This document shows positions 1-64,000 of a DNA stretch of 64,000 nt, piece after piece (the stretch's first letter is position 1; each line of letters begins with the position of its first letter). The notes beneath the pieces are model-generated. The model did no database searches. It was not told where the DNA came from and was given only the letters and a program-made list of their open reading frames with translations. Origin of the DNA: Euzebya pacifica (GTDB lineage: Bacteria; Actinomycetota; Nitriliruptoria; Euzebyales; Euzebyaceae); contig NZ_CP031165.1 of assembly GCF_003344865.1 (NCBI RefSeq), forward strand, positions 3,973,910 through 4,037,909. Reading direction: 5' to 3'. A program made the position numbers and the translations under genes.

Positions 1-1
1 C

Positions 2-2452
2 TTCGCCGTGGACCACGGGCTGTACCAGAACTGCGAGGGGTACGGCAACGGCGACTCCGCCATCTACCCGGGCTCGGCGACCGACCTCAACCAGGAGGCG
101 GGCCTCTTCGACGACAACGAGGGCCTGCGCTTCGGCACCGAGATCCGCGGCTGCCGTGGCCACCACAACACCCTCGGCTACTCCGGCACGGCCGGCAACT
201 CCGTGCACACCCACCACAACGAGTTCGACCGCAACCTCGTCGGTGCGGCGACCGACTCGTTGTTCCCCGACCACCCGGGCCTGCCGCAGGACCACGCCTA
301 CTTCCACGACAACCTGTTCCACTCCAACAACACCGGCTACTACGAGCGTGACCTGCTGGCCGGCAAGTGCACCGGGCCGTTCAGCGAGCGGGACTACGAC
401 GAGGGCGTCGTCTGTCCGGTCGTGCCCCTCCCCGTCGGAACCGGCCTCGTGCTGGCCGGCGGCAACTACAACCTCTTCGAGAACAACCGCTTCTACGACA
501 ACTGGCGCCAGGGCACCTTCCAGTTCTTCGTGCCGGCGACGCTGCGTGGCGAGGACGCCCCCGACAAGCAGTTCGACACCTCCAACTTCAACACCTGGCG
601 CGGGTCGACCTACGGCGTGAACATCAACGGCCTGGCCCAGCCCAACGGCACCGACATGGTGTGGGACGGCGAGGGCGAGGGCAACTGCTGGACCGACAAC
701 GTCGGCATCGACGGCGGAGCTCCCACCACCGCCGTCGGCGACGGGTCCGGCATCTTCGAGGTCCCGGGCATCCCGTTCCCCGGCTGCGACCCGCGTCCCC
801 CGTTCACCCCCGGGCCGGGCATCGTCACGGCCGCACAGTGCGCCTCCTACTCACGCGGCAGCGAGCCCAACCCGCCCGGCTGCAACTGGTTCTCCACCCC
901 CGAACCGCCGGCCGACCGCACCCCCGAGGGCCCCACGGTCGACCGACTGGCCGGTGCCGAGCGCATCGAGACCAACCTGCTGACCTCCCGCTCGGCCTTC
1001 CCGGGTCAGTCCGCCAACGTCGTGCTGGCCACGGCGGACAACTTCGCCGACGCCCTCGCGGGTGCCCCGCTGGCGGCGCACCTCGAGGCCCCGCTGCTGA
1101 TCACCCCGACCGGCGGCCTGGACGACCGCGTCGCCGAGGAGATCACCCGCCTGGGCGCCCAGCGCGTCTGGCTGCTCGGCCAGACGGCGGCCCTCTCCGA
1201 CACCGTGGTCGCCGACCTCGAGGCGCTGGGGATCCGTGAGATCACCCGCGTCGGTGGCGCGAACCGCTTCGAGACGGCCACGTTGATCGCAGGGATGATC
1301 GGGTCCGGCAACGCCTTCCTCGTCGAGGGTGGCGACTTCGCCTCAGCGCTGTCGGCCTCCGCCGTCGGTGCCCTGGTCGGACGGCCCGTGCTGCTGACGT
1401 CAGCCGACACCATCTCCCCCGAGCTCGAGACCTTCCTCGAGGGCGGCCTGATGGTCGACATCCGCCTGGTGGGTTCGGCCGTGTCCGACGCGGTGATGGC
1501 CGAGCTGCCGGTCGTGCAGCCCCGCATCGTCGACATCGAGCGGACCGCAGGTGCCGACGCGACCGAGACCAGCGCGTTGATGGCCGAGCTCGGCGTCCAG
1601 ATCGGGCAGGACGACACCGAGCTGTGGATCGCCACGGTCGACAACTGGCCGGACGCGCTGGGCGCGGCCGCGGCAGCTGCCGTCGACGAGGGCGTCCTGC
1701 TGCAGGTCCCGTCCTCGCTGGACGGCGAGTCGCCGGCGCTGGACTACATCACCGAGAAGAACGCGATCCTCGAGCACATCCGCATCGCCGGTGGGACCGC
1801 CGCGGTCAGCCAGGAGGTGGAGGACACCATCCTCACCGCCACCGGCGGCGCCACGGGCGACGTCCGGGGTGACCGTTCGCACGGCACGTTCGTGTCGACC
1901 GGTTCCGTCGCGCCGCTGCCCGACGTCGACGCGGCCTACGCCGACGTGACCGGGACGGCCACGATGGTCCGGACGATCCACGGCACCACCGAGGTCGAGG
2001 TGCTGGTGGAGGGCATGCCGGCCAACACCTTCGCGCCGGTCCACGTGCACGTCGGTTCGTGCGAGGAGGCCGGTGGCGATCACTTCCAGTTCGTGCCCGG
2101 TGGTTCGATGATGCCGCCCAACGAGATCCACCCGCGCTTCACCTCCGACGCGGTCGGCGTGGGTCGCGGAACCGACACGGCGTTCGCCATCGCGGGCAAC
2201 GACGCCCGCTCGGTGGTCATCCACGACCCGGACGGCAACAAGGTGGCCTGTGCGGAGTTCGACGGACCCGAGATCCCCGACGGTGCGGCGACGACGCCGG
2301 CGTTGGCCTCGTTCATGGCACCGGAGCTCGGGATGGGCGACGACGACAGCGGCATGCCGACGTGGCTGTGGTACGCCGTCGCCGGCTGGATCCTGATCAG
2401 CCTGCTGCTCGGCTGGGTGCCCCGTCGGGTGCGTGCCCGCCGGACGAGCTGA
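2..2452 (+). CDS. Wall-associated beta-helix protein with CWB2 repeats and C-terminal membrane anchor (5' partial)
   Basis: The frame is open to the window edge, so the real start lies upstream; the GTG at position 8 is only the first internal start-like codon. Counting from there, residues 1-270 are Asn/Gly/His-rich with the recurring asymmetric pattern of a right-handed parallel beta-helix. Residues about 313-610 hold three CWB2-type (PF04122) cell-wall-binding units, recognisable from RLAGAERIET, a FADALAG core and RVWLLG / RLVGS strands. Residues about 640-760 (HVHVG, NEIHPRFTSD, SVVIHDPDG, VACAEF) look like a Cu/Zn-SOD-like or CHRD-like beta domain. A membrane helix at about 785-804 is followed by an Arg-rich tail, so the protein is probably anchored outside the membrane. 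The ligand or substrate of the beta-helix cannot be told. Family calls are by eye. Confidence 0.8.
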   Translation, partial: FAVDHGLYQNCEGYGNGDSAIYPGSATDLNQEAGLFDDNEGLRFGTEIRGCRGHHNTLGYSGTAGNSVHTHHNEFDRNLVGAATDSLFPDHPGLPQDHAYFHDNLFHSNNTGYYERDLLAGKCTGPFSERDYDEGVVCPVVPLPVGTGLVLAGGNYNLFENNRFYDNWRQGTFQFFVPATLRGEDAPDKQFDTSNFNTWRGSTYGVNINGLAQPNGTDMVWDGEGEGNCWTDNVGIDGGAPTTAVGDGSGIFEVPGIPFPGCDPRPPFTPGPGIVTAAQCASYSRGSEPNPPGCNWFSTPEPPADRTPEGPTVDRLAGAERIETNLLTSRSAFPGQSANVVLATADNFADALAGAPLAAHLEAPLLITPTGGLDDRVAEEITRLGAQRVWLLGQTAALSDTVVADLEALGIREITRVGGANRFETATLIAGMIGSGNAFLVEGGDFASALSASAVGALVGRPVLLTSADTISPELETFLEGGLMVDIRLVGSAVSDAVMAELPVVQPRIVDIERTAGADATETSALMAELGVQIGQDDTELWIATVDNWPDALGAAAAAAVDEGVLLQVPSSLDGESPALDYITEKNAILEHIRIAGGTAAVSQEVEDTILTATGGATGDVRGDRSHGTFVSTGSVAPLPDVDAAYADVTGTATMVRTIHGTTEVEVLVEGMPANTFAPVHVHVGSCEEAGGDHFQFVPGGSMMPPNEIHPRFTSDAVGVGRGTDTAFAIAGNDARSVVIHDPDGNKVACAEFDGPEIPDGAATTPALASFMAPELGMGDDDSGMPTWLWYAVAGWILISLLLGWVPRRVRARRTS

Positions 2453-2471
2453 ACCCAGCGACACCGATGCG

Positions 2472-2498
2472 TTGACCCGACCGGGAGCCACGTAGGCT
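2472..2498 (+). promoter_or_regulatory. Candidate promoter of cofC, leaderless
   Basis: TTGACC (2472-2477) is followed, after a short 15-bp spacer, by TAGGCT (2493-2498). Seven bases separate TAGGCT from the GTG at 2506, so transcription would begin at or very near the start codon. No Shine-Dalgarno sequence precedes that GTG. The -10 also forms part of the hairpin at 2479-2505. Confidence 0.5.
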
Positions 2499-2505
2499 CC
2501 CGGTC
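2479..2505. terminator. 11-bp perfect hairpin between the beta-helix gene and cofC
   Basis: GACCGGGAGCC (2479-2489), a 5-base loop, and its exact complement (2495-2505). It begins 27 bases after the upstream stop codon and ends one base before the cofC start. There is no T-run, so it may be a U-less terminator for the upstream gene. Because it overlaps the putative cofC -10, it could also act as a DNA palindrome. Confidence 0.5.
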
Positions 2506-3210
2506 GTGGTTTGTCCGGACCCAGTCGTCGACAGCCGCCCCCAGCCGGCGGTCGTTGCGGTCGTGCCGCTGAAGGCCATCGGGTCCTCCAAGACGCGGAT
2601 GGCGCCGGCGCTGTCCCCCGACGACCGGGCGCTGCTGCTGCGACGGACCTTCGACCGGGTCGTCGCGGCGGCCCGGCGGTGCGTCGCGGTCACCGAGGTG
2701 CTGGTGGTCGTCGGGGACGACCGCGGCGCGTCCTGGGCGATGATGTCGGGTGCGTCGATCGTGCGGGAGACCCCGGGGCCCGGCGGGCTGAACGCCGCGC
2801 TGGCCGAGGTCGACGCCTCGCTGGGCAAGACCCCGAGCCTGGTGATCCCCGCCGACCTGCCGTTGGTGACCGGCGAGGACCTGGACGCGATGGTCGACGC
2901 CCTGCCCGGTGTGCCCGGGGTGGTCGTCTGCCCGACCGCGGACGGCGGCACCGGCGGGCTGCTGCGTGCGCCGGGAGGGATCGTGCCACCCTGCTACGGA
3001 CCGGGCTCGGCCGACGCCCACGTCGACGCCGCCCGGCGGGCCGGGGTGCCGGTGCGTCGCCTCCTCCTCCCCGGGCTGGCCCTGGACCTGGACCGTCCCA
3101 GCGACATCGCCCTCGCCGGCGGCTGGCGGGCGGTCACCTCGGGTTCGACAGGGCCGGGTGGGGCGGGCGACTCGGAGACTCGACCGGTCGAGCGGTACCC
3201 TCACCGCTGA
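2506..3210 (+). CDS. cofC: 2-phospho-L-lactate / phosphoenolpyruvate guanylyltransferase (CofC/FbiD family)
   Basis: A 234-aa protein. Family members transfer GMP from GTP to phospholactate or phosphoenolpyruvate during coenzyme F420 biosynthesis in the cytoplasm. The N-terminus carries VPLKAIGSSKTRMA, the nucleotide-binding signature of this GT-A-fold family. VIPADLPLVTGEDL supplies the metal-binding D-L-P region, and TADGGTGGLL and YGPGSADAHVDAA are further family blocks. Length is normal. The GTG start fits the -10 hexamer seven bases upstream; no later in-frame start keeps the N-terminal motif. Other F420 genes (fbiA, fbiB, fbiC) are not in the window. Which phospho-acid is used cannot be told from sequence by eye. 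Confidence 0.85.
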   Translation: MVCPDPVVDSRPQPAVVAVVPLKAIGSSKTRMAPALSPDDRALLLRRTFDRVVAAARRCVAVTEVLVVVGDDRGASWAMMSGASIVRETPGPGGLNAALAEVDASLGKTPSLVIPADLPLVTGEDLDAMVDALPGVPGVVVCPTADGGTGGLLRAPGGIVPPCYGPGSADAHVDAARRAGVPVRRLLLPGLALDLDRPSDIALAGGWRAVTSGSTGPGGAGDSETRPVERYPHR

Positions 3211-3254
3211 CCCGAAGCGGGCCGACACGCGGCCCAATGACTCAAGGAGATGCG

Positions 3255-3461
3255 ATGCCGCAGGGCACGATCAAATCGTTCGACCACGGCACCCGGTCGG
3301 GCAGCCTGGTCCTGGACGACATGACCGAGTTCGCCTACGACACCGCCACCTTCCAGGCCTCCGCGCTCGCCGAGCTGCGGATCGGCCAGCGTGTGCGCTT
3401 CGACCTCGAGGGCAGCGGCGACGACCGTCGCGTCACCAACCTCCAGCTCGTCTCGCTGTAG
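3255..3461 (+). CDS. Small cold-shock-like OB-fold protein
   Basis: A 68-aa protein. GTIKSFDHGTRSGSLVLDD at the N-terminus and IGQRVRFDLEG further on match the strand layout of a cold-shock domain. The aromatic RNA-binding motif normally found after the first strand (K-G-F-G-F-I type) is replaced by TRSGSLVLDD, so nucleic-acid binding may be altered or absent. The ATG is preceded by AAGGAG (3244-3249), a good ribosome binding site. A TACCCT -10 candidate lies at 3196-3201. It is convergent with the 84-aa gene downstream. Confidence 0.65.
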   Translation: MPQGTIKSFDHGTRSGSLVLDDMTEFAYDTATFQASALAELRIGQRVRFDLEGSGDDRRVTNLQLVSL

Positions 3462-3467
3462 CGGGGC

Positions 3468-3722
3468 TCAGGCCGGGCGTGGCCCGACCGTCTCCTCCCA
3501 CTCCTGCCAGTAACGCTGCATGCGGCCAGCGGCCGTGTCGACGTCGTGCTTGGAGGAGTTGGTGATGGCGATCAGCCGCTGCTGCCACCGCTGCTTGTCC
3601 TCCGGGGGGATGTCGGCGGGTCCGAGAGCGGCGAACGCCTGCTTGAGCTCCTCGGCGAGGTCGATCGTCGAGGCGTCGACGGCGGGGCTGCTGGTGGGGT
3701 CGGTGGGCTGCTGATCGGCCAT
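3468..3722 (-). CDS. 84-aa acidic hypothetical protein
   Basis: Not recognised. The protein starts MADQQPTDPTSSPAVDAS, a disordered Pro/Ser/Asp tract, and continues with two predicted helices (IDLAEELKQAFAALG and WQQRLIAITNSSKHDVDTAA) ending in RYWQEWEETVG. No membrane segment or signal is present. The start was chosen because TACGCT on the minus strand (3735-3730) lies exactly seven bases upstream. It is transcribed divergently from the small membrane protein at 3747 through a shared palindrome, and its 3' end faces the cold-shock-like gene with only six bases between the stop codons. Confidence 0.65.
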   Translation of the reverse strand: MADQQPTDPTSSPAVDASTIDLAEELKQAFAALGPADIPPEDKQRWQQRLIAITNSSKHDVDTAAGRMQRYWQEWEETVGPRPA

Positions 3723-3729
3723 GTCGACC

Positions 3730-3739
3730 AGCGTACGCT
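3730..3739. promoter_or_regulatory. Palindromic bidirectional -10 element
   Basis: AGCGTACGCT is a perfect 10-bp palindrome containing TACGCT on both strands (plus 3734-3739, minus 3735-3730). Each copy lies exactly seven bases from a start codon: GTG 3747 on plus and ATG 3722 on minus. The two genes therefore appear to share overlapping -10 hexamers, and both transcripts would be leaderless. Confidence 0.6.
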
Positions 3740-3746
3740 TGGGCTC

Positions 3747-4109
3747 GTGAACGCACTCACGAGCTCTCGGACCGCCGCCGTCATCGCCGGGATCGCCGCC
3801 TTCGGCAACCTGCTGCTCGGCATCGCCCACACGGGGGTGACCGTGCCCCTCCTGTCGCGCATCGGCCCCCAGGGCGGCGCGGTGCCGCCGGCCGTCGTGG
3901 CCTTCAGCGTCGGCACCCTCGTCTTCGGCGTGCTGGCGTGGGGCCTGTGGCGCGGTGCGGCGTGGGCCCGCTGGGTCGGCCTGGCCGTCTGCGCCCTGGC
4001 CATCCTCAGCGGGATCGGCCAGTTCCGTGGGGTCGTCAGCGCCGCCGGCATCGTCCTGGCCGTCGCCCTCGGCGCCCTCCTCCTCCGCTCCCCCACCCCC
4101 GCGGAGTAA
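3747..4109 (+). CDS. Small four-helix membrane protein of unknown function
   Basis: A 120-aa hydrophobic protein with about four membrane spans (AAVIAGIAAFGNLLLGI, VVAFSVGTLVFGVLAWGLW, WVGLAVCALAILSGIG, AAGIVLAVALGALLL). A conserved-looking WRGAAWARWVG loop joins spans two and three, a pattern seen in many small actinobacterial membrane proteins. No enzymatic motif is visible. The GTG start is set by the -10 element seven bases upstream. A longer frame upstream runs antisense through the neighbouring gene and was not used. Confidence 0.6.
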   Translation: MNALTSSRTAAVIAGIAAFGNLLLGIAHTGVTVPLLSRIGPQGGAVPPAVVAFSVGTLVFGVLAWGLWRGAAWARWVGLAVCALAILSGIGQFRGVVSAAGIVLAVALGALLLRSPTPAE

Positions 4110-4166
4110 CCCCTCCCCTGCGGGTTGCGTGGCCGGGCCCCCCCGTTCGGTGGCTCGGCGTCCCCC

Positions 4167-4493
4167 CGTTCGGCGCGATCGGGGCCTGCGTGGCCCATGG
4201 GCGATGACCGGCATGATCCGCCCGGCCGCTCGGCCTCCCCTTTCGGCCCGATCGGGGCCTGCGTCGTGCATGGCCGATGATCGGCGCGATCGGGGCCCAA
4301 ACCACGCACGCGTGGGTACCGGCACGATCCGACCGACCGCCCGGCGCGACGTTCGGCGCGATCGGGGCCCAAACCACGCATGCGTGGGAACCGGCACGAT
4401 CCGCCTCACCACCCCGCGCAGCCCGCCCCGCGCGATGTTCGGCACGATCGGGGGCTCGACCGCCTATGGGCTGGTTGGGCCCCGATCGGGGCC
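4167..4493. repeat. Cluster of palindromic GATCGGGGCC repeats in the gap before the PrsW gene
   Basis: The stretch 4110-4463 has no convincing gene. CGATCGGGGCC recurs at 4176, 4249, 4287 and 4359, with a degenerate copy at 4447 and an inverted copy forming a perfect 16-bp palindrome at 4478-4493. Copies three and four belong to 72-bp units that also contain CCACGCATGCGTGG (4374-4387, a perfect palindrome) or its one-base variant (4302-4315), then ACCGGCACGATCCG. The array runs into the low-complexity 3' end of the PrsW gene. It resembles REP/BIME-like dispersed repeats; no protein is associated. Confidence 0.65.
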
Positions 4494-5399
4494 GGGTGGG
4501 CCCGGCGGACCGTCGGGTCGGCGTGGTGCTGGAGTGGGAGGAGGGGGCGCGGGCCACGTCGGGGGACGCGAACCGGGTGGTGGTGGGCCGCCGCGCCACT
4601 CGGCGGGCGCACCGCCGGTCGGCCACGTGCCGGGGACGCCGAACCGTTCGGGCACCCAGTACCGCTCCGGCACGACGGCCCGCGCGACGAACGGGGATCG
4701 CTCGAGGGCGCCCTTGACCAGCTGGGCGTAGACGACGACGGGGATGACCAACACGAGGAAGCTGGCGGTGTTCCACAGCGCGTGCATCACCATGGCAAGC
4801 AGCACGAAGCCGATCGCCGTCGTGACCGGGCGGCCCTCCAACCGGCGGCGGGACATCCCGTAGCCGGCGATCCCGCTGGCCGTGGCGTGCAGCACCGCCG
4901 ACCCCATCCCCCGCAGGAACGCCGTGACGGCGAAGCACTCCAGCCCCGCGTCGCAGAAGTCGATCGGCGAGCCCAGGGGCCCGACCCCCATCCACGCCTG
5001 GACCAGGTAGTCCGTCGTCTCCGCGGCGGCGAAGCCGAGCCCGACGGTGGTCCCGTAGATGATCCCGTCCATCGGTTCGTTGAACGCCTTGTTGCGCCAC
5101 GCACCGAGCTTGGCTCCCCAGTACTTCAGCGTCTCCTCCGTCACCGGGGCGATGCCGATCGCCAGCACCGGCAGCAGCAGCAGCGCCCGGTCCCCCGACA
5201 GGTCGCCCCCGGCGATCACCAGCAGCGCCACGGCGTTGGCGATCCCGGCGACGAACGCCACCGGCAGCGCGCCGATGAGGAACAGCCGGATGATCAGCCC
5301 GATGGGCTCGGGGTCGTGGCGGTCGCGGGAGTAGAAGAACCACAGCCACAGCAGGCACGGGATGACTGCCCCGGCCAGGGCGAGCAGGAAGAGGGACAT
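4464..5399 (-). CDS. PrsW-family intramembrane metalloprotease
   Basis: A 311-aa polytopic membrane protein. Family hallmarks are visible: an E-E-T-L-K-Y motif after the third span (APVTEETLKYWGAK), GLGFAAAETTDY, and two later His motifs, SAVLHATASG and MVMHALWN. PrsW proteases cleave membrane-bound anti-sigma factors in Firmicutes; the actinobacterial substrate is unknown. About seven spans fill residues 1-235. The last 70 residues are a Pro/Gly-rich tail (PPPPGSRPPTWPAPPPP) encoded by repeat-rich DNA, possibly extended by repeat expansion. I chose MSLFLLAL as the start because the longer frame adds 46 unlikely residues upstream. Confidence 0.8.
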   Translation of the reverse strand: MSLFLLALAGAVIPCLLWLWFFYSRDRHDPEPIGLIIRLFLIGALPVAFVAGIANAVALLVIAGGDLSGDRALLLLPVLAIGIAPVTEETLKYWGAKLGAWRNKAFNEPMDGIIYGTTVGLGFAAAETTDYLVQAWMGVGPLGSPIDFCDAGLECFAVTAFLRGMGSAVLHATASGIAGYGMSRRRLEGRPVTTAIGFVLLAMVMHALWNTASFLVLVIPVVVYAQLVKGALERSPFVARAVVPERYWVPERFGVPGTWPTGGAPAEWRGGPPPPGSRPPTWPAPPPPTPAPRRPDGPPGPPGPDRGPTSP

Positions 5400-5486
5400 G
5401 TGGCCCCGAAGCCTGCCACGGACAGGGTCGACCGTACCGACCGGACAGGGGCCCCCTCGATCAGCCCAACAAACACAACCCGCGAG

Positions 5487-5516
5487 TTGGACGACACGGG
5501 GAGGCGCTGCTACTCT
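5487..5516 (+). promoter_or_regulatory. Promoter for the tRNA genes
   Basis: TTGGAC (5487-5492), an 18-bp spacer and TACTCT (5511-5516), 44 bases before tRNA-Gln. The gap 5400-5559 holds no other gene. Confidence 0.55.
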
Positions 5517-5559
5517 CTTGCATCCGCCGCCGCCCAAGTCAGGCAGGTGGCGGACCCTT

Positions 5560-5631
5560 TCCGGGGTGGTGTAATTGGCAACACAGCTGGTTCTGGTCCA
5601 GTCATTGAGGGTTCAAGTCCTTCCCCCGGAG
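5560..5631 (+). tRNA. tRNA-Gln (anticodon CTG)
   Basis: The acceptor stem pairs TCCGGGG (5560-5566) with CCCCGGA (5624-5630), with G5631 as discriminator. The D-arm, the anticodon loop TTCTGGT with anticodon CTG, and the T-loop GTTCAAGTC are all canonical. No CCA is encoded. It forms a pair with tRNA-Glu 73 bases downstream, probably on one transcript. Confidence 0.93.
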
Positions 5632-5704
5632 CGAGGGTGAGCCACCACACTCACCCCCACAAGCAGAGCAAGGAACGGCACACACCGAACTGCGCTCGAC
5701 ATAT

Positions 5705-5778
5705 GGTCCCGTCGTCTAGCTGGCCTAGGACGCGGCCCTCTCAAGGCTGAAACGGGAGTTCGAATCTCCTCGGGACTA
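5705..5778 (+). tRNA. tRNA-Glu (anticodon CTC)
   Basis: The acceptor stem pairs GGTCCCG (5705-5711) with CGGGACT (5771-5777), including a G-U pair at position 1-72. GTCTAGC in the D-arm, anticodon loop CTCTCAA with anticodon CTC, and T-loop GTTCGAATC are diagnostic. No CCA is encoded. The acceptor end is one base offset from the usual GTCCC start, so the ends could be shifted by one. Confidence 0.9.
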
Positions 5779-5786
5779 CACAACAC

Positions 5787-5822
5787 GAACGGCCGCTCGA
5801 CCCAGCTATCGAGCGGCCGTTC
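5787..5822. terminator. Strong 14-bp hairpin after the tRNA genes, shared with alkB
   Basis: GAACGGCCGCTCGA (5787-5800) pairs perfectly with 5809-5822 across an 8-base loop. It sits 8 bases after tRNA-Glu and 43 bases beyond the alkB stop codon on the other strand, so it can end transcription from both sides. Confidence 0.8.
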
Positions 5823-5865
5823 TGCTGTCCGGACATCCAGCGATCCAGTCTGCGCTGGCCCGCGC

Positions 5866-6531
5866 CTACCCCCGGTGGACCGGCCCGGACGGGCGTCCAC
5901 CGCCACCGTCCCAGTCCTCGGTGCGGAACATCACGCAGATGCGCGGACCGGACCGGGCGACCTTGGGCACGGCGTGCTGCCACGTCCGCTGGCAGGTACC
6001 GCCCATCACGGCGAGGTCGCCGCGGCCCAGGGACCAGCCGAAGCTGCGCCCTCCGCCGCGTGGACGAAGCCTGAACGGCCTGGGATGGCCGAGGGAGAGG
6101 ACCGCGACCGTTGCCGTGGGGAGGGTGCGCAGGTGCGTGTCGCCGTGCCAGGCCACCGAGTCGGCCCCGTCGCGGTACAGGTTGGCCGACACGCGGGTCA
6201 GCGGGACGCCGTAGCGGGCCGACAACGAGGCCGACATCGCCTTGATCGGCTCGAGGCCGGACGGCAGCGCCGACCGCGACCAGCTGACCGACAGCCGGGG
6301 CTGCTCGACGACCTTGTCGAACATCGGCCGGGTCCAGACCTGCCAGTCGGCCGCTGCCAGGACCGCCTCGAAAAACGACTCGTGGCCGCTCACCCAGCCG
6401 CGGGACAGGTCCACCCAGGCACCACGGTCCAGCCGGACCCGTTGCACATCGGCGAAGGTCGGGTCGTGGGTGATGCCCTCGTCGAGGTCGAGCAGGGAGG
6501 GCTGGCGGGCAAGGACCGGCGTTGCGCTCAT
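5866..6531 (-). CDS. alkB: AlkB-type 2-oxoglutarate/Fe(II)-dependent dioxygenase
   Basis: A 221-aa cytoplasmic protein. AlkB enzymes remove alkyl groups from bases in DNA or RNA. The Fe(II) ligands are the H-x-D of WHGDTH (near residue 128) and the His of RTWQHAVPKV (near 182). The 2-oxoglutarate-binding R-x5-R is in GPRICVMFR. PRLSVSW and RPFRLRPR are further family blocks. The start follows TAGTCT (6543-6538) by six bases, suggesting a leaderless message. It has its own promoter and converges on the tRNA pair. Confidence 0.88.
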   Translation of the reverse strand: MSATPVLARQPSLLDLDEGITHDPTFADVQRVRLDRGAWVDLSRGWVSGHESFFEAVLAAADWQVWTRPMFDKVVEQPRLSVSWSRSALPSGLEPIKAMSASLSARYGVPLTRVSANLYRDGADSVAWHGDTHLRTLPTATVAVLSLGHPRPFRLRPRGGGRSFGWSLGRGDLAVMGGTCQRTWQHAVPKVARSGPRICVMFRTEDWDGGGGRPSGPVHRG

Positions 6532-6571
6532 GCCCCCAGACTAGAACAGGCGTTCGATTCCCGCCAGCAGG

Positions 6572-7333
6572 TCACTCGGCCGTGCCCCGACGCCGCTCGG
6601 GTGCCTCGGCGTCCCCCGACAGGCTTCGCAGGGCCTGCTGGCGGTGGGCCACCCAGTCGTTGAGGGCCGACAGCTCCTCCAGGGCCCGTTGCTGGCGATG
6701 CTCGTGGCTGTCGGGCCGCACCGGTCCGAGGGTGGCGACCAGCTCCTCCAGCTCGGCCACGGCCACGTCGACCCGGTCCTGCAGCACTGCGGCCTGCTCG
6801 ACGAGCCCCATCTCGCGCTCGGGCACCACGGAGTCGTCGAGCAGCATGTCCTCCACCATCTCCGCCTCGGCCTCGGCCAGCAGGGACACGGCGTCGCGCA
6901 GGTCGACCCCGGCCAGGTACGCCACGCGTTGCCCCGCCAGCACCACCTCGCCCAGGGAGGGGTCCCCCTCCACAGCCGACAGGGCGCCGACCGCGACGAG
7001 CAGCCGGGCAGCCAGTCGGTCCTGCCGGACGACCAGCGGGACGAGCCCCGCCGGGGCCCCGTCCTCCTCCCCCGACGTGAATCGCATCTCGGGCGCGTGC
7101 ACGACCGGGTCCTCCATCCCCCGCTGCACGAGCGCACCGACCCCGAGCGCCACGGCGCCGACACCGACGGTCGGCCACGCCCATCCCTCGATCACGTCGA
7201 AGGCGGTCAGGCCGAGCACGACCAGCAGACCCAGGAACGCCAGACCGCCGATGCCCCATGCGGCCTCGCCGAACCCCCAGCGCAGCCGCGCCGCGCGCGA
7301 GGCGTCGGGATCGGGGATGGAGTCTGCCGCCAC
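6572..7333 (-). CDS. Membrane protein with long cytoplasmic helical domain, unknown function
   Basis: A 253-aa protein not assigned to a family. Two membrane spans lie at about residues 24-45 and 52-70 (WGIGGLAFLGLLVVLGL and WPTVGVGAVALGVGALV). The remaining 180 residues are acidic and helical (LLAEAEAEMVEDMLLDD, VDVAVAELEELVATLG), compatible with coiled-coil packing. No catalytic motif is visible. The GTG start lies six bases after TAGCCT (7345-7340). It sits between gltX and alkB on the same strand but probably has its own promoter. Confidence 0.65.
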   Translation of the reverse strand: MAADSIPDPDASRAARLRWGFGEAAWGIGGLAFLGLLVVLGLTAFDVIEGWAWPTVGVGAVALGVGALVQRGMEDPVVHAPEMRFTSGEEDGAPAGLVPLVVRQDRLAARLLVAVGALSAVEGDPSLGEVVLAGQRVAYLAGVDLRDAVSLLAEAEAEMVEDMLLDDSVVPEREMGLVEQAAVLQDRVDVAVAELEELVATLGPVRPDSHEHRQQRALEELSALNDWVAHRQQALRSLSGDAEAPERRRGTAE

Positions 7334-7360
7334 GGGCGCAGGCTACTCCGCGCCGACGAT

Positions 7361-8887
7361 CTACTCGGCGGGGACCTTCGCTCGGCCGTCACGGACACGC
7401 GACAGCACCCACTCGCGGTCGAGCGCCGCCAGGGTCTCGGGCAGCGGCGGGCTGACCGCCGAGCCGGTCACGACGACGCGGACCGGCTGCATGGCCTTGC
7501 CCATCCCGACCTCGAGGGCCTCCGTCGCCTCGGTGAACACGGCCATGATCGCGTCGGCGGTCCACTCCTCCAGCCCCTCCAGGCGGGGGGTCAGGAAGTC
7601 CAGCACGTCCCCGGCGGCGGGCTTCAGCCACTTCTTGATGGCCTTCTCGTCCCACTCGATCTCGTCGCGGAACGCGAACGCCACGAACGGGACGGCGTCA
7701 TTGAGGGTCTGGGAGCGGTCCTTGAGGTGCGGGGCCAGCGCCGCGATGAGGGCGACATCGGCCTCCGGCGCAGGCTCGGCGACCAGGCCGGCCCGCTGGA
7801 ACACGGGGACCAGCGCGGCGGCGAAGTCCGCATCGGACATGGCCTTGATGGCGTCACCGTTGAGCGACCGCAGCTTGGCGGTGTCGAAGAACGCGGGGCT
7901 GGGGTTGACCCGCTCGAAGGAGAACGCCTCGATCAGCTCGGGCACGGTGAACCGCTCGGTCGTGCCGTCCAGCGACCAACCGCACAGCGCCAGGAAGTTC
8001 ATCATCACGTCGGGCAGCATGCCCTCGGCCTCGAACGCTTCGATGGCGACGTCGCCGTGGCGCTTGGACAGCTTCTTGCGGTCCTCGCCGACCAGCAGGG
8101 GCATGTGGGCGTAGGTGAGGGTGTCGGGCCAGCCGTCCTCGCGGGCGGGGAAGTCGACGTCGGCCAGCGCCGCGTCGAGGATCCCGTCGGCGGTCAGCAG
8201 CTGGGTCATCAGGATCTGCCGCGGGGTGGCCGACAGGAGGTCCTCACCGCGGGCGACGAAGCCGACGCCCTGGGCGATGTCGTCGACGACGTTGGCCAGC
8301 TGGTAGGTCGGCGAGCCGTTGGCGCGAGTGATGACGAAGTCCCCGATCTCGGCCCACTGGAAGGTGACGGTGCCACGCACGCCGTCCTCCCACGACACCT
8401 CACCCTCGTCGGGCGTGCGGACGCGCAGGACGGGCTCGCGACCCTCGGCCCGGTAGGCGGCGCGCTGCTCGTCGGTCAGGTCGCGATGGCCGGTCTTGTA
8501 GGGCTGGTTGGACGCCCGCAGCTCCTCGAGCTCCTCGGGGGTCTCGAACGCCTCGTAGGCATGGCCGGCCTCGAGCAGCCGACGGGCAACGGCGTCGTGC
8601 AGCGGCCGGCGCTGCGACTGCAGGTACGGCCCGTGGTCGCCGCGGGCGTCGAACTCCCCGATGGAGGGGCCCTCGTCCCACGTCAGCCCGAGCCAGTCCA
8701 GCGCCTGCATCATGCCGGCGGCGGACTCCAGGGTCGCCCGCTCGGCGTCGGTGTCCTCGATGCGCAGCACGAAGGTGCCGCCGTGGCGACGGGCCCACAG
8801 CCAGTTGAACAGGGCGGTGCGGGCACCGCCGACGTGCAGCCACCCGGACGGGGCGGGACAGAACCGGACGCGAAGAGGAGTGCTCAT
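7361..8887 (-). CDS. gltX: Glutamyl-tRNA synthetase
   Basis: A 508-aa class I aminoacyl-tRNA synthetase. The N-terminus shows VRFCPAPSGWLHVGGARTA with the HIGH-equivalent HVGG, and RIEDTDAER follows. The KMSKS equivalent is KKLSKRHGD near residue 272. The C-terminal anticodon-binding helices are present and the length is typical. The start MSTPLRVRF is fixed by the motif position; TACCAT (8902-8897) lies nine bases upstream. tRNA-Gln and tRNA-Glu genes lie 2-3 kb away. Actinobacteria usually make Gln-tRNA by amidating Glu-tRNA(Gln), so this enzyme may charge both tRNAs; that is inferred from lineage. Confidence 0.95.
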   Translation of the reverse strand: MSTPLRVRFCPAPSGWLHVGGARTALFNWLWARRHGGTFVLRIEDTDAERATLESAAGMMQALDWLGLTWDEGPSIGEFDARGDHGPYLQSQRRPLHDAVARRLLEAGHAYEAFETPEELEELRASNQPYKTGHRDLTDEQRAAYRAEGREPVLRVRTPDEGEVSWEDGVRGTVTFQWAEIGDFVITRANGSPTYQLANVVDDIAQGVGFVARGEDLLSATPRQILMTQLLTADGILDAALADVDFPAREDGWPDTLTYAHMPLLVGEDRKKLSKRHGDVAIEAFEAEGMLPDVMMNFLALCGWSLDGTTERFTVPELIEAFSFERVNPSPAFFDTAKLRSLNGDAIKAMSDADFAAALVPVFQRAGLVAEPAPEADVALIAALAPHLKDRSQTLNDAVPFVAFAFRDEIEWDEKAIKKWLKPAAGDVLDFLTPRLEGLEEWTADAIMAVFTEATEALEVGMGKAMQPVRVVVTGSAVSPPLPETLAALDREWVLSRVRDGRAKVPAE

Positions 8888-8929
8888 GGGGGCCGCATGG
8901 TAGTGCGGACGGAGGCGGCCCCCACCCGT

Positions 8930-9343
8930 TCACGCGGTCAGCAGGCCGATGCCGAGGGTGAGGGTGCCCGCGGCCACGGCGACCGCGCCGAGGTACAGCA
9001 GCACCTTCAGCTGGTTGGGCTGCGTGCGCTCGGCGCCGAGGGCGGAGAGGAAGAACCCCGCCGGGAGGAGGATCGCGCCGGCCGGCACCCCGGCGCGGGC
9101 CACGGTCCCCCAAGCCGCCTCCAGCGTCGTGGCGTCGGCCAGCAGCTGGCAGACCAGCCCGAGGATGACCAGGACGCCGGCGTGCGCGTGGCCGGCGCGG
9201 AAGAACGTCTTCTGGAACCCCGTCAGCGGCATCCCTCCTCCGACGACGCGCAGCATGAAGGTGCCGCCGAACTCGATGGTGACGATCGTGAGCAGCAGGA
9301 TGCCAGCGGTGATGCGGCTGGCGTCGGACAGGACGAGCTCCAC
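8930..9343 (-). CDS. Four-span membrane protein divergent from a MerR regulator
   Basis: A 137-aa hydrophobic protein with four predicted spans (AGILLLTIVTIEFGGTFML, AHAGVLVILGLVCQLLA, AGAILLPAGFFLSALG, LLYLGAVAVAAGTLTLGIG). A short HAHAG motif near residue 52 and an adjacent Arg could bind a metal or cofactor, but no family is recognised. The GTG start has GAGGAGGG upstream at normal spacing. The gene lies across the MerR operator, so it is the likely target of that regulator. Confidence 0.65.
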   Translation of the reverse strand: MELVLSDASRITAGILLLTIVTIEFGGTFMLRVVGGGMPLTGFQKTFFRAGHAHAGVLVILGLVCQLLADATTLEAAWGTVARAGVPAGAILLPAGFFLSALGAERTQPNQLKVLLYLGAVAVAAGTLTLGIGLLTA

Positions 9344-9365
9344 GGAAGGCCCTCCTCGGGACTTG

Positions 9366-9408
9366 ATGGATAGTGGTACTACCTATTATGGGTAGCAGTA
9401 CTATCCAT
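9366..9408. promoter_or_regulatory. MerR-type operator overlapping divergent promoters
   Basis: Two 18-base arms, 9366-9383 and 9391-9408, are inverted with 15 of 18 positions matching and a 7-base A/T-rich centre (TATTATG). The outer halves are the exact inverted pair ATGGATAGT / ACTATCCAT. TACTAT (9399-9404), inside the right arm, lies eight bases before the merR ATG. The site is the only A/T-rich stretch for several kb. Confidence 0.75.
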
Positions 9409-9412
9409 TGCA

Positions 9413-10075
9413 ATGCGTATCTCGGAGCTCAGCAGGGCCAGCGGCGTGTCGGTGGCGACGATCAAGTACTGGATACGGGAGGGGCTGGTCCCGCCCGGGG
9501 CCACCAGCGCCCCGAACCAGGCGGCCTACGACGACGCCCACCTTCACCGCGTGCGGCTCATCCGGGCGCTGCGCGAAGTCGCGGACCTGCCGATCGCCAC
9601 GGTCGCCGACGTCCTGGCGGTCGTGGACGACGAGGGGGTGCCGTTGCACGACGCCCTCGGCCGGACCCACCGGGCGCTGGCCGACGTCCCCGACATCGGC
9701 GACAGCCCGACGGCCGACGGGGCGATCGACGAGGTCGACACGTGGCTGCACACGATGGGCTGGCAGGTCAGCGCCGACGCGCCCGACCGGATCGTCCTCG
9801 CGCACGCGCTGCTGGTGATGCGGGAGATGGGTCGCGAGGAATCCGCCGTGGACTTCCAGCCGTGGGCCCAAGCGGCGATGCGGCTTGCCGAGCACGAGGT
9901 CGGCACCATCGAGGGCGCCGACGGACGCGCCGACGCGGTCGAGCGGATGGTCGTGGGGACCGTCGTGCACGGTCAGGTGCTCGGTGCGCTGCGGCGCCTC
10001 GCCCAGGAACACCTGTCGGCCCAGCGGATCGGCGACCCCCCTCCTCCCCCTGGCGGAGCCCCGCCCCCCGACTGA
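9413..10075 (+). CDS. MerR-family transcriptional regulator
   Basis: A 220-aa protein. The winged helix occupies residues 1-70: MRISELSRASGVSVATIKYW is the canonical MerR recognition start, followed by AYDDAHLHRVRLIRALREV. The C-terminal 140 residues are helical and lack the Cys pattern of metal-sensing MerR proteins, so the inducer is unknown. A Pro-rich tail (PPPPPGGAPPPD) ends the protein. It is divergent from the four-span membrane protein at 8930, with an extended inverted repeat between them. The -10 TACTAT inside that repeat suggests autoregulation. Confidence 0.85.
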   Translation: MRISELSRASGVSVATIKYWIREGLVPPGATSAPNQAAYDDAHLHRVRLIRALREVADLPIATVADVLAVVDDEGVPLHDALGRTHRALADVPDIGDSPTADGAIDEVDTWLHTMGWQVSADAPDRIVLAHALLVMREMGREESAVDFQPWAQAAMRLAEHEVGTIEGADGRADAVERMVVGTVVHGQVLGALRRLAQEHLSAQRIGDPPPPPGGAPPPD

Positions 10076-10089
10076 GACAGGCCCGCCCC

Positions 10090-10140
10090 GGCACCGTCGA
10101 CCGCCCGGCACCGTCGACCGCCCGGCGCCGTCGACCGCCC
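10090..10140. repeat. Three tandem 17-bp repeats within a gene-free gap
   Basis: GGC(A/G)CCGTCGACCGCCC occurs three times head to tail (10090-10106, 10107-10123, 10124-10140), and a fourth partial copy follows near 10145. Each unit contains the palindrome GTCGAC. Further on, GCGCCGGGCACGC recurs three times between about 10265 and 10340. The whole gap 10076-10360 is low-complexity with no supported gene. Confidence 0.75.
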
Positions 10141-10360
10141 GGGCGGCGCCGTCGACGCCGGCCGCGATGTGCATGTCAGCCGGTCACGCGGCCGATCTGC
10201 ACGAGGCCTCGAACGTCTGGTGCAGGATGGCCGACCAGCCGGCCGAGCTGCACAAATCGAGGTGGCGCCGGGCACGCTGGCACGCTGTGCCACGTCGGTG
10301 CGCCGGGCACGCCGGCCACGGGGCGCCGGGCACGCCGGGGCCCGGCGCCGAACCCCCTGG

Positions 10361-11128
10361 CTACGCCGCGGTCACGGTGTTGCGGAGGATGCCCAGGCCC
10401 TCGACCTCGACCTCGACGGTGTCGCCGTCGACGAGCGGGCCGACACCGGAGGGGGTGCCGGTCAGGATGACGTCGCCGGGCAGCAACGTCGCGAAGGACG
10501 AGCACCACTCCACGAGCTCGCCGATCCCGAAGACGAGGTCGTCCAGCGACCCCTCCTGGCGGGCCTCGCCGTTGACGCGGCAGCGGACCTTCGCACCCGA
10601 GGACGGGTCGAAGTCGGTGTCGATCCACGGGCCGAGCGGCGCGAAGGTGTCGAACCCCTTGGCGCGCGTCCACTGCCCGTCGCTGCGCTGCAGGTCGCGG
10701 GCGGTGACGTCGTTGGCGCACGTGTAGCCCATGATCACCTTGCTGGCGTCGGCGGCGGGCACGTTGCGTGCCACGGCACCGATGACGATCGCCAGCTCCG
10801 CCTCGTGGTGCACCTCCGCGCTCTGCGTCGGCAGCACGATGGTGCCGTCCTGGCCGATCACGGCCGTGGAGGGCTTGGAGAAGATCAGCGGCTGCGACGG
10901 CACGTCCCCACCCATCTCCGCGGCGTGGGCGGCGTAGTTCTTGCCGACGCACAGCAGCTTGGTGGGCAGCACCGGCGGCAGCAGGGTGACCTTCTCCATC
11001 GGGGCGACCATGTCGGTCAGCGTGTACTCGCTGAACGGGTTGCCCTGCAGGAGGATGACGTGCTGGCCATCGGCGTGGAGTGCGGCCCAAGCGGGGCCGT
11101 CGGGGCGGGAGACTCGGACGAAGCGCAT
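10361..11128 (-). CDS. Fumarylacetoacetate hydrolase (FAH) family protein
   Basis: A 255-aa protein. The family covers 2-oxo-diene isomerases/hydrolases and acylpyruvate hydrolases that act on C-C bonds of 3-oxo acids with Mg2+. Visible blocks are [17 protein letters not shown], the metal-binding [13 protein letters not shown] (E-x-E pattern), [27 protein letters not shown] and [12 protein letters not shown]. These match the short FAH subgroup (about 250 aa). The substrate cannot be told from sequence, and neighbours give no pathway clue. [11 protein letters not shown] is the natural start; the longer frame adds 47 doubtful residues. Confidence 0.85.
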
Positions 11129-11171
11129 GGCCCCCGATGATGGCACGCCCCGCACTGGCGACCGCGCTGGA

Positions 11172-12158
11172 TCAGCCGTCGGCCGACCCGTTGTTGCGCA
11201 GCCGCCGGACCTCCGTGACCGCACGCTGGCCGATCTGTCCCAACGACGGCACGTCCTTGGGCGGGTCACCCTTGGGGTAGGCCTTCTCGATCTCGGCGTT
11301 CAGCTCGCCGCCCACCAGCAACCCGATGGCCAGCAGCCACACCCACACGAGGATGGCCAGCGGGGCGGCGAGGGGCGCGTAGACGGCGTCGCCCCCGAAG
11401 GCGAACGTCGTGTATGTCCGCAGGCCAACGCTTGCCAGCAGCCCGAGCACCGCCGCGAGGACCGCCCCCGGCAGCTCGCGGTGGAACGGCGTCCGCCACG
11501 GCGTCGCCCAGTGGTACAGCCCCGCCAGCAGCAGGGTGCCGAGCACGATGGAGAGGGGCCAGTACAGCACCCGCCAGGTCTGGGCGAGGAGGAACTCCAT
11601 GCCCAGCCGCGTCTCGATGATCTCCCCCAGCCGTGGTCCGGCGACGAACAGCGGGATCAGCACCAGCCCGCCCAGGAAGATGACGACGGTGAAGCCGAAG
11701 CCCAGCAGCACGCCGACCCAGCCGGGCCTGGCCTGCTCCAGGTCATAGGCGATCGTCAGGGCGTGCACGACCACGCGGAGCACCCGGCTGGCCGACACCA
11801 GGGTCAGCAGGAACGACAGCGACAGGACCGACCCGGACCCGTCGGTCAGCAGGTTCTCCAGCACCGGCCGGATCGTCTCCTCCACCGTCGCGTCGGTGAA
11901 GACCTGGAGGGAGATCTGCTCCAGCCGCGCGATCAGCTGCACCTCGACGTCGGTCCCGAGGACCTCGCCGATGAACCCTGCAGAGGCGACGACGGTCAGC
12001 AGCAGCGGCGGCAGGCTGAGCAGCATCCAGAAGGAGATCTCGGCCGCCAGTCCGGGCACGCGGTCGCGACCGGAATCCTTCACCGTCGCCACCGCGAGGT
12101 CGGCGGCCGCCAGGACCGGTGCGGGCAGCCGTTCGCGCAGCCGGGTCGACCAGCTCAT
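11172..12158 (-). CDS. YihY/BrkB-family inner-membrane protein
   Basis: A 328-aa protein with about six membrane spans. Family features: [22 protein letters not shown] at the first span, [20 protein letters not shown], and the C-terminal [24 protein letters not shown] block typical of YihY/BrkB. Despite the historical RNase BN label, these are membrane proteins of unclear function. It starts 16 bases after the cimA stop codon on the same strand, so it is probably cotranscribed with cimA although no functional link is known. Confidence 0.85.
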
Positions 12159-12174
12159 CGGGTGGAGCAGGCGA

Positions 12175-13758
12175 TCAGGCGCCCTCGCGTGCCAGCAACG
12201 ACGCGGTGTAGGCGTCGGACATGGCCTGCCACGACGCCTCGATGACGTTGGCGTCCACGCCGACGGTCGTGTACTCGCGGTCGGCGTCGCTGGAGGTGAT
12301 CAGCACGCGGGTGGTGGCGTTGGTGCCGGCCTTCGCGTCGAGGATGCGCACCTTGTAATCGGCCAGGTGCAGCTCGTCCAGCGGCAGCACCCCACCGATG
12401 GCCGCCCGGAAGGCGTGGTCGAGCGCCGAGACGGGCCCGTTGCCCTCCCCCACGCCGATGAGGCGGGTGTCGCCGACCCACACCTTGACGGTGGCCTCGG
12501 CCACCATGCTGCCGTCCTCGCGCCGTTCGACGATGGTGCGGAAGGACTCCAGGACGAACCGCTCGACGTCCTGGCCGGTGTGGCGGCGGACGAGCAGCTC
12601 GAAGGAGGCGTCGGCGGCCTCGAAGGAGTAGCCGAGGTGCTCGAGCTCCTTGACCCGCTCGAGGATGGCCATGGCGTCGGCGGAGTCGAGGTCCAGGCCC
12701 ATGTCGGCGCCCTTCATCACGACCGTGGCGCGCCCGGCGAGCTCGCTGACGAGCAGGCGGATGCGGTTGCCGACGCTGCCCGGGTCGACGTGCTGGTACA
12801 GGTCGGTGTCCTTGGCCAGCGCCGAGACGTGCAGCCCGGCCTTGTGGGCGAAGGCGGCGTTGCCGACGTAGGGGGCCGAGGGCCGGACGGAGAGGTTCAT
12901 GATCTCCGCGACCTGGTGGGCGATGTGGGTGATCCGTCCGACCGCCCCGTCGCCGACGACGTCGGTCATGCCCATCTTGAGGGTCAGGTTGGGGATGATG
13001 GAGGAGAGGTTGGCGTTGCCGGTGCGTTCGCCGATGCCGTTGAGGGTGCCCTGGACGTGGGTGACGCCGGCGTCCATGGCGATCAGCGAGTTGGCGACCG
13101 CACAGTCGGTGTCGTTGTGGACGTGGATGCCGACCTGGACGCCGCCCGGTCCGTCACCGCCGACCTCGGCGACCACGTCGGCGACGACCTGCTCGACCTC
13201 GCGGGGCAGCATGCCGCCGTTGGTGTCGCACAACACGACGCATTCGGCTCCGCCGGCGATGGCGGCTCGCAGGGCGTCCAGCGCGTAGGCGCGGTCCCGC
13301 CGGTAGCCGTCGAAGAAGTGCTCGGCGTCGTAGAAGGCTCGCCGTCCCTCGCCGCGGATCAGCTCGAAGGAGGACTGCAGCATGGCGAGGTTCTCCTCGC
13401 CCGTGGTGTTGATGGCGTGGGTGACGTGGCGGATGTCGGACTTGCCGACGAGGGTCACGATCGGCGTGGCGGCCGCGAGCAGGGCGGCCAGGTTCTCGTC
13501 GCCGGCAGCGTCCCGGTTCGGCTTGCGGGTCATGCCGAAGGCGACCAGCGTGGCGTTGGCCAGCTCCAGCTCACCGGCGGCGGCCCGCTTGAAGAACTCG
13601 GTGTCCTTGGGGTTGGCGCCGGGCCAGCCACCCTCGATGTAGGGCACCCCGAGCGCGTCGATGGTGCGGGCGACCCGCAGCTTGTCCTCCACGGACAGGG
13701 AGATGCCCTCCTGCTGGGTGCCGTCGCGGAGGGTGGTGTCGTAGAGCTCGACCGTCAT
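12175..13758 (-). CDS. cimA: (R)-citramalate synthase
   Basis: A 527-aa protein of the LeuA/CimA family. It condenses pyruvate and acetyl-CoA to citramalate, the first step of the threonine-independent isoleucine route. The start VELYDTTLRDGTQQEGISL contains the TIM-barrel metal motif; HVHNDTDCAVANS supplies the His metal ligands, and GTLNGIGERTGNANL is the LeuA/CimA signature. Citramalate synthase is favoured over 2-isopropylmalate synthase by the TQQEG motif, overall length, and because a separate canonical leuA exists at 59741. The C-terminal 150 residues form the regulatory domain that normally senses isoleucine. TACGAT (13773-13768) lies nine bases before the start. Confidence 0.9.
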   Translation of the reverse strand: MTVELYDTTLRDGTQQEGISLSVEDKLRVARTIDALGVPYIEGGWPGANPKDTEFFKRAAAGELELANATLVAFGMTRKPNRDAAGDENLAALLAAATPIVTLVGKSDIRHVTHAINTTGEENLAMLQSSFELIRGEGRRAFYDAEHFFDGYRRDRAYALDALRAAIAGGAECVVLCDTNGGMLPREVEQVVADVVAEVGGDGPGGVQVGIHVHNDTDCAVANSLIAMDAGVTHVQGTLNGIGERTGNANLSSIIPNLTLKMGMTDVVGDGAVGRITHIAHQVAEIMNLSVRPSAPYVGNAAFAHKAGLHVSALAKDTDLYQHVDPGSVGNRIRLLVSELAGRATVVMKGADMGLDLDSADAMAILERVKELEHLGYSFEAADASFELLVRRHTGQDVERFVLESFRTIVERREDGSMVAEATVKVWVGDTRLIGVGEGNGPVSALDHAFRAAIGGVLPLDELHLADYKVRILDAKAGTNATTRVLITSSDADREYTTVGVDANVIEASWQAMSDAYTASLLAREGA

Positions 13759-13863
13759 GGTTGAACGATCGTAGTCGCCGAGGCTGCGGTTGCCCGATTC
13801 GCACCCCTCGGCCCCGACCGCCGGTCGGATCGTGCGTCGACGACCCCGTGGCGGGACGTGTCG

Positions 13864-14946
13864 TCAGACGCGGCTCTCCTCGACGCGACGACGCAGGACG
13901 GGGCGAACGCGGACACGCGGACGAGGACGAGGGAGGGGACGACGTCGCAGCCCGGACGCGCCGGGGACGCGGGGCAGCACCGCCCGGGGGCGGACGCCTG
14001 CGAGGGCCGCGACGGTCGACAGGACGAGGACCCCGCCGGCGACCTGCACGGCGGTGACCGGCTCGCCGAGCGCCACCGCGGCAAGCGCCGTGGCCATGAT
14101 CGGCTCGGCCGGGCCGAGCGAGGCAACCTGGGTGGCCCCCATGCGCTGCACGGCGGCGTACAGGGCGACCACGGGAAGGGCGGTGGCGATCGCGCCGTGC
14201 AGGGCAGCGATGCCGACCCCGGCGGCGGTCGGCCACGACGGCACCACGAGCGGGACCAGCGCGACGGCGCTGATCAGCCCGCCGACCGTCACCCAGGTGG
14301 TGGCGACCAGCGGCGGGACGCCGGCCAGCAGCGGTTCGCTCAGACGCATGTAGGTCGCGTAGACGATGGCGCAGACGAGCGCGAGCAGCACCCCGAGGTC
14401 CAGCCGTCCGGTCGGCATGCCCGCGGCGAGCCACAGGCCCGCGAGGGCCACGCCGAGCAACGACAGCCGTGCCACTGACGGGACCCGGCGGGCGAGCAGG
14501 GAGTCCAGCAACATCACGATCACCGGGTAGATGGCGACGACCACGACGACCAGGCCGACGGGGGCGACCTCGACCGCGGAGTAGAAGGCCATCGACTGGC
14601 CGGTGAAGACGGTGCCGAGGGCCAGGAGGATCGCGATGGTCCGCCGGGGGATCGCCAGCAGCTGCCGGCGCCCGAGCAGGACGAGCACCAGCACCGCCGC
14701 GGCGAACCGGACGACGAGGAGCGACAGCGGCTCGGCGCCCTGGGCGTAGGCGAACTTGCCCAGCACGCCGGCTACGGCGAACCCGGAGAAGGCGAGGAGG
14801 GTGAGGGCGCGGCCGGAGCCACGCACATGACGGGTGCCTGCAGACATGGCGGAGGACATGGCGGCAGGCAGGCGGGAACCGAGCGCGGGGCGACCGACGA
14901 CGGCGCGTCGGCGAGCCGTGCCCGGGTACAGCTGAAGCATCAGCAT
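13864..14946 (-). CDS. EamA/DMT-family transporter
   Basis: A drug/metabolite-transporter family permease with ten predicted spans in two EamA halves (residues about 45-185 and 190-325). VRFAAAVLVLVLLG, SMAFYSAVEVAPVGLVVVVVAIYP, YAAVQRMGATQVASLGPAEPIMATALAAVALGEP and QVAGGVLVLSTVAA are typical blocks. The tail is very Arg-rich and cytoplasmic. Substrate is unknown; family members export amino acids and metabolites. The start could be 14946, 14940 (which overlaps the upstream mini-ORF stop as TGATG) or 14859. No ribosome binding site favours any of them. Confidence 0.8.
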   Translation of the reverse strand: MLMLQLYPGTARRRAVVGRPALGSRLPAAMSSAMSAGTRHVRGSGRALTLLAFSGFAVAGVLGKFAYAQGAEPLSLLVVRFAAAVLVLVLLGRRQLLAIPRRTIAILLALGTVFTGQSMAFYSAVEVAPVGLVVVVVAIYPVIVMLLDSLLARRVPSVARLSLLGVALAGLWLAAGMPTGRLDLGVLLALVCAIVYATYMRLSEPLLAGVPPLVATTWVTVGGLISAVALVPLVVPSWPTAAGVGIAALHGAIATALPVVALYAAVQRMGATQVASLGPAEPIMATALAAVALGEPVTAVQVAGGVLVLSTVAALAGVRPRAVLPRVPGASGLRRRPLPRPRPRVRVRPVLRRRVEESRV

Positions 14947-15023
14947 TCCTGGACGAAGGCGGGTTGCCCTTCCCGGCAGTCAGGGCACAACGGGGCGCGG
15001 AGTCCCCCCGCGGCACGCGACAT
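14940..15023 (-). CDS. Putative 27-aa cysteine-containing leader peptide upstream of the EamA gene
   Basis: An ATG at 15023 opens a 28-codon frame ending in PLCPDCREGQPAFVQEC and a stop codon. The TGA overlaps a candidate ATG of the EamA gene as TGATG, so the two could be translationally coupled. Three Cys codons in the last 15 residues suggest a cysteine-sensing leader like those upstream of actinobacterial sulfur genes. A zinc-ribbon remnant is the alternative. No strong -10 precedes it. The call is tentative. Confidence 0.35.
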   Translation of the reverse strand: MSRAAGGLRAPLCPDCREGQPAFVQEC

Positions 15024-15097
15024 GGTGCCCCACCGTGTGACGCGCCGTGGCCTGTCCGCTCCTGTCCGTCGGACCGACCCCGGCAGGCCAGCGCGGG

Positions 15098-16321
15098 TCA
15101 GCGCGGGGCGACGGTGGCGGTCAGCCAGTCATGGGCGGCGTCGAAGGACTCCTGCGCCGTCCCGAAGGCGTTCAGGTCGTGGCCCGCCGTGGCCGTGACG
15201 TGGGCATCGATGGACGGCACGTCGTCGCCCAGCCACGGGGCTTCGTTGGCAATCACCGTCGCGGGGCTGGAGCAGTCGGCGCCGAGGTCGAGCGGGTCCT
15301 GCGAGCAGAAGATCCCGTCGAGGTCACCGATCAGGTAGAAGACCGGCGCGGTGATGTCCAGCGGCGTCCGGAAGATCACGGGGTAGTTCATCAGCTCGGG
15401 CTGGGTGACGGTGCCCTTCGTGGCCTCGTCCCGCTCGACGATGACCGGATGCACGTCGGTGCCCGGCGCATAGAACAGGTCGTAACGCATCCCCGGCTGG
15501 CTGGTGATGTAGAGGGGGTCCAGGCCGCTGCCGGCGAACTGGGGGTCCAGCACCGCCGGGTAGTGGCCGGTCTCGATGGACACCGGTGCGTGGACCTCCC
15601 GGACGTTGTGGGTCGCCCCGGTGATGACGACCCCGTCGACGTCGGGGTTGCCCGAGGCGGCGATCCAGCTGGTCATGCTGCCGTAGGAGTGGCCGACCAG
15701 GACGACCCGTTCGAACGCGACGGGTCCACGGGGGCCCTCGATCGTCCCTGCCTTCAACCCGTCGACCAGCTGGCGGACGACGCTGGCGTTGGTGGAGATG
15801 TCGACCAGCGCGCTCGGGGGGTGCGTGGAGTCCCCGTTGCCGATCCGGTCGATGGCGAGCGTGGCGTAGCCGGCGGTGGCGGCGGCGTGCTCCCAGGAGT
15901 AGCGGTTGCCCGTGGGGTCCTCGGGATCGGCGATGTTCCAGTAGCGGTGGTCGTAGGTGATGCCGTGGATCAGCAGCTGCACGGTGTCGGGCGGGCCCAG
16001 GTCGGGGTCATCGACCGGCGCGGCCGGCAGGCACAGCTTCGCCACGACCTCCTGTGGACCGGCAACCGCGTCGAGCACCGGGCGCAGCAGCCCGCCCAGG
16101 CCCAGCCCGAGGTCGTTGCCCGGGGTTGCCGGGGTCGCAGGGTCCAGCTCGACGGGCACCCGGCTGGTCGTGCAGTCCCGGTCGTTGTCGGGCGCAACGG
16201 ACGAGGCCAGCACCTCCGGGTCCGCCCGGGGTCCAGCGCCCGCGGGCGACAGCAGGCCGCCGACCACCGCGAGGGCAGCAAGGGCAACGACGGGCAGGCG
16301 GCGCGGCGACGGACTGCGCAT
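15098..16321 (-). CDS. Secreted alpha/beta hydrolase
   Basis: A 407-aa protein with a Sec signal peptide (MRSPSPRRLPVVALAALAVVGG, probable cleavage after AGA). The nucleophile elbow is GHSYG in VVLVGHSYGSMTSWIAASG; the oxyanion region is LLIHGITYDHRYWN; the catalytic His is probably in TATAGHDLNAFG. Several Cys (DCTTSR, KLCLPAA, IFCSQ, ADCSS) may form disulfides, as expected outside the cell. The reaction is unknown (esterase or lipase-like). The start is set by GGAGGAG upstream of MRSPSP; the longer frame adds 11 residues without a ribosome site. Confidence 0.8.
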   Translation of the reverse strand: MRSPSPRRLPVVALAALAVVGGLLSPAGAGPRADPEVLASSVAPDNDRDCTTSRVPVELDPATPATPGNDLGLGLGGLLRPVLDAVAGPQEVVAKLCLPAAPVDDPDLGPPDTVQLLIHGITYDHRYWNIADPEDPTGNRYSWEHAAATAGYATLAIDRIGNGDSTHPPSALVDISTNASVVRQLVDGLKAGTIEGPRGPVAFERVVLVGHSYGSMTSWIAASGNPDVDGVVITGATHNVREVHAPVSIETGHYPAVLDPQFAGSGLDPLYITSQPGMRYDLFYAPGTDVHPVIVERDEATKGTVTQPELMNYPVIFRTPLDITAPVFYLIGDLDGIFCSQDPLDLGADCSSPATVIANEAPWLGDDVPSIDAHVTATAGHDLNAFGTAQESFDAAHDWLTATVAPR

Positions 16322-16405
16322 GGACGGCTCCTCCAGGTGGCGTCCGATGACCATAACTAGTCACTGGCCACCCAGGCAACGGGCCCGAGGGCCCCGCCGG
16401 CGAGG

Positions 16406-18298
16406 TCAGGCGACCGGGTCGCCCCGTACCCAGGCCTGCACGTCGCGGCTGCCGTACTGCTGGTCGGCGGTGGTGATGACCAGCAGGTCGCCCACCAGCA
16501 GGCGGGTGCTGCCACGCGGGACCAGCACGCGGTCGCCACGCACGATCGCCGAGACCAGCAGCCCCTCGGGCACGCCGCTGTCGCTCAGCAGCCGTCCGGC
16601 GACCGAGGAGTCGGCGTCCACGACGACCTCGGCGACGTCCACGCCAGCGTCCTCCAGCGGCATGATCTCCACCGACCCGCTGGGCCCCTCCTGCGCCGGC
16701 AGCCCCAGCCTGCGGATCACCGGCATGGCGGTCAGCCCCTGCACGAGCGCCGAGGTCAGCACGACGAAGAACACCACGTCGAAGACGACCGCTGCCTCGG
16801 GCAGGCCGCTGGAGAACGCCAGGGTGGCCAGGACGATGGGGACGGCACCCCGCAGGCCCAGCCACGACACCGCAGCCATCTCCCGCAGGGACATGTCGAA
16901 CCAGGTCAACGACAGCCACACGGCAAGGGGCCGGGCGACGAACACGAGCACGGCGCTGACCGCCAGCGCCGTCCCGGCCACAGCGGACAGCTCGCCCGGC
17001 GAGACCAGCAGGCCGAGCAGCAGGAACAGCCCGACCTCGGCCCCCGAGGACAGCGCGCCGACGAACAGCTGGACCGAACGACGGCGACGGGGGGCCTCAC
17101 CGGCCAGGACGATGCCGGCGAGGTAGACGGCCAGGAAGCCGCTGGCGCCGACCGCGACCGCAGCCCCGTAGGCCAGTCCGGCCACGCCGAGCGCCAGCAC
17201 CGGGTACAGGCCGCCGGTGCCGAGGTCGACCCGACGCAGCAGCCACGCACCGGCCCAGCCGACCGCCGTGCCGACGGCCAGCGCCCCGATCAGCTGCAGC
17301 GCCCCGAAGCCGATCCAGGCCGACGCGGTCGAGGGGGCGTCCCACGACGACAGCAGGCCGACGGTCAGCAGGACCGCGATCGGATCGTTGACGCCGGACT
17401 CCAGCCGCAGGGCATCGGCGACCCGGTTGGGCACCTTGACCCGACGGAGCAGCGGAAGCACGGCGGCGGCGTCGGTCGAGGCGACGATCGCGCCGATCAA
17501 CCATGCCAGTCGGCTCGGCGCACCCAGCAGCCACATGGTGCCGATGGCGGTGACCCCCGCGGTGACGGCCACCCCGACGGTGCCCAGCGCCAACCCGGGG
17601 ATCAGCCCGCGGCGCAGCCGGTCGGCATCGGTGCCGAGTCCGCCGTCGAACAGGATGATCACCAGCGCCACGACACCGATGCTCTGGACCATCCCCGCGT
17701 CGGAGATGTTGACCAGCTCGAGCCCGTCGCTGCCGATGAGCATGCCCAGGCCGAGGAAGAGCAGCGCCCCGGGGATGGCCAGGCGGTTGCCGATGCCGGC
17801 GACCAGGATGCCGGCGACGAGCAGCGCCGCGCCGACCAGCAGCGGACGGTCGATGGCCAACGACACCTCGAGCAGGTGCTCGACCTGGTCCGGTTCGCTG
17901 CTGGTGATGACCGCCAGCAGGGTCCCGACGACCATCGTCCCGACGACGAGCACGGCCGTGGCGGCCAGCACGACACGCAGGGCACGCAGGCCGTCGTCGT
18001 CGGTGCGTCGCTGCAGCAACGCGTGCGCCGTGGCGAGCGCGACCAGCCCCAGCAGGACCGAGACGGCAAGCCTCCAGCCAGCGCCCAGCACCGGGCCGGG
18101 AGTGGTGGGACCCAGCGCCACGCCGACCCCCACGACGACCAACCCGGCCGCCGCCATCTTGACCGGATGGACGGCCTCGCGCGCAGCCCAGGCCAGCTCC
18201 TCCAGCAGCAGCCGTCCGAGGCCCGGACCACCGGGACGTCCGGTGCTCCCTTCTCGCCGAATCCCCTGCCGCAGCAGGGTGGCCCAGAACGCGTGCAT
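16406..18298 (-). CDS. NhaP2-like K+(Na+)/H+ antiporter with N-terminal membrane extension and RCK-C domain
   Basis: A 630-aa membrane protein. Residues about 170-545 form a CPA1-type antiporter core: IPGALLFLGLGMLIGSDG, VALVIILFDGGLGTD, GAIVASTDAAAVLPLLRR, RLESGVNDPIAVLLT and WLGLRGAVPIVLATLA. These include the conserved STD and ND pairs. Residues about 560-630 form a TrkA-C/RCK-C domain (SVAGRLLSDSGVPEGLLVSAIVRGDRVLVPRG), as in NhaP2/CvrA. Unusually, residues 45-165 add three or four extra spans. TAGTCT lies six bases before the ATG, so the start looks leaderless and the extension real. The gene is divergent from pfkA. Confidence 0.87.
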   Translation of the reverse strand: MHAFWATLLRQGIRREGSTGRPGGPGLGRLLLEELAWAAREAVHPVKMAAAGLVVVGVGVALGPTTPGPVLGAGWRLAVSVLLGLVALATAHALLQRRTDDDGLRALRVVLAATAVLVVGTMVVGTLLAVITSSEPDQVEHLLEVSLAIDRPLLVGAALLVAGILVAGIGNRLAIPGALLFLGLGMLIGSDGLELVNISDAGMVQSIGVVALVIILFDGGLGTDADRLRRGLIPGLALGTVGVAVTAGVTAIGTMWLLGAPSRLAWLIGAIVASTDAAAVLPLLRRVKVPNRVADALRLESGVNDPIAVLLTVGLLSSWDAPSTASAWIGFGALQLIGALAVGTAVGWAGAWLLRRVDLGTGGLYPVLALGVAGLAYGAAVAVGASGFLAVYLAGIVLAGEAPRRRRSVQLFVGALSSGAEVGLFLLLGLLVSPGELSAVAGTALAVSAVLVFVARPLAVWLSLTWFDMSLREMAAVSWLGLRGAVPIVLATLAFSSGLPEAAVVFDVVFFVVLTSALVQGLTAMPVIRRLGLPAQEGPSGSVEIMPLEDAGVDVAEVVVDADSSVAGRLLSDSGVPEGLLVSAIVRGDRVLVPRGSTRLLVGDLLVITTADQQYGSRDVQAWVRGDPVA

Positions 18299-18455
18299 GT
18301 TGACAGACTACGGATGCGCGACCGGCGCGTCCTGCGGTGTTGGTCGCCTCCCGGACTCCCCCGCACCCCGCCGGGACTGCCGACCGGTCGTCCACCGGTG
18401 GGCGCGACGGGGTGTACTACCGCTTCCCCGTCCGCCCGTCTAGGTTTGTGGTCTC

Positions 18456-19424
18456 ATGAAACGAATCGCCGTACTCACGTCCGGGGGCGACGCGCCCGGC
18501 ATGAACGCTGCCGTCCGCGGAGTCGTCCGCACCGCTGATGCGCTTGGGGTCCACACCCTCGGCGTGGAGTTCGGGTACCGGGGCCTGATCAAGGACCGGA
18601 TGCGCGAGCTGGATGCCCGCGCGGTGTCCGGCATCATCCAGCTGGGTGGCACGATCCTCGGCACCGCGAGGTCGGAGGAGTTCCGCACCCCCGAGGGACG
18701 CGCCAGGGCCGCGGCCAACCTGAAGGGCCGCGGGGTCGACGGGCTGGTCGTCATCGGCGGCGACGGGTCCTTCCACGGCGCCCAGGCGCTGAGCGACGAG
18801 CACGGCATCGCCTGCGTGGGCATCCCTGGCACCATCGACAACGACCTCGGCGGATCCGACTTCACCCTCGGGTTCGACACCGCGGTCAACGTGGCGCTGG
18901 AGGCCATCGACCGGATCCGTGACACCGCGTCCAGCCACGAGCGGCTGTTCTTCGTGGAGGTCATGGGCCGTCGGGCAGGGTGGCTGGCCCTCTACGCCGG
19001 CCTGGCGGGCGGCGCGTCGGCGGTGCTGGTGCCCGAGCGTCCCACCGACATCGAAGCCGTCCGTGAACGCGTGCGTGGATCGTTCGAGATGGGCAAGACG
19101 TTCTGCATCGTCGTCGTGGCCGAGGGCGACGACGCCGGCGGCGCCTACGGCATCGCCAACGGGGTGGTGGAGGGGACCTCGCTGGACTCCCGCGTGACCG
19201 TGCTCGGCCACGTGCAGCGTGGAGGCCCGCCCACGATGCGCGACCGTGTCCTCGGTGCCCGGCTGGGCCACGCGGCGGTCAAGGCGCTGCTGGAGGGGCA
19301 GGACCAGATCATGGTCGGCGAACGGTCGGGGCAGATCATCCGCACCTCCCTGGAGACCGCCTGGACCGACAACGACCACGACGCCGGTCCCCTGCTGGAG
19401 CTCATCGACCTGCTGGCCCGCTGA
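18456..19424 (+). CDS. pfkA: ATP-dependent 6-phosphofructokinase
   Basis: A 322-aa glycolytic enzyme converting fructose-6-phosphate to fructose-1,6-bisphosphate. RIAVLTSGGDAPGMNAAVRG is the N-terminal nucleotide-binding block. GGDGSF (near residues 101-106) carries Gly where PPi-dependent enzymes have Asp, pointing to ATP as phosphoryl donor. GIPGTIDNDLGGSDFTLGFDTA holds the catalytic TIDND motif, and EVMGRRAGWLAL binds the sugar phosphate. TAGGTT (18441-18446) lies nine bases before the ATG. Its TGA is immediately followed by the convergent cyclase stop codon (TGATCA). Confidence 0.95.
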   Translation: MKRIAVLTSGGDAPGMNAAVRGVVRTADALGVHTLGVEFGYRGLIKDRMRELDARAVSGIIQLGGTILGTARSEEFRTPEGRARAAANLKGRGVDGLVVIGGDGSFHGAQALSDEHGIACVGIPGTIDNDLGGSDFTLGFDTAVNVALEAIDRIRDTASSHERLFFVEVMGRRAGWLALYAGLAGGASAVLVPERPTDIEAVRERVRGSFEMGKTFCIVVVAEGDDAGGAYGIANGVVEGTSLDSRVTVLGHVQRGGPPTMRDRVLGARLGHAAVKALLEGQDQIMVGERSGQIIRTSLETAWTDNDHDAGPLLELIDLLAR

Positions 19425-20204
19425 TCACGAGCGCCGGGGGCCCGTCGGTCGGCTGCGGCCCGGCTGGAGGACGACCCGCCGGAGGGGTTGGCGGCCGGGC
19501 AGTCCCTTGAGGCGGACCCGACCGGCGGGCTGGAAGGCCACCCCGTCGATGTCGCCGGCGTGGTCGACCACGGCCTCCGACACGAGGGTCTCCGTGCCCT
19601 TCGCCCGGTCGGCGATGCGGGCAGCGCGCACGACTTCGGTGCCGTAGAAGTCCCCGCCCCGCCCGACGACCTCGCCGCAGTGAACCCCGATCCGCGCCGG
19701 CAACGGCACGCCGATGCGGGGGTTGGCGGCCAGGGCCTCCTGCAGGCCGACCGCCGCGCGGACCGCGGCCGCCGGATCGCGGAAGACGGCCATGAACCCG
19801 TCCCCGGCGGTCTTGACGATCCGGCCGCGGTGCTGGGCGACGACCTCGCTGGAGACGTGCTCGTGGACCCGCAGGACCTCGGCCCAGCGGTCGTCACCGA
19901 GCTCGACGTTCAGCCGAGTCGAGCCCTCGATGTCGCAGAACAGCAGGGTCACCACGCCGTCGTCCTCACGGGCGCCGGCGACCTGCACGAGCGTGCGCAG
20001 GGCCCCGCTGACGGTGCCGGCCAGCAGGTCGACGGAGCCCGACAGGACCTGACCGAGCAACGTGCTGCGGTCATTGTCCTCCTCCGGCTCCGGAGCCGAG
20101 TAGGCCTCGGCGAGGGCAGCGTCGCGGCGTCGGCGAAGCCGGGCACCGACCGCGACGAGGCCGGCCACGAGGACCCCACCCACGACCGCGGCCAGCACCT
20201 CCAC
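19425..20204 (-). CDS. Membrane-anchored class III adenylate/guanylate cyclase
   Basis: A 259-aa protein. One N-terminal span (residues 2-22, VLAAVVGGVLVAGLVAVG) is followed by RRRR and a linker. The catalytic domain begins near residue 83: TLLFCDIEGSTRLNVELGDDRW has the first metal Asp, and VKTAGDGFMAVF has the second metal Asp. VVRAARIADRAKG is the dimer-interface block with the transition-state Asn position occupied by Ala-Arg residues, so activity needs testing. The GTG start lies two bases after the ndh stop, so it belongs to the leuB-ilvE-ndh run. Short-chain cyclases of this type usually make cAMP. Confidence 0.8.
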   Translation of the reverse strand: MEVLAAVVGGVLVAGLVAVGARLRRRRDAALAEAYSAPEPEEDNDRSTLLGQVLSGSVDLLAGTVSGALRTLVQVAGAREDDGVVTLLFCDIEGSTRLNVELGDDRWAEVLRVHEHVSSEVVAQHRGRIVKTAGDGFMAVFRDPAAAVRAAVGLQEALAANPRIGVPLPARIGVHCGEVVGRGGDFYGTEVVRAARIADRAKGTETLVSEAVVDHAGDIDGVAFQPAGRVRLKGLPGRQPLRRVVLQPGRSRPTGPRRS

Positions 20205-20206
20205 GG

Positions 20207-21571
20207 TCAGCCGGCTGCCCGCTCTGACGCGTCGTGGGGCGCCTCCGGCGCTCCGTCACCGCGCCCCTGCGGGGCCCCGTCATCGCGCGCCTCCGGCGCT
20301 CCGTCACCGCGCCCCTGCGGGGCGACCACCCCGTGGACCACCCTCGCCGCGCGGTCCCACGTCAGGTAGTTCCAGGCCCAGTTGACCAGCACGCTGATGC
20401 GGTTGCGGAAGCCGATCAGGAAGTAGATGTGCAGCACCAGCCACGCCAGCCACGCCAGGGTGCCGCCGAAGCGGATGCCGCCGGGGACCTGGGCGACGGC
20501 CGCGCCGCGTCCGATGGTGGCCATCGACCCCTTGTCGGTGTAGCGGAACACCGGTGGCTTGCGACCCTCGGCCACGGCGTCCATGACCTTGGCGACGTGC
20601 CGTCCCTGCTGCATCGCGACAGGGGCCAGCTGCGGCAACAGCTCCCCCTTCTTGTCCGTAGCGGCAGCCAGGTCGCCGATGACGAAGACGTTGGGACGGT
20701 CCGGGACGCGCAGGCTGCCGTCGACCACGATGCGACCGGCCTTGCCGGTCTCCAGGCCGAGCATCCTCCCCAGCGGTTCGGCTTCGACCCCGGCGGCCCA
20801 CACGCAGGTCGCCGCCGACAGGAACGTCCCGTCGTCCAGCAGGACCCCGTCGTCGGTGACCTCCTTGACCGAACGCCCCAGGTGCATCGTCACGCCACGC
20901 CGTTCCAGCTGGTCCACGGCGTGCTTGCGCAGCTTGGGGTGGAACGGCCCGAGCGGTTCGGGAGCCATCTCCACCAGCTCGACCTGTGCCCGGGTCAGGT
21001 CCAGCTCGGGGAAGTCCGCCCGCATGACGCGCGTGAACAGCTCCGACATGGCGCCCGCCATCTCGATCCCCGTCGGACCACCCCCGACGACGACGATCGA
21101 CAACGCGCCGTCGTCGACCAGCTCGGGCCGAACGGCACACCGCTCGAACTGCTCCAGCATGTGCTGGCGGATGGCCATGGCGTCGTTGAGGCTCTTCAGC
21201 CCGAAGGCGTGCTCGGCGACCCCCGTGATGCCGAAGTCGGCGGTCCGTGCCCCAGCGGCGAGCACCAGCGTGTCGTAGGGGATGTCCCGGCCACCGGCGG
21301 TGTGCAGCACCCGGGCGTCGAGGTCGGCCCCGACGATGTCGGCGGCGGTGAACCGCACCCCGCGTTCCTTGCGGACGATCCCGCGAACGGCGTAGGCGAT
21401 GTCGGAGGGTTCCAGGCCGGCCGTCGCCACCTGGTACAGCAACGGCTGGAAGAGATGGTGGTTGCGGCGATCGACGACCTCGACCTCGACGTCGGGTCCG
21501 GCAAGGGCGCGGGCAGCCGACAGGCCACCGAACCCGGCACCGACGATCACGACACGGCGGGTGACACCCAT
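20207..21571 (-). CDS. ndh: Type II NADH:quinone oxidoreductase
   Basis: A 454-aa single-subunit flavoprotein passing electrons from NADH to membrane quinones without proton pumping. Two Rossmann motifs are visible: VVIVGAGFGGLSAARAL (FAD) and LSIVVVGGGPTGIEMAGAMSE (NADH). NVFVIGDLAA is the second FAD site. WLAWLVLHIYFLIGFRNRISVL near the C-terminus is the membrane-binding helix characteristic of NDH-2. A Gly/Asp/Ala-rich tail made of a 16-residue repeat ends the protein. Start MGVTRRVVIVG has AGGAGG nine bases upstream; the longer open frame runs antisense to ilvE and is rejected. It follows ilvE by 34 bases. Confidence 0.92.
   Translation of the reverse strand: MGVTRRVVIVGAGFGGLSAARALAGPDVEVEVVDRRNHHLFQPLLYQVATAGLEPSDIAYAVRGIVRKERGVRFTAADIVGADLDARVLHTAGGRDIPYDTLVLAAGARTADFGITGVAEHAFGLKSLNDAMAIRQHMLEQFERCAVRPELVDDGALSIVVVGGGPTGIEMAGAMSELFTRVMRADFPELDLTRAQVELVEMAPEPLGPFHPKLRKHAVDQLERRGVTMHLGRSVKEVTDDGVLLDDGTFLSAATCVWAAGVEAEPLGRMLGLETGKAGRIVVDGSLRVPDRPNVFVIGDLAAATDKKGELLPQLAPVAMQQGRHVAKVMDAVAEGRKPPVFRYTDKGSMATIGRGAAVAQVPGGIRFGGTLAWLAWLVLHIYFLIGFRNRISVLVNWAWNYLTWDRAARVVHGVVAPQGRGDGAPEARDDGAPQGRGDGAPEAPHDASERAAG
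20239..20323. repeat. 48-bp direct repeat in the 3' end of ndh
   Basis: The sequence starting GCGCCTCCGGCGCTCCGTCA occurs at 20239 and again at 20287 (period 48), each copy running to a GCGCCCCTGCGGGGC hairpin. It is in frame and gives two copies of a 16-residue GRGDGAPEA-type unit in the C-terminal tail of NDH-2. Confidence 0.75.
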
Positions 21572-21605
21572 CTTGTGAATCCTCCTGCTGGCGGTGAGCC
21601 CCCCG

Positions 21606-22529
21606 TCACCGCTGGCTGACGTAGTCGAGCATGTGGTCGTACTTGGGTTCCCTTCCCCGTACGACGCTGAAGAACACGTCCTGCAGCTGCTTGGTGATGG
21701 GACCGGGGGGACCGATGACGCGGTCGTCGACGGACCGGATCGGCACGATCTCGGCTGCCGTGCCGGTGAAGAACGCCTCGTCGGCGGTGTAGAGGTCCTG
21801 CCGCAGCAGCGGGGTCTGCTCGACCGGGATGTCACGATCGCGGGCCAGGTCGAGGATCGCCGCACGCGTGATGCCCGGCAGCACGCCCTCGCTGGTCGGT
21901 GGGGTGACCAGCACGCCGTCACGGACGACGAAGACGTTCTCGCCCGAGCCCTCGGCGACACGGCCGTGCTCGTTGAGCATGATCGCCTCGTCGTACCCGG
22001 CCTTGACCGCTTCCATCTTGGCCAGCGAGCTGTTGACGTAGACCCCCGAGGCCTTGGTGCCCGTCGGGATGATGTTGGCTCCCATGCGCTGCCACGACGA
22101 CACCTTCGCGCGCACGCCGTTCTTGATGCCCTCCTCGCCCAGGTAGGCGCCCCACGGCCAGACGGCGATCATGACGCGGACCTGCGACGGCATCGGGTTC
22201 AGCCCCATCTCGCCGTAACCGAGGTAGGCCAGCGGGCGGATGTAGTAGCTGTCCTGCCCGTTGACCCGGCACAGGTCACGCGACCCCTCCAGGATCTCGT
22301 CGGGCGAGTACGGGATCTGCATGCTCAGCACCTGCGCCGAGCGGTACAGCCGCTCGACGTGGGCACGATGCTGGAAGATCGCCGGGCCGCGGTCGGTGGC
22401 GTAGGCCCGCATGCCCTCGAAGACCGCCCAGCCGTAGTGCAGGGACGGGGTCAGCACGTGGATGGTCGCGTCGTCCCAGTCGACGAGCTCGCCGTCCATC
22501 CAGATCTTCGACATCTTCGGTACGGGCAT
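21606..22529 (-). CDS. ilvE: Branched-chain amino acid aminotransferase
   Basis: A 307-aa PLP enzyme of fold type IV that makes Leu, Ile and Val from their 2-oxo acids. Family blocks: MDGELVDWDDATIHVLTPSLHYG, VFEGMRAY, YYIRPLAYLGYGEMGLNP, the PLP Lys in PTGTKASGVYVNSSLAK, EAIMLNEHGRVAEGSGENVFVV (the aminotransferase class IV signature), and EAFFTGTAAEIVPI. Length matches the group I enzyme. A GAGGGA ribosome site precedes MPVPKM. It starts 68 bases downstream of leuB on the same strand and is followed by ndh, so it is probably cotranscribed with both. Confidence 0.94.
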   Translation of the reverse strand: MPVPKMSKIWMDGELVDWDDATIHVLTPSLHYGWAVFEGMRAYATDRGPAIFQHRAHVERLYRSAQVLSMQIPYSPDEILEGSRDLCRVNGQDSYYIRPLAYLGYGEMGLNPMPSQVRVMIAVWPWGAYLGEEGIKNGVRAKVSSWQRMGANIIPTGTKASGVYVNSSLAKMEAVKAGYDEAIMLNEHGRVAEGSGENVFVVRDGVLVTPPTSEGVLPGITRAAILDLARDRDIPVEQTPLLRQDLYTADEAFFTGTAAEIVPIRSVDDRVIGPPGPITKQLQDVFFSVVRGREPKYDHMLDYVSQR

Positions 22530-22597
22530 GGGTCCCTCTGTGCTCGGTGGCGTCGGGCCGAATCCTAGTGGCCCGCCACGGTGGCGGGGTGGCTGGA

Positions 22598-23659
22598 TCA
22601 GCCGGCCACGATGGCGGCGATGCGGTCGCCGAGCTCGTCGGTGGACCCGCCCATGTCGGGGCCGCCCATGGCCGTCATGGTCGTGAGGACCTCAGCGGCC
22701 GCGTCCTCGACGGCGCGGGCAGCGTCGGCGTGGTCCAGGTGGTCCAGCGCCATCGACAGCGACAGCACCGCGGCGACCGGGTTGGCCCAGCCCTTGCCGG
22801 CGATGTCGGGCGCCGAACCGTGGACCGGCTCGAACATCGACGGGTGCGCGCCGGTGGGGTTGAGGTTGCCGCTGGCCGCAAGGCCCAGGCCGCCCTGCAC
22901 GGCCGCGCCGAGGTCGGTGACGATGTCGCCGAACAGGTTGTCGGTGACGACGACATCGAACCGCTCGGGGGTCGTGACCATGTACAGGCACATCGCGTCG
23001 ACGTGCACGTAGTCGCGCTCGACGTCGGGGAAGTCGGCCTCACCGACCTCGGTGAAGGTCCGCATCCACAGGTCCCCGGCGAAGTTCAGCACGTTGGTCT
23101 TGTGCACCAGGGTGAGGTGGTTGCGGCGGTTCTGGGCGCGGGCGAACGCATCGCGGATGACCCGCTCGACGCCGTGGCGGGTGTTGAGGGACTCCTGGGT
23201 GGCGACCTCGGCCCCGGTGCCGTGGAACAACGACCCACCGGCGCCGACGTACATGCCCTCGGTGTTCTCGCGCACGATGACCATGTCGCAGCGGTCCGGC
23301 GTCAGCCCGGCGATCGGCGTGGGGACGCCGGGGAGCAGCTTGACGGGCCGCAGGTTGACGAACTGGTCGAAGGCGAAGCGCAGCTTCAGCAGCAGCCCCC
23401 GCTCGAGCACGCCCGGCGGCACCTCGGGCGTGCCGACGGCACCGAGGAGGATCGCATCGGCCTCGTCGAGCTCGGCCATGACCGAGTCGGGCAGCACCTC
23501 GCCGCTGGCGAGGTAGCGGCGTCCGCCGAGGTCGTACTCGGTGCGGGTGGTGGAGAAGCCGAAGCGCTGCTCGGCAGCGTCGAGGACCTTGAGTGCCTGG
23601 GCGGTGACCTCGGGGCCGACCCCGTCGCCGCCGATGATGGCCAGATGGTGTGTCGTCAT
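22598..23659 (-). CDS. leuB: 3-isopropylmalate dehydrogenase
   Basis: A 353-aa NAD-dependent beta-decarboxylating dehydrogenase of leucine synthesis, also able to serve the citramalate route. [18 protein letters not shown] is the N-terminal block. LRPVKLLPG and [10 protein letters not shown] bind the substrate, [32 protein letters not shown] is the family signature, and [19 protein letters not shown] binds NAD. TAGGCT (23674-23669) lies nine bases before the ATG. Unlike leuA and leuCD, no leucine leader peptide precedes it. Confidence 0.94.
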
Positions 23660-23756
23660 TGGCGACGCAGCCTAGCGGGCCACGGTCCGAAGCCCAGATC
23701 CGGCGGGCCGGCGACGGGGTCACCGCACCGACCGGATCCGGGCCGTCGGGTGGTGG

Positions 23757-25046
23757 TCAGCCGCGCAGGTTCTGCATGTTGTCGGCGCTGAAGCGCGACA
23801 CGCGCAGCGACCGGCCCGGGTCGCTGGATCCGCCGGGGGCGTTGTCCTGCTCGTAGTTGGGGTTGTGCCAGCCCTTGGCACCCTGCTGCCGGAAGAACCG
23901 CTGGTAGTCGATGTCGCTGGACGGATCGCCGAACGGGACCATGTCGTAGCCCCGACCGATTCCCTCGGGCTCGGCGTTCCGGTCGCCGTCCTTGGCGTGG
24001 TACAGCGGGATCCGCTTGGTGTTGGCGGCGGTGAAGGCGTGCGGGTCGAAGATCGACTCGCGACGGACGCCGTCCCAGTCGTAGTACCAGCGGTGCTCGT
24101 GCTGCGCGACGTGGGCCCAGAAGACGTCCAGCTCGATGGGGCAGCTCCGGTCGGTCATCGCCAGGTAGCGCTCCATCAGGCGGGTGCCGGACTCACCACG
24201 AACGATCTGCGGCGTGGCCAGCGGCGCGCCGGTCAGCCGGTCCTCGGTGACCTCCACCATCGGCCCGTCCTGAAGGAAGCTGTACGCGGGGCTGTGGTTG
24301 TGCGGGTAGATCGACACGCCCGTCGTCGCGGCGAGGTCGTTGAGGGCCAGCCACTTCTCCGCGGCCAGGTCCCACGCCTCGACGTTGCGGTTGTTGGGGC
24401 TGGCGCTGGTCGGGTCGCCACCGGTGCCGGTGTAGGGCATGCCGAGGATGCTGGCGACCTCCAGCTCGAGCATGAAGCGGTCGTGGTCGCCCTGGGTCAT
24501 GCCCCCGTTGGGGCCACCGGGCCAGGTGGAGGGGATGAAGCCGTGGCTGCCGATGGCCTCCAGTCCCGTGGCGTCCAGGAAGCTGCGGAGCGTCCGGGCG
24601 TGCTCCCGGTACGCCTCGAAGTTGGCGTAGTTGGGGTTGCTGCCGTTGCCGACGTTCGGGGCGCTGCCGCCGACGTTGTTGGGGTGCTGGTTGTAGCCGG
24701 CGAACTCGACCTGCCGGAACCCTGCGGCGGCGAGGAACTCGAACACCTCGAGGAAGCCGCCGGGCAGCGGGACGAGGGGACCGAGGTCGTTGGGGTCGTC
24801 GGGGTAGTCGGGCCCGCCGACGTAGCCCATGGTCGGGTTGGGGTTGTCGTGCACGCCCCAGCGGCTGATGGCGTCGCGCTGGGTGTAGAGGATCGTGCCG
24901 ACCCTGGGCGGCGGGATCAGGCGACCGTTGCCGCCCCTGGACTGGACCTGTGCGAGCGCACCCGTCGGGGCGAGGGCGGCGACCATCAGGCTGCCGGCCC
25001 CCAGCCCGAGGAAGCGACGACGGTCGAGGTGGACGTTGTGGACCAT
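23757..25046 (-). CDS. Tat-exported TIM-barrel protein, sugar-phosphate isomerase/epimerase-like
   Basis: A 429-aa protein with a twin-arginine signal (HLDRRRFLGLGAGSLMVAALAPTGALAQ). The mature part resembles xylose-isomerase-like TIM barrels: FEFLAAAGFRQVEFAGYNQ, GLEAIGSHGFIP, IYPHNHSPAY with a His-rich active-site strand, and CPIELDVFWAHVA and LYHAKDG supplying acidic and His metal ligands. Exported members occur in many Gram-positive and Planctomycetes genomes with largely unknown substrates. The start MVHNVHL was chosen because it puts RR at the N-terminus; the longer frame adds 53 residues of non-protein-like sequence. Confidence 0.8.
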   Translation of the reverse strand: MVHNVHLDRRRFLGLGAGSLMVAALAPTGALAQVQSRGGNGRLIPPPRVGTILYTQRDAISRWGVHDNPNPTMGYVGGPDYPDDPNDLGPLVPLPGGFLEVFEFLAAAGFRQVEFAGYNQHPNNVGGSAPNVGNGSNPNYANFEAYREHARTLRSFLDATGLEAIGSHGFIPSTWPGGPNGGMTQGDHDRFMLELEVASILGMPYTGTGGDPTSASPNNRNVEAWDLAAEKWLALNDLAATTGVSIYPHNHSPAYSFLQDGPMVEVTEDRLTGAPLATPQIVRGESGTRLMERYLAMTDRSCPIELDVFWAHVAQHEHRWYYDWDGVRRESIFDPHAFTAANTKRIPLYHAKDGDRNAEPEGIGRGYDMVPFGDPSSDIDYQRFFRQQGAKGWHNPNYEQDNAPGGSSDPGRSLRVSRFSADNMQNLRG

Positions 25047-25201
25047 GGCGGGTTGCTCCGTTCGGCTCGAGGGATCCGCGGTGTCGGCGCACGACGAACA
25101 AGGGTCGGTCGACGACCAGCGGGACTGCGTCACGACAGTCGTCCGGGGCTCGGCGGAGCCCCTTCGGCGGTTTCCCCATTCAACGAATGTCGCTTGCGGC
25201 A

Positions 25202-25230
25202 ACAATCGAAGGTTCGACGCCTGCTGTCAA
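25202..25230 (-). promoter_or_regulatory. Candidate sigma-70-type promoter of the Tat-exported gene
   Basis: On the minus strand TTGACA (25230-25225), a 17-bp spacer, then GATTGT (25207-25202), in the most A/T-rich part of the gap 25047-25325. It leaves about 150 bases of leader before the ATG at 25046. No other gene is seen in the gap. Confidence 0.45.
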
Positions 25231-25325
25231 CCGTTTGTTTGGATTCCAGCCATGGGGGGTGGTCCGACGGTCCCCCGCGGGTATGACGAGGGCTGGCAGG
25301 ATGGTCCCCGAAAGGAGCCAACCCC

Positions 25326-25856
25326 GTGTCAACTCGCAGCGCCGACCCCGTGGAGGTCCTCCACGGCACCCAGGTGACCCTTCGCAAGGTCACCGAGGCC
25401 GACGTCGAACCACTCGCAAAGATCCTGGCCGAGCCCGAGGTGGCTCGATGGTGGGGTCGCTACGACGTGGACCGTGTTCGCCGCGAGCTGCTGGAGTCAC
25501 CGGCGATGGTGGTGTTCGTCATCGACGTGCACGGCGTCGTGGCCGGCAGCATCCAGTACTTCGAGGAGCCCGCCTCGGACTACCGTCACGCCGGCATGGA
25601 CGTGTTCCTGTCGCGTGACTGGCACGGGCAGGGGCTGGGGTCGGACTCCGTCCGCACGCTTGCCCGCCACCTCGTGCACGATCGGGGGCATCACCGGTTG
25701 GTGATAGACCCAGCCGCGTCCAACGACGCCGCGATCGCCTGCTACGAGCGGGTGGGGTTCCGCAAGGTCGGTCGGATGCGCGCCTACGAGCGCGGGCCGG
25801 ACGGCACCTGGCACGACTGCTACATGCTCGAGGCGTTGCGCGACGAGATCGTCTGA
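25326..25856 (+). CDS. GNAT-family N-acetyltransferase
   Basis: A 176-aa protein of the RimJ/RimL-like type. VTLRKVTEADVEPLAKIL opens the fold; VVAGSIQYFEEP is the central strand; DVFLSRDWHGQGLGSDSVRTLARHL carries the acetyl-CoA-binding R/Q-x-x-G-x-G/A loop (HGQGLG); AASNDAAIACYERVGFRKVG is the conserved C-terminal block. AAAGGAG precedes the GTG start. Acceptor substrate is unknown; the relatives include aminoglycoside 6'-acetyltransferases and RimJ-like enzymes, so no resistance claim is made. Confidence 0.85.
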   Translation: MSTRSADPVEVLHGTQVTLRKVTEADVEPLAKILAEPEVARWWGRYDVDRVRRELLESPAMVVFVIDVHGVVAGSIQYFEEPASDYRHAGMDVFLSRDWHGQGLGSDSVRTLARHLVHDRGHHRLVIDPAASNDAAIACYERVGFRKVGRMRAYERGPDGTWHDCYMLEALRDEIV

Positions 25857-25907
25857 TCGCCCGGGGCGCACGGGAGGGGCCGTTGCCCCGCCCGTTGCCC
25901 TCGCCCG

Positions 25908-26987
25908 TCAGATAGCGGTCTCGGCCGCCAGGTCGTCCTCGTCGAACTCCGGGAGGAGCGCGCGGGTGCCCATCACCGTGGCGATGGCCATGGGGATCAG
26001 CTGAGCGACGCTGAGGGCGACCACGACGCGGGTCAGCCACCCGGGGAACAGGCTGGCGGTCTGCGAGGCCCCGAGGACGGAGAAGTACAGCAGGCCCTGG
26101 CCGATGAACACCGCGCCCGCACCGACGCCGAGGGCGGTGAACGCGCCCTCCTCCCCCTGGATGGCCCGCCAGGCACCGAACGCGGCGATGGCGATGAAGA
26201 AGGCCGTCTGGACCGCCGACACCGATGACTGCGAGAGCGGGATCGGGGTCGCGAACAGGTCGTCGACGAGGTGGATGACGTTGGCGAGGGCCAGGATCAT
26301 CAGGGTGATCCCCATCGGCGTGGACAGGCCCCGCCACTCGACCTTCTCCAAATCCGGCTTGGTGCGCAGGCCGATGGCCAGTGGGATCATCAGGACCAGC
26401 AGCGCCGGGACCAGCCAGATCCACGGGCTGCCGCCGGGCACCCAGATCAGGTCACCGACGACGGCGTACTCGGTCTCGCCGACGACGAAGGGCACCTCCC
26501 AGCCGGGGTTGACGACCTGCTCGCTGTCGGGGTCGGTCTGCACGCCCGGCGGTTCGGCGGACGCCATCCAGTGGATGCGGTGGTCGTGCCAGGCGTAGGA
26601 GTTGCCGTCGCTGACCTGCTCCCACTCGGGGTCGCCGTTGACGTCGACCTCCGGCGGGATCCGCACATCGCCGAACCGGTCCTCGTTGAGGTAGGTGGCG
26701 TGGGAGTTGCGGTTGCGGAACACCCCGTCGGGGCCGATCCGCAGGTAGGGCTCCTGGGAGTACCCCGGGATGGTGACCTCGTCGTCGCTGGTGTTGGTCA
26801 GCTCCAGGTACTCGTCGGAGTTGATCACCGCCCAGGACAGCCCGTCGACGCTGGGGACGTCGGTGATGAGGCTGAGGAAGTTGCTGGCATCCGACCCACG
26901 GCCGTGTGCCAGCGCCGGGCCGGCCAGGCCGACGGTGGCCACGGCAACGAGCAGGGTGAGGACGAACAGTCGGTGAAGGGAGGTCAT
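25908..26987 (-). CDS. Conserved exported membrane protein with His-rich extracellular domain
   Basis: A 359-aa protein with a signal peptide (LFVLTLLVAVATVGLAGPALAHG). An extracellular beta-rich domain (residues about 28-190) contains YLELTNTSDDEVTIPGYS and SYAWHDHRIHWMASAEPPG, a His/Trp cluster that could hold a metal. Five or six membrane spans follow (WIWLVPALLVLMIPLAIGL, ITLMILALANVIHLVDDL, FFIAIAAFGAWRAIQG and others). I recall similar actinobacterial proteins but no function. Its ATG overlaps the upstream Nudix stop as ATGA, so the two are translationally coupled. Confidence 0.7.
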   Translation of the reverse strand: MTSLHRLFVLTLLVAVATVGLAGPALAHGRGSDASNFLSLITDVPSVDGLSWAVINSDEYLELTNTSDDEVTIPGYSQEPYLRIGPDGVFRNRNSHATYLNEDRFGDVRIPPEVDVNGDPEWEQVSDGNSYAWHDHRIHWMASAEPPGVQTDPDSEQVVNPGWEVPFVVGETEYAVVGDLIWVPGGSPWIWLVPALLVLMIPLAIGLRTKPDLEKVEWRGLSTPMGITLMILALANVIHLVDDLFATPIPLSQSSVSAVQTAFFIAIAAFGAWRAIQGEEGAFTALGVGAGAVFIGQGLLYFSVLGASQTASLFPGWLTRVVVALSVAQLIPMAIATVMGTRALLPEFDEDDLAAETAI

Positions 26988-27442
26988 CGCGGCTCAACGG
27001 TAGCGCGGAAGCGCCCCATCACCTCGACGTCGAGCGGGTAGGTCAGCAGGGCGTCGGCGTCGGCCAGCGACACCCAGCGAAGCTCGTCGACCTCGTCGGC
27101 ATCCATGGGCTGGAGCTGGGCGGCGTCGGTGTCGTCGTTGCGTTCGCGGTCGGCCTCCATGGCCCACCAGCGCACGACCTTGTCGCGACCCTTGTGGTCG
27201 ACGTAGCGCACCTCGCCCAGGTCCTCGCCGAGCGCCGCCCGGATGCCCGTCTCCTCCTCCACCTCTCGGACGGCAGCGTCCTCGAAGGACTCGCCGTCGT
27301 CGAGCTTGCCCTTGGGCATCGACCAGTCGTCGTAGCGGGGCCGGTGGACCAGCAGCACCTCGACGGTGTCGGTGCGCCGCCACACCACTCCCCCGGCGGC
27401 CCGCACCCGGGCCTCTCGGGCGTCGTCGTCGGTATGTGGCAC
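26984..27442 (-). CDS. Nudix hydrolase
   Basis: A 152-aa protein. The Nudix box is complete: GKLDDGESFEDAAVREVEEETGI fits G-x5-E-x7-R-E-U-x-E-E-x-G-U. AAGGVVWRRTDTVEVLLVHRPRYDDWSMPKG before it is typical of the MutT1-like/diadenosine-polyphosphate group, which hydrolyses nucleoside di- or polyphosphates. No histidine phosphatase domain is attached. The GTG start follows GGAGAGG; a longer frame is antisense to the divergent gene. The stop overlaps the next gene by four bases. Confidence 0.85.
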   Translation of the reverse strand: MPHTDDDAREARVRAAGGVVWRRTDTVEVLLVHRPRYDDWSMPKGKLDDGESFEDAAVREVEEETGIRAALGEDLGEVRYVDHKGRDKVVRWWAMEADRERNDDTDAAQLQPMDADEVDELRWVSLADADALLTYPLDVEVMGRFRATVEPR

Positions 27443-27499
27443 GGTGGCGTCCTCTCCGAAGGGGTGTGGACAGGGCAGGGTGCCGGGTAAGGCTTGACC

Positions 27500-28000
27500 A
27501 TGTCCACTCCACAGCAACCCGAACTCAGGCGCAGCGAGGAGACCCCCTCCTTGACCCCCGACGCGATCGAGGGCGAGCTGCGCGCCGACTCCTTCCCGAC
27601 GCCGTCCGGCGACACCGGACCGGTGCCGAAGGGCAACCAACCCGGCAGCCAGTCGGGCCCCGTGCAGGACAAGCCCGATCTGGATGCCATGGCGAAGAAG
27701 CTGGGTGCCCACAAGGCCGACCCCTCCACGGGTCAGCTCGACACCTCCCACCCCGACGCCCCCTCCGACCCCTGGTACCGGACTGCTCCGGCCATCGTCG
27801 GTGCTGGTGCCCTGGCGCTCGGTGCCGTGGCCTTCGCCGTGGTCCGTCGCCGTCGTCAGGCGAAGGTGCCCGACACCCTGATCGAGCGCCTGACCTCGGA
27901 GTCCGAGGTACTGCTCGACCGGCTTCGTGCCGAGTCCGACGTCCTCATCGACCGCCTGTCGTCGGAGTCCGAAGCCCTGCTGGACCGCCTGCGGTCCTGA
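27500..28000 (+). CDS. Single-span protein with C-terminal 11-residue coiled-coil repeats
   Basis: A 166-aa protein of unknown function. Residues 1-90 are polar and disordered. One membrane span (about 96-116, APAIVGAGALALGAVAFAVV) is followed by RRRRQ. The C-terminus is built from 11-residue units: SESEVLLDRLR, AESDVLIDRLS, SESEALLDRLR, preceded by a diverged one. Hendecad repeats form right-handed coiled coils, suggesting self-association in the cytoplasm. A TTG six bases upstream of the ATG could also serve as start. It is divergent from the Nudix gene. Confidence 0.65.
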   Translation: MSTPQQPELRRSEETPSLTPDAIEGELRADSFPTPSGDTGPVPKGNQPGSQSGPVQDKPDLDAMAKKLGAHKADPSTGQLDTSHPDAPSDPWYRTAPAIVGAGALALGAVAFAVVRRRRQAKVPDTLIERLTSESEVLLDRLRAESDVLIDRLSSESEALLDRLRS

Positions 28001-28042
28001 CCGGTCGTCCTGGATCGTCGGCCAGCCGGAGCCGATCGGCGG

Positions 28043-28984
28043 TCAGCCGGAAGCGGCGATCCAGTCGATGACGTGGGCGGTCGCCACGGCGTCCTCCACG
28101 TCGATCGGCGGCCGGATGCCCTGCGTGGCGTGCTCGAAGGCCTCGAGGAGTCGTTCCCACGGGTCGGCACGCCACGTCCCGATGACCTCGTCGGAGCGCA
28201 GCAGCGCGGCCTGGTCACCCGGGCCGGCCGTGAACGGCCGAGGCATGCGCAGGGTGCCGTCGGAACCGACGATCTCCAGCGTGGAGTGACGGGCCGAGTC
28301 GAACGAGGCGTGCAACGCCGCGGTCGCGCCTGACGGGAAGCCCATGACGGCCGAGGTCGTCGCGTCGGCGCCGGACGCCCAGCGACGGGTGACGGCACGC
28401 ACGACGTCGGGCTCCTCGCCGAGGACCCAGCGGATCAGGCTGACGAGGTCCGCCCCGACGTCCAGCAGCGCGCCGCCGCCCCGGGAGGGGTCGGCGTGGT
28501 AGCTGTCGGCGTCGGTCATCGGGTAGGCCGAGGTGGCCGAGACCAGCCGGACCGCACCGATGCCGCCGGAACGCACCAGCTCGAGCAGCGCGGCGGTACG
28601 CGGGTGGAACCGCAGCGGCAGGGCCTCCATGAGGGTCAGGCCGGCACCTGACGCGGCGGCGGCAGCCATGCGGGCCGCGCCGTCGGCGTCGATGGAGAGG
28701 GGCTTGAGGCACAGGACGTGCTTGCCGGCGTGCAGCGCCTCGGTGACCCAGTGCTCGCGTTCGGAGGTGGGGAGGGCGACGAACACCGCGTCGACGTCAC
28801 GGGAGACGAGGACCTCGGCATGATCCCGGCGGGCTCGCCGGACCCCTTGGGTGGCCGCGAACTGCTGGGCCGCAGTCAACGTCTCGGCCGAGACCACGGC
28901 CAGGTCGTGACCGACCGAGCGCATGGCCGGGCCGACGGATTCCTCCGCCGTCGTGTTCACTCCAAGGATTCCCCAGCGCAGCAT
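28043..28984 (-). CDS. Gfo/Idh/MocA-family oxidoreductase
   Basis: A 313-aa NAD(P)-dependent oxidoreductase. MLRWGILGVNTTAEESVGPAM is the nucleotide-binding fold start (with N-T-T in place of the usual G-x-G-x-I). VDAVFVALPTSEREHWVTEALHAGKHVLCLKPLS contains the family E-K-P-equivalent catalytic Lys as L-K-P. GGGALLDVGADLVSLIRWVLGEEP matches the C-terminal substrate domain, whose usual His in D-x-G-x-H is Asp-Leu here. The start lies eight bases after TACCCT (28998-28993). Substrate unknown, probably a sugar or inositol derivative. Confidence 0.82.
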   Translation of the reverse strand: MLRWGILGVNTTAEESVGPAMRSVGHDLAVVSAETLTAAQQFAATQGVRRARRDHAEVLVSRDVDAVFVALPTSEREHWVTEALHAGKHVLCLKPLSIDADGAARMAAAAASGAGLTLMEALPLRFHPRTAALLELVRSGGIGAVRLVSATSAYPMTDADSYHADPSRGGGALLDVGADLVSLIRWVLGEEPDVVRAVTRRWASGADATTSAVMGFPSGATAALHASFDSARHSTLEIVGSDGTLRMPRPFTAGPGDQAALLRSDEVIGTWRADPWERLLEAFEHATQGIRPPIDVEDAVATAHVIDWIAASG

Positions 28985-29053
28985 GATGGCGGAGGGTACC
29001 CAACGTGTCACGCGGCCGATGGTGTCCGGCTGGGGGATTGTTGCGTCACCCTC

Positions 29054-29095
29054 GATCACAGGTGGGCGATCACAGGTGCGCGGTCACAGGTGGGC
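29054..29095. repeat. Three tandem 14-bp repeats at the 3' end of the multicopper oxidase gene
   Basis: (G)(A/G)TCACAGGTG(G/C)GC is repeated at 29054-29067, 29068-29081 and 29082-29095. The third copy contains the last codons and stop of the oxidase gene on the minus strand. Confidence 0.7.
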
Positions 29096-31375
29096 GGCCA
29101 GCGTGGCCTCGGCGGCCAGCCCCACGGCGGCCTCGCCCCCGACGATCCTGATCCGGTCGACCGCCGCGTCGGCCAGCAGCTGGTCGGTCACCGCTGTCGA
29201 GCCGGTGTCGTCGACGAGCACCAGCATCCCGTCCCGGCGGGCGGCGATGCCGGCGGACAGCGCGTCGGGGAACCGGGTGGCGCTGGCCGCGTAGGCCGTG
29301 GTCCGCAGCCCGGCCGTCCGGGCGAACGCCGCCGCCGTCGCGATCCGGTCCCGCCCGGCGATCCTCGTGACCGCGAGCCCCTGTTCGGTGATCTCGGCGG
29401 CCACGTCCTCGCTGACGGCCGCCGGTCCGCCGGCGATGACCACCGACGACGCGCCGAGGTCGTCGATCGCCTGTCGGCAAGTCGCCGACAGGGCCGTCGG
29501 GGCGGTCAGCAGTACCGGGATCCCGAGCACGCCTGCGGCCAGGGCGTCCGGGAACCGGTCGGCCGTGGCGACGACCACCCGGTCGGCCCGGTCCGCCAGC
29601 GTGCGCGCGACCCCGGCGGCCAGCGCCACCGGGTCGTCGACGTCGACGCGGCTGGTCGGCGCGATCCCGGCCAGCACCCCCTCGATGGCGGCCGACACCT
29701 GCCCCGTCGACCCGGCGACGACGATCCGGTCGGGGCCACGGCGGCGCAGCTCCTCCTCCGCGACCTCGTCCAGCGCCTCGCCCAGCACCAGCGCCAGGGC
29801 GTCGGCCAGCGCCGCGCCGGCCAGGGCACCGGCCCACTCCAGCCCGCTGGCGACGACGACCGTGCCGCCCGTCCCGCCGCCGTGCGCCGACACCGCCGCC
29901 GCGGTCCGGACCCGGTTGCTGCCGGCGATCCGGCCGAGGTCCACGACGCGGAACTGGCTCATCATGTCGTGGTCCTCGTGCTCGAGGACGTGGCAGTGGT
30001 ACATGAAGTCGCCGAGGTGGTCGGCGAACCGGGCGTCGAGCTCGACGGTCTCGAAGGCGCGCACCAGGACGGTGTCCTTCCAGCCCTCGTCCTCGGGCCG
30101 CAGCGGCAGGGCCACCCCGCTGCTGGTCCGCTGCCGCACGAGGAAGCTGACCAGGTGCAGGTGGATGGGGTGGCCGAAGGACGTCGTGTTGACCAGGCGC
30201 CAGCGTTCGACGGCGCCCAGCCGCGCGTACACGTCACGGATGGCGTCGTCGAACCCGTGCCCGTTGAGCAGGAAGCGGCCGCCGTGTTCGTCGAGGGTGA
30301 TGGTGCGGACGACCTCCGGCGGGTCCAGGTCGGGGGCGGGGCCCAACGAGGTCGGCAGGATCGCGGGCTCCGCTGGTCCCCCGGTCACGTCGACGGCCAT
30401 CAGGTCGCCCACGCCGGCGTCGAGGATGACCACCCGGTCGCCGTCGCCCATCCGGGACAGGTCCAGCAGCAGGTCGACGCGCTCCGACGGCCACACCTCC
30501 ACCTCCCCCCTCGAGGCAGGGGTCGCCAGCAGCCCCCCGTCGGTGCCCACCTGCACCAACGGCATGCCGTCGGCCCGGCCCAGCCGGTAGGGCCGGGCGT
30601 TGGAGGCGTTGAGGATCCGCAGCCGCAGCAGGCCGGGCTCGACGGTCAGCACCGGCCGGTCGACGCCGTTGACCAGCACGACGTCGCCGAGGAACCCCGT
30701 GTGCCCGACGGGGTCGTAGACCAGCTGGCCGTCGGCGTCGAAGGTCTTGTCGGTCAGCGCCACGGGGATGTCGCGCTCGTCCCCGTTGGGCAGGCCGAGG
30801 CCGTCGTGGGCCTGGTCGACCAGCAGGTAGCTGCCGGCCAGGCCCCGGTAGACCCGTTCCGCGGTCCGCATCAGCAGGTGGTCGTGGTACCAGAGGTGGG
30901 CCGCCCGCTGCGCGTTGTCGAAGGTGTACCGACGCTGCCCACCGGTGGGGATCAGGTCCCGGACGTGCCCGTCGTGCGCGGCCGCGACATGGGCGCCGTG
31001 CAGGTGCAGCACGGCCGGTTCGTCGAGCTCGTTGACGACGTCGATGTCGACGACCTGCCCGGGCCGGGCGATGACGGTCGGCCCGGGGAAGGTCCCGCCG
31101 AAGGTCAACATCGTGGTTGCTGCGCCGGGCAGCAACGACACGGCCGTGCGTGTCACCGGCAGGACGACCGGTTCGGTGCCGGGACGCACCGTCGGCGGGA
31201 TCGGCAGCGGGGTCGTGAAGGCCTCGGCGCGCAACGTCGCGGGGGTGCGACGGCGGGCCGGCAGCGCGCAGCCAAGAGGCTGATCGGAGCGGCTCGAGAC
31301 GGACCCCCGGTACCCGAACTGGAGGTGCCCTGCCCCTCCGACGATGCCCCGGATCAGCGATCGCCGAGAAAGCAC
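29084..31375 (-). CDS. Exported multicopper oxidase fused to CWB2 cell-wall-binding repeats
   Basis: A 763-aa two-part protein. Residues 1-20 form a Tat-like signal (LSRRSLIRGIVGGAG). Residues about 50-485 form a three-domain multicopper oxidase with intact copper motifs: HLHGAH (124-129), WYHDH (162-166), HPIHLH (402-407) and HCHVLEHEDHDMM (460-472), giving Cys461 and axial Met for the type 1 site. This resembles CotA/CueO-type oxidases, which oxidise phenols or metal ions and reduce O2 to water. Residues about 495-763 form three CWB2 units (RFPDALAAG, SVVIAGGPAAVSEDV, RIRIVGGEAAV). The GTG start is six bases after TATCGT; a TTG 18 bases upstream is less likely. It is divergent from the cupredoxin gene. 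Confidence 0.9.
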   Translation of the reverse strand: MLSRRSLIRGIVGGAGHLQFGYRGSVSSRSDQPLGCALPARRRTPATLRAEAFTTPLPIPPTVRPGTEPVVLPVTRTAVSLLPGAATTMLTFGGTFPGPTVIARPGQVVDIDVVNELDEPAVLHLHGAHVAAAHDGHVRDLIPTGGQRRYTFDNAQRAAHLWYHDHLLMRTAERVYRGLAGSYLLVDQAHDGLGLPNGDERDIPVALTDKTFDADGQLVYDPVGHTGFLGDVVLVNGVDRPVLTVEPGLLRLRILNASNARPYRLGRADGMPLVQVGTDGGLLATPASRGEVEVWPSERVDLLLDLSRMGDGDRVVILDAGVGDLMAVDVTGGPAEPAILPTSLGPAPDLDPPEVVRTITLDEHGGRFLLNGHGFDDAIRDVYARLGAVERWRLVNTTSFGHPIHLHLVSFLVRQRTSSGVALPLRPEDEGWKDTVLVRAFETVELDARFADHLGDFMYHCHVLEHEDHDMMSQFRVVDLGRIAGSNRVRTAAAVSAHGGGTGGTVVVASGLEWAGALAGAALADALALVLGEALDEVAEEELRRRGPDRIVVAGSTGQVSAAIEGVLAGIAPTSRVDVDDPVALAAGVARTLADRADRVVVATADRFPDALAAGVLGIPVLLTAPTALSATCRQAIDDLGASSVVIAGGPAAVSEDVAAEITEQGLAVTRIAGRDRIATAAAFARTAGLRTTAYAASATRFPDALSAGIAARRDGMLVLVDDTGSTAVTDQLLADAAVDRIRIVGGEAAVGLAAEATLAAHL

Positions 31376-31542
31376 GACACGACGATATCTCAACGGTTAA
31401 CGTCATGGATCTCGGGCGGCGAAGGTGCGTCAGCACCAGGGCTGAGGGGCTTCCCCCGACACCGTTCGAGGAGGGCTTGATCACACCCCGGCAACGGGCG
31501 GGCGACCGCATTTTTCCGGGGACACGAACGAAGGGGACTGTC

Positions 31543-33654
31543 ATGCAGAGATTCGTCCGATCCGCCACGGCCGTGCTGGCCACCGCGCTACTCGTCCTGT
31601 CGGTACTGGCGGGGCCCGCGTCCGCGCAGGCCACCGAGATCAGCATCATCGAGTTCGCCTACGAGCCCTACGACGCGGTCGTCGAGCTCGGCACCACGGT
31701 CGAGTGGACCAACAACGGCACGGCGACCCACACCGTGACCGCGGCCGATGGATCGTTCGACAACCTGTTCAACCCCGGAGACACGTTCTCCTACACGCCG
31801 GAGGAGGCGGGCCAGATCGGCTACTTCTGCCGGTTCCACGGGTCCCCCGACGCCGGTCAGCGCGGCTTCCTCACCGTGTACGAGGAGGGCACAGAGGCGC
31901 CCGAACCCCAGGTCCCCCCGACCGCGGAGTTCACCACGGTAACCGCCACCGACGACAGCAACGTCGCCGCGGCGATCGCCTGGACGTCGCTGCTGGACGG
32001 TCCGCAGGAAACGGTGCTGCTGGGCCGTGACGACGACTTCGCCGACCTGCTGGCCGCCGGTGCCACCGGCCGGCCGTTCCTGGTGACCCCGACCGACGCC
32101 CTCGACGACCGGGTCCTGGCCGAGCTGCAGCGCCTGACCGCCCAGCAGGTCGTGGTCGTGGGCGGCACCGCGGCCGTCAGCGAGGACGTGGTCGGCGAGC
32201 TCGAGGCGGCCGGCTTCACGGTCACCCGCGTCGCCGGTGACACCCGCATCGAAACCGCGATCGACCTTGCCGACCGGTTCTTCGTCGCCGGTGGCGGGTT
32301 CGCCCAGCCGCCGTCGGACACACCGCAGCCCGGCGCGATCATCGCCCGCGCGTTCGGCACCGAGGACAACCCGACGGCCGGCTTCGCCGACTCCCTGGGC
32401 GCAGCGTCGGCCGGGGCCAACATGGGCATCCCGATCCTGGTGGCCGGGCCCGACGGGCTGCCGGCAGGTGTCGGCTCCTTCCTGGCCACCAACGGCATCG
32501 GCCACGTCGTGGTCGTCGGTGGTGAGGCCGCTGTGCCCTCGGCGGTGACCGATGGCCTCGACGACCTCGGCATCACCTGGGAACGGGTGGCCGGGGCCAG
32601 CCGCGACGGCACCGCTGCGGCGCTGATGGGTTACATGGACGGCCTGGGAGTCCAGTACGGCAACGTCGTGCTGGTCGACGGGTTCAACGACAACGCATGG
32701 GCACAGGGCTTCGGCGCCTCCGCGCTGCGGTCGGCCGTGCTGCTGACCAACGGGCCGGACGTGCCCGCGGTCACCCAGGACGCCCTGGCCACGTTCGAGA
32801 GCTCGGTGCTCCTGACGTTCTTCGGCGCCCGGAACGTCCGCTGTGCGCCCGGTGTCGACGAGGCCGCGTGTGACGTGGTCGGGGCCGTGGTGTTCACCCC
32901 GTTCATCAGCCCGGCGTCCGTCATCGGCATCCTCGAGGGCGACAACGAGGTCCCCGACGGCGCTGGGGCCGGCAACGGCATCGGCGGGCTGGCCCGTCCG
33001 TCCGACGGCGGTGGCATGTGCTGGGCCTACGACACCCTGCTGGTCGACACGATCACCGGTGCGCACGTGCATCGCGCGGCGGCCGGCGAGAACGGCGACG
33101 TGGTGATCCCCCTGGGCGTTCCGGGACCCGGTGACCACGAGGCCAACGGCTGCCTGCTCGATGTCGACCAGGACCTGGTCGACGAGATCTTCGCCAACCC
33201 CGGCGAGTTCTACATCAACGTGCACTCCGAGGAGTTCGGTGGCGGCGCGGTCCGGGACAACCTGTTCGCGTTCGACGAGTTCATCGTCGCCGACCTGTCC
33301 GGCGACCAGGAGGTCCCCGGTCCGGGTGCCCCGATGGCCGGCGGCGTGTCGTTCCTGACCGTCAACGACGAGGACCAGGTCTGCCACCTCACCATCGCCG
33401 GTGGGCTGGAGGGTCCGGCGACGGCCGCCCACATCCACACCGGTGGGGCCGACGAGTCCGGCGACGTCCTGCTCGCGCTGTCCGTCTCCCCGGCAGGCAT
33501 TCCCGTGCATGCCGACTGCATGGAGGACACCACACCCGATGTGCTGTCCGCCTTCCTGGCCGACCCGGCTGGCCACTACGTGAACGTCCACACCGACGCG
33601 TTCCCGGCAGGCGCCATCCGCGGACAGGCCAACCCGCAGTACATCATCCCGTAG
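31543..33654 (+). CDS. Secreted cupredoxin-CWB2-CHRD protein
   Basis: A 703-aa protein with a Sec signal peptide (cleavage near ASA-QA, residue 29). Residues 30-113 form a plastocyanin-type cupredoxin with His63, Cys96 and His99 as type 1 copper ligands; Gln106 occupies the usual axial Met position. Residues about 130-440 form CWB2 wall-binding units (VVVVGGTAAVSEDV, RVAGDTRIETAIDLA, FADSLGAASAGA). Residues about 465-565 and 590-700 are two CHRD domains (ILEGDNEVPDG, GAHVHRAAAGENG; DLSGDQEVPGPG, AAHIHTGGADESG). The ATG has AAGGGGA upstream. It is divergent from the wall-anchored multicopper oxidase, its likely redox partner. Confidence 0.9.
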   Translation: MQRFVRSATAVLATALLVLSVLAGPASAQATEISIIEFAYEPYDAVVELGTTVEWTNNGTATHTVTAADGSFDNLFNPGDTFSYTPEEAGQIGYFCRFHGSPDAGQRGFLTVYEEGTEAPEPQVPPTAEFTTVTATDDSNVAAAIAWTSLLDGPQETVLLGRDDDFADLLAAGATGRPFLVTPTDALDDRVLAELQRLTAQQVVVVGGTAAVSEDVVGELEAAGFTVTRVAGDTRIETAIDLADRFFVAGGGFAQPPSDTPQPGAIIARAFGTEDNPTAGFADSLGAASAGANMGIPILVAGPDGLPAGVGSFLATNGIGHVVVVGGEAAVPSAVTDGLDDLGITWERVAGASRDGTAAALMGYMDGLGVQYGNVVLVDGFNDNAWAQGFGASALRSAVLLTNGPDVPAVTQDALATFESSVLLTFFGARNVRCAPGVDEAACDVVGAVVFTPFISPASVIGILEGDNEVPDGAGAGNGIGGLARPSDGGGMCWAYDTLLVDTITGAHVHRAAAGENGDVVIPLGVPGPGDHEANGCLLDVDQDLVDEIFANPGEFYINVHSEEFGGGAVRDNLFAFDEFIVADLSGDQEVPGPGAPMAGGVSFLTVNDEDQVCHLTIAGGLEGPATAAHIHTGGADESGDVLLALSVSPAGIPVHADCMEDTTPDVLSAFLADPAGHYVNVHTDAFPAGAIRGQANPQYIIP

Positions 33655-33669
33655 CCGGGTGATCGAGGT

Positions 33670-33698
33670 GGGCCGGGACCTCGCGTCCCGGCCCGTTT
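33670..33698 (+). terminator. Terminator after the cupredoxin gene
   Basis: GGGCCGGGAC (33670-33679) pairs perfectly with 33685-33694 across a 5-base loop and is followed by GTTT. It lies 16 bases past the stop codon. Confidence 0.8.
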
Positions 33699-33741
33699 CG
33701 TGTCCGGGGTGGTTCCCGCTCACGACTGGCCCGCCGAGATC

Positions 33742-33886
33742 GGCATCCGGACACGATTGTGGCGAGGGGTGCACCCCTGCTCCCGCCCCTACGATCGTCG
33801 CCGGTCACCAACCTCCCGGGTTTGGCATCCGGCCACGATTGTGGCGAGGGGGGCACCCGTGCACCGGTTCCTACGATCGTCGCCGG
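33742..33886. repeat. Two tandem copies of an 82-bp element upstream of the SigE-type sigma gene
   Basis: GGCATCCGG starts at 33742 and 33824, and ACGATCGTCGCCGG ends each unit at 33804 and 33886: a period of exactly 82. Shared internal blocks are CACGATTGTGGCGAGGGG and GCACCC; the first copy contains the palindrome GGGGTGCACCCC. The gap 33655-33972 holds only this and the terminator. The repeats lie just upstream of the sigma factor start, so a regulatory role is possible. Confidence 0.75.
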
Positions 33887-33972
33887 AACTCAACCCCTGG
33901 GGAGGGTGGGACGTCGGACATGGTGAGATGCCACCACTTGTCCATGACCACCGACCCCGATCCGTGCCGCCG

Positions 33973-34461
33973 GTGACTGCCACGTCGCTGGAGCAGGCCT
34001 TTGCCGCCCACCATGCCGGGGCGGTGCGGCTGGCCTACCTGCTGTGCGGCGACCACGAGCAGGCCGAGGACGCCGTGGCCACCGTGTGGCTGAAGGTGCA
34101 CCGCCGGCTCGAACGCGGGCCCGTCGACGACATCGGCGCCTACGTGCGTCGGGCGGTCGTCAACGAGGTCAACTCGTGGTTCCGCAAGCTCGGCGTCCGA
34201 CGCCGCGAGGCAGCACGACGCAAGGGCGACCACCGCGGCACCTACGGGCACGACGAGCGGATCGCCGACGCCGACGCCGTCCTCCACGCGCTGGACCAGC
34301 TGCCGTCGAGGACGAGGGCTGCTGTGGTCCTGCGGTACTACGCCGACCTGTCGGTGGCCGACACCGCCGCCGCACTCGGGGTCAGCGAAGGAACGGTCAA
34401 GTCCAGCGTGTCGCGAGGGCTGACCACCCTGCGGGGGATCATGGAGGAGGACGAGCGATGA
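33973..34461 (+). CDS. ECF sigma factor, SigE-type actinobacterial group
   Basis: A 162-aa protein. Region 2 is LEQAFAAHHAGAVRLAYLLCGDHEQAEDAVATVWLKVHRRLE. The linker has YVRRAVVNEVNSWFRK. Region 4 is LDQLPSRTRAAVVLRYYADLSVADTAAALGVSEGTVKSSVSRGLTTLR with its helix-turn-helix. This matches the SigE-type ECF group (such as Streptomyces SigE-like factors), usually controlled by membrane partners. I chose GTG 33973; ATG 33928 is in frame but adds sequence overlapping the repeat region, and neither has a good ribosome site. Its TGA overlaps the next ATG as ATGA. Confidence 0.85.
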   Translation: MTATSLEQAFAAHHAGAVRLAYLLCGDHEQAEDAVATVWLKVHRRLERGPVDDIGAYVRRAVVNEVNSWFRKLGVRRREAARRKGDHRGTYGHDERIADADAVLHALDQLPSRTRAAVVLRYYADLSVADTAAALGVSEGTVKSSVSRGLTTLRGIMEEDER

Positions 34462-36188
34462 GCGACCGTCACGACGACACCGGCCGCACCAGCACCGACA
34501 GCACCCAGCCGATGACCGCATTCGAGCAGCGGCTGCGGGAGGGGTTGCACGCCTCCGCCGCTGCCGTCCAACCATCACCGGACGGCTGGCGACGGGTCCA
34601 GCAGCGCCGGCGTCGCCGACGCACCGTGCAGGTCGGTGGCCTGGCCGTGGCCGGCGCCGCGGCGGTGCTGGCCGGTGTCATGGTCCTGGGCAACGTGCCC
34701 GACACCTCCATCACCTTCGACCCGGGTGTCGGCGACGCACCCACCGCCGATGTCGCGCAGGACGTTCCGGCCGGGCCCGCGACCGACGCAGCCGCCATCG
34801 TGTACACGGATGCCGACGGGGTCCACATGATCGAACCGGACGGCACCCCCGTCGTCACCGGCCTCCTCGAGACCGACGGGGCGGTGACCGACCTGGCCGT
34901 CCTTCCCGGCGGTACCCCCAGCGCGTTCACGTTGGTGATCCGCACCGAGGACGCCGCCGGCTGCGGCCAGCTGTCCTGGACGACCCTCGGCGTCGACACG
35001 GGCTGGTCAGTCGGTCCCACGGACGACAGCACCGACGAGCTCGGGGTTCTCGTCCACGGCACCGAGACCAACCCGGTCGATCCCGGCACCACGACCTGCG
35101 CCGGCGCGCCGGTGTTCGCCAGCGACGGGTCCGCTCTCGCCTGGCTGACCAACCCTGCCGGGCCGGGCGAGGCCAGCACGCAGGTCCGGGCGGTCGCCTG
35201 GGCCGACCGCTTCCCCGAAGGCGAGGTGCAGGCACTCGACACGTCGTTCCCGGGCGCCGACCCACAGGCCGTCGCGTGGACCGTCGTGCCGGGCCAGCCG
35301 GCCGAGAGCCGGCTGCACGTCCGCATGATCGGGCCCGACGGCGACGCCGCGGTCGAACCCGTCGCGGTCTCCTTCGAGGACGGCACCCTCACGGTCGAAG
35401 ACGTTCCGGTCCTGGTGGGACAGTCGGCCCGTGGCATCCCGCGCGTGCTGGACACCGACGACGGGTGGGTCGTCGGCAGCGACAACCCTGCGGTCTCGAC
35501 CGACGAACGACCGCTTGTCCACGGCTTGACGACCACCGGCATCGACGTGCAGGCCACCACGACCGAGCTGACCTGGACTCCGGGCGACCCGCTGTTCCTC
35601 GACGGCCTCGGCAACACCGCGGTGATGGGCAACGGCGCCGTCACCGCCCTGACCGTGCTGGCCAACGGCGGGCTGACCACCACGGTGGATCTCCCCGAGG
35701 CGGTCTCGGCCGCCCTCCTCTCCAAGGACGGGACGTCATCAACGCCAACCGCGGCACCAACCCCGACCGTCCCGCCCGAGCCGAGCCCCACCGCACCTGG
35801 AGGACCCACGACCTCCCCCACGGACCTCGGTCCTGCAGAAGCCGAGGAGGACGGGACACCCGAGCTCGCGGCGGCCACCGCCGACCGGCTGCGGGTCCTC
35901 GCCGAGAAGGGCGACTGGGCCGCGCTGGGCGCCATGGTCCCCGAGGACGGCTTCACCGCGAGCTTCGGCGCACCGGCGGATCCGATCGCGTACTACCAGC
36001 AGCTGCAGGCCGAGGGCACCGACGTGCTTGGCATCCTCGCCGACCTGCTCGCCGCGCCCGGGACCCCCGTGCCCGACACCGACCTGTGGGCGTGGCCCCG
36101 CGAGTTCGTGCAGGACGAGGCGTACTACGGCTGGCGGGTCGGCATCGCCGAGGACGGCACCTGGCGGTACTTCGTGGCCGGGGACTGA
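34458..36188 (+). CDS. Single-span membrane protein with large extracellular domain, putative sigma-factor partner
   Basis: A 576-aa protein, translationally coupled to the sigma gene. The N-terminal 55 residues are cytoplasmic with an Arg cluster (RRVQQRRRRRRTVQ), then one span (VGGLAVAGAAAVLAGVMVLG). Residues 90-420 form a beta-rich extracellular domain that could be a propeller (repeated short strands, Trp in AWLTN, ELTWTPGDP). A Pro/Thr linker (APTPTVPPEPSPTAPGG) leads to a C-terminal 110-residue domain (TADRLRVLAEKGDWAALGAMV). Position and topology suggest an anti-sigma or signal-transmitting role, but no zinc-type anti-sigma motif is present. Confidence 0.7.
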   Translation: MSDRHDDTGRTSTDSTQPMTAFEQRLREGLHASAAAVQPSPDGWRRVQQRRRRRRTVQVGGLAVAGAAAVLAGVMVLGNVPDTSITFDPGVGDAPTADVAQDVPAGPATDAAAIVYTDADGVHMIEPDGTPVVTGLLETDGAVTDLAVLPGGTPSAFTLVIRTEDAAGCGQLSWTTLGVDTGWSVGPTDDSTDELGVLVHGTETNPVDPGTTTCAGAPVFASDGSALAWLTNPAGPGEASTQVRAVAWADRFPEGEVQALDTSFPGADPQAVAWTVVPGQPAESRLHVRMIGPDGDAAVEPVAVSFEDGTLTVEDVPVLVGQSARGIPRVLDTDDGWVVGSDNPAVSTDERPLVHGLTTTGIDVQATTTELTWTPGDPLFLDGLGNTAVMGNGAVTALTVLANGGLTTTVDLPEAVSAALLSKDGTSSTPTAAPTPTVPPEPSPTAPGGPTTSPTDLGPAEAEEDGTPELAAATADRLRVLAEKGDWAALGAMVPEDGFTASFGAPADPIAYYQQLQAEGTDVLGILADLLAAPGTPVPDTDLWAWPREFVQDEAYYGWRVGIAEDGTWRYFVAGD

Positions 36189-36190
36189 CC

Positions 36191-36222
36191 CCTCGGTCGA
36201 CAGCCGTGGAAAGAAACCGAGG
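36191..36222 (+). terminator. Weak hairpin after the sigma-partner gene
   Basis: CCTCGGT (36191-36197) pairs with ACCGAGG (36216-36222), with an 18-base loop, followed by AAATTCTT. It begins three bases after the stop codon. The long loop makes it a weak candidate. Confidence 0.3.
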
Positions 36223-36316
36223 AAATTCTTGTCAGGCTGTCTGTTCCGACCCGCCGCCGTTCGTGGCTAGGGTGACGGCGCCGAACCGCGGCGCCGCAGC
36301 ACCAAGGGAGAACGAC

Positions 36317-36676
36317 ATGCCGCAGCAGTACCTCTTCGCCGTCCACCACGTCGAGGGCGAGGCCCCGCCCAGCGCCGAGGAGATGGAGCAGATGTTCACC
36401 GACGTCGGTGCCTTCAACGAGCGCGTGATGGACGAGGGCCGTTGGGTCTTCGGCGGCGGCCTCGAGCCCCGCGAGACCGCGACCGTGGTTCGCGCCGCCG
36501 ACGGCGACCACGTGATCACCGACGGTCCCTTCATCGAGGCCCGCGAGTACATCGGTGGGTTCTGGGTCCTGACGGCCGAGGACCTCGACGAGGCCCTGGC
36601 GCTGGCCAAGGACGCCGCCACCGCCTGCCGGGGCCCGGTCGAGGTGCGCCCCTTCCAGCCCGAACCCGAGGAGTAG
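36317..36676 (+). CDS. YCII/DGPF-family protein partnered with an ECF42 sigma factor
   Basis: A 119-aa protein with the family core: QYLFAVHHVEGEAPPSAEEM, a central strand region, and DGPFIEAREYIGGFWVL, the DGPF signature. Such proteins have a ferredoxin-like YCII fold and are typically encoded immediately before ECF42 sigma factors, with which they are functionally linked. AAGGGAG precedes the ATG. Its TAG is directly followed by the GTG of the sigma gene. TAGGGT (36268-36273) is a possible -10; the upstream tract TTGTCAGGCTGTC may be an ECF-type element. Confidence 0.88.
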   Translation: MPQQYLFAVHHVEGEAPPSAEEMEQMFTDVGAFNERVMDEGRWVFGGGLEPRETATVVRAADGDHVITDGPFIEAREYIGGFWVLTAEDLDEALALAKDAATACRGPVEVRPFQPEPEE

Positions 36677-37939
36677 GTGCCCGACCTGCAGCCAGCCCAG
36701 CTGCAGCAACCCGAGCTCGACCGGATCTTCCGGGCCGAGTACGGGCGGTGCGTGGCGACCCTCCGCCGGGTCCTGGGCGACCTGGACCTAGCCGAGGAGG
36801 CCGTCGCCGAGGCGTTCGCCGTCGCAGCCGACCGCTGGCCCGTCGACGGCGTTCCGCCCAACCCCGGCGGCTGGATCACCACGACGGCCCGCCGCCGGGC
36901 CATCGACCGGATCCGGCGACGCCGGGTCGGCGAGGACCGGCAGCGCCGTGCCGTCGTCGAGGACATCGCAGGACTTGGAGGTGACGACGTGCCGTTCGAG
37001 GACCCCACGGAGGACGACCGCCTTCGCCTCCTCTTCACCTGCTGCCACCCGGCCCTGTCGATAGAGGCGCGGGTGGCCCTCACCCTGCAGGTCCTCGGTG
37101 GCCTGCGGACCGACGAGGTCGCCCGGGCGTTCCTCGTCAGCGAGTCGACGATGTCGCAGCGCTTGGTCCGCGCCAAGCGCAAGATCAGCGCCGCCCGCAT
37201 CCCCTACCGGGTGCCCGATGACGCCGAGCTGCCCGACCGCCTCGCCGGGGTCCTGGCGGTCGTCTACCTGATCTTCAACGAGGGCTACGTCGCCACGACC
37301 GGGCCGGACCTGGTGCGCGACGACCTCTGCGACGAGGCGGTTCGCCTCGGCCGGCTGCTGGCGCTGCTGATGCCCGACGAGCCGGAGGTGCTGGGGCTGC
37401 TGGCACTGATGCTGCTGCTGGCGTCGCGTCGGGGCACCCGCACCGCGGCCGACGGGTCGTTGGTGCGGCTCGCCGATCAGGACCGCTCCCGCTGGGACGT
37501 CGCCCTGATCGCGGAGGGGCAGGCCCTCGTCGACCGCTGCCTGCGCCGTGGACGGCCCGGCCCGTACCAGATCCAGGCGGCCATCAACGCCGTGCACAGC
37601 GACGCCCCGACGATGGCCGACACCGACTGGCGACAGGTCCTGGCCCTGTACCGGCAGCTGGAGGTCGTGGCGCCGAGTCCGGGTGCGACGATCGGCCGGG
37701 CGGTGGCCACCGCCGAGCTGGAGGGCCCGGCCGCAGGGCTGGCCGTCCTCGACGAGCTCGGCGACGCCGCCCACCATCCCGTGCACGCGACCCGGGCCGA
37801 GCTGCTGCACCGCCTCGGTCGCACACAGGAGGCGCGCGCGGCGTGGACGACCGCGGCCGACCTGGCCACCAACGAGGCCGAGCGGACGTTCCTCCTCGCC
37901 CGTGCCCGCTCCCCAGAGGCCGCCGACGACGTCAGCTGA
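36677..37939 (+). CDS. ECF42-group RNA polymerase sigma factor with long C-terminal domain
   Basis: A 420-aa protein. Residues about 15-85 are sigma region 2 ([34 protein letters not shown], then [21 protein letters not shown]). Residues about 115-170 are region 4 ([53 protein letters not shown]). The remaining 240 residues form a helical TPR-like extension ([42 protein letters not shown]), which defines ECF42. These lack classical anti-sigma factors; the extension itself is thought to control activity. GAGGAG precedes the GTG start, which abuts the YCII stop codon. Confidence 0.93.
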
Positions 37940-37948
37940 CCTCCGGGA

Positions 37949-38674
37949 TCAGTCGTCGGCGACCAGCCGTTCGGCGACGACCAGCCAGACGTCGGGGTCG
38001 ATGCCGAGGCTGAAGTGGGTCGAGTCGACCTCGACGTGCTCCACGCCCTTGGTGTGGCGGTCCACACAGGCAGGCCAGGCGACGATCCGGTCCTTGCGGG
38101 TGAAGATCGTCGTGACGGGCATCGTCAGCGGCCGCTGCTCCTCCCGCGCCCGTTGCCGGTCCAGCAGCTGCTGCATGGTGGCCTCCGCCATCCGTCCGGA
38201 GAACACCGTGTAGGCGGGCGGACCGGCGATGGGGCTGCCCATCGTGATGACCCGCCGGACCAGGTCGGGCACGGTGCGGGCCACCTCACGGGCGATCACC
38301 CCACCCAGGCTCCAGCCCACCAGCGCCACCCGGTCACCGGTGTGGTCGGCCAGCGTCCTGACCGCCTCGACGGTCAACGGGACGTCGCGCGGCAGGTCGC
38401 CGGAGTTGACGCCGCCGCCCCAGCCGACGGCATGGTGGCCACGCCGCCGCAGGTAGGTGCGCAGCGGCGCCATCGACGCCTCACCGGTGCGCCAGCCGGG
38501 GATGTCCATGACCGGCCGGCCGCTCCCCTTCGGTGCGGCCGCCAGCCGACGCGTCGCCAGCCCCAGCCGTAGCGGCTGCACGGCCGACTGCGCCTCGATC
38601 CACAGGCCCTGCCTTCGCGGCCCACGGTTGGGGTGCGGAAGGTTGGCCACGTCCTCTGGCGTCAGGATCGGCAT
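37949..38674 (-). CDS. Alpha/beta hydrolase
   Basis: A 241-aa protein. The nucleophile elbow is GWSLGG in RVALVGWSLGGVIAREVARTVPDLV; oxyanion-side sequence is VMDIPGWRTGEASMAPLRTYLRRRGH; the catalytic His is probably in VDSTHFSLGIDPDVW and the acid in TIFTRKDRIVAWPAC. No signal peptide, so cytoplasmic. It resembles lipase/PGAP1-like or acyl-esterase hydrolases; substrate unknown. It is convergent with the ECF42 gene, nine bases apart. GAGAAT lies six bases before the ATG. Confidence 0.78.
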   Translation of the reverse strand: MPILTPEDVANLPHPNRGPRRQGLWIEAQSAVQPLRLGLATRRLAAAPKGSGRPVMDIPGWRTGEASMAPLRTYLRRRGHHAVGWGGGVNSGDLPRDVPLTVEAVRTLADHTGDRVALVGWSLGGVIAREVARTVPDLVRRVITMGSPIAGPPAYTVFSGRMAEATMQQLLDRQRAREEQRPLTMPVTTIFTRKDRIVAWPACVDRHTKGVEHVEVDSTHFSLGIDPDVWLVVAERLVADD

Positions 38675-38718
38675 GCGCCCATTCTCACCACGCCGTCCAC
38701 CGCCGGCGAAAACGAGGC

Positions 38719-38744
38719 GAGGCCCGGACGGATCCGGGCCTCGA
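38719..38744 (-). terminator. Intrinsic terminator of the sigma-70 gene
   Basis: CGAGGCCCGGA (38719-38729) pairs perfectly with 38734-38744 across a 4-base loop. On the minus strand it follows the sigma stop codon by 14 bases and is followed by CCTCGTTTT. Confidence 0.85.
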
Positions 38745-38758
38745 CAACGTGTTCTGTG

Positions 38759-39691
<933 letters not shown>

Positions 39692-40169
39692 GTGGGGCTC
39701 ACCACTCCTCGGTGTCGTGTGGGGTGTCGGCGACCGCTGGCATCCGGGAGCACGTCGACGCTGTCGAGGTGGTTTCCGGCTTCCGCAACGGAACGGCGCA
39801 TCAGTTTCTGTTGAGTTCGTCACCCTCAGGCGGTATTCCTGCTGCGGGCTTGTTCGACGGTTGGATGGGTTGCCGGTCCGTTTCTCCAGCGTAGGTGTCC
39901 CCCGAGTGATCGGCCACGGAGCGTGGACCTTGACCACGAGGCGGCCCGTCCTGGCCACAATGACTGAACCCTGCACCTGGATCAAGCACCTATTTGGCCG
40001 ACGATCCTCCATATGTCCGGCCGGGCGCTACCGTCAACGCTGACGGGCCGGCCCGTCGAGGTCGGCGCGTGACTACACAGCGCAGGCGCGGACCGGTACG
40101 GTTTGCCCCGCCCGCCCGAAGGGCACCAACAGGCCGCTCGCCAGCGACACGGCAGGGACACGCGAACCG
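39692..40169. other. Gene-free 478-bp divergent region between the sigma gene and the holin-like gene
   Basis: No gene is supported here. Toward the sigma gene, promoter candidates on minus are TTGACG (40037-40032) - 17 bp - ATATGG (40014-40009) and a TACGCT hexamer (39893-39888). They would give 5' leaders of roughly 310 and 190 bases. Toward the holin-like gene, TACGGT (40097-40102) is a possible -10. The region is less GC-rich than its surroundings. Confidence 0.5.
40009..40037 (-). promoter_or_regulatory. Candidate promoter for the sigma-70 gene
   Basis: TTGACG (40037-40032), a 17-bp spacer, and ATATGG (40014-40009) on the minus strand. It overlaps the first codon of the longest open frame, which argues against using that start. 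Confidence 0.45.
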
Positions 40170-40946
40170 ATGAACAGGACAACCGACCGAGAGCCACCGC
40201 TGGCGCGGCTGGTGGGACGCCGCCCCAACAGGGGGGCCACGGACGCCGCCAAGGTCGTGGTCACCGACCTGCAGCAGCTGCTCCGCGCCGAGATCGACCT
40301 GGCCAAGGCCGAGATCGCGGAGGGCGTGAAGTCCAAGGCCATGGGTGCCGGCTTCTTCATCGGCGCGGCCATCATCGGCTGGCTCGCCATCCAGGCGTTC
40401 CTCGTCTGGCTCGGGTTCGTCTTCGCCACGTTCATGCCGGCGTGGGCGGCCAGCGGGCTGGTCCTGCTGCTGCTGATCATCGCGATCGCGCTGCTGGGTT
40501 ACTTCGGGATGCAGAAGATGAAGGCCGAGCTGTCGCTGAAGCAGTCCTCGGCATCGCGTGAGGAGTCCAAGCAGGCGGCCACCGCCGCGGTCGACCAGGC
40601 CAAGGTCAGCGCCAAGCAGGGTGTCGACGACGCCAAGACCACGCTGGCAGAGACCTTCGCCGACGTGAAGCAGCGCCTGACCGGCGGGTCGAAGGGCCCC
40701 GAGCCGATCGGCCCGGGCGACGCGGCCCGCACCTCCTCCCCCGCCGTGGAGGCCACGACCTCCCCCGCCCACACCAGTCCGGCCGCCACGATCCCCGCTG
40801 ACCCGCGCTCCGCCGCGCTTGGTCGCCCCGACGCCTCCGCGGTCCCACCCGCGCCGCCGGCGAAGAAGCCCCCGGCCGGCCCGCAGGGCGCAACGCAGCC
40901 CATCACGACGTCCGAGACCGACCCGACCGAGGGGCCCTCCTCGTGA
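40170..40946 (+). CDS. Holin-superfamily (phage_holin_3_6-like) membrane protein
   Basis: A 258-aa protein. DAAKVVVTDLQQLLRAEIDLAKAEIAEGVKSKAMGAGFFIGAAIIGWLAIQAFLVWLGFVFA matches the cytoplasmic amphipathic helix plus first span of actinobacterial holin-like family proteins; the second span is AASGLVLLLLIIAIALLGYF. A charged helix and a long Pro/Ala/Thr tail follow. Despite the name, these are chromosomal envelope proteins, generally next to DUF4235 or DUF3618 genes, with unknown function. The TGA overlaps the downstream GTG as GTGA, so the pair is cotranslated. Confidence 0.8.
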   Translation: MNRTTDREPPLARLVGRRPNRGATDAAKVVVTDLQQLLRAEIDLAKAEIAEGVKSKAMGAGFFIGAAIIGWLAIQAFLVWLGFVFATFMPAWAASGLVLLLLIIAIALLGYFGMQKMKAELSLKQSSASREESKQAATAAVDQAKVSAKQGVDDAKTTLAETFADVKQRLTGGSKGPEPIGPGDAARTSSPAVEATTSPAHTSPAATIPADPRSAALGRPDASAVPPAPPAKKPPAGPQGATQPITTSETDPTEGPSS

Positions 40947-41422
40947 CCGACGATCACCTGCCGGCGATGCCCGAGGGGTACCTGCCGGACGCCCTGACCC
41001 CGCTCGACAAACCCGAGCTCGCGCCCCAGGTGGCTGCCGTGGAGGCAGCCCGTCGCAAGCTCGTCGCCGATATCGACATGCTGGACTCCGAGGTCCGGCT
41101 GGAGGTGCTGTTCCGCATGGAGTCCTTCGCATGGAAGGCCGTGGCCGGCGTGGCCGCCGCGGTAGCCGGCCTGGCCACCACGAAGGTCCTGGGCTCCGTC
41201 TGGGCCAAGCTGGTCCCCGACCACGACCCGCCCAAGAACCCGGTCGACCCCGACATCTCCGCCAAGGACGCGATCCTGTGGACCGCCCTGACGGGCCTCG
41301 GTGTCGGAGTTGCCACCGTCGTCGCCCAGCGCGGGGCGGCGACCGGCTGGATCAAGGCCACCGGCCGCAGGCCCCCGGCGCTGGACAAGACCGCCTCCGG
41401 CAAGGCGCACGACAAGGACTGA
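40943..41422 (+). CDS. DUF4235-like membrane protein
   Basis: A 159-aa protein. SFAWKAVAGVAAAVAGLATTKVLGSVWAKLVPDHDPPKNPVDPD followed by AILWTALTGLGVGVATVVAQRGAATGWIKATGRRPP matches the two-span layout of DUF4235 proteins. The N-terminal 50 residues are polar and probably helical. Function is unknown; the family is regularly encoded beside holin-like proteins in actinobacteria, as here, where start and stop overlap by four bases. Confidence 0.8.
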   Translation: MTDDHLPAMPEGYLPDALTPLDKPELAPQVAAVEAARRKLVADIDMLDSEVRLEVLFRMESFAWKAVAGVAAAVAGLATTKVLGSVWAKLVPDHDPPKNPVDPDISAKDAILWTALTGLGVGVATVVAQRGAATGWIKATGRRPPALDKTASGKAHDKD

Positions 41423-41500
41423 CCGCTGCTGGGCGGCCGGGCGGCGGCAGGATCGTCTCGAGCGAGACCCGCCGCCCGACCATCGGGCTGGCTGGGTCGT

Positions 41501-42511
41501 TCAGGCAGGTCGGGCCCGGTCACGACCGCGTCGCAGCCCGACACCGACGAGCACCACGCCGACGACCAACGCCGCGACGACGAGCAGCTGGACGAACACA
41601 TCGAGGAACCCCTGGTCCTCGTAGATGTCGACCGGCAGCCACGAGCTCGCAACCGCGATCACCGTGGAGCCGACGCTGGCGCTGATCAGCACGAGGCCCG
41701 TCAACATCAGCGGCGACCCGTGGACGCGGTGGCGCAGCGCGACCCAGCTCACCAGCAGTGCGACCGGCGGCGTCACCAGCCACACGGCGGTGGCGCCGTC
41801 CCCGATGACGACGGCGGCAAGCACGCACGCGACGACCGTCCCGACCATCGGCAGCACGAAGGCGTCACGCCCGATCGGGTTCGCCGTCGTGTCCGGCGCG
41901 GCGACCGCGGCGTGGTTGGCCGCGTCGACCAGGGCCGCGACGATCACCGCCAGGCCAAGGACGGGCAGCACGATCGTCCACAGCCAGGGCATGACCGGCA
42001 ACGCCCCGCCGGCGATCAGGAGGTCACCCAGCACCACCCGCCGTCGGCGGACCGCGATCCCTGCGATCGACACCAGGCCGAGGCCCGCGATCACGATCCC
42101 GCCGATCAGGGCGCCGGTGTTCTGCTCCTCCAACGGGAGGGCCACACCGAGGGCCACCTCCAGCAGCCCCACGACCACGGCCAGGGCCAGCCACCAGTAC
42201 GTCTTCACCATGCGCATCGTCTCGCCTCTCGTGATGCGCGACCGATCCCGTGCTGTCGCGTGTGCGGTTCGCCTCCAGAGGAGGTCAGCGGGCATGCCCG
42301 CCAGGGTTCGGGCCACCATCGAGGTGGCCACTGCCACCGGGGAGGCGCCGACCTCGTCGCCCCAGCAGCGCTGCTCGTGGCAGTCCGATTGAAGCCCGCC
42401 GAGCCGACGCTCGGCTGCGTCGGCCGAGAGCCCACGCGTGTAGACCTGCGCCCACCCCAGCACCAGCCGTTCGGCCCGGTCCAGCGCGGTCACGCGGTCC
42501 ACGGCGGTCAT
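41501..42511 (-). CDS. Polytopic membrane protein co-encoded with a PadR regulator
   Basis: A 336-aa protein of unknown function. Residues 1-100 are cytoplasmic and resemble an oligomerisation or HAAS-like segment often fused to PadR-associated membrane proteins (VTALDRAERLVLGWAQVYTRGL, AAERRLGGLQSDCHEQR). About seven or eight spans follow, starting TYWWLALAVVVGLLEVALGVAL. The ATG overlaps the padR stop codon as ATGA. PadR/membrane pairs of this kind usually respond to membrane stress or drugs, but no transporter signature is visible. Confidence 0.72.
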   Translation of the reverse strand: MTAVDRVTALDRAERLVLGWAQVYTRGLSADAAERRLGGLQSDCHEQRCWGDEVGASPVAVATSMVARTLAGMPADLLWRRTAHATARDRSRITRGETMRMVKTYWWLALAVVVGLLEVALGVALPLEEQNTGALIGGIVIAGLGLVSIAGIAVRRRRVVLGDLLIAGGALPVMPWLWTIVLPVLGLAVIVAALVDAANHAAVAAPDTTANPIGRDAFVLPMVGTVVACVLAAVVIGDGATAVWLVTPPVALLVSWVALRHRVHGSPLMLTGLVLISASVGSTVIAVASSWLPVDIYEDQGFLDVFVQLLVVAALVVGVVLVGVGLRRGRDRARPA

Positions 42512-42876
42512 GCCGTGCCCAGCTCCCCCGAGCGTGCCCGTGCCCCTCGGGCGGTCCGGTGCGACTGCGTCCAGCCGGCCAGCACCCGTTCGCCCTGGCC
42601 CGTGATCTCGTACAGCCGACGCCTCGGACGCCCCTCGGCCGTGGCGATGTCGGGGTCCTCCCACGTCGACTCCAGCAGTCCCCGGTCCTCCAGCCGCGAC
42701 AGCGCCTTGTAGAGCGTGCCGTGCGAGGTCAGGGTGCGGGCAGCACCACCGTCGGCGATCGCCCGCGCCAGGTGGAACCCGTGGAACGAGCCCTCCCCCG
42801 TCCGGCGCAGCGCGAGGCCCGTCTCGAGGATGTCCACCTCGATGGGAAGCAGGGAACCGGGCGTGCGACGGGCCAT
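42508..42876 (-). CDS. PadR-family transcriptional regulator
   Basis: A 122-aa protein. GSFHGFHLARAIADGGAARTLTSHGTLYKALSRLEDRGLLESTWEDPDIATAEGRPRRRLYEITGQGERVLA is the full PadR winged helix (recognition helix near TSHGTLYKALSRLE, wing RPRRRLYEIT). The C-terminal helix is short. A palindrome lies just upstream and overlaps the likely -10, suggesting autorepression. I chose MARRTPGS as start because the longer frame (ATG 42906) begins inside the palindrome. It is coupled to the membrane protein through ATGA. Confidence 0.88.
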   Translation of the reverse strand: MARRTPGSLLPIEVDILETGLALRRTGEGSFHGFHLARAIADGGAARTLTSHGTLYKALSRLEDRGLLESTWEDPDIATAEGRPRRRLYEITGQGERVLAGWTQSHRTARGARARSGELGTA

Positions 42877-42883
42877 GTCCCCA

Positions 42884-42908
42884 CTATGGGGAAGATATCT
42901 TCCCATAG
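42884..42908. promoter_or_regulatory. PadR operator palindrome
   Basis: CTATGGG-GAAGATATCT-TCCCATAG: the core GGGAAGATATCTTCCC is a perfect 16-bp palindrome, flanked by CTAT / ATAG with one extra G in the left arm. It ends eight bases from the padR start. On minus it contains TATCTT, a likely -10. A/T content stands out from the surroundings. Confidence 0.75.
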
Positions 42909-42946
42909 CAAGCAGAATCGGTCCGAGGCCCCTCCCCTGACGCGCG

Positions 42947-43744
42947 TCAGTCCTCGGGGTCGGGCTCGACCAGCTCGTCGACCTCGTCGGCGCCGGTCAG
43001 CAGCTTGCGGGCCTCAGCGGCACCGCCGGCCACGAGCGGACCGAACAGGTCGGCAGCCGACAGCGCGCCGGCCCAGCCCTCGGGGTCGCCGAGGACCTGC
43101 AGCTGCGGCGCGTCGGTCCGGGGGATCCGCACGCGGGGAACGGCGACCGCACCCAGCGGGGACCGTTCGGAGGACCACCCGAGCAGGTCGATCTCCTCCA
43201 CCGGCACGCCGAGGGGGCCGTTGGCCTCCCCGTCACGACGACGGCGGGCGATGTCGCGCAGGATCCGCTCGCGTCCCCTCCCCCGCAGCTTCAGCAGCGG
43301 GAAGGGACTGGAGTCCAGGCGGGCCGCGACGGCTTCCCACACGCCGGCGCCGACGACGGGAAACGGCGACTCGCCGCTGTGCCCCGCCGCCACGGCGATC
43401 TCGTCCATGGTCGGGAACAGGCGCACCCCGGCGGCTTCGGCCTCCTCGGCCAGCCCCTCGGGCTCGTGGCCGGCCAGCAGCCGCGCACGGTAGCGGACCT
43501 TGCCCGCCAGCAGGTCGATGACGACGTCCCAGTCCTCGTCGCTGAGCAGCGGGATCTCGACCTCGACCAGGAACGGCGTGGCCCGGGAGCCCTGCACGCG
43601 TGCCGACACGCGACCGGCCGCCAGGCGGACGTCGGAGACCCGGCCGGAGCGGTAGGTCGCCCGGCCCTGCCGGACCCGGCGGACCAGCTCGTGGTCGGGG
43701 CCACCGAGGACGCTGCGCCAGCGCTCTCCCCACGAGACCGTCAT
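42947..43744 (-). CDS. SWIM-family protein lacking the SWIM zinc finger, coupled to SNF2 helicase
   Basis: A 265-aa protein. Flanking blocks match the SWIM zinc-finger proteins encoded next to bacterial SNF2 helicases: SWGERWRSVL, VRQGRATYRSGRVSDVRLAAGRVSARVQGSRATPFLVEVEIPLLSDEDWDVVIDLLAG, LLAGHEPEGLAEEAEAAGVRLFPT, and SSPFPLLKLRGRGRERILRDI. Where relatives carry C-x-C-x(n)-C-x-H, this protein reads DEIAVAAGHSGESPFPVVG, and it has no cysteine anywhere. The loss looks clean because the frame is intact. The ATG overlaps the helicase stop as ATGA. Confidence 0.75.
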   Translation of the reverse strand: MTVSWGERWRSVLGGPDHELVRRVRQGRATYRSGRVSDVRLAAGRVSARVQGSRATPFLVEVEIPLLSDEDWDVVIDLLAGKVRYRARLLAGHEPEGLAEEAEAAGVRLFPTMDEIAVAAGHSGESPFPVVGAGVWEAVAARLDSSPFPLLKLRGRGRERILRDIARRRRDGEANGPLGVPVEEIDLLGWSSERSPLGAVAVPRVRIPRTDAPQLQVLGDPEGWAGALSAADLFGPLVAGGAAEARKLLTGADEVDELVEPDPED

Positions 43745-46623
43745 CGGCTGGCCCCCTGGCGTTCGTCGATCTCGTCGACCAGCGGCGCGTCGGCGGACAG
43801 GCTGACCAGCTCGGCCAGCGCGGCGTCGTCGAGCTCGGTGATCCAGGACTCGCCGGCGCCGACGACTGCGTCGGCCAGCGCACGCTTGCGTTCGAGCATC
43901 TCTGCGATCCGCTCCTCGATGGTGCCGGCGGTGACCAGCTTGTGGACCTCCACCGTGCGGGTCTGCCCGATGCGGTGGGCACGGTCGGTGGCCTGGTCCT
44001 CCACGGCCGGGTTCCACCAGCGGTCGTAGTGCACGACGTGGGTGGCGGCGGTGAGGTTCAGGCCGGTACCACCGGCGCGGGTGGAGACGATCAGCACCGG
44101 GGCGGCCGAGCCCTGCTGGAAGTCCGCGACCATGTTGTCACGCCGCGACAGCGACAGCCCGCCGTGCAGGAACGGCACCTGGATGCCGAGGTCGGCCTCG
44201 AGCTGCTCGGCCAGCAGGTCGCCCATGCGGGTGTACTGGGTGAAGATCAGCGCCTGGTCGCCGGCGTCGGCGACCTCGCCGATGATCTCGCGCAGGGTGG
44301 CCAGCTTGCCGGAGCGTCCCAGGATCGGGCCGCCCTCCTTCTTGTACTGGGCGGGGTGGTTGGTCACCTGCTTCAGCGCGGTCAGCAGGGCGAGGATCTT
44401 GCCGCGTCGGCCGATGCCGTCGGCCTGCGACAGCTCCTCCAGCGCCTTCTTGGTGACCTCCTTGTAGAGGTCGGCCTGCTCCTTGGTGAGGGCGCAGACG
44501 ACGGTGCGTTCGATCTTGTCCGGCAGGTCCTTGGCGACCTCGGGGTCGTCCTTGGTGCGGCGCATGATGAAGGGCGAGACGAGGCGACGCAGCCGTTCGG
44601 CGGCGCGCGAGTCACGACGAACTTCCACGGGGCCGACGAACCGCTTGTTGAACGTGCCCTGCGTGCCGAGCAGCCCGCGGTTGGTGGCGTCGATGACGGC
44701 CCACAGCTCGGTCAGGCGGTTCTCCAGCGGCGTACCGGTCAGCGCGAACGTCGACGCGGTGTCCAGCGCACGGACGGCCTGTGCGGCGGCGGTCTGGGGG
44801 TTCTTGACCTGCTGGGCCTCGTCGAGCGCGACGACCTGCCAGCGCAGGCTCGACAGCAGGTCGACGTCACGGCGCAGCGTGCCGTAGGAGGTGACCAGGA
44901 CGCCGGTGAACCCCTCGAGGTCGGTCGCACGGTCGGTGCCGTGGTGGCGCTGGACCTCCAGCGACGGGCCGAACCGCTGCACCTCGCGTTCCCAGTTGCC
45001 GACCACCGACGTCGGGCAGACGACGAGGAAGGGGCCGGGCCGGCGCAGCATCAGGCCGATCAGCTGGATGGTCTTTCCCAGGCCCATCGCGTCGGCGAGG
45101 ACCGCACCCATGCCCAGGTCGGCCATGCCCTCCATCCAGGCGACACCGCGCTGCTGGTAAGGACGCAGCAGGCCCTCGAAGCCCTCGGGGACCTCGGGTA
45201 CCTCACGCAGGTCGCCGGCGTTGCGGAGCGCGTCGATCAGGTCGCCGAGGCCGTCGTCGACGACGATCCGCTGGGCGGCGGTCCCGGCGCCGAACCACTC
45301 CTCCCCCGTGGTGCCGGCCAGCGCCATGGCGAGCGCCTCGGCCTTGCCGACGGTCTCGCGGTGGCCGCGGGTGGCCAGGGCCTGGCGCATCTCGTCGTCG
45401 AGGAGCACCCAGCGTCCGTCGTGATGGGCGATGTTGGCGCCCGTGGTGGCCAGCCGTTCGACCTCGGCGTCGTCGAGGACGCGGTCGGCCAGCGCGATCT
45501 CCCAGACGGCGTCGACGGTGCCGTCGTCGTCGTTGGTCGACAGGCGGATCTGGGCGTTGATGCCCTCGTCGGACAGGGCGGCCGGCAGGTTGACGTCGAC
45601 GCCGGAGCCCGACAGCAGCGGGGCGGCGTCGGTGAGGAACTGCCACACCTGGTCGAGGTCGAGCTCGACGTGGGTGGGCGACTCGCTGGCCAGCGCCGGG
45701 TCGATCGGCGGGAACGCCCGGGCCGCGCGGGACAGGCCCGACAGGAACGGCTCGGTCAGCCCGCGGTCGGGGTCGGCCCACACCTCGGTGGCGGGGATCT
45801 CGGTGTCCTCGGGGTCGCGGACCGCGAAGGTGAGGGTCCACGGGCCGGAGGGGTCCTCGGGCGCGTCGAGGTTGAGCACGAGGGTGGCGTCGGTGTCGAC
45901 GCGGGCGGTCCAGCCCTCGACGCCGGCGACCAGGTCGGGCCCGTCGTCGCGCAGCGGGACGAGGGGGTCGGCGGTGTCACCGAGCGCTTCGGACCAGCGG
46001 GTCGTCCACGGCAGCAGGCGTTCGCGGGGCCGCCCCGACGGGGGCGGGGAGCCTTCGCGCACCATGACGTCACCGACGGCGTGGCAGAACTCCACGAGCA
46101 GGCGGCGGCGGTCCCAGGCGGTGGCGTCGTCAAGCGCCACGGCGCAGGCGCTGGCGGGCATGGCGTCGGCCAGGCGGCCCAGCGCTTCGACGACGGTCGG
46201 GTCGGACTCGACGTCGACCTGCCAGGCGGCGGTGATCGGGACGCGACCGTGTTCGTCGACGTCGTCGGGGTCGCCGGACACGAGGCGTGGCAGCAGGTGG
46301 TGGGAGCCGACGGCGGCCAGCGCGATGCGGGCCGCGACGCTCCAGGCACGGACCGATGCGGGCTGGTTGCGGTCCCCGCCGTCGGTCAGCAGCCACCGCA
46401 GGACCGTGACGTCGAGCGGCACGCAGACCGCTTCGACATCGACGACCTCGGCCTTCGCGCCGCGGGGGACGGCCATGCGGACCGATGTCGCCTCGCCGCT
46501 CACCCCCATGGCGGCGACGAGGTTCTTGCAGTCCGTCAGGTCGTCGCTTCCGGGAGCGAACACGACGAGACGGCCCTGTGACGGGGCGGCTGGGGCGGGG
46601 GTGAAGGAGAGCTGTGGGCGCAT
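43741..46623 (-). CDS. SNF2-family DEAD/DEAH-box helicase
   Basis: A 960-aa Swi2/Snf2-type ATPase. The N-terminal 450 residues are the bacterial SNF2-associated domain (FTPAPAAP start, VWQFLTDAAPLLSGSGVDVNLP). Then come YQQRGVAWMEGM, Walker A DAMGLGKTIQL (near 512), DEAQ box in VVALDEAQQVKNPQTA (near 599), LTGTPLENRLTELWAVID, and the C-terminal helicase motifs IFTQYTRMGDLLAE, STRAGGTGLNLTAATHVVHYDRWWNP and DRAHRIGQ (near 884). These proteins translocate on duplex DNA; the cellular role of this bacterial group is unclear but often repair-linked. It is translationally coupled to the downstream SWIM-like gene. Confidence 0.93.
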   Translation of the reverse strand: MRPQLSFTPAPAAPSQGRLVVFAPGSDDLTDCKNLVAAMGVSGEATSVRMAVPRGAKAEVVDVEAVCVPLDVTVLRWLLTDGGDRNQPASVRAWSVAARIALAAVGSHHLLPRLVSGDPDDVDEHGRVPITAAWQVDVESDPTVVEALGRLADAMPASACAVALDDATAWDRRRLLVEFCHAVGDVMVREGSPPPSGRPRERLLPWTTRWSEALGDTADPLVPLRDDGPDLVAGVEGWTARVDTDATLVLNLDAPEDPSGPWTLTFAVRDPEDTEIPATEVWADPDRGLTEPFLSGLSRAARAFPPIDPALASESPTHVELDLDQVWQFLTDAAPLLSGSGVDVNLPAALSDEGINAQIRLSTNDDDGTVDAVWEIALADRVLDDAEVERLATTGANIAHHDGRWVLLDDEMRQALATRGHRETVGKAEALAMALAGTTGEEWFGAGTAAQRIVVDDGLGDLIDALRNAGDLREVPEVPEGFEGLLRPYQQRGVAWMEGMADLGMGAVLADAMGLGKTIQLIGLMLRRPGPFLVVCPTSVVGNWEREVQRFGPSLEVQRHHGTDRATDLEGFTGVLVTSYGTLRRDVDLLSSLRWQVVALDEAQQVKNPQTAAAQAVRALDTASTFALTGTPLENRLTELWAVIDATNRGLLGTQGTFNKRFVGPVEVRRDSRAAERLRRLVSPFIMRRTKDDPEVAKDLPDKIERTVVCALTKEQADLYKEVTKKALEELSQADGIGRRGKILALLTALKQVTNHPAQYKKEGGPILGRSGKLATLREIIGEVADAGDQALIFTQYTRMGDLLAEQLEADLGIQVPFLHGGLSLSRRDNMVADFQQGSAAPVLIVSTRAGGTGLNLTAATHVVHYDRWWNPAVEDQATDRAHRIGQTRTVEVHKLVTAGTIEERIAEMLERKRALADAVVGAGESWITELDDAALAELVSLSADAPLVDEIDERQGASR

Positions 46624-46743
46624 TGGTGGATCTCAAAAGATCGACGGACCACGCTACCCGTCCCGTGCAGCGACTTGGTAGCCACATGCGGTCCGAGCGG
46701 CCGTCCCCGGGAGTTGCGTCGGACGGCGCGATGTGCCTTTCGG

Positions 46744-47295
46744 CTACTGCTGCTCGGCCTCGAGGGACTGCAGCAGCGCGCGGACGGCGTCGGCGGGCAC
46801 CGTGTGGCCGTCACCGGAGGCGAGGATGTCGCGGAGCGCCTGGATCATCGCGCGCCGCTCGACGCTGACGAGCGGACGTCGCCTGGGGACGGGCCCGGGG
46901 TCGTTCGCGGTCGCGTCGGGCGGGGGTTGGGGACCGAACAGCCGAGCCTGCGGGGGCGAGCTGCCCTCCGACCGGGCGTCGAACTCCTTGGTCGACACGC
47001 CGGCGAGGTGGGCGGCCCACCACGTCAGGCCGCGGTCCCAGCGGGCCCCGGCGGGACGTCGTTCGGGCACGCGGCCGTTGAAGGCGACGTCACAGACGAC
47101 CCGGGCGACGAGGTCCTGCACGAACGGGTCCTCGGCGTAGTCGGCCTTGAGGCGGTCCAGGACGTGCCCCTCGGTGCTGCCGTAGAGCTGGCTGGCGACC
47201 TCGGTCAGGACCGGACGGGACCGCTGGAGCCATGTCCACGCATGCGCGGGAACCCGCGGACGGGCGGCAGGCGAAGGGGAAGGCTGCGCAGCCAT
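46744..47295 (-). CDS. 183-aa hypothetical protein
   Basis: Not recognised. The N-terminus is Pro/Ala-rich and probably disordered; a predicted helical core follows (WTWLQRSRPVLTEVASQLYG, DPFVQDLVARVVCDVAFNG, WWAAHLAGVSTKEFDA), then a Pro-rich linker and a C-terminal amphipathic helix (VERRAMIQALRDILASG). No signal peptide. The ATG has GGGAGA upstream. It lies between leuD and the SNF2 gene, same strand, with 120 bases to the helicase start. Confidence 0.6.
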   Translation of the reverse strand: MAAQPSPSPAARPRVPAHAWTWLQRSRPVLTEVASQLYGSTEGHVLDRLKADYAEDPFVQDLVARVVCDVAFNGRVPERRPAGARWDRGLTWWAAHLAGVSTKEFDARSEGSSPPQARLFGPQPPPDATANDPGPVPRRRPLVSVERRAMIQALRDILASGDGHTVPADAVRALLQSLEAEQQ

Positions 47296-47377
47296 GTCTC
47301 CCAGCGTCGCACGAACACGCCCGTCCGGCGAGGATCTGCTGCTGTTCGGGCTCAGATGGAGCTCAGACCGGTGCGCG

Positions 47378-47965
47378 TCAGGCGGTCACCGGCATGAAGC
47401 GCGGACGGTCGGCCTCGAACGCCTCGATGGCGTCAGCGTCCTCGAGGGTCAGACCGATCTGGTCCAGGCCGTTGACCAGCATGTGCTTGGCATGGGCCTC
47501 GAAGTCGAAGTCGGCGTCCACCTCACCGGCGGAGAGGTGCTGCTGCGGCAGGTCCACGGTGCACACCGTCTCCGGCGACGCCTCGGCCAGCTCGATCAGC
47601 TGGCGGACGACCTTCTCGTCGAGCTGCACGCAGAGCAGGCCGATCTTGGCGCAGTTGCTGCGGAAGATGTCGGCGAACGACGGGGCGACGACGGCCTCGA
47701 AGCCGAACTGCTGCAGGCCCCACGGGGCGTGCTCCCGGGAGGACCCGGACCCGAAGTTCGGGCCGGTGACGAGGATCGTGGCGCCGGCGAACCGTTCGTC
47801 GTTGAGGACGAAGTCGGGGTCCTGGCGCCAGTCGTCGAAGACGAACTCGCCGAAGCCGGTCCGCTCAATCCGCTTGAGGAACTGCTTGGGCATGATCTGG
47901 TCGGTGTCGACGTCGGCACGGTCCAGCGGGACCATCCGGCCCTCGACCACGGTCACGGGCTTCAC
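47378..47965 (-). CDS. leuD: 3-isopropylmalate dehydratase small subunit
   Basis: A 195-aa swivel-domain subunit of isopropylmalate isomerase. [36 protein letters not shown] is the N-terminal block; [45 protein letters not shown] holds the substrate-binding S-R-E-H motif. Works with LeuC in leucine synthesis and probably also on citramalate from CimA. The GTG start overlaps the leuC TGA as GTGA, so translation is coupled. Confidence 0.95.
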
Positions 47966-49386
47966 TTGGCACTCTCCTGCGTGGGTGCCGGCGTCCAGTC
48001 ACGGACGTCGACGAAGTGTCCGGCGATCGCTGCTGCGGCCGCCATCTCGGGGCTGACCAGGTGGGTGCGGCCACCCTTGCCCTGCCGTCCCTCGAAGTTG
48101 CGGTTGGACGTCGAGGCGCACCGCTCCCCCGGCTCGAGGATGTCGGGGTTCATGCCCAGGCACATCGAGCAGCCCGGTTCGCGCCACTCGAAGCCGGCGT
48201 CGATGAAGACCTGGTGCAGGCCCTCGGACTCGGCCTGCAGCTTCACCGGGTAGGAGCCCGGCACGACCATGGCGCGGACGCCGTCGGCGACGTGCTGGCC
48301 GTCCACGATCGAGGCGGCGGCGCGCAGGTCGGTGATCCGCCCGTTGGTGCACGACCCGATGAAGATGCGGTCCAGCGTCAGGTCGGTGACGGCCTCGCCG
48401 CCCTCCAGGCCCATGTAGTCCAGAGCACGGCGGGTCTGGTCGGCGTCGTCGGTCTCCTCCGGCGTCGGCACGTTGCCGTTCACCGGCACGCTCATGTCGG
48501 GGGTGGTCCCCCACGTGACGGTCGGGACCAGCTTGGTGGCGTCGAACTTCACGACGGTGTCGAAGGTCGCGCCCTCGTCGGTGACCAGCTCGCGCCAGGA
48601 CTCCAGCGCCGCGTCCCAGTCGGCGTCCTGCGGGGCGTGCGGACGACCCTTGAGGTAGCCGAAGGTGGTTTCGTCGGGGGCGATCAGGCCGGCCCGGGCG
48701 CCTGCCTCGATCGACATGTTGCAGATCGTCATCCGCCCCTCCATGGAGAGGTTGCGGATCGCCTCGCCGCGGTACTCGATGACGTGGCCGATGCCGCCGT
48801 CGACGCCGATCTGTCCGATGATCGCCAGGATCAGGTCCTTGGCGGTGGTGCCGGGTGGCAGATCGCCCGCGACCTCGATGGCCATCGTCTTCGGACGGCT
48901 CTGCACCAGGGTCTGCGTGGCCAGGACGTGCTCGATCTCGGAGGTGCCGATACCGAAGGCCAGCGCCCCGAACGCGCCGTGGGTGGCGGTGTGGGAGTCA
49001 CCGCACACGATGGTCGTGCCGGGCTGGGTGACACCGAGCTCCGGGCCGATCATGTGCACGATGCCCTGCTGCGGCGAACGCATGTTGAACACGCGGATGC
49101 CGAACTCGGCGCAGTTGGCCTCGAGGGTGTCCATCTGCTGCTTGGACAGCTGGTCCACCACGGGGAGCGACCGGTCGGTCGTCGGCACGTTGTGGTCCAT
49201 CGTCGCAAGCGTCAGGTCGGGCCGGCGGACGGTTCGTCCCTCCAGCCGGAGGCCGTCGAAGGCCTGGGGGGAGGTGACCTCGTGCACCAGGTGCAGGTCG
49301 ATGTACAGCAGGTCCGGCCCGTCGGGGCTGGTGCTCACCACATGGCGATCCCAGACCTTCTCGGCCAGCGTGCGAGGGGCGGTCAT
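47962..49386 (-). CDS. leuC: 3-isopropylmalate dehydratase large subunit
   Basis: A 474-aa aconitase-superfamily subunit with a [4Fe-4S] cluster. [11 protein letters not shown] at the start, [38 protein letters not shown], and the cluster cysteines in [13 protein letters not shown] and [11 protein letters not shown] are all present. Length is normal. It lies 46 bases after the 65-aa gene, with leuD overlapping its end, so the three form one leucine-regulated operon. Confidence 0.96.
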
Positions 49387-49432
49387 CTGTTCGTCGTTTC
49401 TTTCGTGTGCGGGTGTGCTGCGGGGGCTGGAA

Positions 49433-49630
49433 TCAGGCGTTCCAGCGCGCGCCGGTGGCCATGCGGTCGCCGATGAGCCCGGGGACCTTGACCTCCTCGG
49501 TCTTCTCGATCTCGAAGTGGATGTCGGTGTCGCCGGTGGCCTCGGCGACCGACGCGGCGACCCGGGCGACCAGCGCGGCCTCTTCGGCGGGTGTCTGGTC
49601 CGGTGGGACGGTCAGCTTGATCTTGGTCAT
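49433..49630 (-). CDS. 65-aa hypothetical protein, first gene of the leuCD operon
   Basis: Not recognised. The sequence begins [20 protein letters not shown], then [27 protein letters not shown]: a beta-alpha-beta layout resembling 4-oxalocrotonate tautomerases, but without the N-terminal catalytic Pro. The ATG is preceded by GAGGAAGAG. It sits between the leucine leader peptide and leuC and would share leucine control, which suggests a small accessory role in leucine synthesis or Fe-S dehydratase function. That role is inference from position only. Confidence 0.6.
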
Positions 49631-49728
49631 GGCATCTCTTCCTCTGCGTGCAGCGTTCGGTGACGATTCGTGTCGTCTGGTGGGGCCGCGCACGTCATGT
49701 CGTCGTGCCTGCGCCCCCATAGCTTGAC

Positions 49729-49780
49729 GCATCCTCATCGGCTCCGCGAAACGGTCGGATGCAACACCCCGTCCGCGGCA
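49729..49780 (-). promoter_or_regulatory. Leucine attenuator RNA of the leuCD operon
   Basis: After the leader stop codon, minus-strand GCATCC (49762-49757) can pair with GGATGC (49734-49729). A competing hairpin combines CCGCG...CGCGG and ACGG...CCGT arms around the first GCATCC. The order of blocks (GCCGC, GCATCC, GCGGAG, CGA, GGATGC) matches the leuA leader, with GCATCC starting 18 bases after the stop codon here and 19 bases there. Confidence 0.6.
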
Positions 49781-49870
49781 TCAAATGAGGAGGAGGAAAA
49801 GGCCTACCGCGGGCACCACGGAGCGGCCGCCGAAGTGGCGGTCAGAACGCTCGACGTGGTCGCGGTGCAC
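49781..49870 (-). CDS. Leucine leader peptide of the leuCD operon
   Basis: A 29-aa frame, GTG at 49870 to TGA at 49781, beginning [10 protein letters not shown] and ending [10 protein letters not shown]. Four Leu in the last six residues, just before the alternative RNA structures, are typical of leucine attenuation. The GTG lies seven bases after TAGACC (49883-49878), which follows TTGACG (49906-49901) by 17 bp, so the transcript starts at or near this codon. The C-terminus matches that of the leuA leader (PAFGLLLL). Confidence 0.65.
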
Positions 49871-49877
49871 GCCTACC

Positions 49878-49906
49878 GGTCTACGCGCTCGTGTGCGAGG
49901 CGTCAA
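49878..49906 (-). promoter_or_regulatory. Promoter of the leuCD operon
   Basis: TTGACG (49906-49901), 17-bp spacer, TAGACC (49883-49878) on the minus strand, seven bases before the leader GTG. It is divergent from the cysD promoter (TAGGCT 49967-49972). Confidence 0.6.
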
Positions 49907-49982
49907 CCGACCGTCCCGCCCCGGAGGATCGCACCGTTCGTCAACGTGCCACCGGGTGCGGCGTTCTAGGCTGTCGGACGAC

Positions 49983-50915
49983 ATGACTGATCTCGCCACG
50001 CCACTGCGCTCCCCCGAGCGGATGACCCACCTCGCCCAGCTCGAGGCCGAAGCCATCCACATCATGCGGGAGGTGGTGGCGCAGTGCGAACGGCCGGTCA
50101 TGCTCTACTCCATCGGCAAGGACAGCTCGGTCATGCTGCACCTGGCCAGGAAAGCGTTCTTTCCCGGCAAGCTGCCGTTCCCGCTGCTGCACGTCGACAC
50201 GACGTGGAAGTTCCGCGAGATGATCACCTTCCGGGATGCCACCGCAGAGGAGCTGGGGCTGGACCTGATCGTCCACACCAACCCGGTGGTCCGGGAGGAG
50301 AACATCAACCCGTTCGACCACGGGTCGCAGGGCTACACGACGATCGCCAAGACCGATGCGCTCAAGCAGGCGCTCGAGGCCGGTCGCTTCGACGCGGCGT
50401 TCGGTGGCGCCCGCCGTGACGAGGAGAAGTCACGGGCCAAGGAGCGGGTCTTCAGCTTCCGGGACCGCAACCACCGCTGGGACCCCAAGAACCAGCGGCC
50501 CGAGCTGTGGCAGGACTACAACGGTCGGGTCAACGGCGGCGAGTCCGTGCGGGTGTTCCCGCTGTCGAACTGGACGGAACTCGACGTCTGGCAGTACATC
50601 CACCTCGAGCAGATCCCGATCGTGCCGCTGTACTACTCCGCCCCGCGCCCGGTGGTCGTGCGCGACGGCGTCGTGATCATGGTCGACGACGACCGCTTCC
50701 GCTTCGAGCCCGGCGAGGAGCCCGAGGAGCGCTGGGTCCGCTTCCGCACCCTCGGCTGCTACCCCCTCAGCGGCGCGGTGGAGTCCCGTGCCACCACGCT
50801 GCCCGAGATCATCCAGGAGATGCTGCTGGCCACCCGTTCCGAGCGCGAGGGGCGGGTCATCGACTACGACCAGTCCGGCTCGATGGAGGAGAAGAAGCGC
50901 GAGGGCTACTTCTGA
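49983..50915 (+). CDS. cysD: Sulfate adenylyltransferase subunit 2
   Basis: A 310-aa PP-loop ATPase making adenylylsulfate from ATP and sulfate with CysN as GTPase partner. [44 protein letters not shown] contains the SGGKDS-type PP-motif (SIGKDS). [34 protein letters not shown] and [14 protein letters not shown] are family blocks. The ATG lies ten bases after TAGGCT (49967-49972). Its partner cysNC lies 2.2 kb downstream, separated by a GGDEF gene and an opposing DUF421 gene, instead of being adjacent as usual. Confidence 0.95.
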
Positions 50916-51007
50916 CCAGCACCCTGCGCCCGGGGCCGACCGGGGATGTGCAACCGAGCAGGCACTCCGAACCCTGACGTAGCGGTGCGTGCGCTACCGT
51001 TTACGGA

Positions 51008-52417
51008 GTGGAGTGGGTATTGCCGATCTCGGCGGTGGCAGGGACCGCCGCAGCAGTGATGGCCGCCGTGCGGACCCCGGGCCCGCTGCGTCGGCCATGG
51101 GTCGTGCTGTCCGTGGTCGGAGCGATGTACACCGTCCTTCACGGGTTGCTTGCCGCCGGCGTCCTGGGCGGACACGCGTTGTCTCGGGGGGTGGACACCC
51201 TCGGGCTGGCCGGGCTCGCCCTGACGATGGTGACCGTCGTCCACATCCGTCGGCCGGGACGGCTCCACGAGGTGCTGCTCGACGGCATCGCGCTGGGCGT
51301 CCTGCCTGCCGTCCTGTTCTGGAACCTGGCGGCGCTTCCGGCCCTGGAGGACGGTCGTGCCAGCGCCGTGCTCGCTTTCGTCTGGCTGGCTCGGCTCGTG
51401 CTGCACGTGATCACCGGCCTGTCGGTCGTCCTGCTCGCACCCTCGGCACGCCACCTCCTCGGTGCCCGGCTGCTGGTGTTGATCGCGGCGTCACTGATCG
51501 TCGGCGACCTCGTGATGCTGGCGGGATGGGGCCTTCAGCCACCCCCGACCATCGTCCTGCTGCTGGTCAACACCGGCGGCGTCGCCGTCGGTGCCGCGGT
51601 CCTCGCCATGCCCTCGCTGGGACAGCTGATCCGTCCCGGCCAACCGGAGCTTCCCGCCTCGGGTGCCTGGCGGATCGCCGTCGCCGTGGCCGCCGTGGCC
51701 CTGGGAAGCCTCCTGATGGCCCTCAACGGTGGCGCGATGGAGAGTCGCGCCGTGCACGCCGTCCTCGTCAGCCTGGGTGTGGGCGCCATCGGCCTGCGGT
51801 CGGTACAGGCGCTGCGCCGAACCGCCGCCCATGCCGCAGAACGCATGGCGGCACAGGAAGAGCTCGCCCGCCTCGGCCGCATCGACCAGCTGACGGGGCT
51901 CGCGAATCGCACAACTCTGGAGTCCCACCTGCGGGCGGTGCTCGGTCAGCGCATGCAGGACGGCAAGCAGCTCGCGACGTACCTGCTGGACCTCGACGGG
52001 TTCAAGGCGATCAACGACCAGCACGGCCACGCTGCCGGCGACGACATCCTGGGCTCGGTCGCACGTGCGCTCACCGACGTCGTGGGAGACCGCGGGATGG
52101 CTGCCCGGCTCGGCGGGGACGAGTTCGTCGTGGTCCTCGACGAGGTGGGCGACGAGCTCGAGGCAGTCGAGATGGGACACCGTCTGGTGGAGGCCATCGC
52201 GGCGGTGCCCGGCCCCCCGTCCTCGAACCTGTCCGTGGGCGCCTCCGTCGGCGTCGAGCTGTCGCACGGCCACGTGGTGGAGCCACGGGTGCTGTTGGGA
52301 CGCGCGGACGCAGCCATGTACCGGGCCAAGCGTGGCGAGCTGGACGTGGTCGTCAACAACTCGGCTGCTGATCCAGTGGTCATGCCCGACATCGCCCTGG
52401 AGCTGCGCCTCTCCTGA
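51008..52417 (+). CDS. Membrane-bound GGDEF-domain diguanylate cyclase
   Basis: A 469-aa protein. The first 250 residues hold about eight membrane spans (VVLSVVGAMYTVLHGLLAAGVL, LVLHVITGLSVVLLAPS, IVLLLVNTGGVAVGAAVLAMP and others) with no recognised sensor. A helical linker (AAERMAAQEELARLGRIDQLTGLANRTTLE) leads to the GGDEF domain: LDGFKAINDQHGHAAGDDIL, MAARLGGDEFVVVLDEV with intact GGDEF (near residue 370), and LLGRADAAMYRAKR. It should make cyclic di-GMP from two GTP. The GTG start lies seven bases after TACCGT (50995-51000). Confidence 0.9.
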   Translation: MEWVLPISAVAGTAAAVMAAVRTPGPLRRPWVVLSVVGAMYTVLHGLLAAGVLGGHALSRGVDTLGLAGLALTMVTVVHIRRPGRLHEVLLDGIALGVLPAVLFWNLAALPALEDGRASAVLAFVWLARLVLHVITGLSVVLLAPSARHLLGARLLVLIAASLIVGDLVMLAGWGLQPPPTIVLLLVNTGGVAVGAAVLAMPSLGQLIRPGQPELPASGAWRIAVAVAAVALGSLLMALNGGAMESRAVHAVLVSLGVGAIGLRSVQALRRTAAHAAERMAAQEELARLGRIDQLTGLANRTTLESHLRAVLGQRMQDGKQLATYLLDLDGFKAINDQHGHAAGDDILGSVARALTDVVGDRGMAARLGGDEFVVVLDEVGDELEAVEMGHRLVEAIAAVPGPPSSNLSVGASVGVELSHGHVVEPRVLLGRADAAMYRAKRGELDVVVNNSAADPVVMPDIALELRLS

Positions 52418-52445
52418 GCACGTCCGCGGCGGAGGACCACCCCGG

Positions 52446-53012
52446 TCAGGAGCGGTCGACCTCCCTGGTCGGGTCCTTGCTGACGTCCTCCATCAGCCAG
52501 TCCTCCACCTCGCTGTCGCGGCCGATGACGGAGACGTCACCGGACGACTCGAGCACCACGTAGGCGAGGTCCTCTCGTCGGGTGATGCCGGTCTGGCGCA
52601 TCTTGGCCCGGATGTCGTCGGCGTGGATGGACGCCGAGGCCATGTTGTCGGTCAGCAGCTGCCCGTCCTTGGCCAGCAGGAGCGGACGGTTGTCGATCAC
52701 CGACTTGGCCGACGTGTTGCGGCGGACCTTGGCGACCAGCCACTGCACCGTGAACAGGCAGGCGATGGCCGTCACTCCCGAGGCGAGCGGGACCGATCCC
52801 ACCGACGCCGACGCCAGGATGGAGCCCGTAGCGACGGTGGCGGCGAAATCGAACGCCGTCATCTTGGCGAACGACCGCAGGCCCATGATCCGACCGGCGA
52901 GGATGACGGTCCCGTAGATGGCGACGGTGGCGATGAGCACCGTACCGAGCTGTGCCCACGAGGACCCCAGCAGCTCGGGCACGCTGGCGGCCAGGACGGG
53001 GAGAAGGCTCAT
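52446..53012 (-). CDS. DUF421 (YetF-like) membrane protein
   Basis: A 188-aa protein. Three spans at residues about 2-75 (WAQLGTVLIATVAIYGTVILAGRIMG, FAATVATGSILASASVG, GVTAIACLFTVQWLVAKV) precede the cytoplasmic DUF421/DUF3290-type domain: IDNRPLLLAKDGQLLTDNMASASIHADDIRAKMRQTGITRREDLAYVVLESSGDVSVI. Function unknown; related Bacillus proteins act in spores or envelope. The start is ATG 53012; the longer frame begins with TTG. It is divergent from cysNC and converges on the GGDEF gene. Confidence 0.85.
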   Translation of the reverse strand: MSLLPVLAASVPELLGSSWAQLGTVLIATVAIYGTVILAGRIMGLRSFAKMTAFDFAATVATGSILASASVGSVPLASGVTAIACLFTVQWLVAKVRRNTSAKSVIDNRPLLLAKDGQLLTDNMASASIHADDIRAKMRQTGITRREDLAYVVLESSGDVSVIGRDSEVEDWLMEDVSKDPTREVDRS

Positions 53013-53104
53013 GGTCCGATACTGGCCCGTGTTCACGTCGTCCAAACGAATACCCCGTTCGGCCGCACGAACCCGACCCGGCCGAGGGATAGGCTGTCGC
53101 CGCT

Positions 53105-55033
53105 GTGAGTCACTCCTCTGATCTGATCGCGACCGACATCGACGCCTACCTGGCGGAGCACGAGCGCAAGGACCTGCTGCGCCTGCTGACCTGTGGGTCC
53201 GTCGACGACGGCAAGTCGACCCTCATCGGTCGCCTGCTGCACGACTCCAACATGGTCTACGCCGACCACCTGCAGGCGCTGGAGGCCGACTCGGCCGTGA
53301 TGGGCTCCGCCGGCGACAAGCTGGACCTGGCGTTGCTCATGGACGGGCTGAAGGCCGAACGCGAGCAGGGCATCACCATCGACGTGGCCTATCGCTACTT
53401 CTCCACCCAGCGGCGAAAGTTCATCATCGCCGACACACCCGGGCACGAGCAGTACACGCGCAACATGGTCACCGGCGCATCGACCGCGCAGCTGGCGATC
53501 GTCATGGTCGACGCCCGGCACGGCGTGATGCAGCAGACGAAGCGTCACACCACGATCGCCTCGCTACTGGGCATCCGACACGTCGTCGTGGCCATCAACA
53601 AGATGGACCTCGTCGACTGGTCCCAGGCCACGTTCGAGCAGATCAAGAAGGACTACGAGGTCTTCACCGACAACCTCGACGGCACGATCGAGCCCTACTT
53701 CCTGCCGATGTCGGCGCTGCTGGGCGACAACGTCGTGACCACCAGCGAGCAGATGCCCTGGTTCGACGGCCCGCCGCTGATGGAGCACCTGGAAACCGTC
53801 GACGTCACCGAAGCCGCTGACCTGGCCCACTTCCGCATGCCGGTCCAGCTGGTCACCCGTCCTGACCTGGACTTCCGCGGGTTCGCTGGAACGATCGCCT
53901 CCGGCACCGTCGCACCGGGTGACCGGGTGACCGCGGTCCCCTCCGGCGCGTCGGCCACCGTCGAACGAATCGTCACCTTCGACGGCGACCTGGACCTGGC
54001 CGGACCGGACCAGGCCGTCACCCTGACGTTGGATCGTGAGATCGACGTGTCGCGTGGCGACGTGTTCATCGGGTCCGGCGAGGACCAGGACATGCTCCGG
54101 GCACATCGGGTCGACGCCACCCTGGTGTGGATGTCGGAGGCGTCGATGGCGCCCGGAAAGCAGTACCTCCTGCAGTCCGCCACCGGACGCTCGAACGCCT
54201 CGGTCAGCGCCATCCGCTATCGGTTGGACATCAACACCCTCGAGCAGGAGGAGACCAGCCGCCTGGAGCTCAACGACATCGCCCGTTGTGCGGTGTCGGT
54301 GGACCGCGAGCTGCTGTTCGACCCCTACAGCCAGAACCGGACGACCGGCTCGTTCATCCTCATCGACCGGCTGACCAACGCCACCGTCGCCGGCGGGATG
54401 ATCGTTGGCCCCTCCAGTCACTGGGACACGCAGGCACCCGACACCCTGCAGCGTCGCCGGTCGGAGATCACCCCCGAGGAGCGCGCCGAGCGGTACGGCC
54501 AGCGGCCGGCAACGGTCCTGCTGACCGGCCTGACCGGCGCCGGGAAGCGGTCCATCGCGACGGCGCTGGAGCGGATGCTCTTCGACGCCGGGCGGGCCAC
54601 GATGCGCCTGGACGGTCAGAACGTCCGGTCCGGTGTGTCCCGGGACCTGGGCTTCACTCCGCCCGAGCGGTCGGAGAACGTCCGACGCGTCGCCGAGGTC
54701 GCCCGGCTGGTCAACGCCCAGGGCATGATCGCGATCGCCGTGCTGCTTGCCCCCGAGGCCGAGGACCGGGAACGGATGGCGGGGCTGATCGGCGCGGAGC
54801 GGTACGTCGAGGTCTTCGTCGACACGCCCCTGGAGGTGTGCCGCCAGCGCGACCCGGGTGGCCTGTACTCCGCGCTGGACGCCGGGACGGTCCTCGACAT
54901 CCCCGGGGTGACATCAGCCTACGACCGTCCCACCTCCCCCGACCTGGTGACGTCCGACCACGGGTCCAGCCCGGAGGCCGCGGCCGCTCAGATCATGGCA
55001 CTGCTTGCCGACAGAGGGTTCATCTCCTCCTGA
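53105..55033 (+). CDS. cysN: Bifunctional sulfate adenylyltransferase subunit 1 / adenylylsulfate kinase
   Basis: A 642-aa CysN-CysC fusion. Residues about 20-235 form the GTPase: CGSVDDGKSTLIGRLLHDS (P-loop), DVAYRYFSTQRRKFIIADTPGHEQYTRNMV (switch region) and INKMDLVDW. Beta-barrel domains follow to about 450. Residues about 465-635 form the APS kinase (CysC): LLTGLTGAGKRSIATALE, LDGQNVRSGVSRDLGF, RSENVRRVAEVARL, VFVDTPLEVCRQRDPGGLY. The kinase P-loop has Arg where Ser/Thr normally follows the Lys (GAGKR). TAGGCT (53090-53095) lies nine bases before the GTG. It acts with CysD to make PAPS. Confidence 0.93.
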   Translation: MSHSSDLIATDIDAYLAEHERKDLLRLLTCGSVDDGKSTLIGRLLHDSNMVYADHLQALEADSAVMGSAGDKLDLALLMDGLKAEREQGITIDVAYRYFSTQRRKFIIADTPGHEQYTRNMVTGASTAQLAIVMVDARHGVMQQTKRHTTIASLLGIRHVVVAINKMDLVDWSQATFEQIKKDYEVFTDNLDGTIEPYFLPMSALLGDNVVTTSEQMPWFDGPPLMEHLETVDVTEAADLAHFRMPVQLVTRPDLDFRGFAGTIASGTVAPGDRVTAVPSGASATVERIVTFDGDLDLAGPDQAVTLTLDREIDVSRGDVFIGSGEDQDMLRAHRVDATLVWMSEASMAPGKQYLLQSATGRSNASVSAIRYRLDINTLEQEETSRLELNDIARCAVSVDRELLFDPYSQNRTTGSFILIDRLTNATVAGGMIVGPSSHWDTQAPDTLQRRRSEITPEERAERYGQRPATVLLTGLTGAGKRSIATALERMLFDAGRATMRLDGQNVRSGVSRDLGFTPPERSENVRRVAEVARLVNAQGMIAIAVLLAPEAEDRERMAGLIGAERYVEVFVDTPLEVCRQRDPGGLYSALDAGTVLDIPGVTSAYDRPTSPDLVTSDHGSSPEAAAAQIMALLADRGFISS

Positions 55034-55204
55034 GCTCGAGCCCTCACCGGGGGTCACTCAGGCATGAAAACCATTCAGTACTAGTCCCATTGAGTGGCGC
55101 TCATTTCGTCACATTGGGTCATGTGCCACGTACGGATGGTTTCTTACTGTTCATCGGCAAGAGGGTTCCCGGCAGTCGAGGACCCGTTGTCCGAAGGACG
55201 ATTC

Positions 55205-55603
55205 GTGGCCCGCAGCGGCTCGGTTCCGGTGATCGTGGAGGTGCCTGCTCGAACGCGGCCCCCCGCGGGACCGCCCGCGCAACCAACGCCAGATCCCGGT
55301 GAGACCCCCACCACCATCCCGACCCCGTCCCCGACGGGCTCGCCCACCCCGCAGCCGTCGCCGCAGCCCACGTCGTCCCCGACAACGCCGCCGACGGATG
55401 CGCCGACGGCCCAGCCGACGCAACCGCCGGTCAACCAGACCGAGGACCCCGTCGTCGAGCTGACGACCGAGATCGTTCGCGTCCCGCAGCAGGGCACCCC
55501 CTTGCCCCGAACGGGCGGCACGTTCGACAGCGCGATCCTGCTCGGGATCGTGCTGATGGCAATCGCGGTCGCCGTGTACCGGCGCTTGCGAACGCCCGGC
55601 TGA
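55205..55603 (+). CDS. LPXTG-anchored Pro/Thr-rich surface protein
   Basis: The C-terminus is a sortase signal: LPRTGG, a hydrophobic span (AILLGIVLMAIAVAV) and YRRLRTPG. The middle is a Pro/Thr/Ser/Gln repeat stalk (TPSPTGSPTPQPSPQPTSSP). The GTG at 55205 has GAAGGA six bases upstream; an in-frame GTG at 55094 would add 37 residues. Neither version has a visible signal peptide, which an LPXTG protein needs, so the N-terminus may be damaged or misread. It lies 98 bases before the next exported protein on the same strand. Confidence 0.6.
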   Translation: MARSGSVPVIVEVPARTRPPAGPPAQPTPDPGETPTTIPTPSPTGSPTPQPSPQPTSSPTTPPTDAPTAQPTQPPVNQTEDPVVELTTEIVRVPQQGTPLPRTGGTFDSAILLGIVLMAIAVAVYRRLRTPG

Positions 55604-55701
55604 CCGTACGACTTCAGACCAGTCGGGACCGTCCGAACAGTACGGCGCCCGGCGCAGCCAGACAGCAGGCCAGTCCACCCCCATACAGGAGCGCACCCCG
55701 C

Positions 55702-56868
55702 ATGCAGCACACCCCCCACCCCGGCCCGCGGCGGCCGAACCGTCGGCTGGCCGCCCTCGCCGTCGGCCTGATGATGGTCTCCTTCGCCACCGCGGCGACG
55801 GCACAGACGTCCTCGTCGGCTGTCGGTGTCCCGGTGACGATGAGCGTCGGCTCGGTCGGCACTCGCGCGCTGACCGTGACCAACTTCACCGGCACCGAGG
55901 CGTTGACCGCCCTTCCGCTGGTCTCGGGCGCCCCGACCAACTACCGGGCGACGGTCACCGACCTCGACTACGTGATCGACCGCGACTTCGACGTCGTGGC
56001 CGAGATGGGCAACCTGTACCCGGTCACCTCCACGGGTGAGGAGCCGCTGGCGGTCGACACCGCCTCCGAGGACATCATCGCGTCTGGGGACGTGACCCTC
56101 GGGCTGTTCCAGGGCCTGACCGCCACCGACGTGCTCGCTGACATCCAGCCGACGTACCTGCTCGAGCTGACGACCGGCCTGCTCGACTGCACGACCCTGC
56201 TGACGACCACGTTGACGCCGCTCCTGACCGGCGCGGACCTCGTGGCCCTGCCGACAACCGTCGCCGACCTTTGCGCAGCGTTCGGTGATGTTGCCACCGC
56301 AGGTGACCCCGCAGTCGAGCTCCTCGGGGACCTCGTCGAGGACCTGGACCTGACCGGGCTGATCGACGAGGCCCTCGGCCTGGTCGACGGCATCACCGGC
56401 ACGCAGCCCTTCACCGACCCGAGCTTCCTGGGCCTCGGCTCGACCGACGCCGACGCCGCTGGCGCCCCCACGGCCACCATGCTGACGCTGATGTCCGCAG
56501 ACGCGCCGGTCGATCTTGCCCTGCTCACCGACCTGATCGCCGCCATCAACGCCCAGATCACTGACGTGAGCGGCGTCGATCCCACAACCGTCATCCCAAC
56601 GGAGGACATCGTCCAGGGCTTGGTCAACTCCGGCAACACCGCGACGGCGGCGCTCGGCAACGAGATCGCCGGCCTGAGCAACACGCTGGCGCAGGAAGCC
56701 ATCATCAACGACCTGCTGAGCATCGTGAACGGCGCGATCGACCTGTCGGTGCTGGACAACCTGTTCGGTGTCTACACCGCCTTCCCGCGCATCACCGCCA
56801 CCGCCCCGACCGGAACCCCGGCGGGCAGCTACGCGGGCACCCACACCATCACGCTGATCAGCCAGTGA
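55702..56868 (+). CDS. Secreted protein of unknown function in a surface-protein operon
   Basis: A 388-aa protein with a signal peptide (RRLAALAVGLMMVSFATAATAQ). The mature part is acidic and rich in Thr, Leu and Ala with no known enzymatic motif. The N-terminal domain is beta-rich (VGVPVTMSVGSVGTRALTVTNFTGTEAL); a long Leu/Asp-rich central region looks helical; the C-terminus AGSYAGTHTITLISQ resembles the final strands of WxL-type domains, though no W-x-L is present. Its stop overlaps the next ATG as TGATG. Function unknown. Confidence 0.65.
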   Translation: MQHTPHPGPRRPNRRLAALAVGLMMVSFATAATAQTSSSAVGVPVTMSVGSVGTRALTVTNFTGTEALTALPLVSGAPTNYRATVTDLDYVIDRDFDVVAEMGNLYPVTSTGEEPLAVDTASEDIIASGDVTLGLFQGLTATDVLADIQPTYLLELTTGLLDCTTLLTTTLTPLLTGADLVALPTTVADLCAAFGDVATAGDPAVELLGDLVEDLDLTGLIDEALGLVDGITGTQPFTDPSFLGLGSTDADAAGAPTATMLTLMSADAPVDLALLTDLIAAINAQITDVSGVDPTTVIPTEDIVQGLVNSGNTATAALGNEIAGLSNTLAQEAIINDLLSIVNGAIDLSVLDNLFGVYTAFPRITATAPTGTPAGSYAGTHTITLISQ

Positions 56869-57530
56869 TGCTCGTCCTCCGTCGCGTCGCGATCCTGGTC
56901 GCCGCCACCGTCCTCGTCCTGGGCCCCACGGCCCCGGCCGGGGCGGTCGGCGCCCAGGGGGTCGACCTGACGCCGCTGCTGGAACGGGTCGATGGGACCC
57001 TCACCGCGGTGGTGGAGGAGGACACCGTCGTCCGGGTGCGGCTGACCAACACCACCGAGGAACCGCGGACCGTGTCGGTCTGGGTGGCCGAGGCCGTCGA
57101 GGCCGTCGGGGGTGGCACGGGTGTCGGCGGTCCGCTGGACTGGATCACCGTCGACGCACCCGAGTCGATCGACCTCGCCCCGCTAGAGGAACGTGACCTC
57201 GAGGTGGCGGTGGACCTGGCCAGCTACCTGGAAGAGACGCCGGACCAGGTCCTGTTCATGCTGGAGGTGCAGGGTGGCGGCAACGTCGTCCCCCGCGCCG
57301 CCACGATCGTGGCGCTGTCCGACGGCGGCGCCAGCATCCCCCTGCCCGTCGCCCTGCTGATCGGCGCAACGCTCCTGCTCGGCCTCGTGGCTGCGGCATG
57401 GTGGCGATTCGGCCGGCCGCTGCAGGGTCATGACGACGGGGATCCAGCGATCTCCGTCGACAACCCGTCATCGCGGCCCCACGCGGGAGACTCGGTTCCC
57501 GCACCGCCGCCGCTCACCAGCGTCGGCTGA
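56868..57530 (+). CDS. Exported single-span protein, DUF916-like architecture
   Basis: A 220-aa protein. A signal peptide (LVLRRVAILVAATVLVLGPTAPAGAVG) is followed by an immunoglobulin-like beta domain (TLTAVVEEDTVVRVRLTNTTEEPRTVSVWVAEAVE, LAPLEERDLEVAVDLASY). A membrane span (ALLIGATLLLGLVAAAWW) and a cytoplasmic tail end the protein. The signal-Ig-like-TM layout is that of DUF916/WxL-interacting proteins of Firmicutes, although sequence similarity is only suggestive. Translation is coupled to the upstream secreted protein (TGATG); a GTG one codon earlier is also possible. Confidence 0.65.
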   Translation: MLVLRRVAILVAATVLVLGPTAPAGAVGAQGVDLTPLLERVDGTLTAVVEEDTVVRVRLTNTTEEPRTVSVWVAEAVEAVGGGTGVGGPLDWITVDAPESIDLAPLEERDLEVAVDLASYLEETPDQVLFMLEVQGGGNVVPRAATIVALSDGGASIPLPVALLIGATLLLGLVAAAWWRFGRPLQGHDDGDPAISVDNPSSRPHAGDSVPAPPPLTSVG

Positions 57531-57540
57531 CAGGTTGTCC

Positions 57541-57578
57541 ACAACGGCCCCATGATCCCACGATCACGGGGCCGTTGT
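57541..57578 (+). terminator. Terminator after the surface-protein operon
   Basis: ACAACGGCCCC (57541-57551) pairs perfectly with 57568-57578; the loop contains TGATC...GATCA, which lengthens the stem with one mismatch. It is followed by CGTTCT. It lies ten bases after the stop codon. Confidence 0.82.
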
Positions 57579-57625
57579 CGTTCTACCGTCGCGGACGATG
57601 GAGTTGCTGAACGGAGGTTCTGCCC

Positions 57626-58333
57626 ATGACCCCACCGACTACACTCGACGACGTGGCGACCTACGTCGACGAACACGGTGTCGAGATGCTCCGGCCGGAG
57701 ACCGAGCCGGTGCCTGAGCACGCGCTGCACGCCGAGATCGTCGACCTGCTCTATGCCGGGCTGCGCGCCCACTTTGCCGACCGGACTGACGTCGCTGTCC
57801 ACGAACGCCTCGCCTGGTTCCCCGAGCAGTCGAACACCCGTATCCGCCTGGACCCCGACGTGATGGTCGTCATCGGCCGCCCCCAGCTGATGCGGAAGTC
57901 CTTCAAGGCGTGGGCCGAGGACGGCGCGGTCCCCAGCGTCCTCGTCGAGGTCGTCTCCGAGGAGGACACCGACAGGAACTACCGCGAGCGGCTCGGTCGG
58001 GCACACCGCTACGGGGTCCCCGAGGTCGTCCTCATCCATCCGTTCGCGCCCGGTGGTTGCTACGTTCAGCACCTGCTGGCCGAGGAGGAGGGGTACCGCA
58101 CCCGCGCGACGTCCACGTCGCCCGATGCGCCCGTGGAGGTCCCGACGCTGGGCATCCGCCTTGCAGGCGGTGACCGGTTGGTCGCTGAGGACGAGTACGG
58201 CCCGTGGCAGGACACCGCATCGCTGGCCGAGCACGTCCGCCGCCAGACCGAAGAAGCCCGCCGCCAGGGCGAACGCGCCGATCGGCTGGCCGAGGCGTTG
58301 CGCGCCGCCGGGATCGACCCCGACTCGATCTGA
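57626..58333 (+). CDS. Uma2-family (DUF820) endonuclease-like protein
   Basis: A 235-aa protein with a restriction-endonuclease-like fold. PEHALHAEIVDLLYAGLRAHF, RIRLDPDVMVVIG (first catalytic Asp) and SVLVEVVSEEDTDRNYRERLGRAHRYGVPEVVLIHP (E-x-V/D-E motif) are the family core. The C-terminus is a charged helix with RRQTEEARRQGERADRLAEALR, a common coiled-coil tail in Uma2 proteins. GGAGG precedes the ATG at good spacing, and TACCGT (57584-57589) is a possible -10. The biological role of Uma2 proteins is unknown. Confidence 0.85.
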   Translation: MTPPTTLDDVATYVDEHGVEMLRPETEPVPEHALHAEIVDLLYAGLRAHFADRTDVAVHERLAWFPEQSNTRIRLDPDVMVVIGRPQLMRKSFKAWAEDGAVPSVLVEVVSEEDTDRNYRERLGRAHRYGVPEVVLIHPFAPGGCYVQHLLAEEEGYRTRATSTSPDAPVEVPTLGIRLAGGDRLVAEDEYGPWQDTASLAEHVRRQTEEARRQGERADRLAEALRAAGIDPDSI

Positions 58334-58420
58334 TGGGCCAGCCGCCGGCCAGGTTGCGCGCCACTGCACGCGAGACGACCCGGTAGCCGTCGGGCCCGAG
58401 CGGGGGTGGCGGCCAGTCGT

Positions 58421-59352
58421 TCATGGGGGGCCGTCCCCGAAGAACTGGCGGAACACGGCCTCCGCCTCTACCAAGGCGGCGAAGTTGTCATCGACGAAGG
58501 CAGCCCGGTCAGTCTCCAGCTGGGTCGTGCGTGTGACGTCCCACGTAGCCAGGCAATCGCTGAAGTCCCGCCCCGCACCGCGACTGATCTGCCTCATGGC
58601 CTCCAGGTCCGGGGCAGCCCGGCTGATCTGCCCATCGACCGTGGAGAAGAAGCCCTCATAGCTGTCGGTTTTCCAGCCCCTCGCGACAAGACATGCCACG
58701 GCTTCGTCAAGGAGCGCCTGATAGGTCGGATCCCGGTACAGATCCACGACGTGGCCCATCCAGCGGCTGTGAAGCAGATCGAACTGGTCGATGAAGACCT
58801 CAGACGTGTGTGCGTCTTCGTCGACGGCCGTCTGACAGTCCCGGTGCGCGGCCAGGAAGGCCTCGGCCTCACCCAGCGTCATGTCTTGGGGTAGTCCGAC
58901 TGCTTCGCCCGCCACGATCGCGATGCTGTCCAAGATCAGCTCACCCTCCGAACGGATATCTGGCACCAGGCTGTTGTTGATCCCATGGGTCGCTATGGAG
59001 GCCAGATGCGGGAACTCGAAGCGTCGAGGAACCAGCCCCGGCGGTCGTTCCGCGGAGAAGCTCTGGTCGAAGCCGAATGCCGACATGCCTCCTCAAGTGC
59101 TCCGACCCGTTCGGCCTCTCCGAGCGAGTCGACCCGGACGACCTGCTCCAGGTCCCGTCCGGACGCGGGCAACAGCACCTGCAACATGATCTGGCTGGGG
59201 GCCTCAGGTGCAGTGGTTGGGATGACCGGCGCATCGAGCGGGGATGTTTCTTCCGCCGACCCGGGCCCGGCGGACGCGGCCAGGTCTGGCGTCGCCCCGC
59301 CGGAACATGCCGCAGCCAGCATCGTCAGGATGACTAGTAGTGCGCGCGTGAT
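58421..59352 (-). pseudogene. Lipoprotein gene broken by a frameshift, with an ATC at the start position
   Basis: Two overlapping minus-strand frames together spell one lipoprotein. Frame A encodes TRALLVILTMLAAACSGG, a lipoprotein signal with lipobox L-A-A-A-C, up to about GALEEAC (near 59090). Frame B (from 59086 to 58421) continues SAFGFDQSFSAERPPGLV and a 200-residue helical domain. A one-base shift near 59085-59095 would join them as ...EE-C-M-S-A-F-G-F, a pattern common in actinobacterial lipoproteins. AAGGAG lies five bases before an ATC (59352) where an ATG is expected. Either the gene is decaying or the sequence holds an error; ATG 59322 is a shorter alternative start. Confidence 0.6.
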
Positions 59353-59690
59353 GTCTGCTCCTTCGGGTTCTGGTCGGCCACCGTCATGCCGACCCGGGCC
59401 CCCAGCAACCCGACCTCGCGCACGCGTTCCAGCGCCGAGGCGACCTTGCCGGCGATGCGGTTGACGAGCACCGACTTGCCCAGCCCGGGATCACCGAGGT
59501 AGGTCCTGCCGCGCTCGAACAGTCCTGCCCGTCGACGAGGCACGAGCCGGCTGGTGATGTCCGCCAGCTCGTCGTCTCGTCCGGCCCAGATCGGGGGGAC
59601 CGCCCCTGACCCGGGTTCGAACGGGTTGTTCAGCACCGTCCTGACGTCAGCCGTGACGTCAGAGAACCGCTGAGGTGCGAGTGACGTCAC
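59334..59690 (-). pseudogene. Truncated AAA-type ATPase fragment
   Basis: A 118-aa frame with NPFEPGSGAVPPIWAGRDDELADITSRLVPRRRAGLFERGRTYLGDPGLGKSVLVNRIAGK, the N-terminus of an ATP-binding STAND/ORC-like ATPase including its Walker A (GDPGLGKS). Relatives continue for several hundred residues with Walker B and sensor motifs; here the frame ends after a short unrelated tail (NPKEQTSRAHY). It is therefore a 3'-truncated remnant. It overlaps the start of the broken lipoprotein gene by 19 bases. The GTG start lies within a TGACGTCA repeat. Confidence 0.6.
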
Positions 59691-59724
59691 AGTACCGATG
59701 TGCTGCGGTTGACGTCACAGTACC
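59642..59724. repeat. Four TGACGTCA palindromes at the ATPase fragment start
   Basis: TGACGTCA occurs at 59642-59649, 59654-59661, 59682-59689 and 59710-59717. The last two belong to an identical 15-bp unit TGACGTCACAGTACC spaced 28 bp apart; read on minus, each unit carries TACTGT followed directly by GACGTCA, so each joins a -10-like hexamer to a palindrome. Four copies in 76 bp are far above chance for an 8-mer. Confidence 0.7.
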
Positions 59725-59740
59725 TCGCCGAAGGTCTGGT

Positions 59741-61360
59741 CTAGGGGGCGCCCGTCTCGGCCTTGGGGTTGCCGGCCAGGCGGAACGCCTTGTTGAGCCC
59801 GTTGACGAACGCCCGGGCCGACGCCTCGACGACGTCGGTGGACACCCCACGGCCGGTGTAGCGCCGACCGTCGACCTCGACTTGGCACGTCACGTCGCCC
59901 AGCGCGTCCACGCCCGGGGTCACCGCCGCCACGTTGTAGGTGACGAGTCGCCCCTCCACCCCGCAGGCACGGCGGATCGCGCCGCAGACGGCGTCGATCA
60001 TGCCGTCCCCGACGGCGGCTTCGGTGACCTCGCGTCCGTCGTCCATGTGCTTGACCCGCACCGTGGCGGTCGGCGCGGTGGTCGTGCCACCCGACACCTG
60101 GGTCCAGACCAGCTCGTAGGCGTCCTCGGCGGCGCTGTACAGCTCGTCGGCCAGGATCGCCTCCAGGTCGGCGTCGGAGATGTCGGACTTGCGGTCGGCC
60201 AGCTCCTTGAAGCGGTCGAACGCCCGGCCGATCTCCTCCTTCTCCAGGGTGTAGCCCATCTCCTCCAGCGCCTGCGCGAACGCGTGACGACCCGAGTGCT
60301 TGCCCAGGACGATCTGCGCGCCGGTGTAGCCCAGGTCCTCGGCGTTCATGATCTCGTAGGTCAGCCGGTCCTGGATGACGCCGTGCTGGTGGATGCCCGA
60401 CTCGTGGGCGAAGGCGTTGCGGCCGACGACGGCCTTGTTGAACTGGATCGGGTAGCCGGTCAGCTGCGCCACCATGCGGGATGTCCGGGCGATCTCCTTG
60501 GTGTTGACGTTCAGCGACTTGTTGATCAGGTCGCGGCGGGTGTTGAGCGCCATGACGACCTCTTCCATCGAGCAGTTGCCGGCCCGCTCCCCCAGCCCGT
60601 TGACGGCCACCTCGACCTGGCGGGCACCGTTGCGGACGGCCTCCACGGAGTTGGCGACGGCCAGCCCCAGGTCGTTGTGGCAGTGCACGCTGATGGCGGC
60701 GTCATCACCGACACGGCGGACGATGTCGCCGATCAGGGTGCCGAAGTCGTGGGGCAGGGCGTAGCCGACGGTGTCGGGGATGTTGACGGTGGTGGCGCCG
60801 GCTTCGACGACGGCATCGACGATCCGCAGCAGGAAGTCGGGGTTGGTGCGGGTGGCGTCCTGGGGGCTGAACTCGACGTTGTCGGTGTAGGACAGCGCCT
60901 GCTTCACCGCCTCGACGGACTGCTCGATGATCTGGTCCTCGCTGGCGCCCTTCAGCATCACGTTGCGGTGGATCTCACTGGTGGACAGGAAGACGTGGAT
61001 CCGTGAGGCGTCCGCACCCTTCAGCGCGTCGGCGGCCTTGCGGATGTCGTCGGGATGGCAGCGGGCCAGCGCCGCGATGACGGGGGCGGCCCCGCCGTCG
61101 GCGTACCGGTGCGTCCCGACGGTGTCGGCGATGGCCTTGACCCCGTCGAAGTCGCCCTGGGAGGTGATGGGGAAGCCGGCCTCGATGACGTCGACCCGCA
61201 GGCGCGCCAGCTGCTCGGCGATCTCCAGCTTCTCACCGACGTCCAGCGAGATGCCGGGGGCCTGCTCGCCGTCGCGGAGCGTCGTGTCGAAGATGGTGAC
61301 GGGCTTGCCGTCGGGAGTGGTGGCGGGGACGTCGGTGACGGGGGTACCGGTCTTGGACAT
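59741..61360 (-). CDS. leuA: 2-isopropylmalate synthase
   Basis: A 539-aa enzyme condensing acetyl-CoA and 2-oxoisovalerate, the first step of leucine synthesis. VTIFDTTLRDGEQAPGISLDVGEKLEIAEQLARLRVDVIEAGFP is the catalytic start; HCHNDLGLAVANSVEAVRNGARQVEVAVNGLGERAGNCSMEEVVMAL is the family signature; HESGIHQHGV and ALEEMGYTLEKEEI follow. The C-terminal 130 residues form the leucine-sensing domain. It is the short, standard bacterial type, not the long actinobacterial LeuA (about 600 aa). AGGAGAAG precedes the ATG. A leucine leader peptide lies 109 bases upstream of the start. Confidence 0.95.
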   Translation of the reverse strand: MSKTGTPVTDVPATTPDGKPVTIFDTTLRDGEQAPGISLDVGEKLEIAEQLARLRVDVIEAGFPITSQGDFDGVKAIADTVGTHRYADGGAAPVIAALARCHPDDIRKAADALKGADASRIHVFLSTSEIHRNVMLKGASEDQIIEQSVEAVKQALSYTDNVEFSPQDATRTNPDFLLRIVDAVVEAGATTVNIPDTVGYALPHDFGTLIGDIVRRVGDDAAISVHCHNDLGLAVANSVEAVRNGARQVEVAVNGLGERAGNCSMEEVVMALNTRRDLINKSLNVNTKEIARTSRMVAQLTGYPIQFNKAVVGRNAFAHESGIHQHGVIQDRLTYEIMNAEDLGYTGAQIVLGKHSGRHAFAQALEEMGYTLEKEEIGRAFDRFKELADRKSDISDADLEAILADELYSAAEDAYELVWTQVSGGTTTAPTATVRVKHMDDGREVTEAAVGDGMIDAVCGAIRRACGVEGRLVTYNVAAVTPGVDALGDVTCQVEVDGRRYTGRGVSTDVVEASARAFVNGLNKAFRLAGNPKAETGAP

Positions 61361-61393
61361 GGCGGGGGTCTTCTCCTGGATCGATGCGTTGCG

Positions 61394-61466
61394 GCGTGAG
61401 AATCACGCGGGATGCATCCACCTGTCGACTCCGCAGGGCGAGTGGATGCGACGCATCACCCTGCGG
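61394..61466 (-). promoter_or_regulatory. Leucine attenuator RNA of leuA
   Basis: On minus, CCGCAGGG (61466-61459) pairs with CCCTGCGG (61438-61431), enclosing a GATGC-GCATC mini-stem. Alternatively GCATCCAC (61449-61442) pairs with GTGGATGC (61421-61414). The two cannot form as a simple nested fold, so they act as switch states or a pseudoknot. A small GCGTGA/TCACGC hairpin (61394-61408) follows; no U-run is present, so termination could be Rho-dependent or control could act on translation. Confidence 0.65.
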
Positions 61467-61468
61467 CG

Positions 61469-61552
61469 TCAAAGAAGAAGGAGGCCGAACGCGGGCACGT
61501 CATCGGCGACCAGCAGCAGGCTGGTCAGCGGAGCAACGATCGTGCGCGTCAT
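61469..61552 (-). CDS. leuL: Leucine leader peptide of leuA
   Basis: A 27-aa frame from ATG 61552 to TGA 61469: MTRTIVAPLTSLLLVADD, then VPAFGLLLL. Eight of 27 residues are Leu, in runs of three and four; the four-Leu run directly precedes the stop and the alternative RNA structures. TACACA lies eight bases upstream of the ATG with no ribosome binding site, so the peptide is probably translated from a leaderless transcript. The C-terminus matches the leuCD leader ([10 protein letters not shown]). Confidence 0.75.
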   Translation of the reverse strand: MTRTIVAPLTSLLLVADDVPAFGLLLL

Positions 61553-61625
61553 CGGCACAATGTGTACGTGCCCGACGGCCCCACGTCAACTCGACCGTGC
61601 TGGACCGATCGGCCCGGACGAATCG

Positions 61626-62468
61626 TCACCCCTTGACCGAGCCCTGTGTCAGGCCGCTGACGATGTACGTCTGCAGGTACAGGAACAGCAGAACCGTTGG
61701 CACCGATCCGATGACCGCACCGGCAGCGAAGGGGCCCCAGCGGGCGCCGTAGCGGTCGGCGACGAAGCGAAACAGACCGATCGACAGGGTCCACGAGTCC
61801 TCGTTGTTGGACAGCACCGCGTTGGCGATGACGAAGTCGTTGAGGATCGTCACGAACGCCAGCAGCCCGACGACCGCCAGGATCGGGGCGGCCAGCGGCA
61901 TGATGATGCGGCTGTAGATCTGCCAGTGGGTGGCGCCGTCGACGCGGGCGGACTCATCCAGGTCGTGGGGGATGGTGTCGAAGAACCCCTTGATCAGCCA
62001 GGTGTTCACCCCCATGGCGCCACCGAGGTACACGAGGATCAGGCCGCTGATGGTGCCGGTGCCGATGGACGGGGCGACGTCGCCGATGCGGATCATCATC
62101 AGGTAGATCGCGACGAACGCCAGCAGCTGGGGAAACATCTGCACGAGCACGAGGCTCAGCAGCCCGGCCCGTCGTCCGGTGAACCGCAGGCGGCTGAAGG
62201 CGTAGGCGGCAAGGGCGGCCAGCAGCACCGTGCCGAACGCCCCGACTCCGGCGACGACCATGGAGTTGCGGAACCACGTCCAGAAGCCGGTCTCGAACAG
62301 CCGCCGGAAGTTGTCCAGCGTCGGGTTGTCGGGGACCAGCTGCTGGCCCGACAGGGTGCTGGTCGGGTTGACGGATGCCGAGACGACCCAGACGACAGGG
62401 AAGAGGGCGAAGGCGACGGCGAGCAGGCCCACGAGGTGGCGCCAGCCGAGGTCACGGAACCAGCGCAT
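61626..62468 (-). CDS. malG: Maltose/maltodextrin-type ABC transporter permease (MalG)
   Basis: A 280-aa inner-membrane permease with six spans (HLVGLLAVAFALFPVVWVVS, WFRNSMVVAGVGAFGTVLLAALAAYAFSRLRF, and others). The cytoplasmic EAA loop is ESARVDGATHWQIYSRIIMPLAAPILAVVG. FVTILNDFVIANAVLSNNEDSWTLSIGL and the terminal GLTQGSVKG match MalG, whose C-terminal tail reaches into the ATPase dimer. The ATG overlaps the malF stop as TGATG. No ATPase or binding protein gene is in the window; they presumably lie beyond its end. Confidence 0.9.
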   Translation of the reverse strand: MRWFRDLGWRHLVGLLAVAFALFPVVWVVSASVNPTSTLSGQQLVPDNPTLDNFRRLFETGFWTWFRNSMVVAGVGAFGTVLLAALAAYAFSRLRFTGRRAGLLSLVLVQMFPQLLAFVAIYLMMIRIGDVAPSIGTGTISGLILVYLGGAMGVNTWLIKGFFDTIPHDLDESARVDGATHWQIYSRIIMPLAAPILAVVGLLAFVTILNDFVIANAVLSNNEDSWTLSIGLFRFVADRYGARWGPFAAGAVIGSVPTVLLFLYLQTYIVSGLTQGSVKG

Positions 62469-64000
62469 CACGCGATCTCCTCCAGCGAGCGGGTGTAGCG
62501 GAAGCTGTAGGCGCTGATCCCGGCGACCATGACGAAGATCAGCACCGCGATCGCGGCGGCGAACCCGTAGTCGGCGCCGCGGCCGGACTCGAAGGCGATC
62601 CGGTAGACGTAGCTGACAAGGATGTCGGTGTGGCCGGCGGGCGTCTGTGCACCCTGGATCGGCGGCCCACCGCGGGTCACCAGGTAGACGGTGTTGAAGT
62701 TGTTGAAGTTGAACGCGAACGAGGCGATCAGCAGCGGGGCGACGGTGATCATGAGGTTCGGCAGGGTGATGCGGGCGAACTTCTGCCACGCGTTGGCCCC
62801 GTCGACCGAGGCGGCCTCGAGCATGTCGGCGGGGATGGCCTGCAGCGCGCCGGTGCACACGAGGAACATGTAGGGGAAGCCCAGCCACAGGTTGACCAGC
62901 AGGATCGACACCTTGGCCCAGACGGGGTCGTTGAGCCACGGGATGTTTGCCCCGATCAGCTCGTTGACCGCCCCGAACTCGGTGTTGAGCAGGCCGGCCC
63001 ACACCAGGGCGGTGAGGAACGACGGCAGCGCATAAGGGATGACCAGCAGGCTGCGGTACAGCCGTCGGCTGCGCAGCCGCGGTTCGTTCAGGGCCAGCGC
63101 CAGCCCGAGGCCGAGGGCGAAGGTCAGGAACACCGACCCGATCGCGAACCCGTAGTTCCAGGCGAACACGCGCAGGAACGGTCCCCGGATGAGGGGTGAG
63201 GTGAAGGCGCGGGTGTAGTTGCCGGGTCCCGTGACGGCGACCCAGCCGGGTTGCAGCACGTCACCGTCGTCGCTGACGAAGTTGCCGTCGAGGGGCGTGT
63301 ACTCCACCCCCGTGCCGGTATCGACGAGGACGTCCCGCTCCTCGTCGTAGGTGCGCGTGGTCTCCGCCCGTGCGGCGGTGGTCAGCGACTGCAGCTGGAT
63401 GGCGCCGGCCTCGGCAGGCACGCGCAGCTGGCCGAGCGCGGTCTGCACGGCCTGTGCCTCGACCAGCGACAGCCGTTCGTAGGCGCCGACGGCGACGACC
63501 CGATCGTCCTCCAGCGTGACGTCGGGCAGGTCCTCCAGCGGCACGAGCTCCTCGGCGGTGCCGAAGAACACCTGCTCGTCGGGATCGGTCAGCAGCAAGC
63601 CGATCCCTTCGACGCCGGGGTCCTCACCGGCGTCGGGGTCGGCGAAGACCGCGACGTCGTAGCGGACGGCGTCGGTTGGCACCCGTGTGGCCTGGGCCTG
63701 GAGCTGCTCGATCGCCCCGGCCTTGTCCAGCACGTTGCCGGTGCCGAAGTTCGTCAGGCTGACGTAGCCGGTGTAGAGCACCGGGTAGATCTGGAAGACC
63801 AGCAGGAACAGGGTGCCGGGGACGATGAACTTCAGGGGCGTGTGACCCCGCCGGGTGAACAGCCAGACGAGGGCGACGGTCGCCGCCCACATGGCGGCCA
63901 GCCCCACCCAGGCCTGCTCCCCCACCAGCGTGCCGGTGAACACCACGGCCTGGTAGACCACCAGGCCGAGCACGCTGATGCGGAGCAGGACCCCGAGGGG
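62468..64000 (-). CDS. malF: Maltose/maltodextrin-type ABC transporter permease (MalF), 5' partial
   Basis: The frame stays open to the window edge, so the true start lies beyond 64000. PGTLFLLVFQIYPVLYTGYVSLTNFGTGN is followed by a roughly 180-residue extracytoplasmic insert (about residues 75-255 of the visible part) with the features of the MalF P2 loop that contacts the binding protein. The EAA loop is EAASVDGANAWQKFARITLPNLMITVAPLLIASFAFNFNNFN. The large P2 insert and NFNNFN region support MalF over other sugar permeases. The gene is coupled to malG. Confidence 0.9.
   Translation of the reverse strand, partial: PLGVLLRISVLGLVVYQAVVFTGTLVGEQAWVGLAAMWAATVALVWLFTRRGHTPLKFIVPGTLFLLVFQIYPVLYTGYVSLTNFGTGNVLDKAGAIEQLQAQATRVPTDAVRYDVAVFADPDAGEDPGVEGIGLLLTDPDEQVFFGTAEELVPLEDLPDVTLEDDRVVAVGAYERLSLVEAQAVQTALGQLRVPAEAGAIQLQSLTTAARAETTRTYDEERDVLVDTGTGVEYTPLDGNFVSDDGDVLQPGWVAVTGPGNYTRAFTSPLIRGPFLRVFAWNYGFAIGSVFLTFALGLGLALALNEPRLRSRRLYRSLLVIPYALPSFLTALVWAGLLNTEFGAVNELIGANIPWLNDPVWAKVSILLVNLWLGFPYMFLVCTGALQAIPADMLEAASVDGANAWQKFARITLPNLMITVAPLLIASFAFNFNNFNTVYLVTRGGPPIQGAQTPAGHTDILVSYVYRIAFESGRGADYGFAAAIAVLIFVMVAGISAYSFRYTRSLEEIA

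Follow-up and report, generated by a model that had tools for sequence, protein, structure and literature searches.

The domains described here are all known from other systems. For the CWB2 proteins of Clostridioides difficile, binding to PSII, a polymer of the wall, has been proposed (PMC5817068). The superoxide dismutase (SOD) fold of the CHRD domain is known from chordin, whose metal ligands are lost and in whose CHRD domains no metal was seen (PMC13382577). A CHRD protein has been reported in the spore envelope of Brevibacillus (PMC5335551). Stellacyanin (Gln ligand) has a potential of 260-265 mV, whereas that of plastocyanin is 375 mV; in rusticyanin the M148Q variant lies at 563 mV versus 667 mV (PMC11881046). 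What is new, going by the literature search, is two fusions, of a multicopper oxidase (MCO) with CWB2 repeats and of a cupredoxin with CWB2 and CHRD domains, and the conserved pairing of their genes. Neither fusion was found in the open-access literature, in agreement with an earlier note on this DNA, which knew of no description of their combination. The pairing was not found either; most subscription journals lay outside the search, and absence from the literature is unproven.

The window (the whole stretch of 64,000 nucleotides that was analysed) corresponds to 3.97-4.04 Mb of the 5.8-Mb contig of Euzebya pacifica (G000), whose genome of 6.37 Mb is in two contigs. It was compared with a class sample of 66 genomes (Nitriliruptoria) and a phylum sample of 396 genomes (E at most 1e-60).

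Architecture of the two proteins

Features of the MCO-CWB2 gene, of its cupredoxin-CWB2-CHRD partner and of the GMC-linked paralogues of the partner. Positions are those of the window unless a locus is named.
Feature	Position	Strand	Basis or remark
MCO-CWB2 gene	29084..31375	-	GTG start; Pfam Cu-oxidase_3, Cu-oxidase_2, CW_binding_2 x3
MCO-CWB2 gene, alternative start	29084-31393	-	in-frame TTG at 31393
Three CWB2 wall-binding repeats of MCO	29087..29932	-	Pfam, 3 stretches
MCO catalytic region, all T1/T2/T3 ligands including axial Met	29936..31216	-	invariant alignment columns
Tat motif SRRSLIR, then unusually polar core	31349..31369	-	read from sequence and from an alignment with G023 and G045; conserved in G022
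167-bp gap	31376..31542		no sigma-70-like site, terminator or Rfam match
Cupredoxin-CWB2-CHRD-CHRD gene, 703 aa	31543..33654	+	ORF and Pfam
Sec-type signal peptide	31543..31626	+	MQRFVRSATAVLATALLVLSVLAGPASAQ, read from sequence
Plastocyanin-like cupredoxin, ligands His63, Cys96, His99, axial Gln106	31627..31890	+	Pfam, alignment, plastocyanin match
CWB2 region, two Pfam repeats and divergent third	31945..32877	+	Pfam, profile, model
CHRD domain 1, HxH...NxH triad and Cys pair	32911..33273	+	Pfam, alignment
CHRD domain 2, predicted Cu/Zn-SOD fold, HxH...NxH triad	33286..33633	+	alignment, model
GMC-linked paralogue, G000:C1	L094:6519-10196
GMC-linked paralogue, G022	L099:1688-5352
GMC-linked paralogue, G024	L095:6376-10132

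The coordinates and architecture given for both genes in the earlier note were recovered by ORFs, Pfam domains, profile and model. The fusion of each protein to CWB2 repeats was found again by Pfam, profile and model, and so was the back-to-back arrangement, in which the gap measures 167 bp only if the MCO starts at GTG.

The MCO has ten His, one Cys and an axial Met in four motifs that are invariant across four homologues (TTG numbering: HLH 130/132, HDH 170/172, HPIHLH 408/411/413, HCH 466-468, H472, M477). Cu-oxidase_3 and Cu-oxidase_2 both score above their Pfam cut-offs, as in three-domain multicopper oxidases. The nearest solved structures are bilirubin oxidase (8z59), CotA and CueO. The best NCBIfam match is the CueO equivalog NF008205, at 246 bits far below its cut-off of 525 bits, and the translated sequence holds no Met-rich insert near the T1 site, a CueO trait. 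Four MCO genes are found in G000 by Cu-oxidase_3; two of the others are longer, with no CWB2 in their C-terminal tails, and the fourth is a 396-aa frame.

The cupredoxin scores 25.9 in Pfam, just below the gathering cut-off of 27, and matches plastocyanin 1bxu at 2.8e-8. Its equatorial ligands (His63, Cys96, His99) are invariant in seven homologues. The axial position is Gln106 in the window, in the sister species G022 and in the three GMC-linked paralogues, and Met in the orthologues of G045 and G006; the window domain does not have the plastocyanin-type ligand set, with its axial Met. The copper motifs of both proteins, earlier called intact, are thus exact in the MCO and kept at the three equatorial positions of the cupredoxin, but its axial ligand is Gln, not Met. 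Copper binding by the Gln106 cupredoxin is plausible from its sequence, and by analogy with the Gln proteins cited above its potential is probably lowered. Since the orthologues of G045 and G006 have an axial Met, a low potential would be no fixed property of the pair.

Export had also been claimed for both proteins. The partner has an ordinary Sec-type signal peptide. In the MCO the motif SRRSLIR is intact and suggests export via Tat, but the core that follows (GIVGGAGHLQFGYRGSVSS) is polar in both G000 and G022. A frameshift in this region was considered and rejected: the region is polar in each of the three frames, and on both sides of it the homologues match the frame as read.

Both proteins have three CWB2 repeats, the usual number in CWB2 wall-binding proteins: three Pfam stretches in the MCO, two and a divergent third in the partner. 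A profile of the partner (residues 130-427) aligns to the CWB2 region of Cwp8. The whole-protein model of the partner, from which structural claims exclude the cupredoxin (pLDDT about 30-45), has a three-repeat CWB2 region matching Cwp6/Cwp8, and its trimer matches Cwp6/Cwp8/SlpA. By analogy with C. difficile, both proteins would bind a wall polymer via CWB2. The genome holds at least about 107 CWB2 loci (from 150 scored matches out of 471 candidates), an unusually large wall-protein set. A CWB2 fusion alone is therefore a habit of the lineage and means little; the pairing means more.

Pfam CHRD scores 129.8 bits in the partner, above cut-off, in two stretches. The His-x-His, the Asn-x-His and the Cys pair are invariant in 17 aligned CHRD domains. 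Both His motifs (His-x-His...His), which match three of the four SOD copper ligands, are kept in 32/38 CHRD domains of the class, where CHRD occurs in 34/66 genomes. The model of the second CHRD domain (pLDDT 77, four-row alignment) aligns with Cu/Zn SODs at Z 11.3 and rmsd 2.6-2.8 over 106-112 residues; in Foldseek its probabilities against SODs reach 1.00 but E is above 0.02. HxH lies in the fourth strand of the model and the last His in the seventh. H46, H48 and H120 of SOD1 are taken here to occupy the same strands, a correspondence of strand order and not of residue superposition. H63 and the zinc loop of Cu,Zn SOD have no counterpart in CHRD, which thus lacks the full set of four copper ligands and zinc loop. 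An hhalign match of CHRD to human SOD1, which serves for comparison and not as proof, is weak (E 0.1), with AHIH aligned to FHVH. A PDB search with the sequence of the second domain alone returned chance matches only; the CHRD profile search recovered chordin. The model and the conserved triad suggest that microbial CHRD may bind copper through its three His. No report of such binding was found in a limited literature search.

Conservation of the pair and its relatives

In the class sample of 66 genomes, a full MCO-CWB2 protein is found in G000, G022, G023 and G045. The full cupredoxin-CWB2-CHRD protein is present in two copies each in G000 and G022, and also in G006, G024 and G045. The 396-genome phylum sample gave no instance of either fusion outside the class. 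A scan of genome contigs yielded a single Euzebyaceae MAG and, beyond it, no more than a weak match in Streptomyces.

The earlier note had made conservation of the two genes as neighbours a test of its proposal. G022 has the same divergent pair as G000; the two are syntenic over 20 kb, so their pair counts as one observation. In G045 (distant family) the two genes are neighbours in convergent orientation, with 66 bp between them, and the outer neighbours differ. In G006 (Euzebyaceae MAG; same order, other family), a 3.3-kb contig carries the cupredoxin gene and, across a 159-bp gap, a divergent MCO-like start: a GTG, a Tat-like motif and 60 residues, then the contig end. This start has a profile E of 0.046 in 1.7 million six-frame residues, which places it among true MCO starts but weakly; the rest of the gene was searched for and is absent from that assembly. 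The pair is broken in the congener G023, whose MCO-CWB2 has no cupredoxin neighbour, and in G024 the cupredoxin protein occurs but no MCO-CWB2. The test thus came out in favour of neighbourhood in one case for G000 and G022, in G045 and, more weakly, in G006, and against it in G023. Since the orientation is convergent in G045 and divergent elsewhere, it is adjacency that is conserved, not a shared divergent promoter. That the two genes are conserved neighbours over a long evolutionary distance is strongly supported by these sequence comparisons.

The same data bear on the view that these are two independent wall proteins, CWB2 being the general anchor of the lineage and the genes being neighbours by inheritance, with no joint function. 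The abundance of CWB2 loci in the genome, the synteny that deprives G022 of independence and the broken pair of G023 all agree with it. It is nevertheless unlikely: members of both families are again neighbours in G045 despite a different orientation and different other neighbours, the odds of a chance neighbour are inferred to be ~2/4,900 per gene among ~4,900 genes, and the G006 contig adds weaker counter-support. As the pair is kept together across distant relatives, the two proteins probably work together on the cell surface.

In the MCO tree, built from catalytic domains, the four MCO-CWB2 proteins make up a single clade (97/97; second tree, the first, with long branches, not having settled the clade), apart from the SLH-anchored MCO of G002 and from the non-anchored MCOs of the phylum. 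In the partner tree the MCO-linked proteins (window, G022 and G045, with G006) group at 88/92, and the GMC-linked paralogues (G000, G022, G024) form a separate group at 97/95. All sampled full-length partners with readable flanks adjoin an oxidoreductase gene.

Several other arrangements were observed. In three genomes the gene for a second cupredoxin-CWB2-CHRD protein follows a GMC FAD oxidoreductase gene of the same strand at a distance of 39-106 bp. This oxidoreductase has no evident signal and so cannot serve the paralogues as a direct electron partner across the membrane. In G023 the MCO-CWB2 gene lies directly behind a CWB2 NHL/beta-propeller gene (L092:6086-10671; 53 bp, same strand). 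In G002 (other genus), SLH-type repeats replace CWB2 both in an MCO (L097:8254-10209; Pfam) and in a CHRD protein (L079; read from sequence).

The gap between the paired genes (31376-31542) gave no match in a scan for sigma-70 promoters and terminators, and the Rfam scan of 30900-31800 none up to E 5. A 96-bp identical stretch over the MCO start was considered as a conserved RNA element and rejected as ordinary: the same alignment has other identical runs, of 97 and 101 bp. The cupredoxin gene is followed downstream by an ECF-type sigma factor gene (33838-34461, +), which shares its strand. The product of the gene at 25908-26987 (-), conserved in G022, is an exported membrane protein whose start reads 'AHGRGSD' and which contains the motif 'YAWHDHRIHWM'; it has no Pfam match above cut-off.

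Possible joint function

The preferred reading, held tentatively, is that of an ancient two-protein copper redox module fixed in the wall, in which the cupredoxin would pass electrons to the MCO. Both proteins would be exported and most likely sit in the wall, bound to a wall polymer through CWB2 like the CWB2 proteins of C. difficile. The Gln-type cupredoxin, of probably lower potential, would collect electrons at the surface, with Cu(I), Fe(II), Mn(II) or phenolics as donors, and hand them to the type 1 copper of the MCO, which would reduce O2 to water. The His triads of CHRD may bind copper, and hold or relay it. The combination of a Gln-type cupredoxin with a Met-type site in the MCO is consistent with a flow from cupredoxin to oxidase; handling of copper is nearly as likely. 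The domains and ligands, the single MCO-CWB2 clade, the neighbourhood in G022, G045 and, weakly, G006, the separate group of MCO-linked partners and the oxidoreductase gene beside every readable partner count in favour of this module. Against it count the unpaired proteins of G023 and G024, the other orientation in G045, the axial Met of G045 and G006, and the GMC-linked paralogues with their signal-less neighbour.

In that second reading, possible though doubtful, the partner would bind or buffer copper in the wall, and the MCO would oxidise Cu(I) to the less harmful Cu(II) or be loaded with copper by its neighbour, with no electron chain. The partner has three potential copper sites to offer (one type 1, two CHRD His triads), and CueO is the best NCBIfam match of the MCO, albeit at less than half of the cut-off score. 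Yet no copper regulator, transporter or chaperone gene is seen beside the pair, the MCO is without the Met-rich insert, and among solved structures bilirubin oxidase and CotA match it better than CueO does. Metal binding by CHRD is moreover unproven, and chordin CHRD has no visible metal (PMC13382577).

The same likeness of the MCO to CotA and bilirubin oxidase would suit a surface laccase or Mn/phenol oxidase, the cupredoxin-CHRD protein then being a structural or adhesive component of the wall. The Brevibacillus spore-envelope protein (PMC5335551) and the wide occurrence of CHRD in the class point the same way. This is very unlikely: a purely structural role would not need the His, Cys and His ligands that all seven homologues keep.

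The preferred module has a stricter form, a fixed electron chain in the wall in which the Gln cupredoxin and two SOD-fold, three-His copper CHRD domains feed the CWB2-anchored MCO. This form is improbable; if true, it would make microbial CHRD a copper-binding family. The broader reading, if right, would add a copper redox module fixed in the wall to a class of actinobacteria that has been little studied, and the hundred-odd CWB2 proteins and the CHRD domain, both orphan features, would gain a meaning that can be tested. Even without electron exchange, the conserved pair offers a concrete way into the role of CWB2-anchored oxidases outside clostridia.

Comparison with known systems

The window MCO shares with CotA, bilirubin oxidase and CueO the domain order, the four copper-ligand motifs, a C-terminal motif of HCHxxEHEDHDMM type and the Tat motif. 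It differs from them by its C-terminal CWB2 repeats, and from CueO by the missing insert and a score far under the equivalog cut-off. The SLH-anchored MCO of G002 likewise joins an MCO to a wall-anchoring module; there, however, the module is SLH and not CWB2, no cupredoxin neighbour is seen and the protein is on a separate branch of the MCO tree.

The window cupredoxin has the His-Cys-His ligands of plastocyanin/amicyanin-type cupredoxins and the axial Gln of stellacyanin; its sequence is nearest to plastocyanin, not to phytocyanin. Unlike all of these, it is fused to CWB2 and CHRD. The partner has in common with microbial CHRD proteins and chordin the CHRD domain and its SOD-like fold; in contrast to chordin, its CHRD domains keep HxH...NxH. 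The CWB2 repeat trimer is alike, in sequence and predicted fold, to those of Cwp6, Cwp8 and SlpA of C. difficile, whereas the cargo that it carries in the window consists of copper redox domains.
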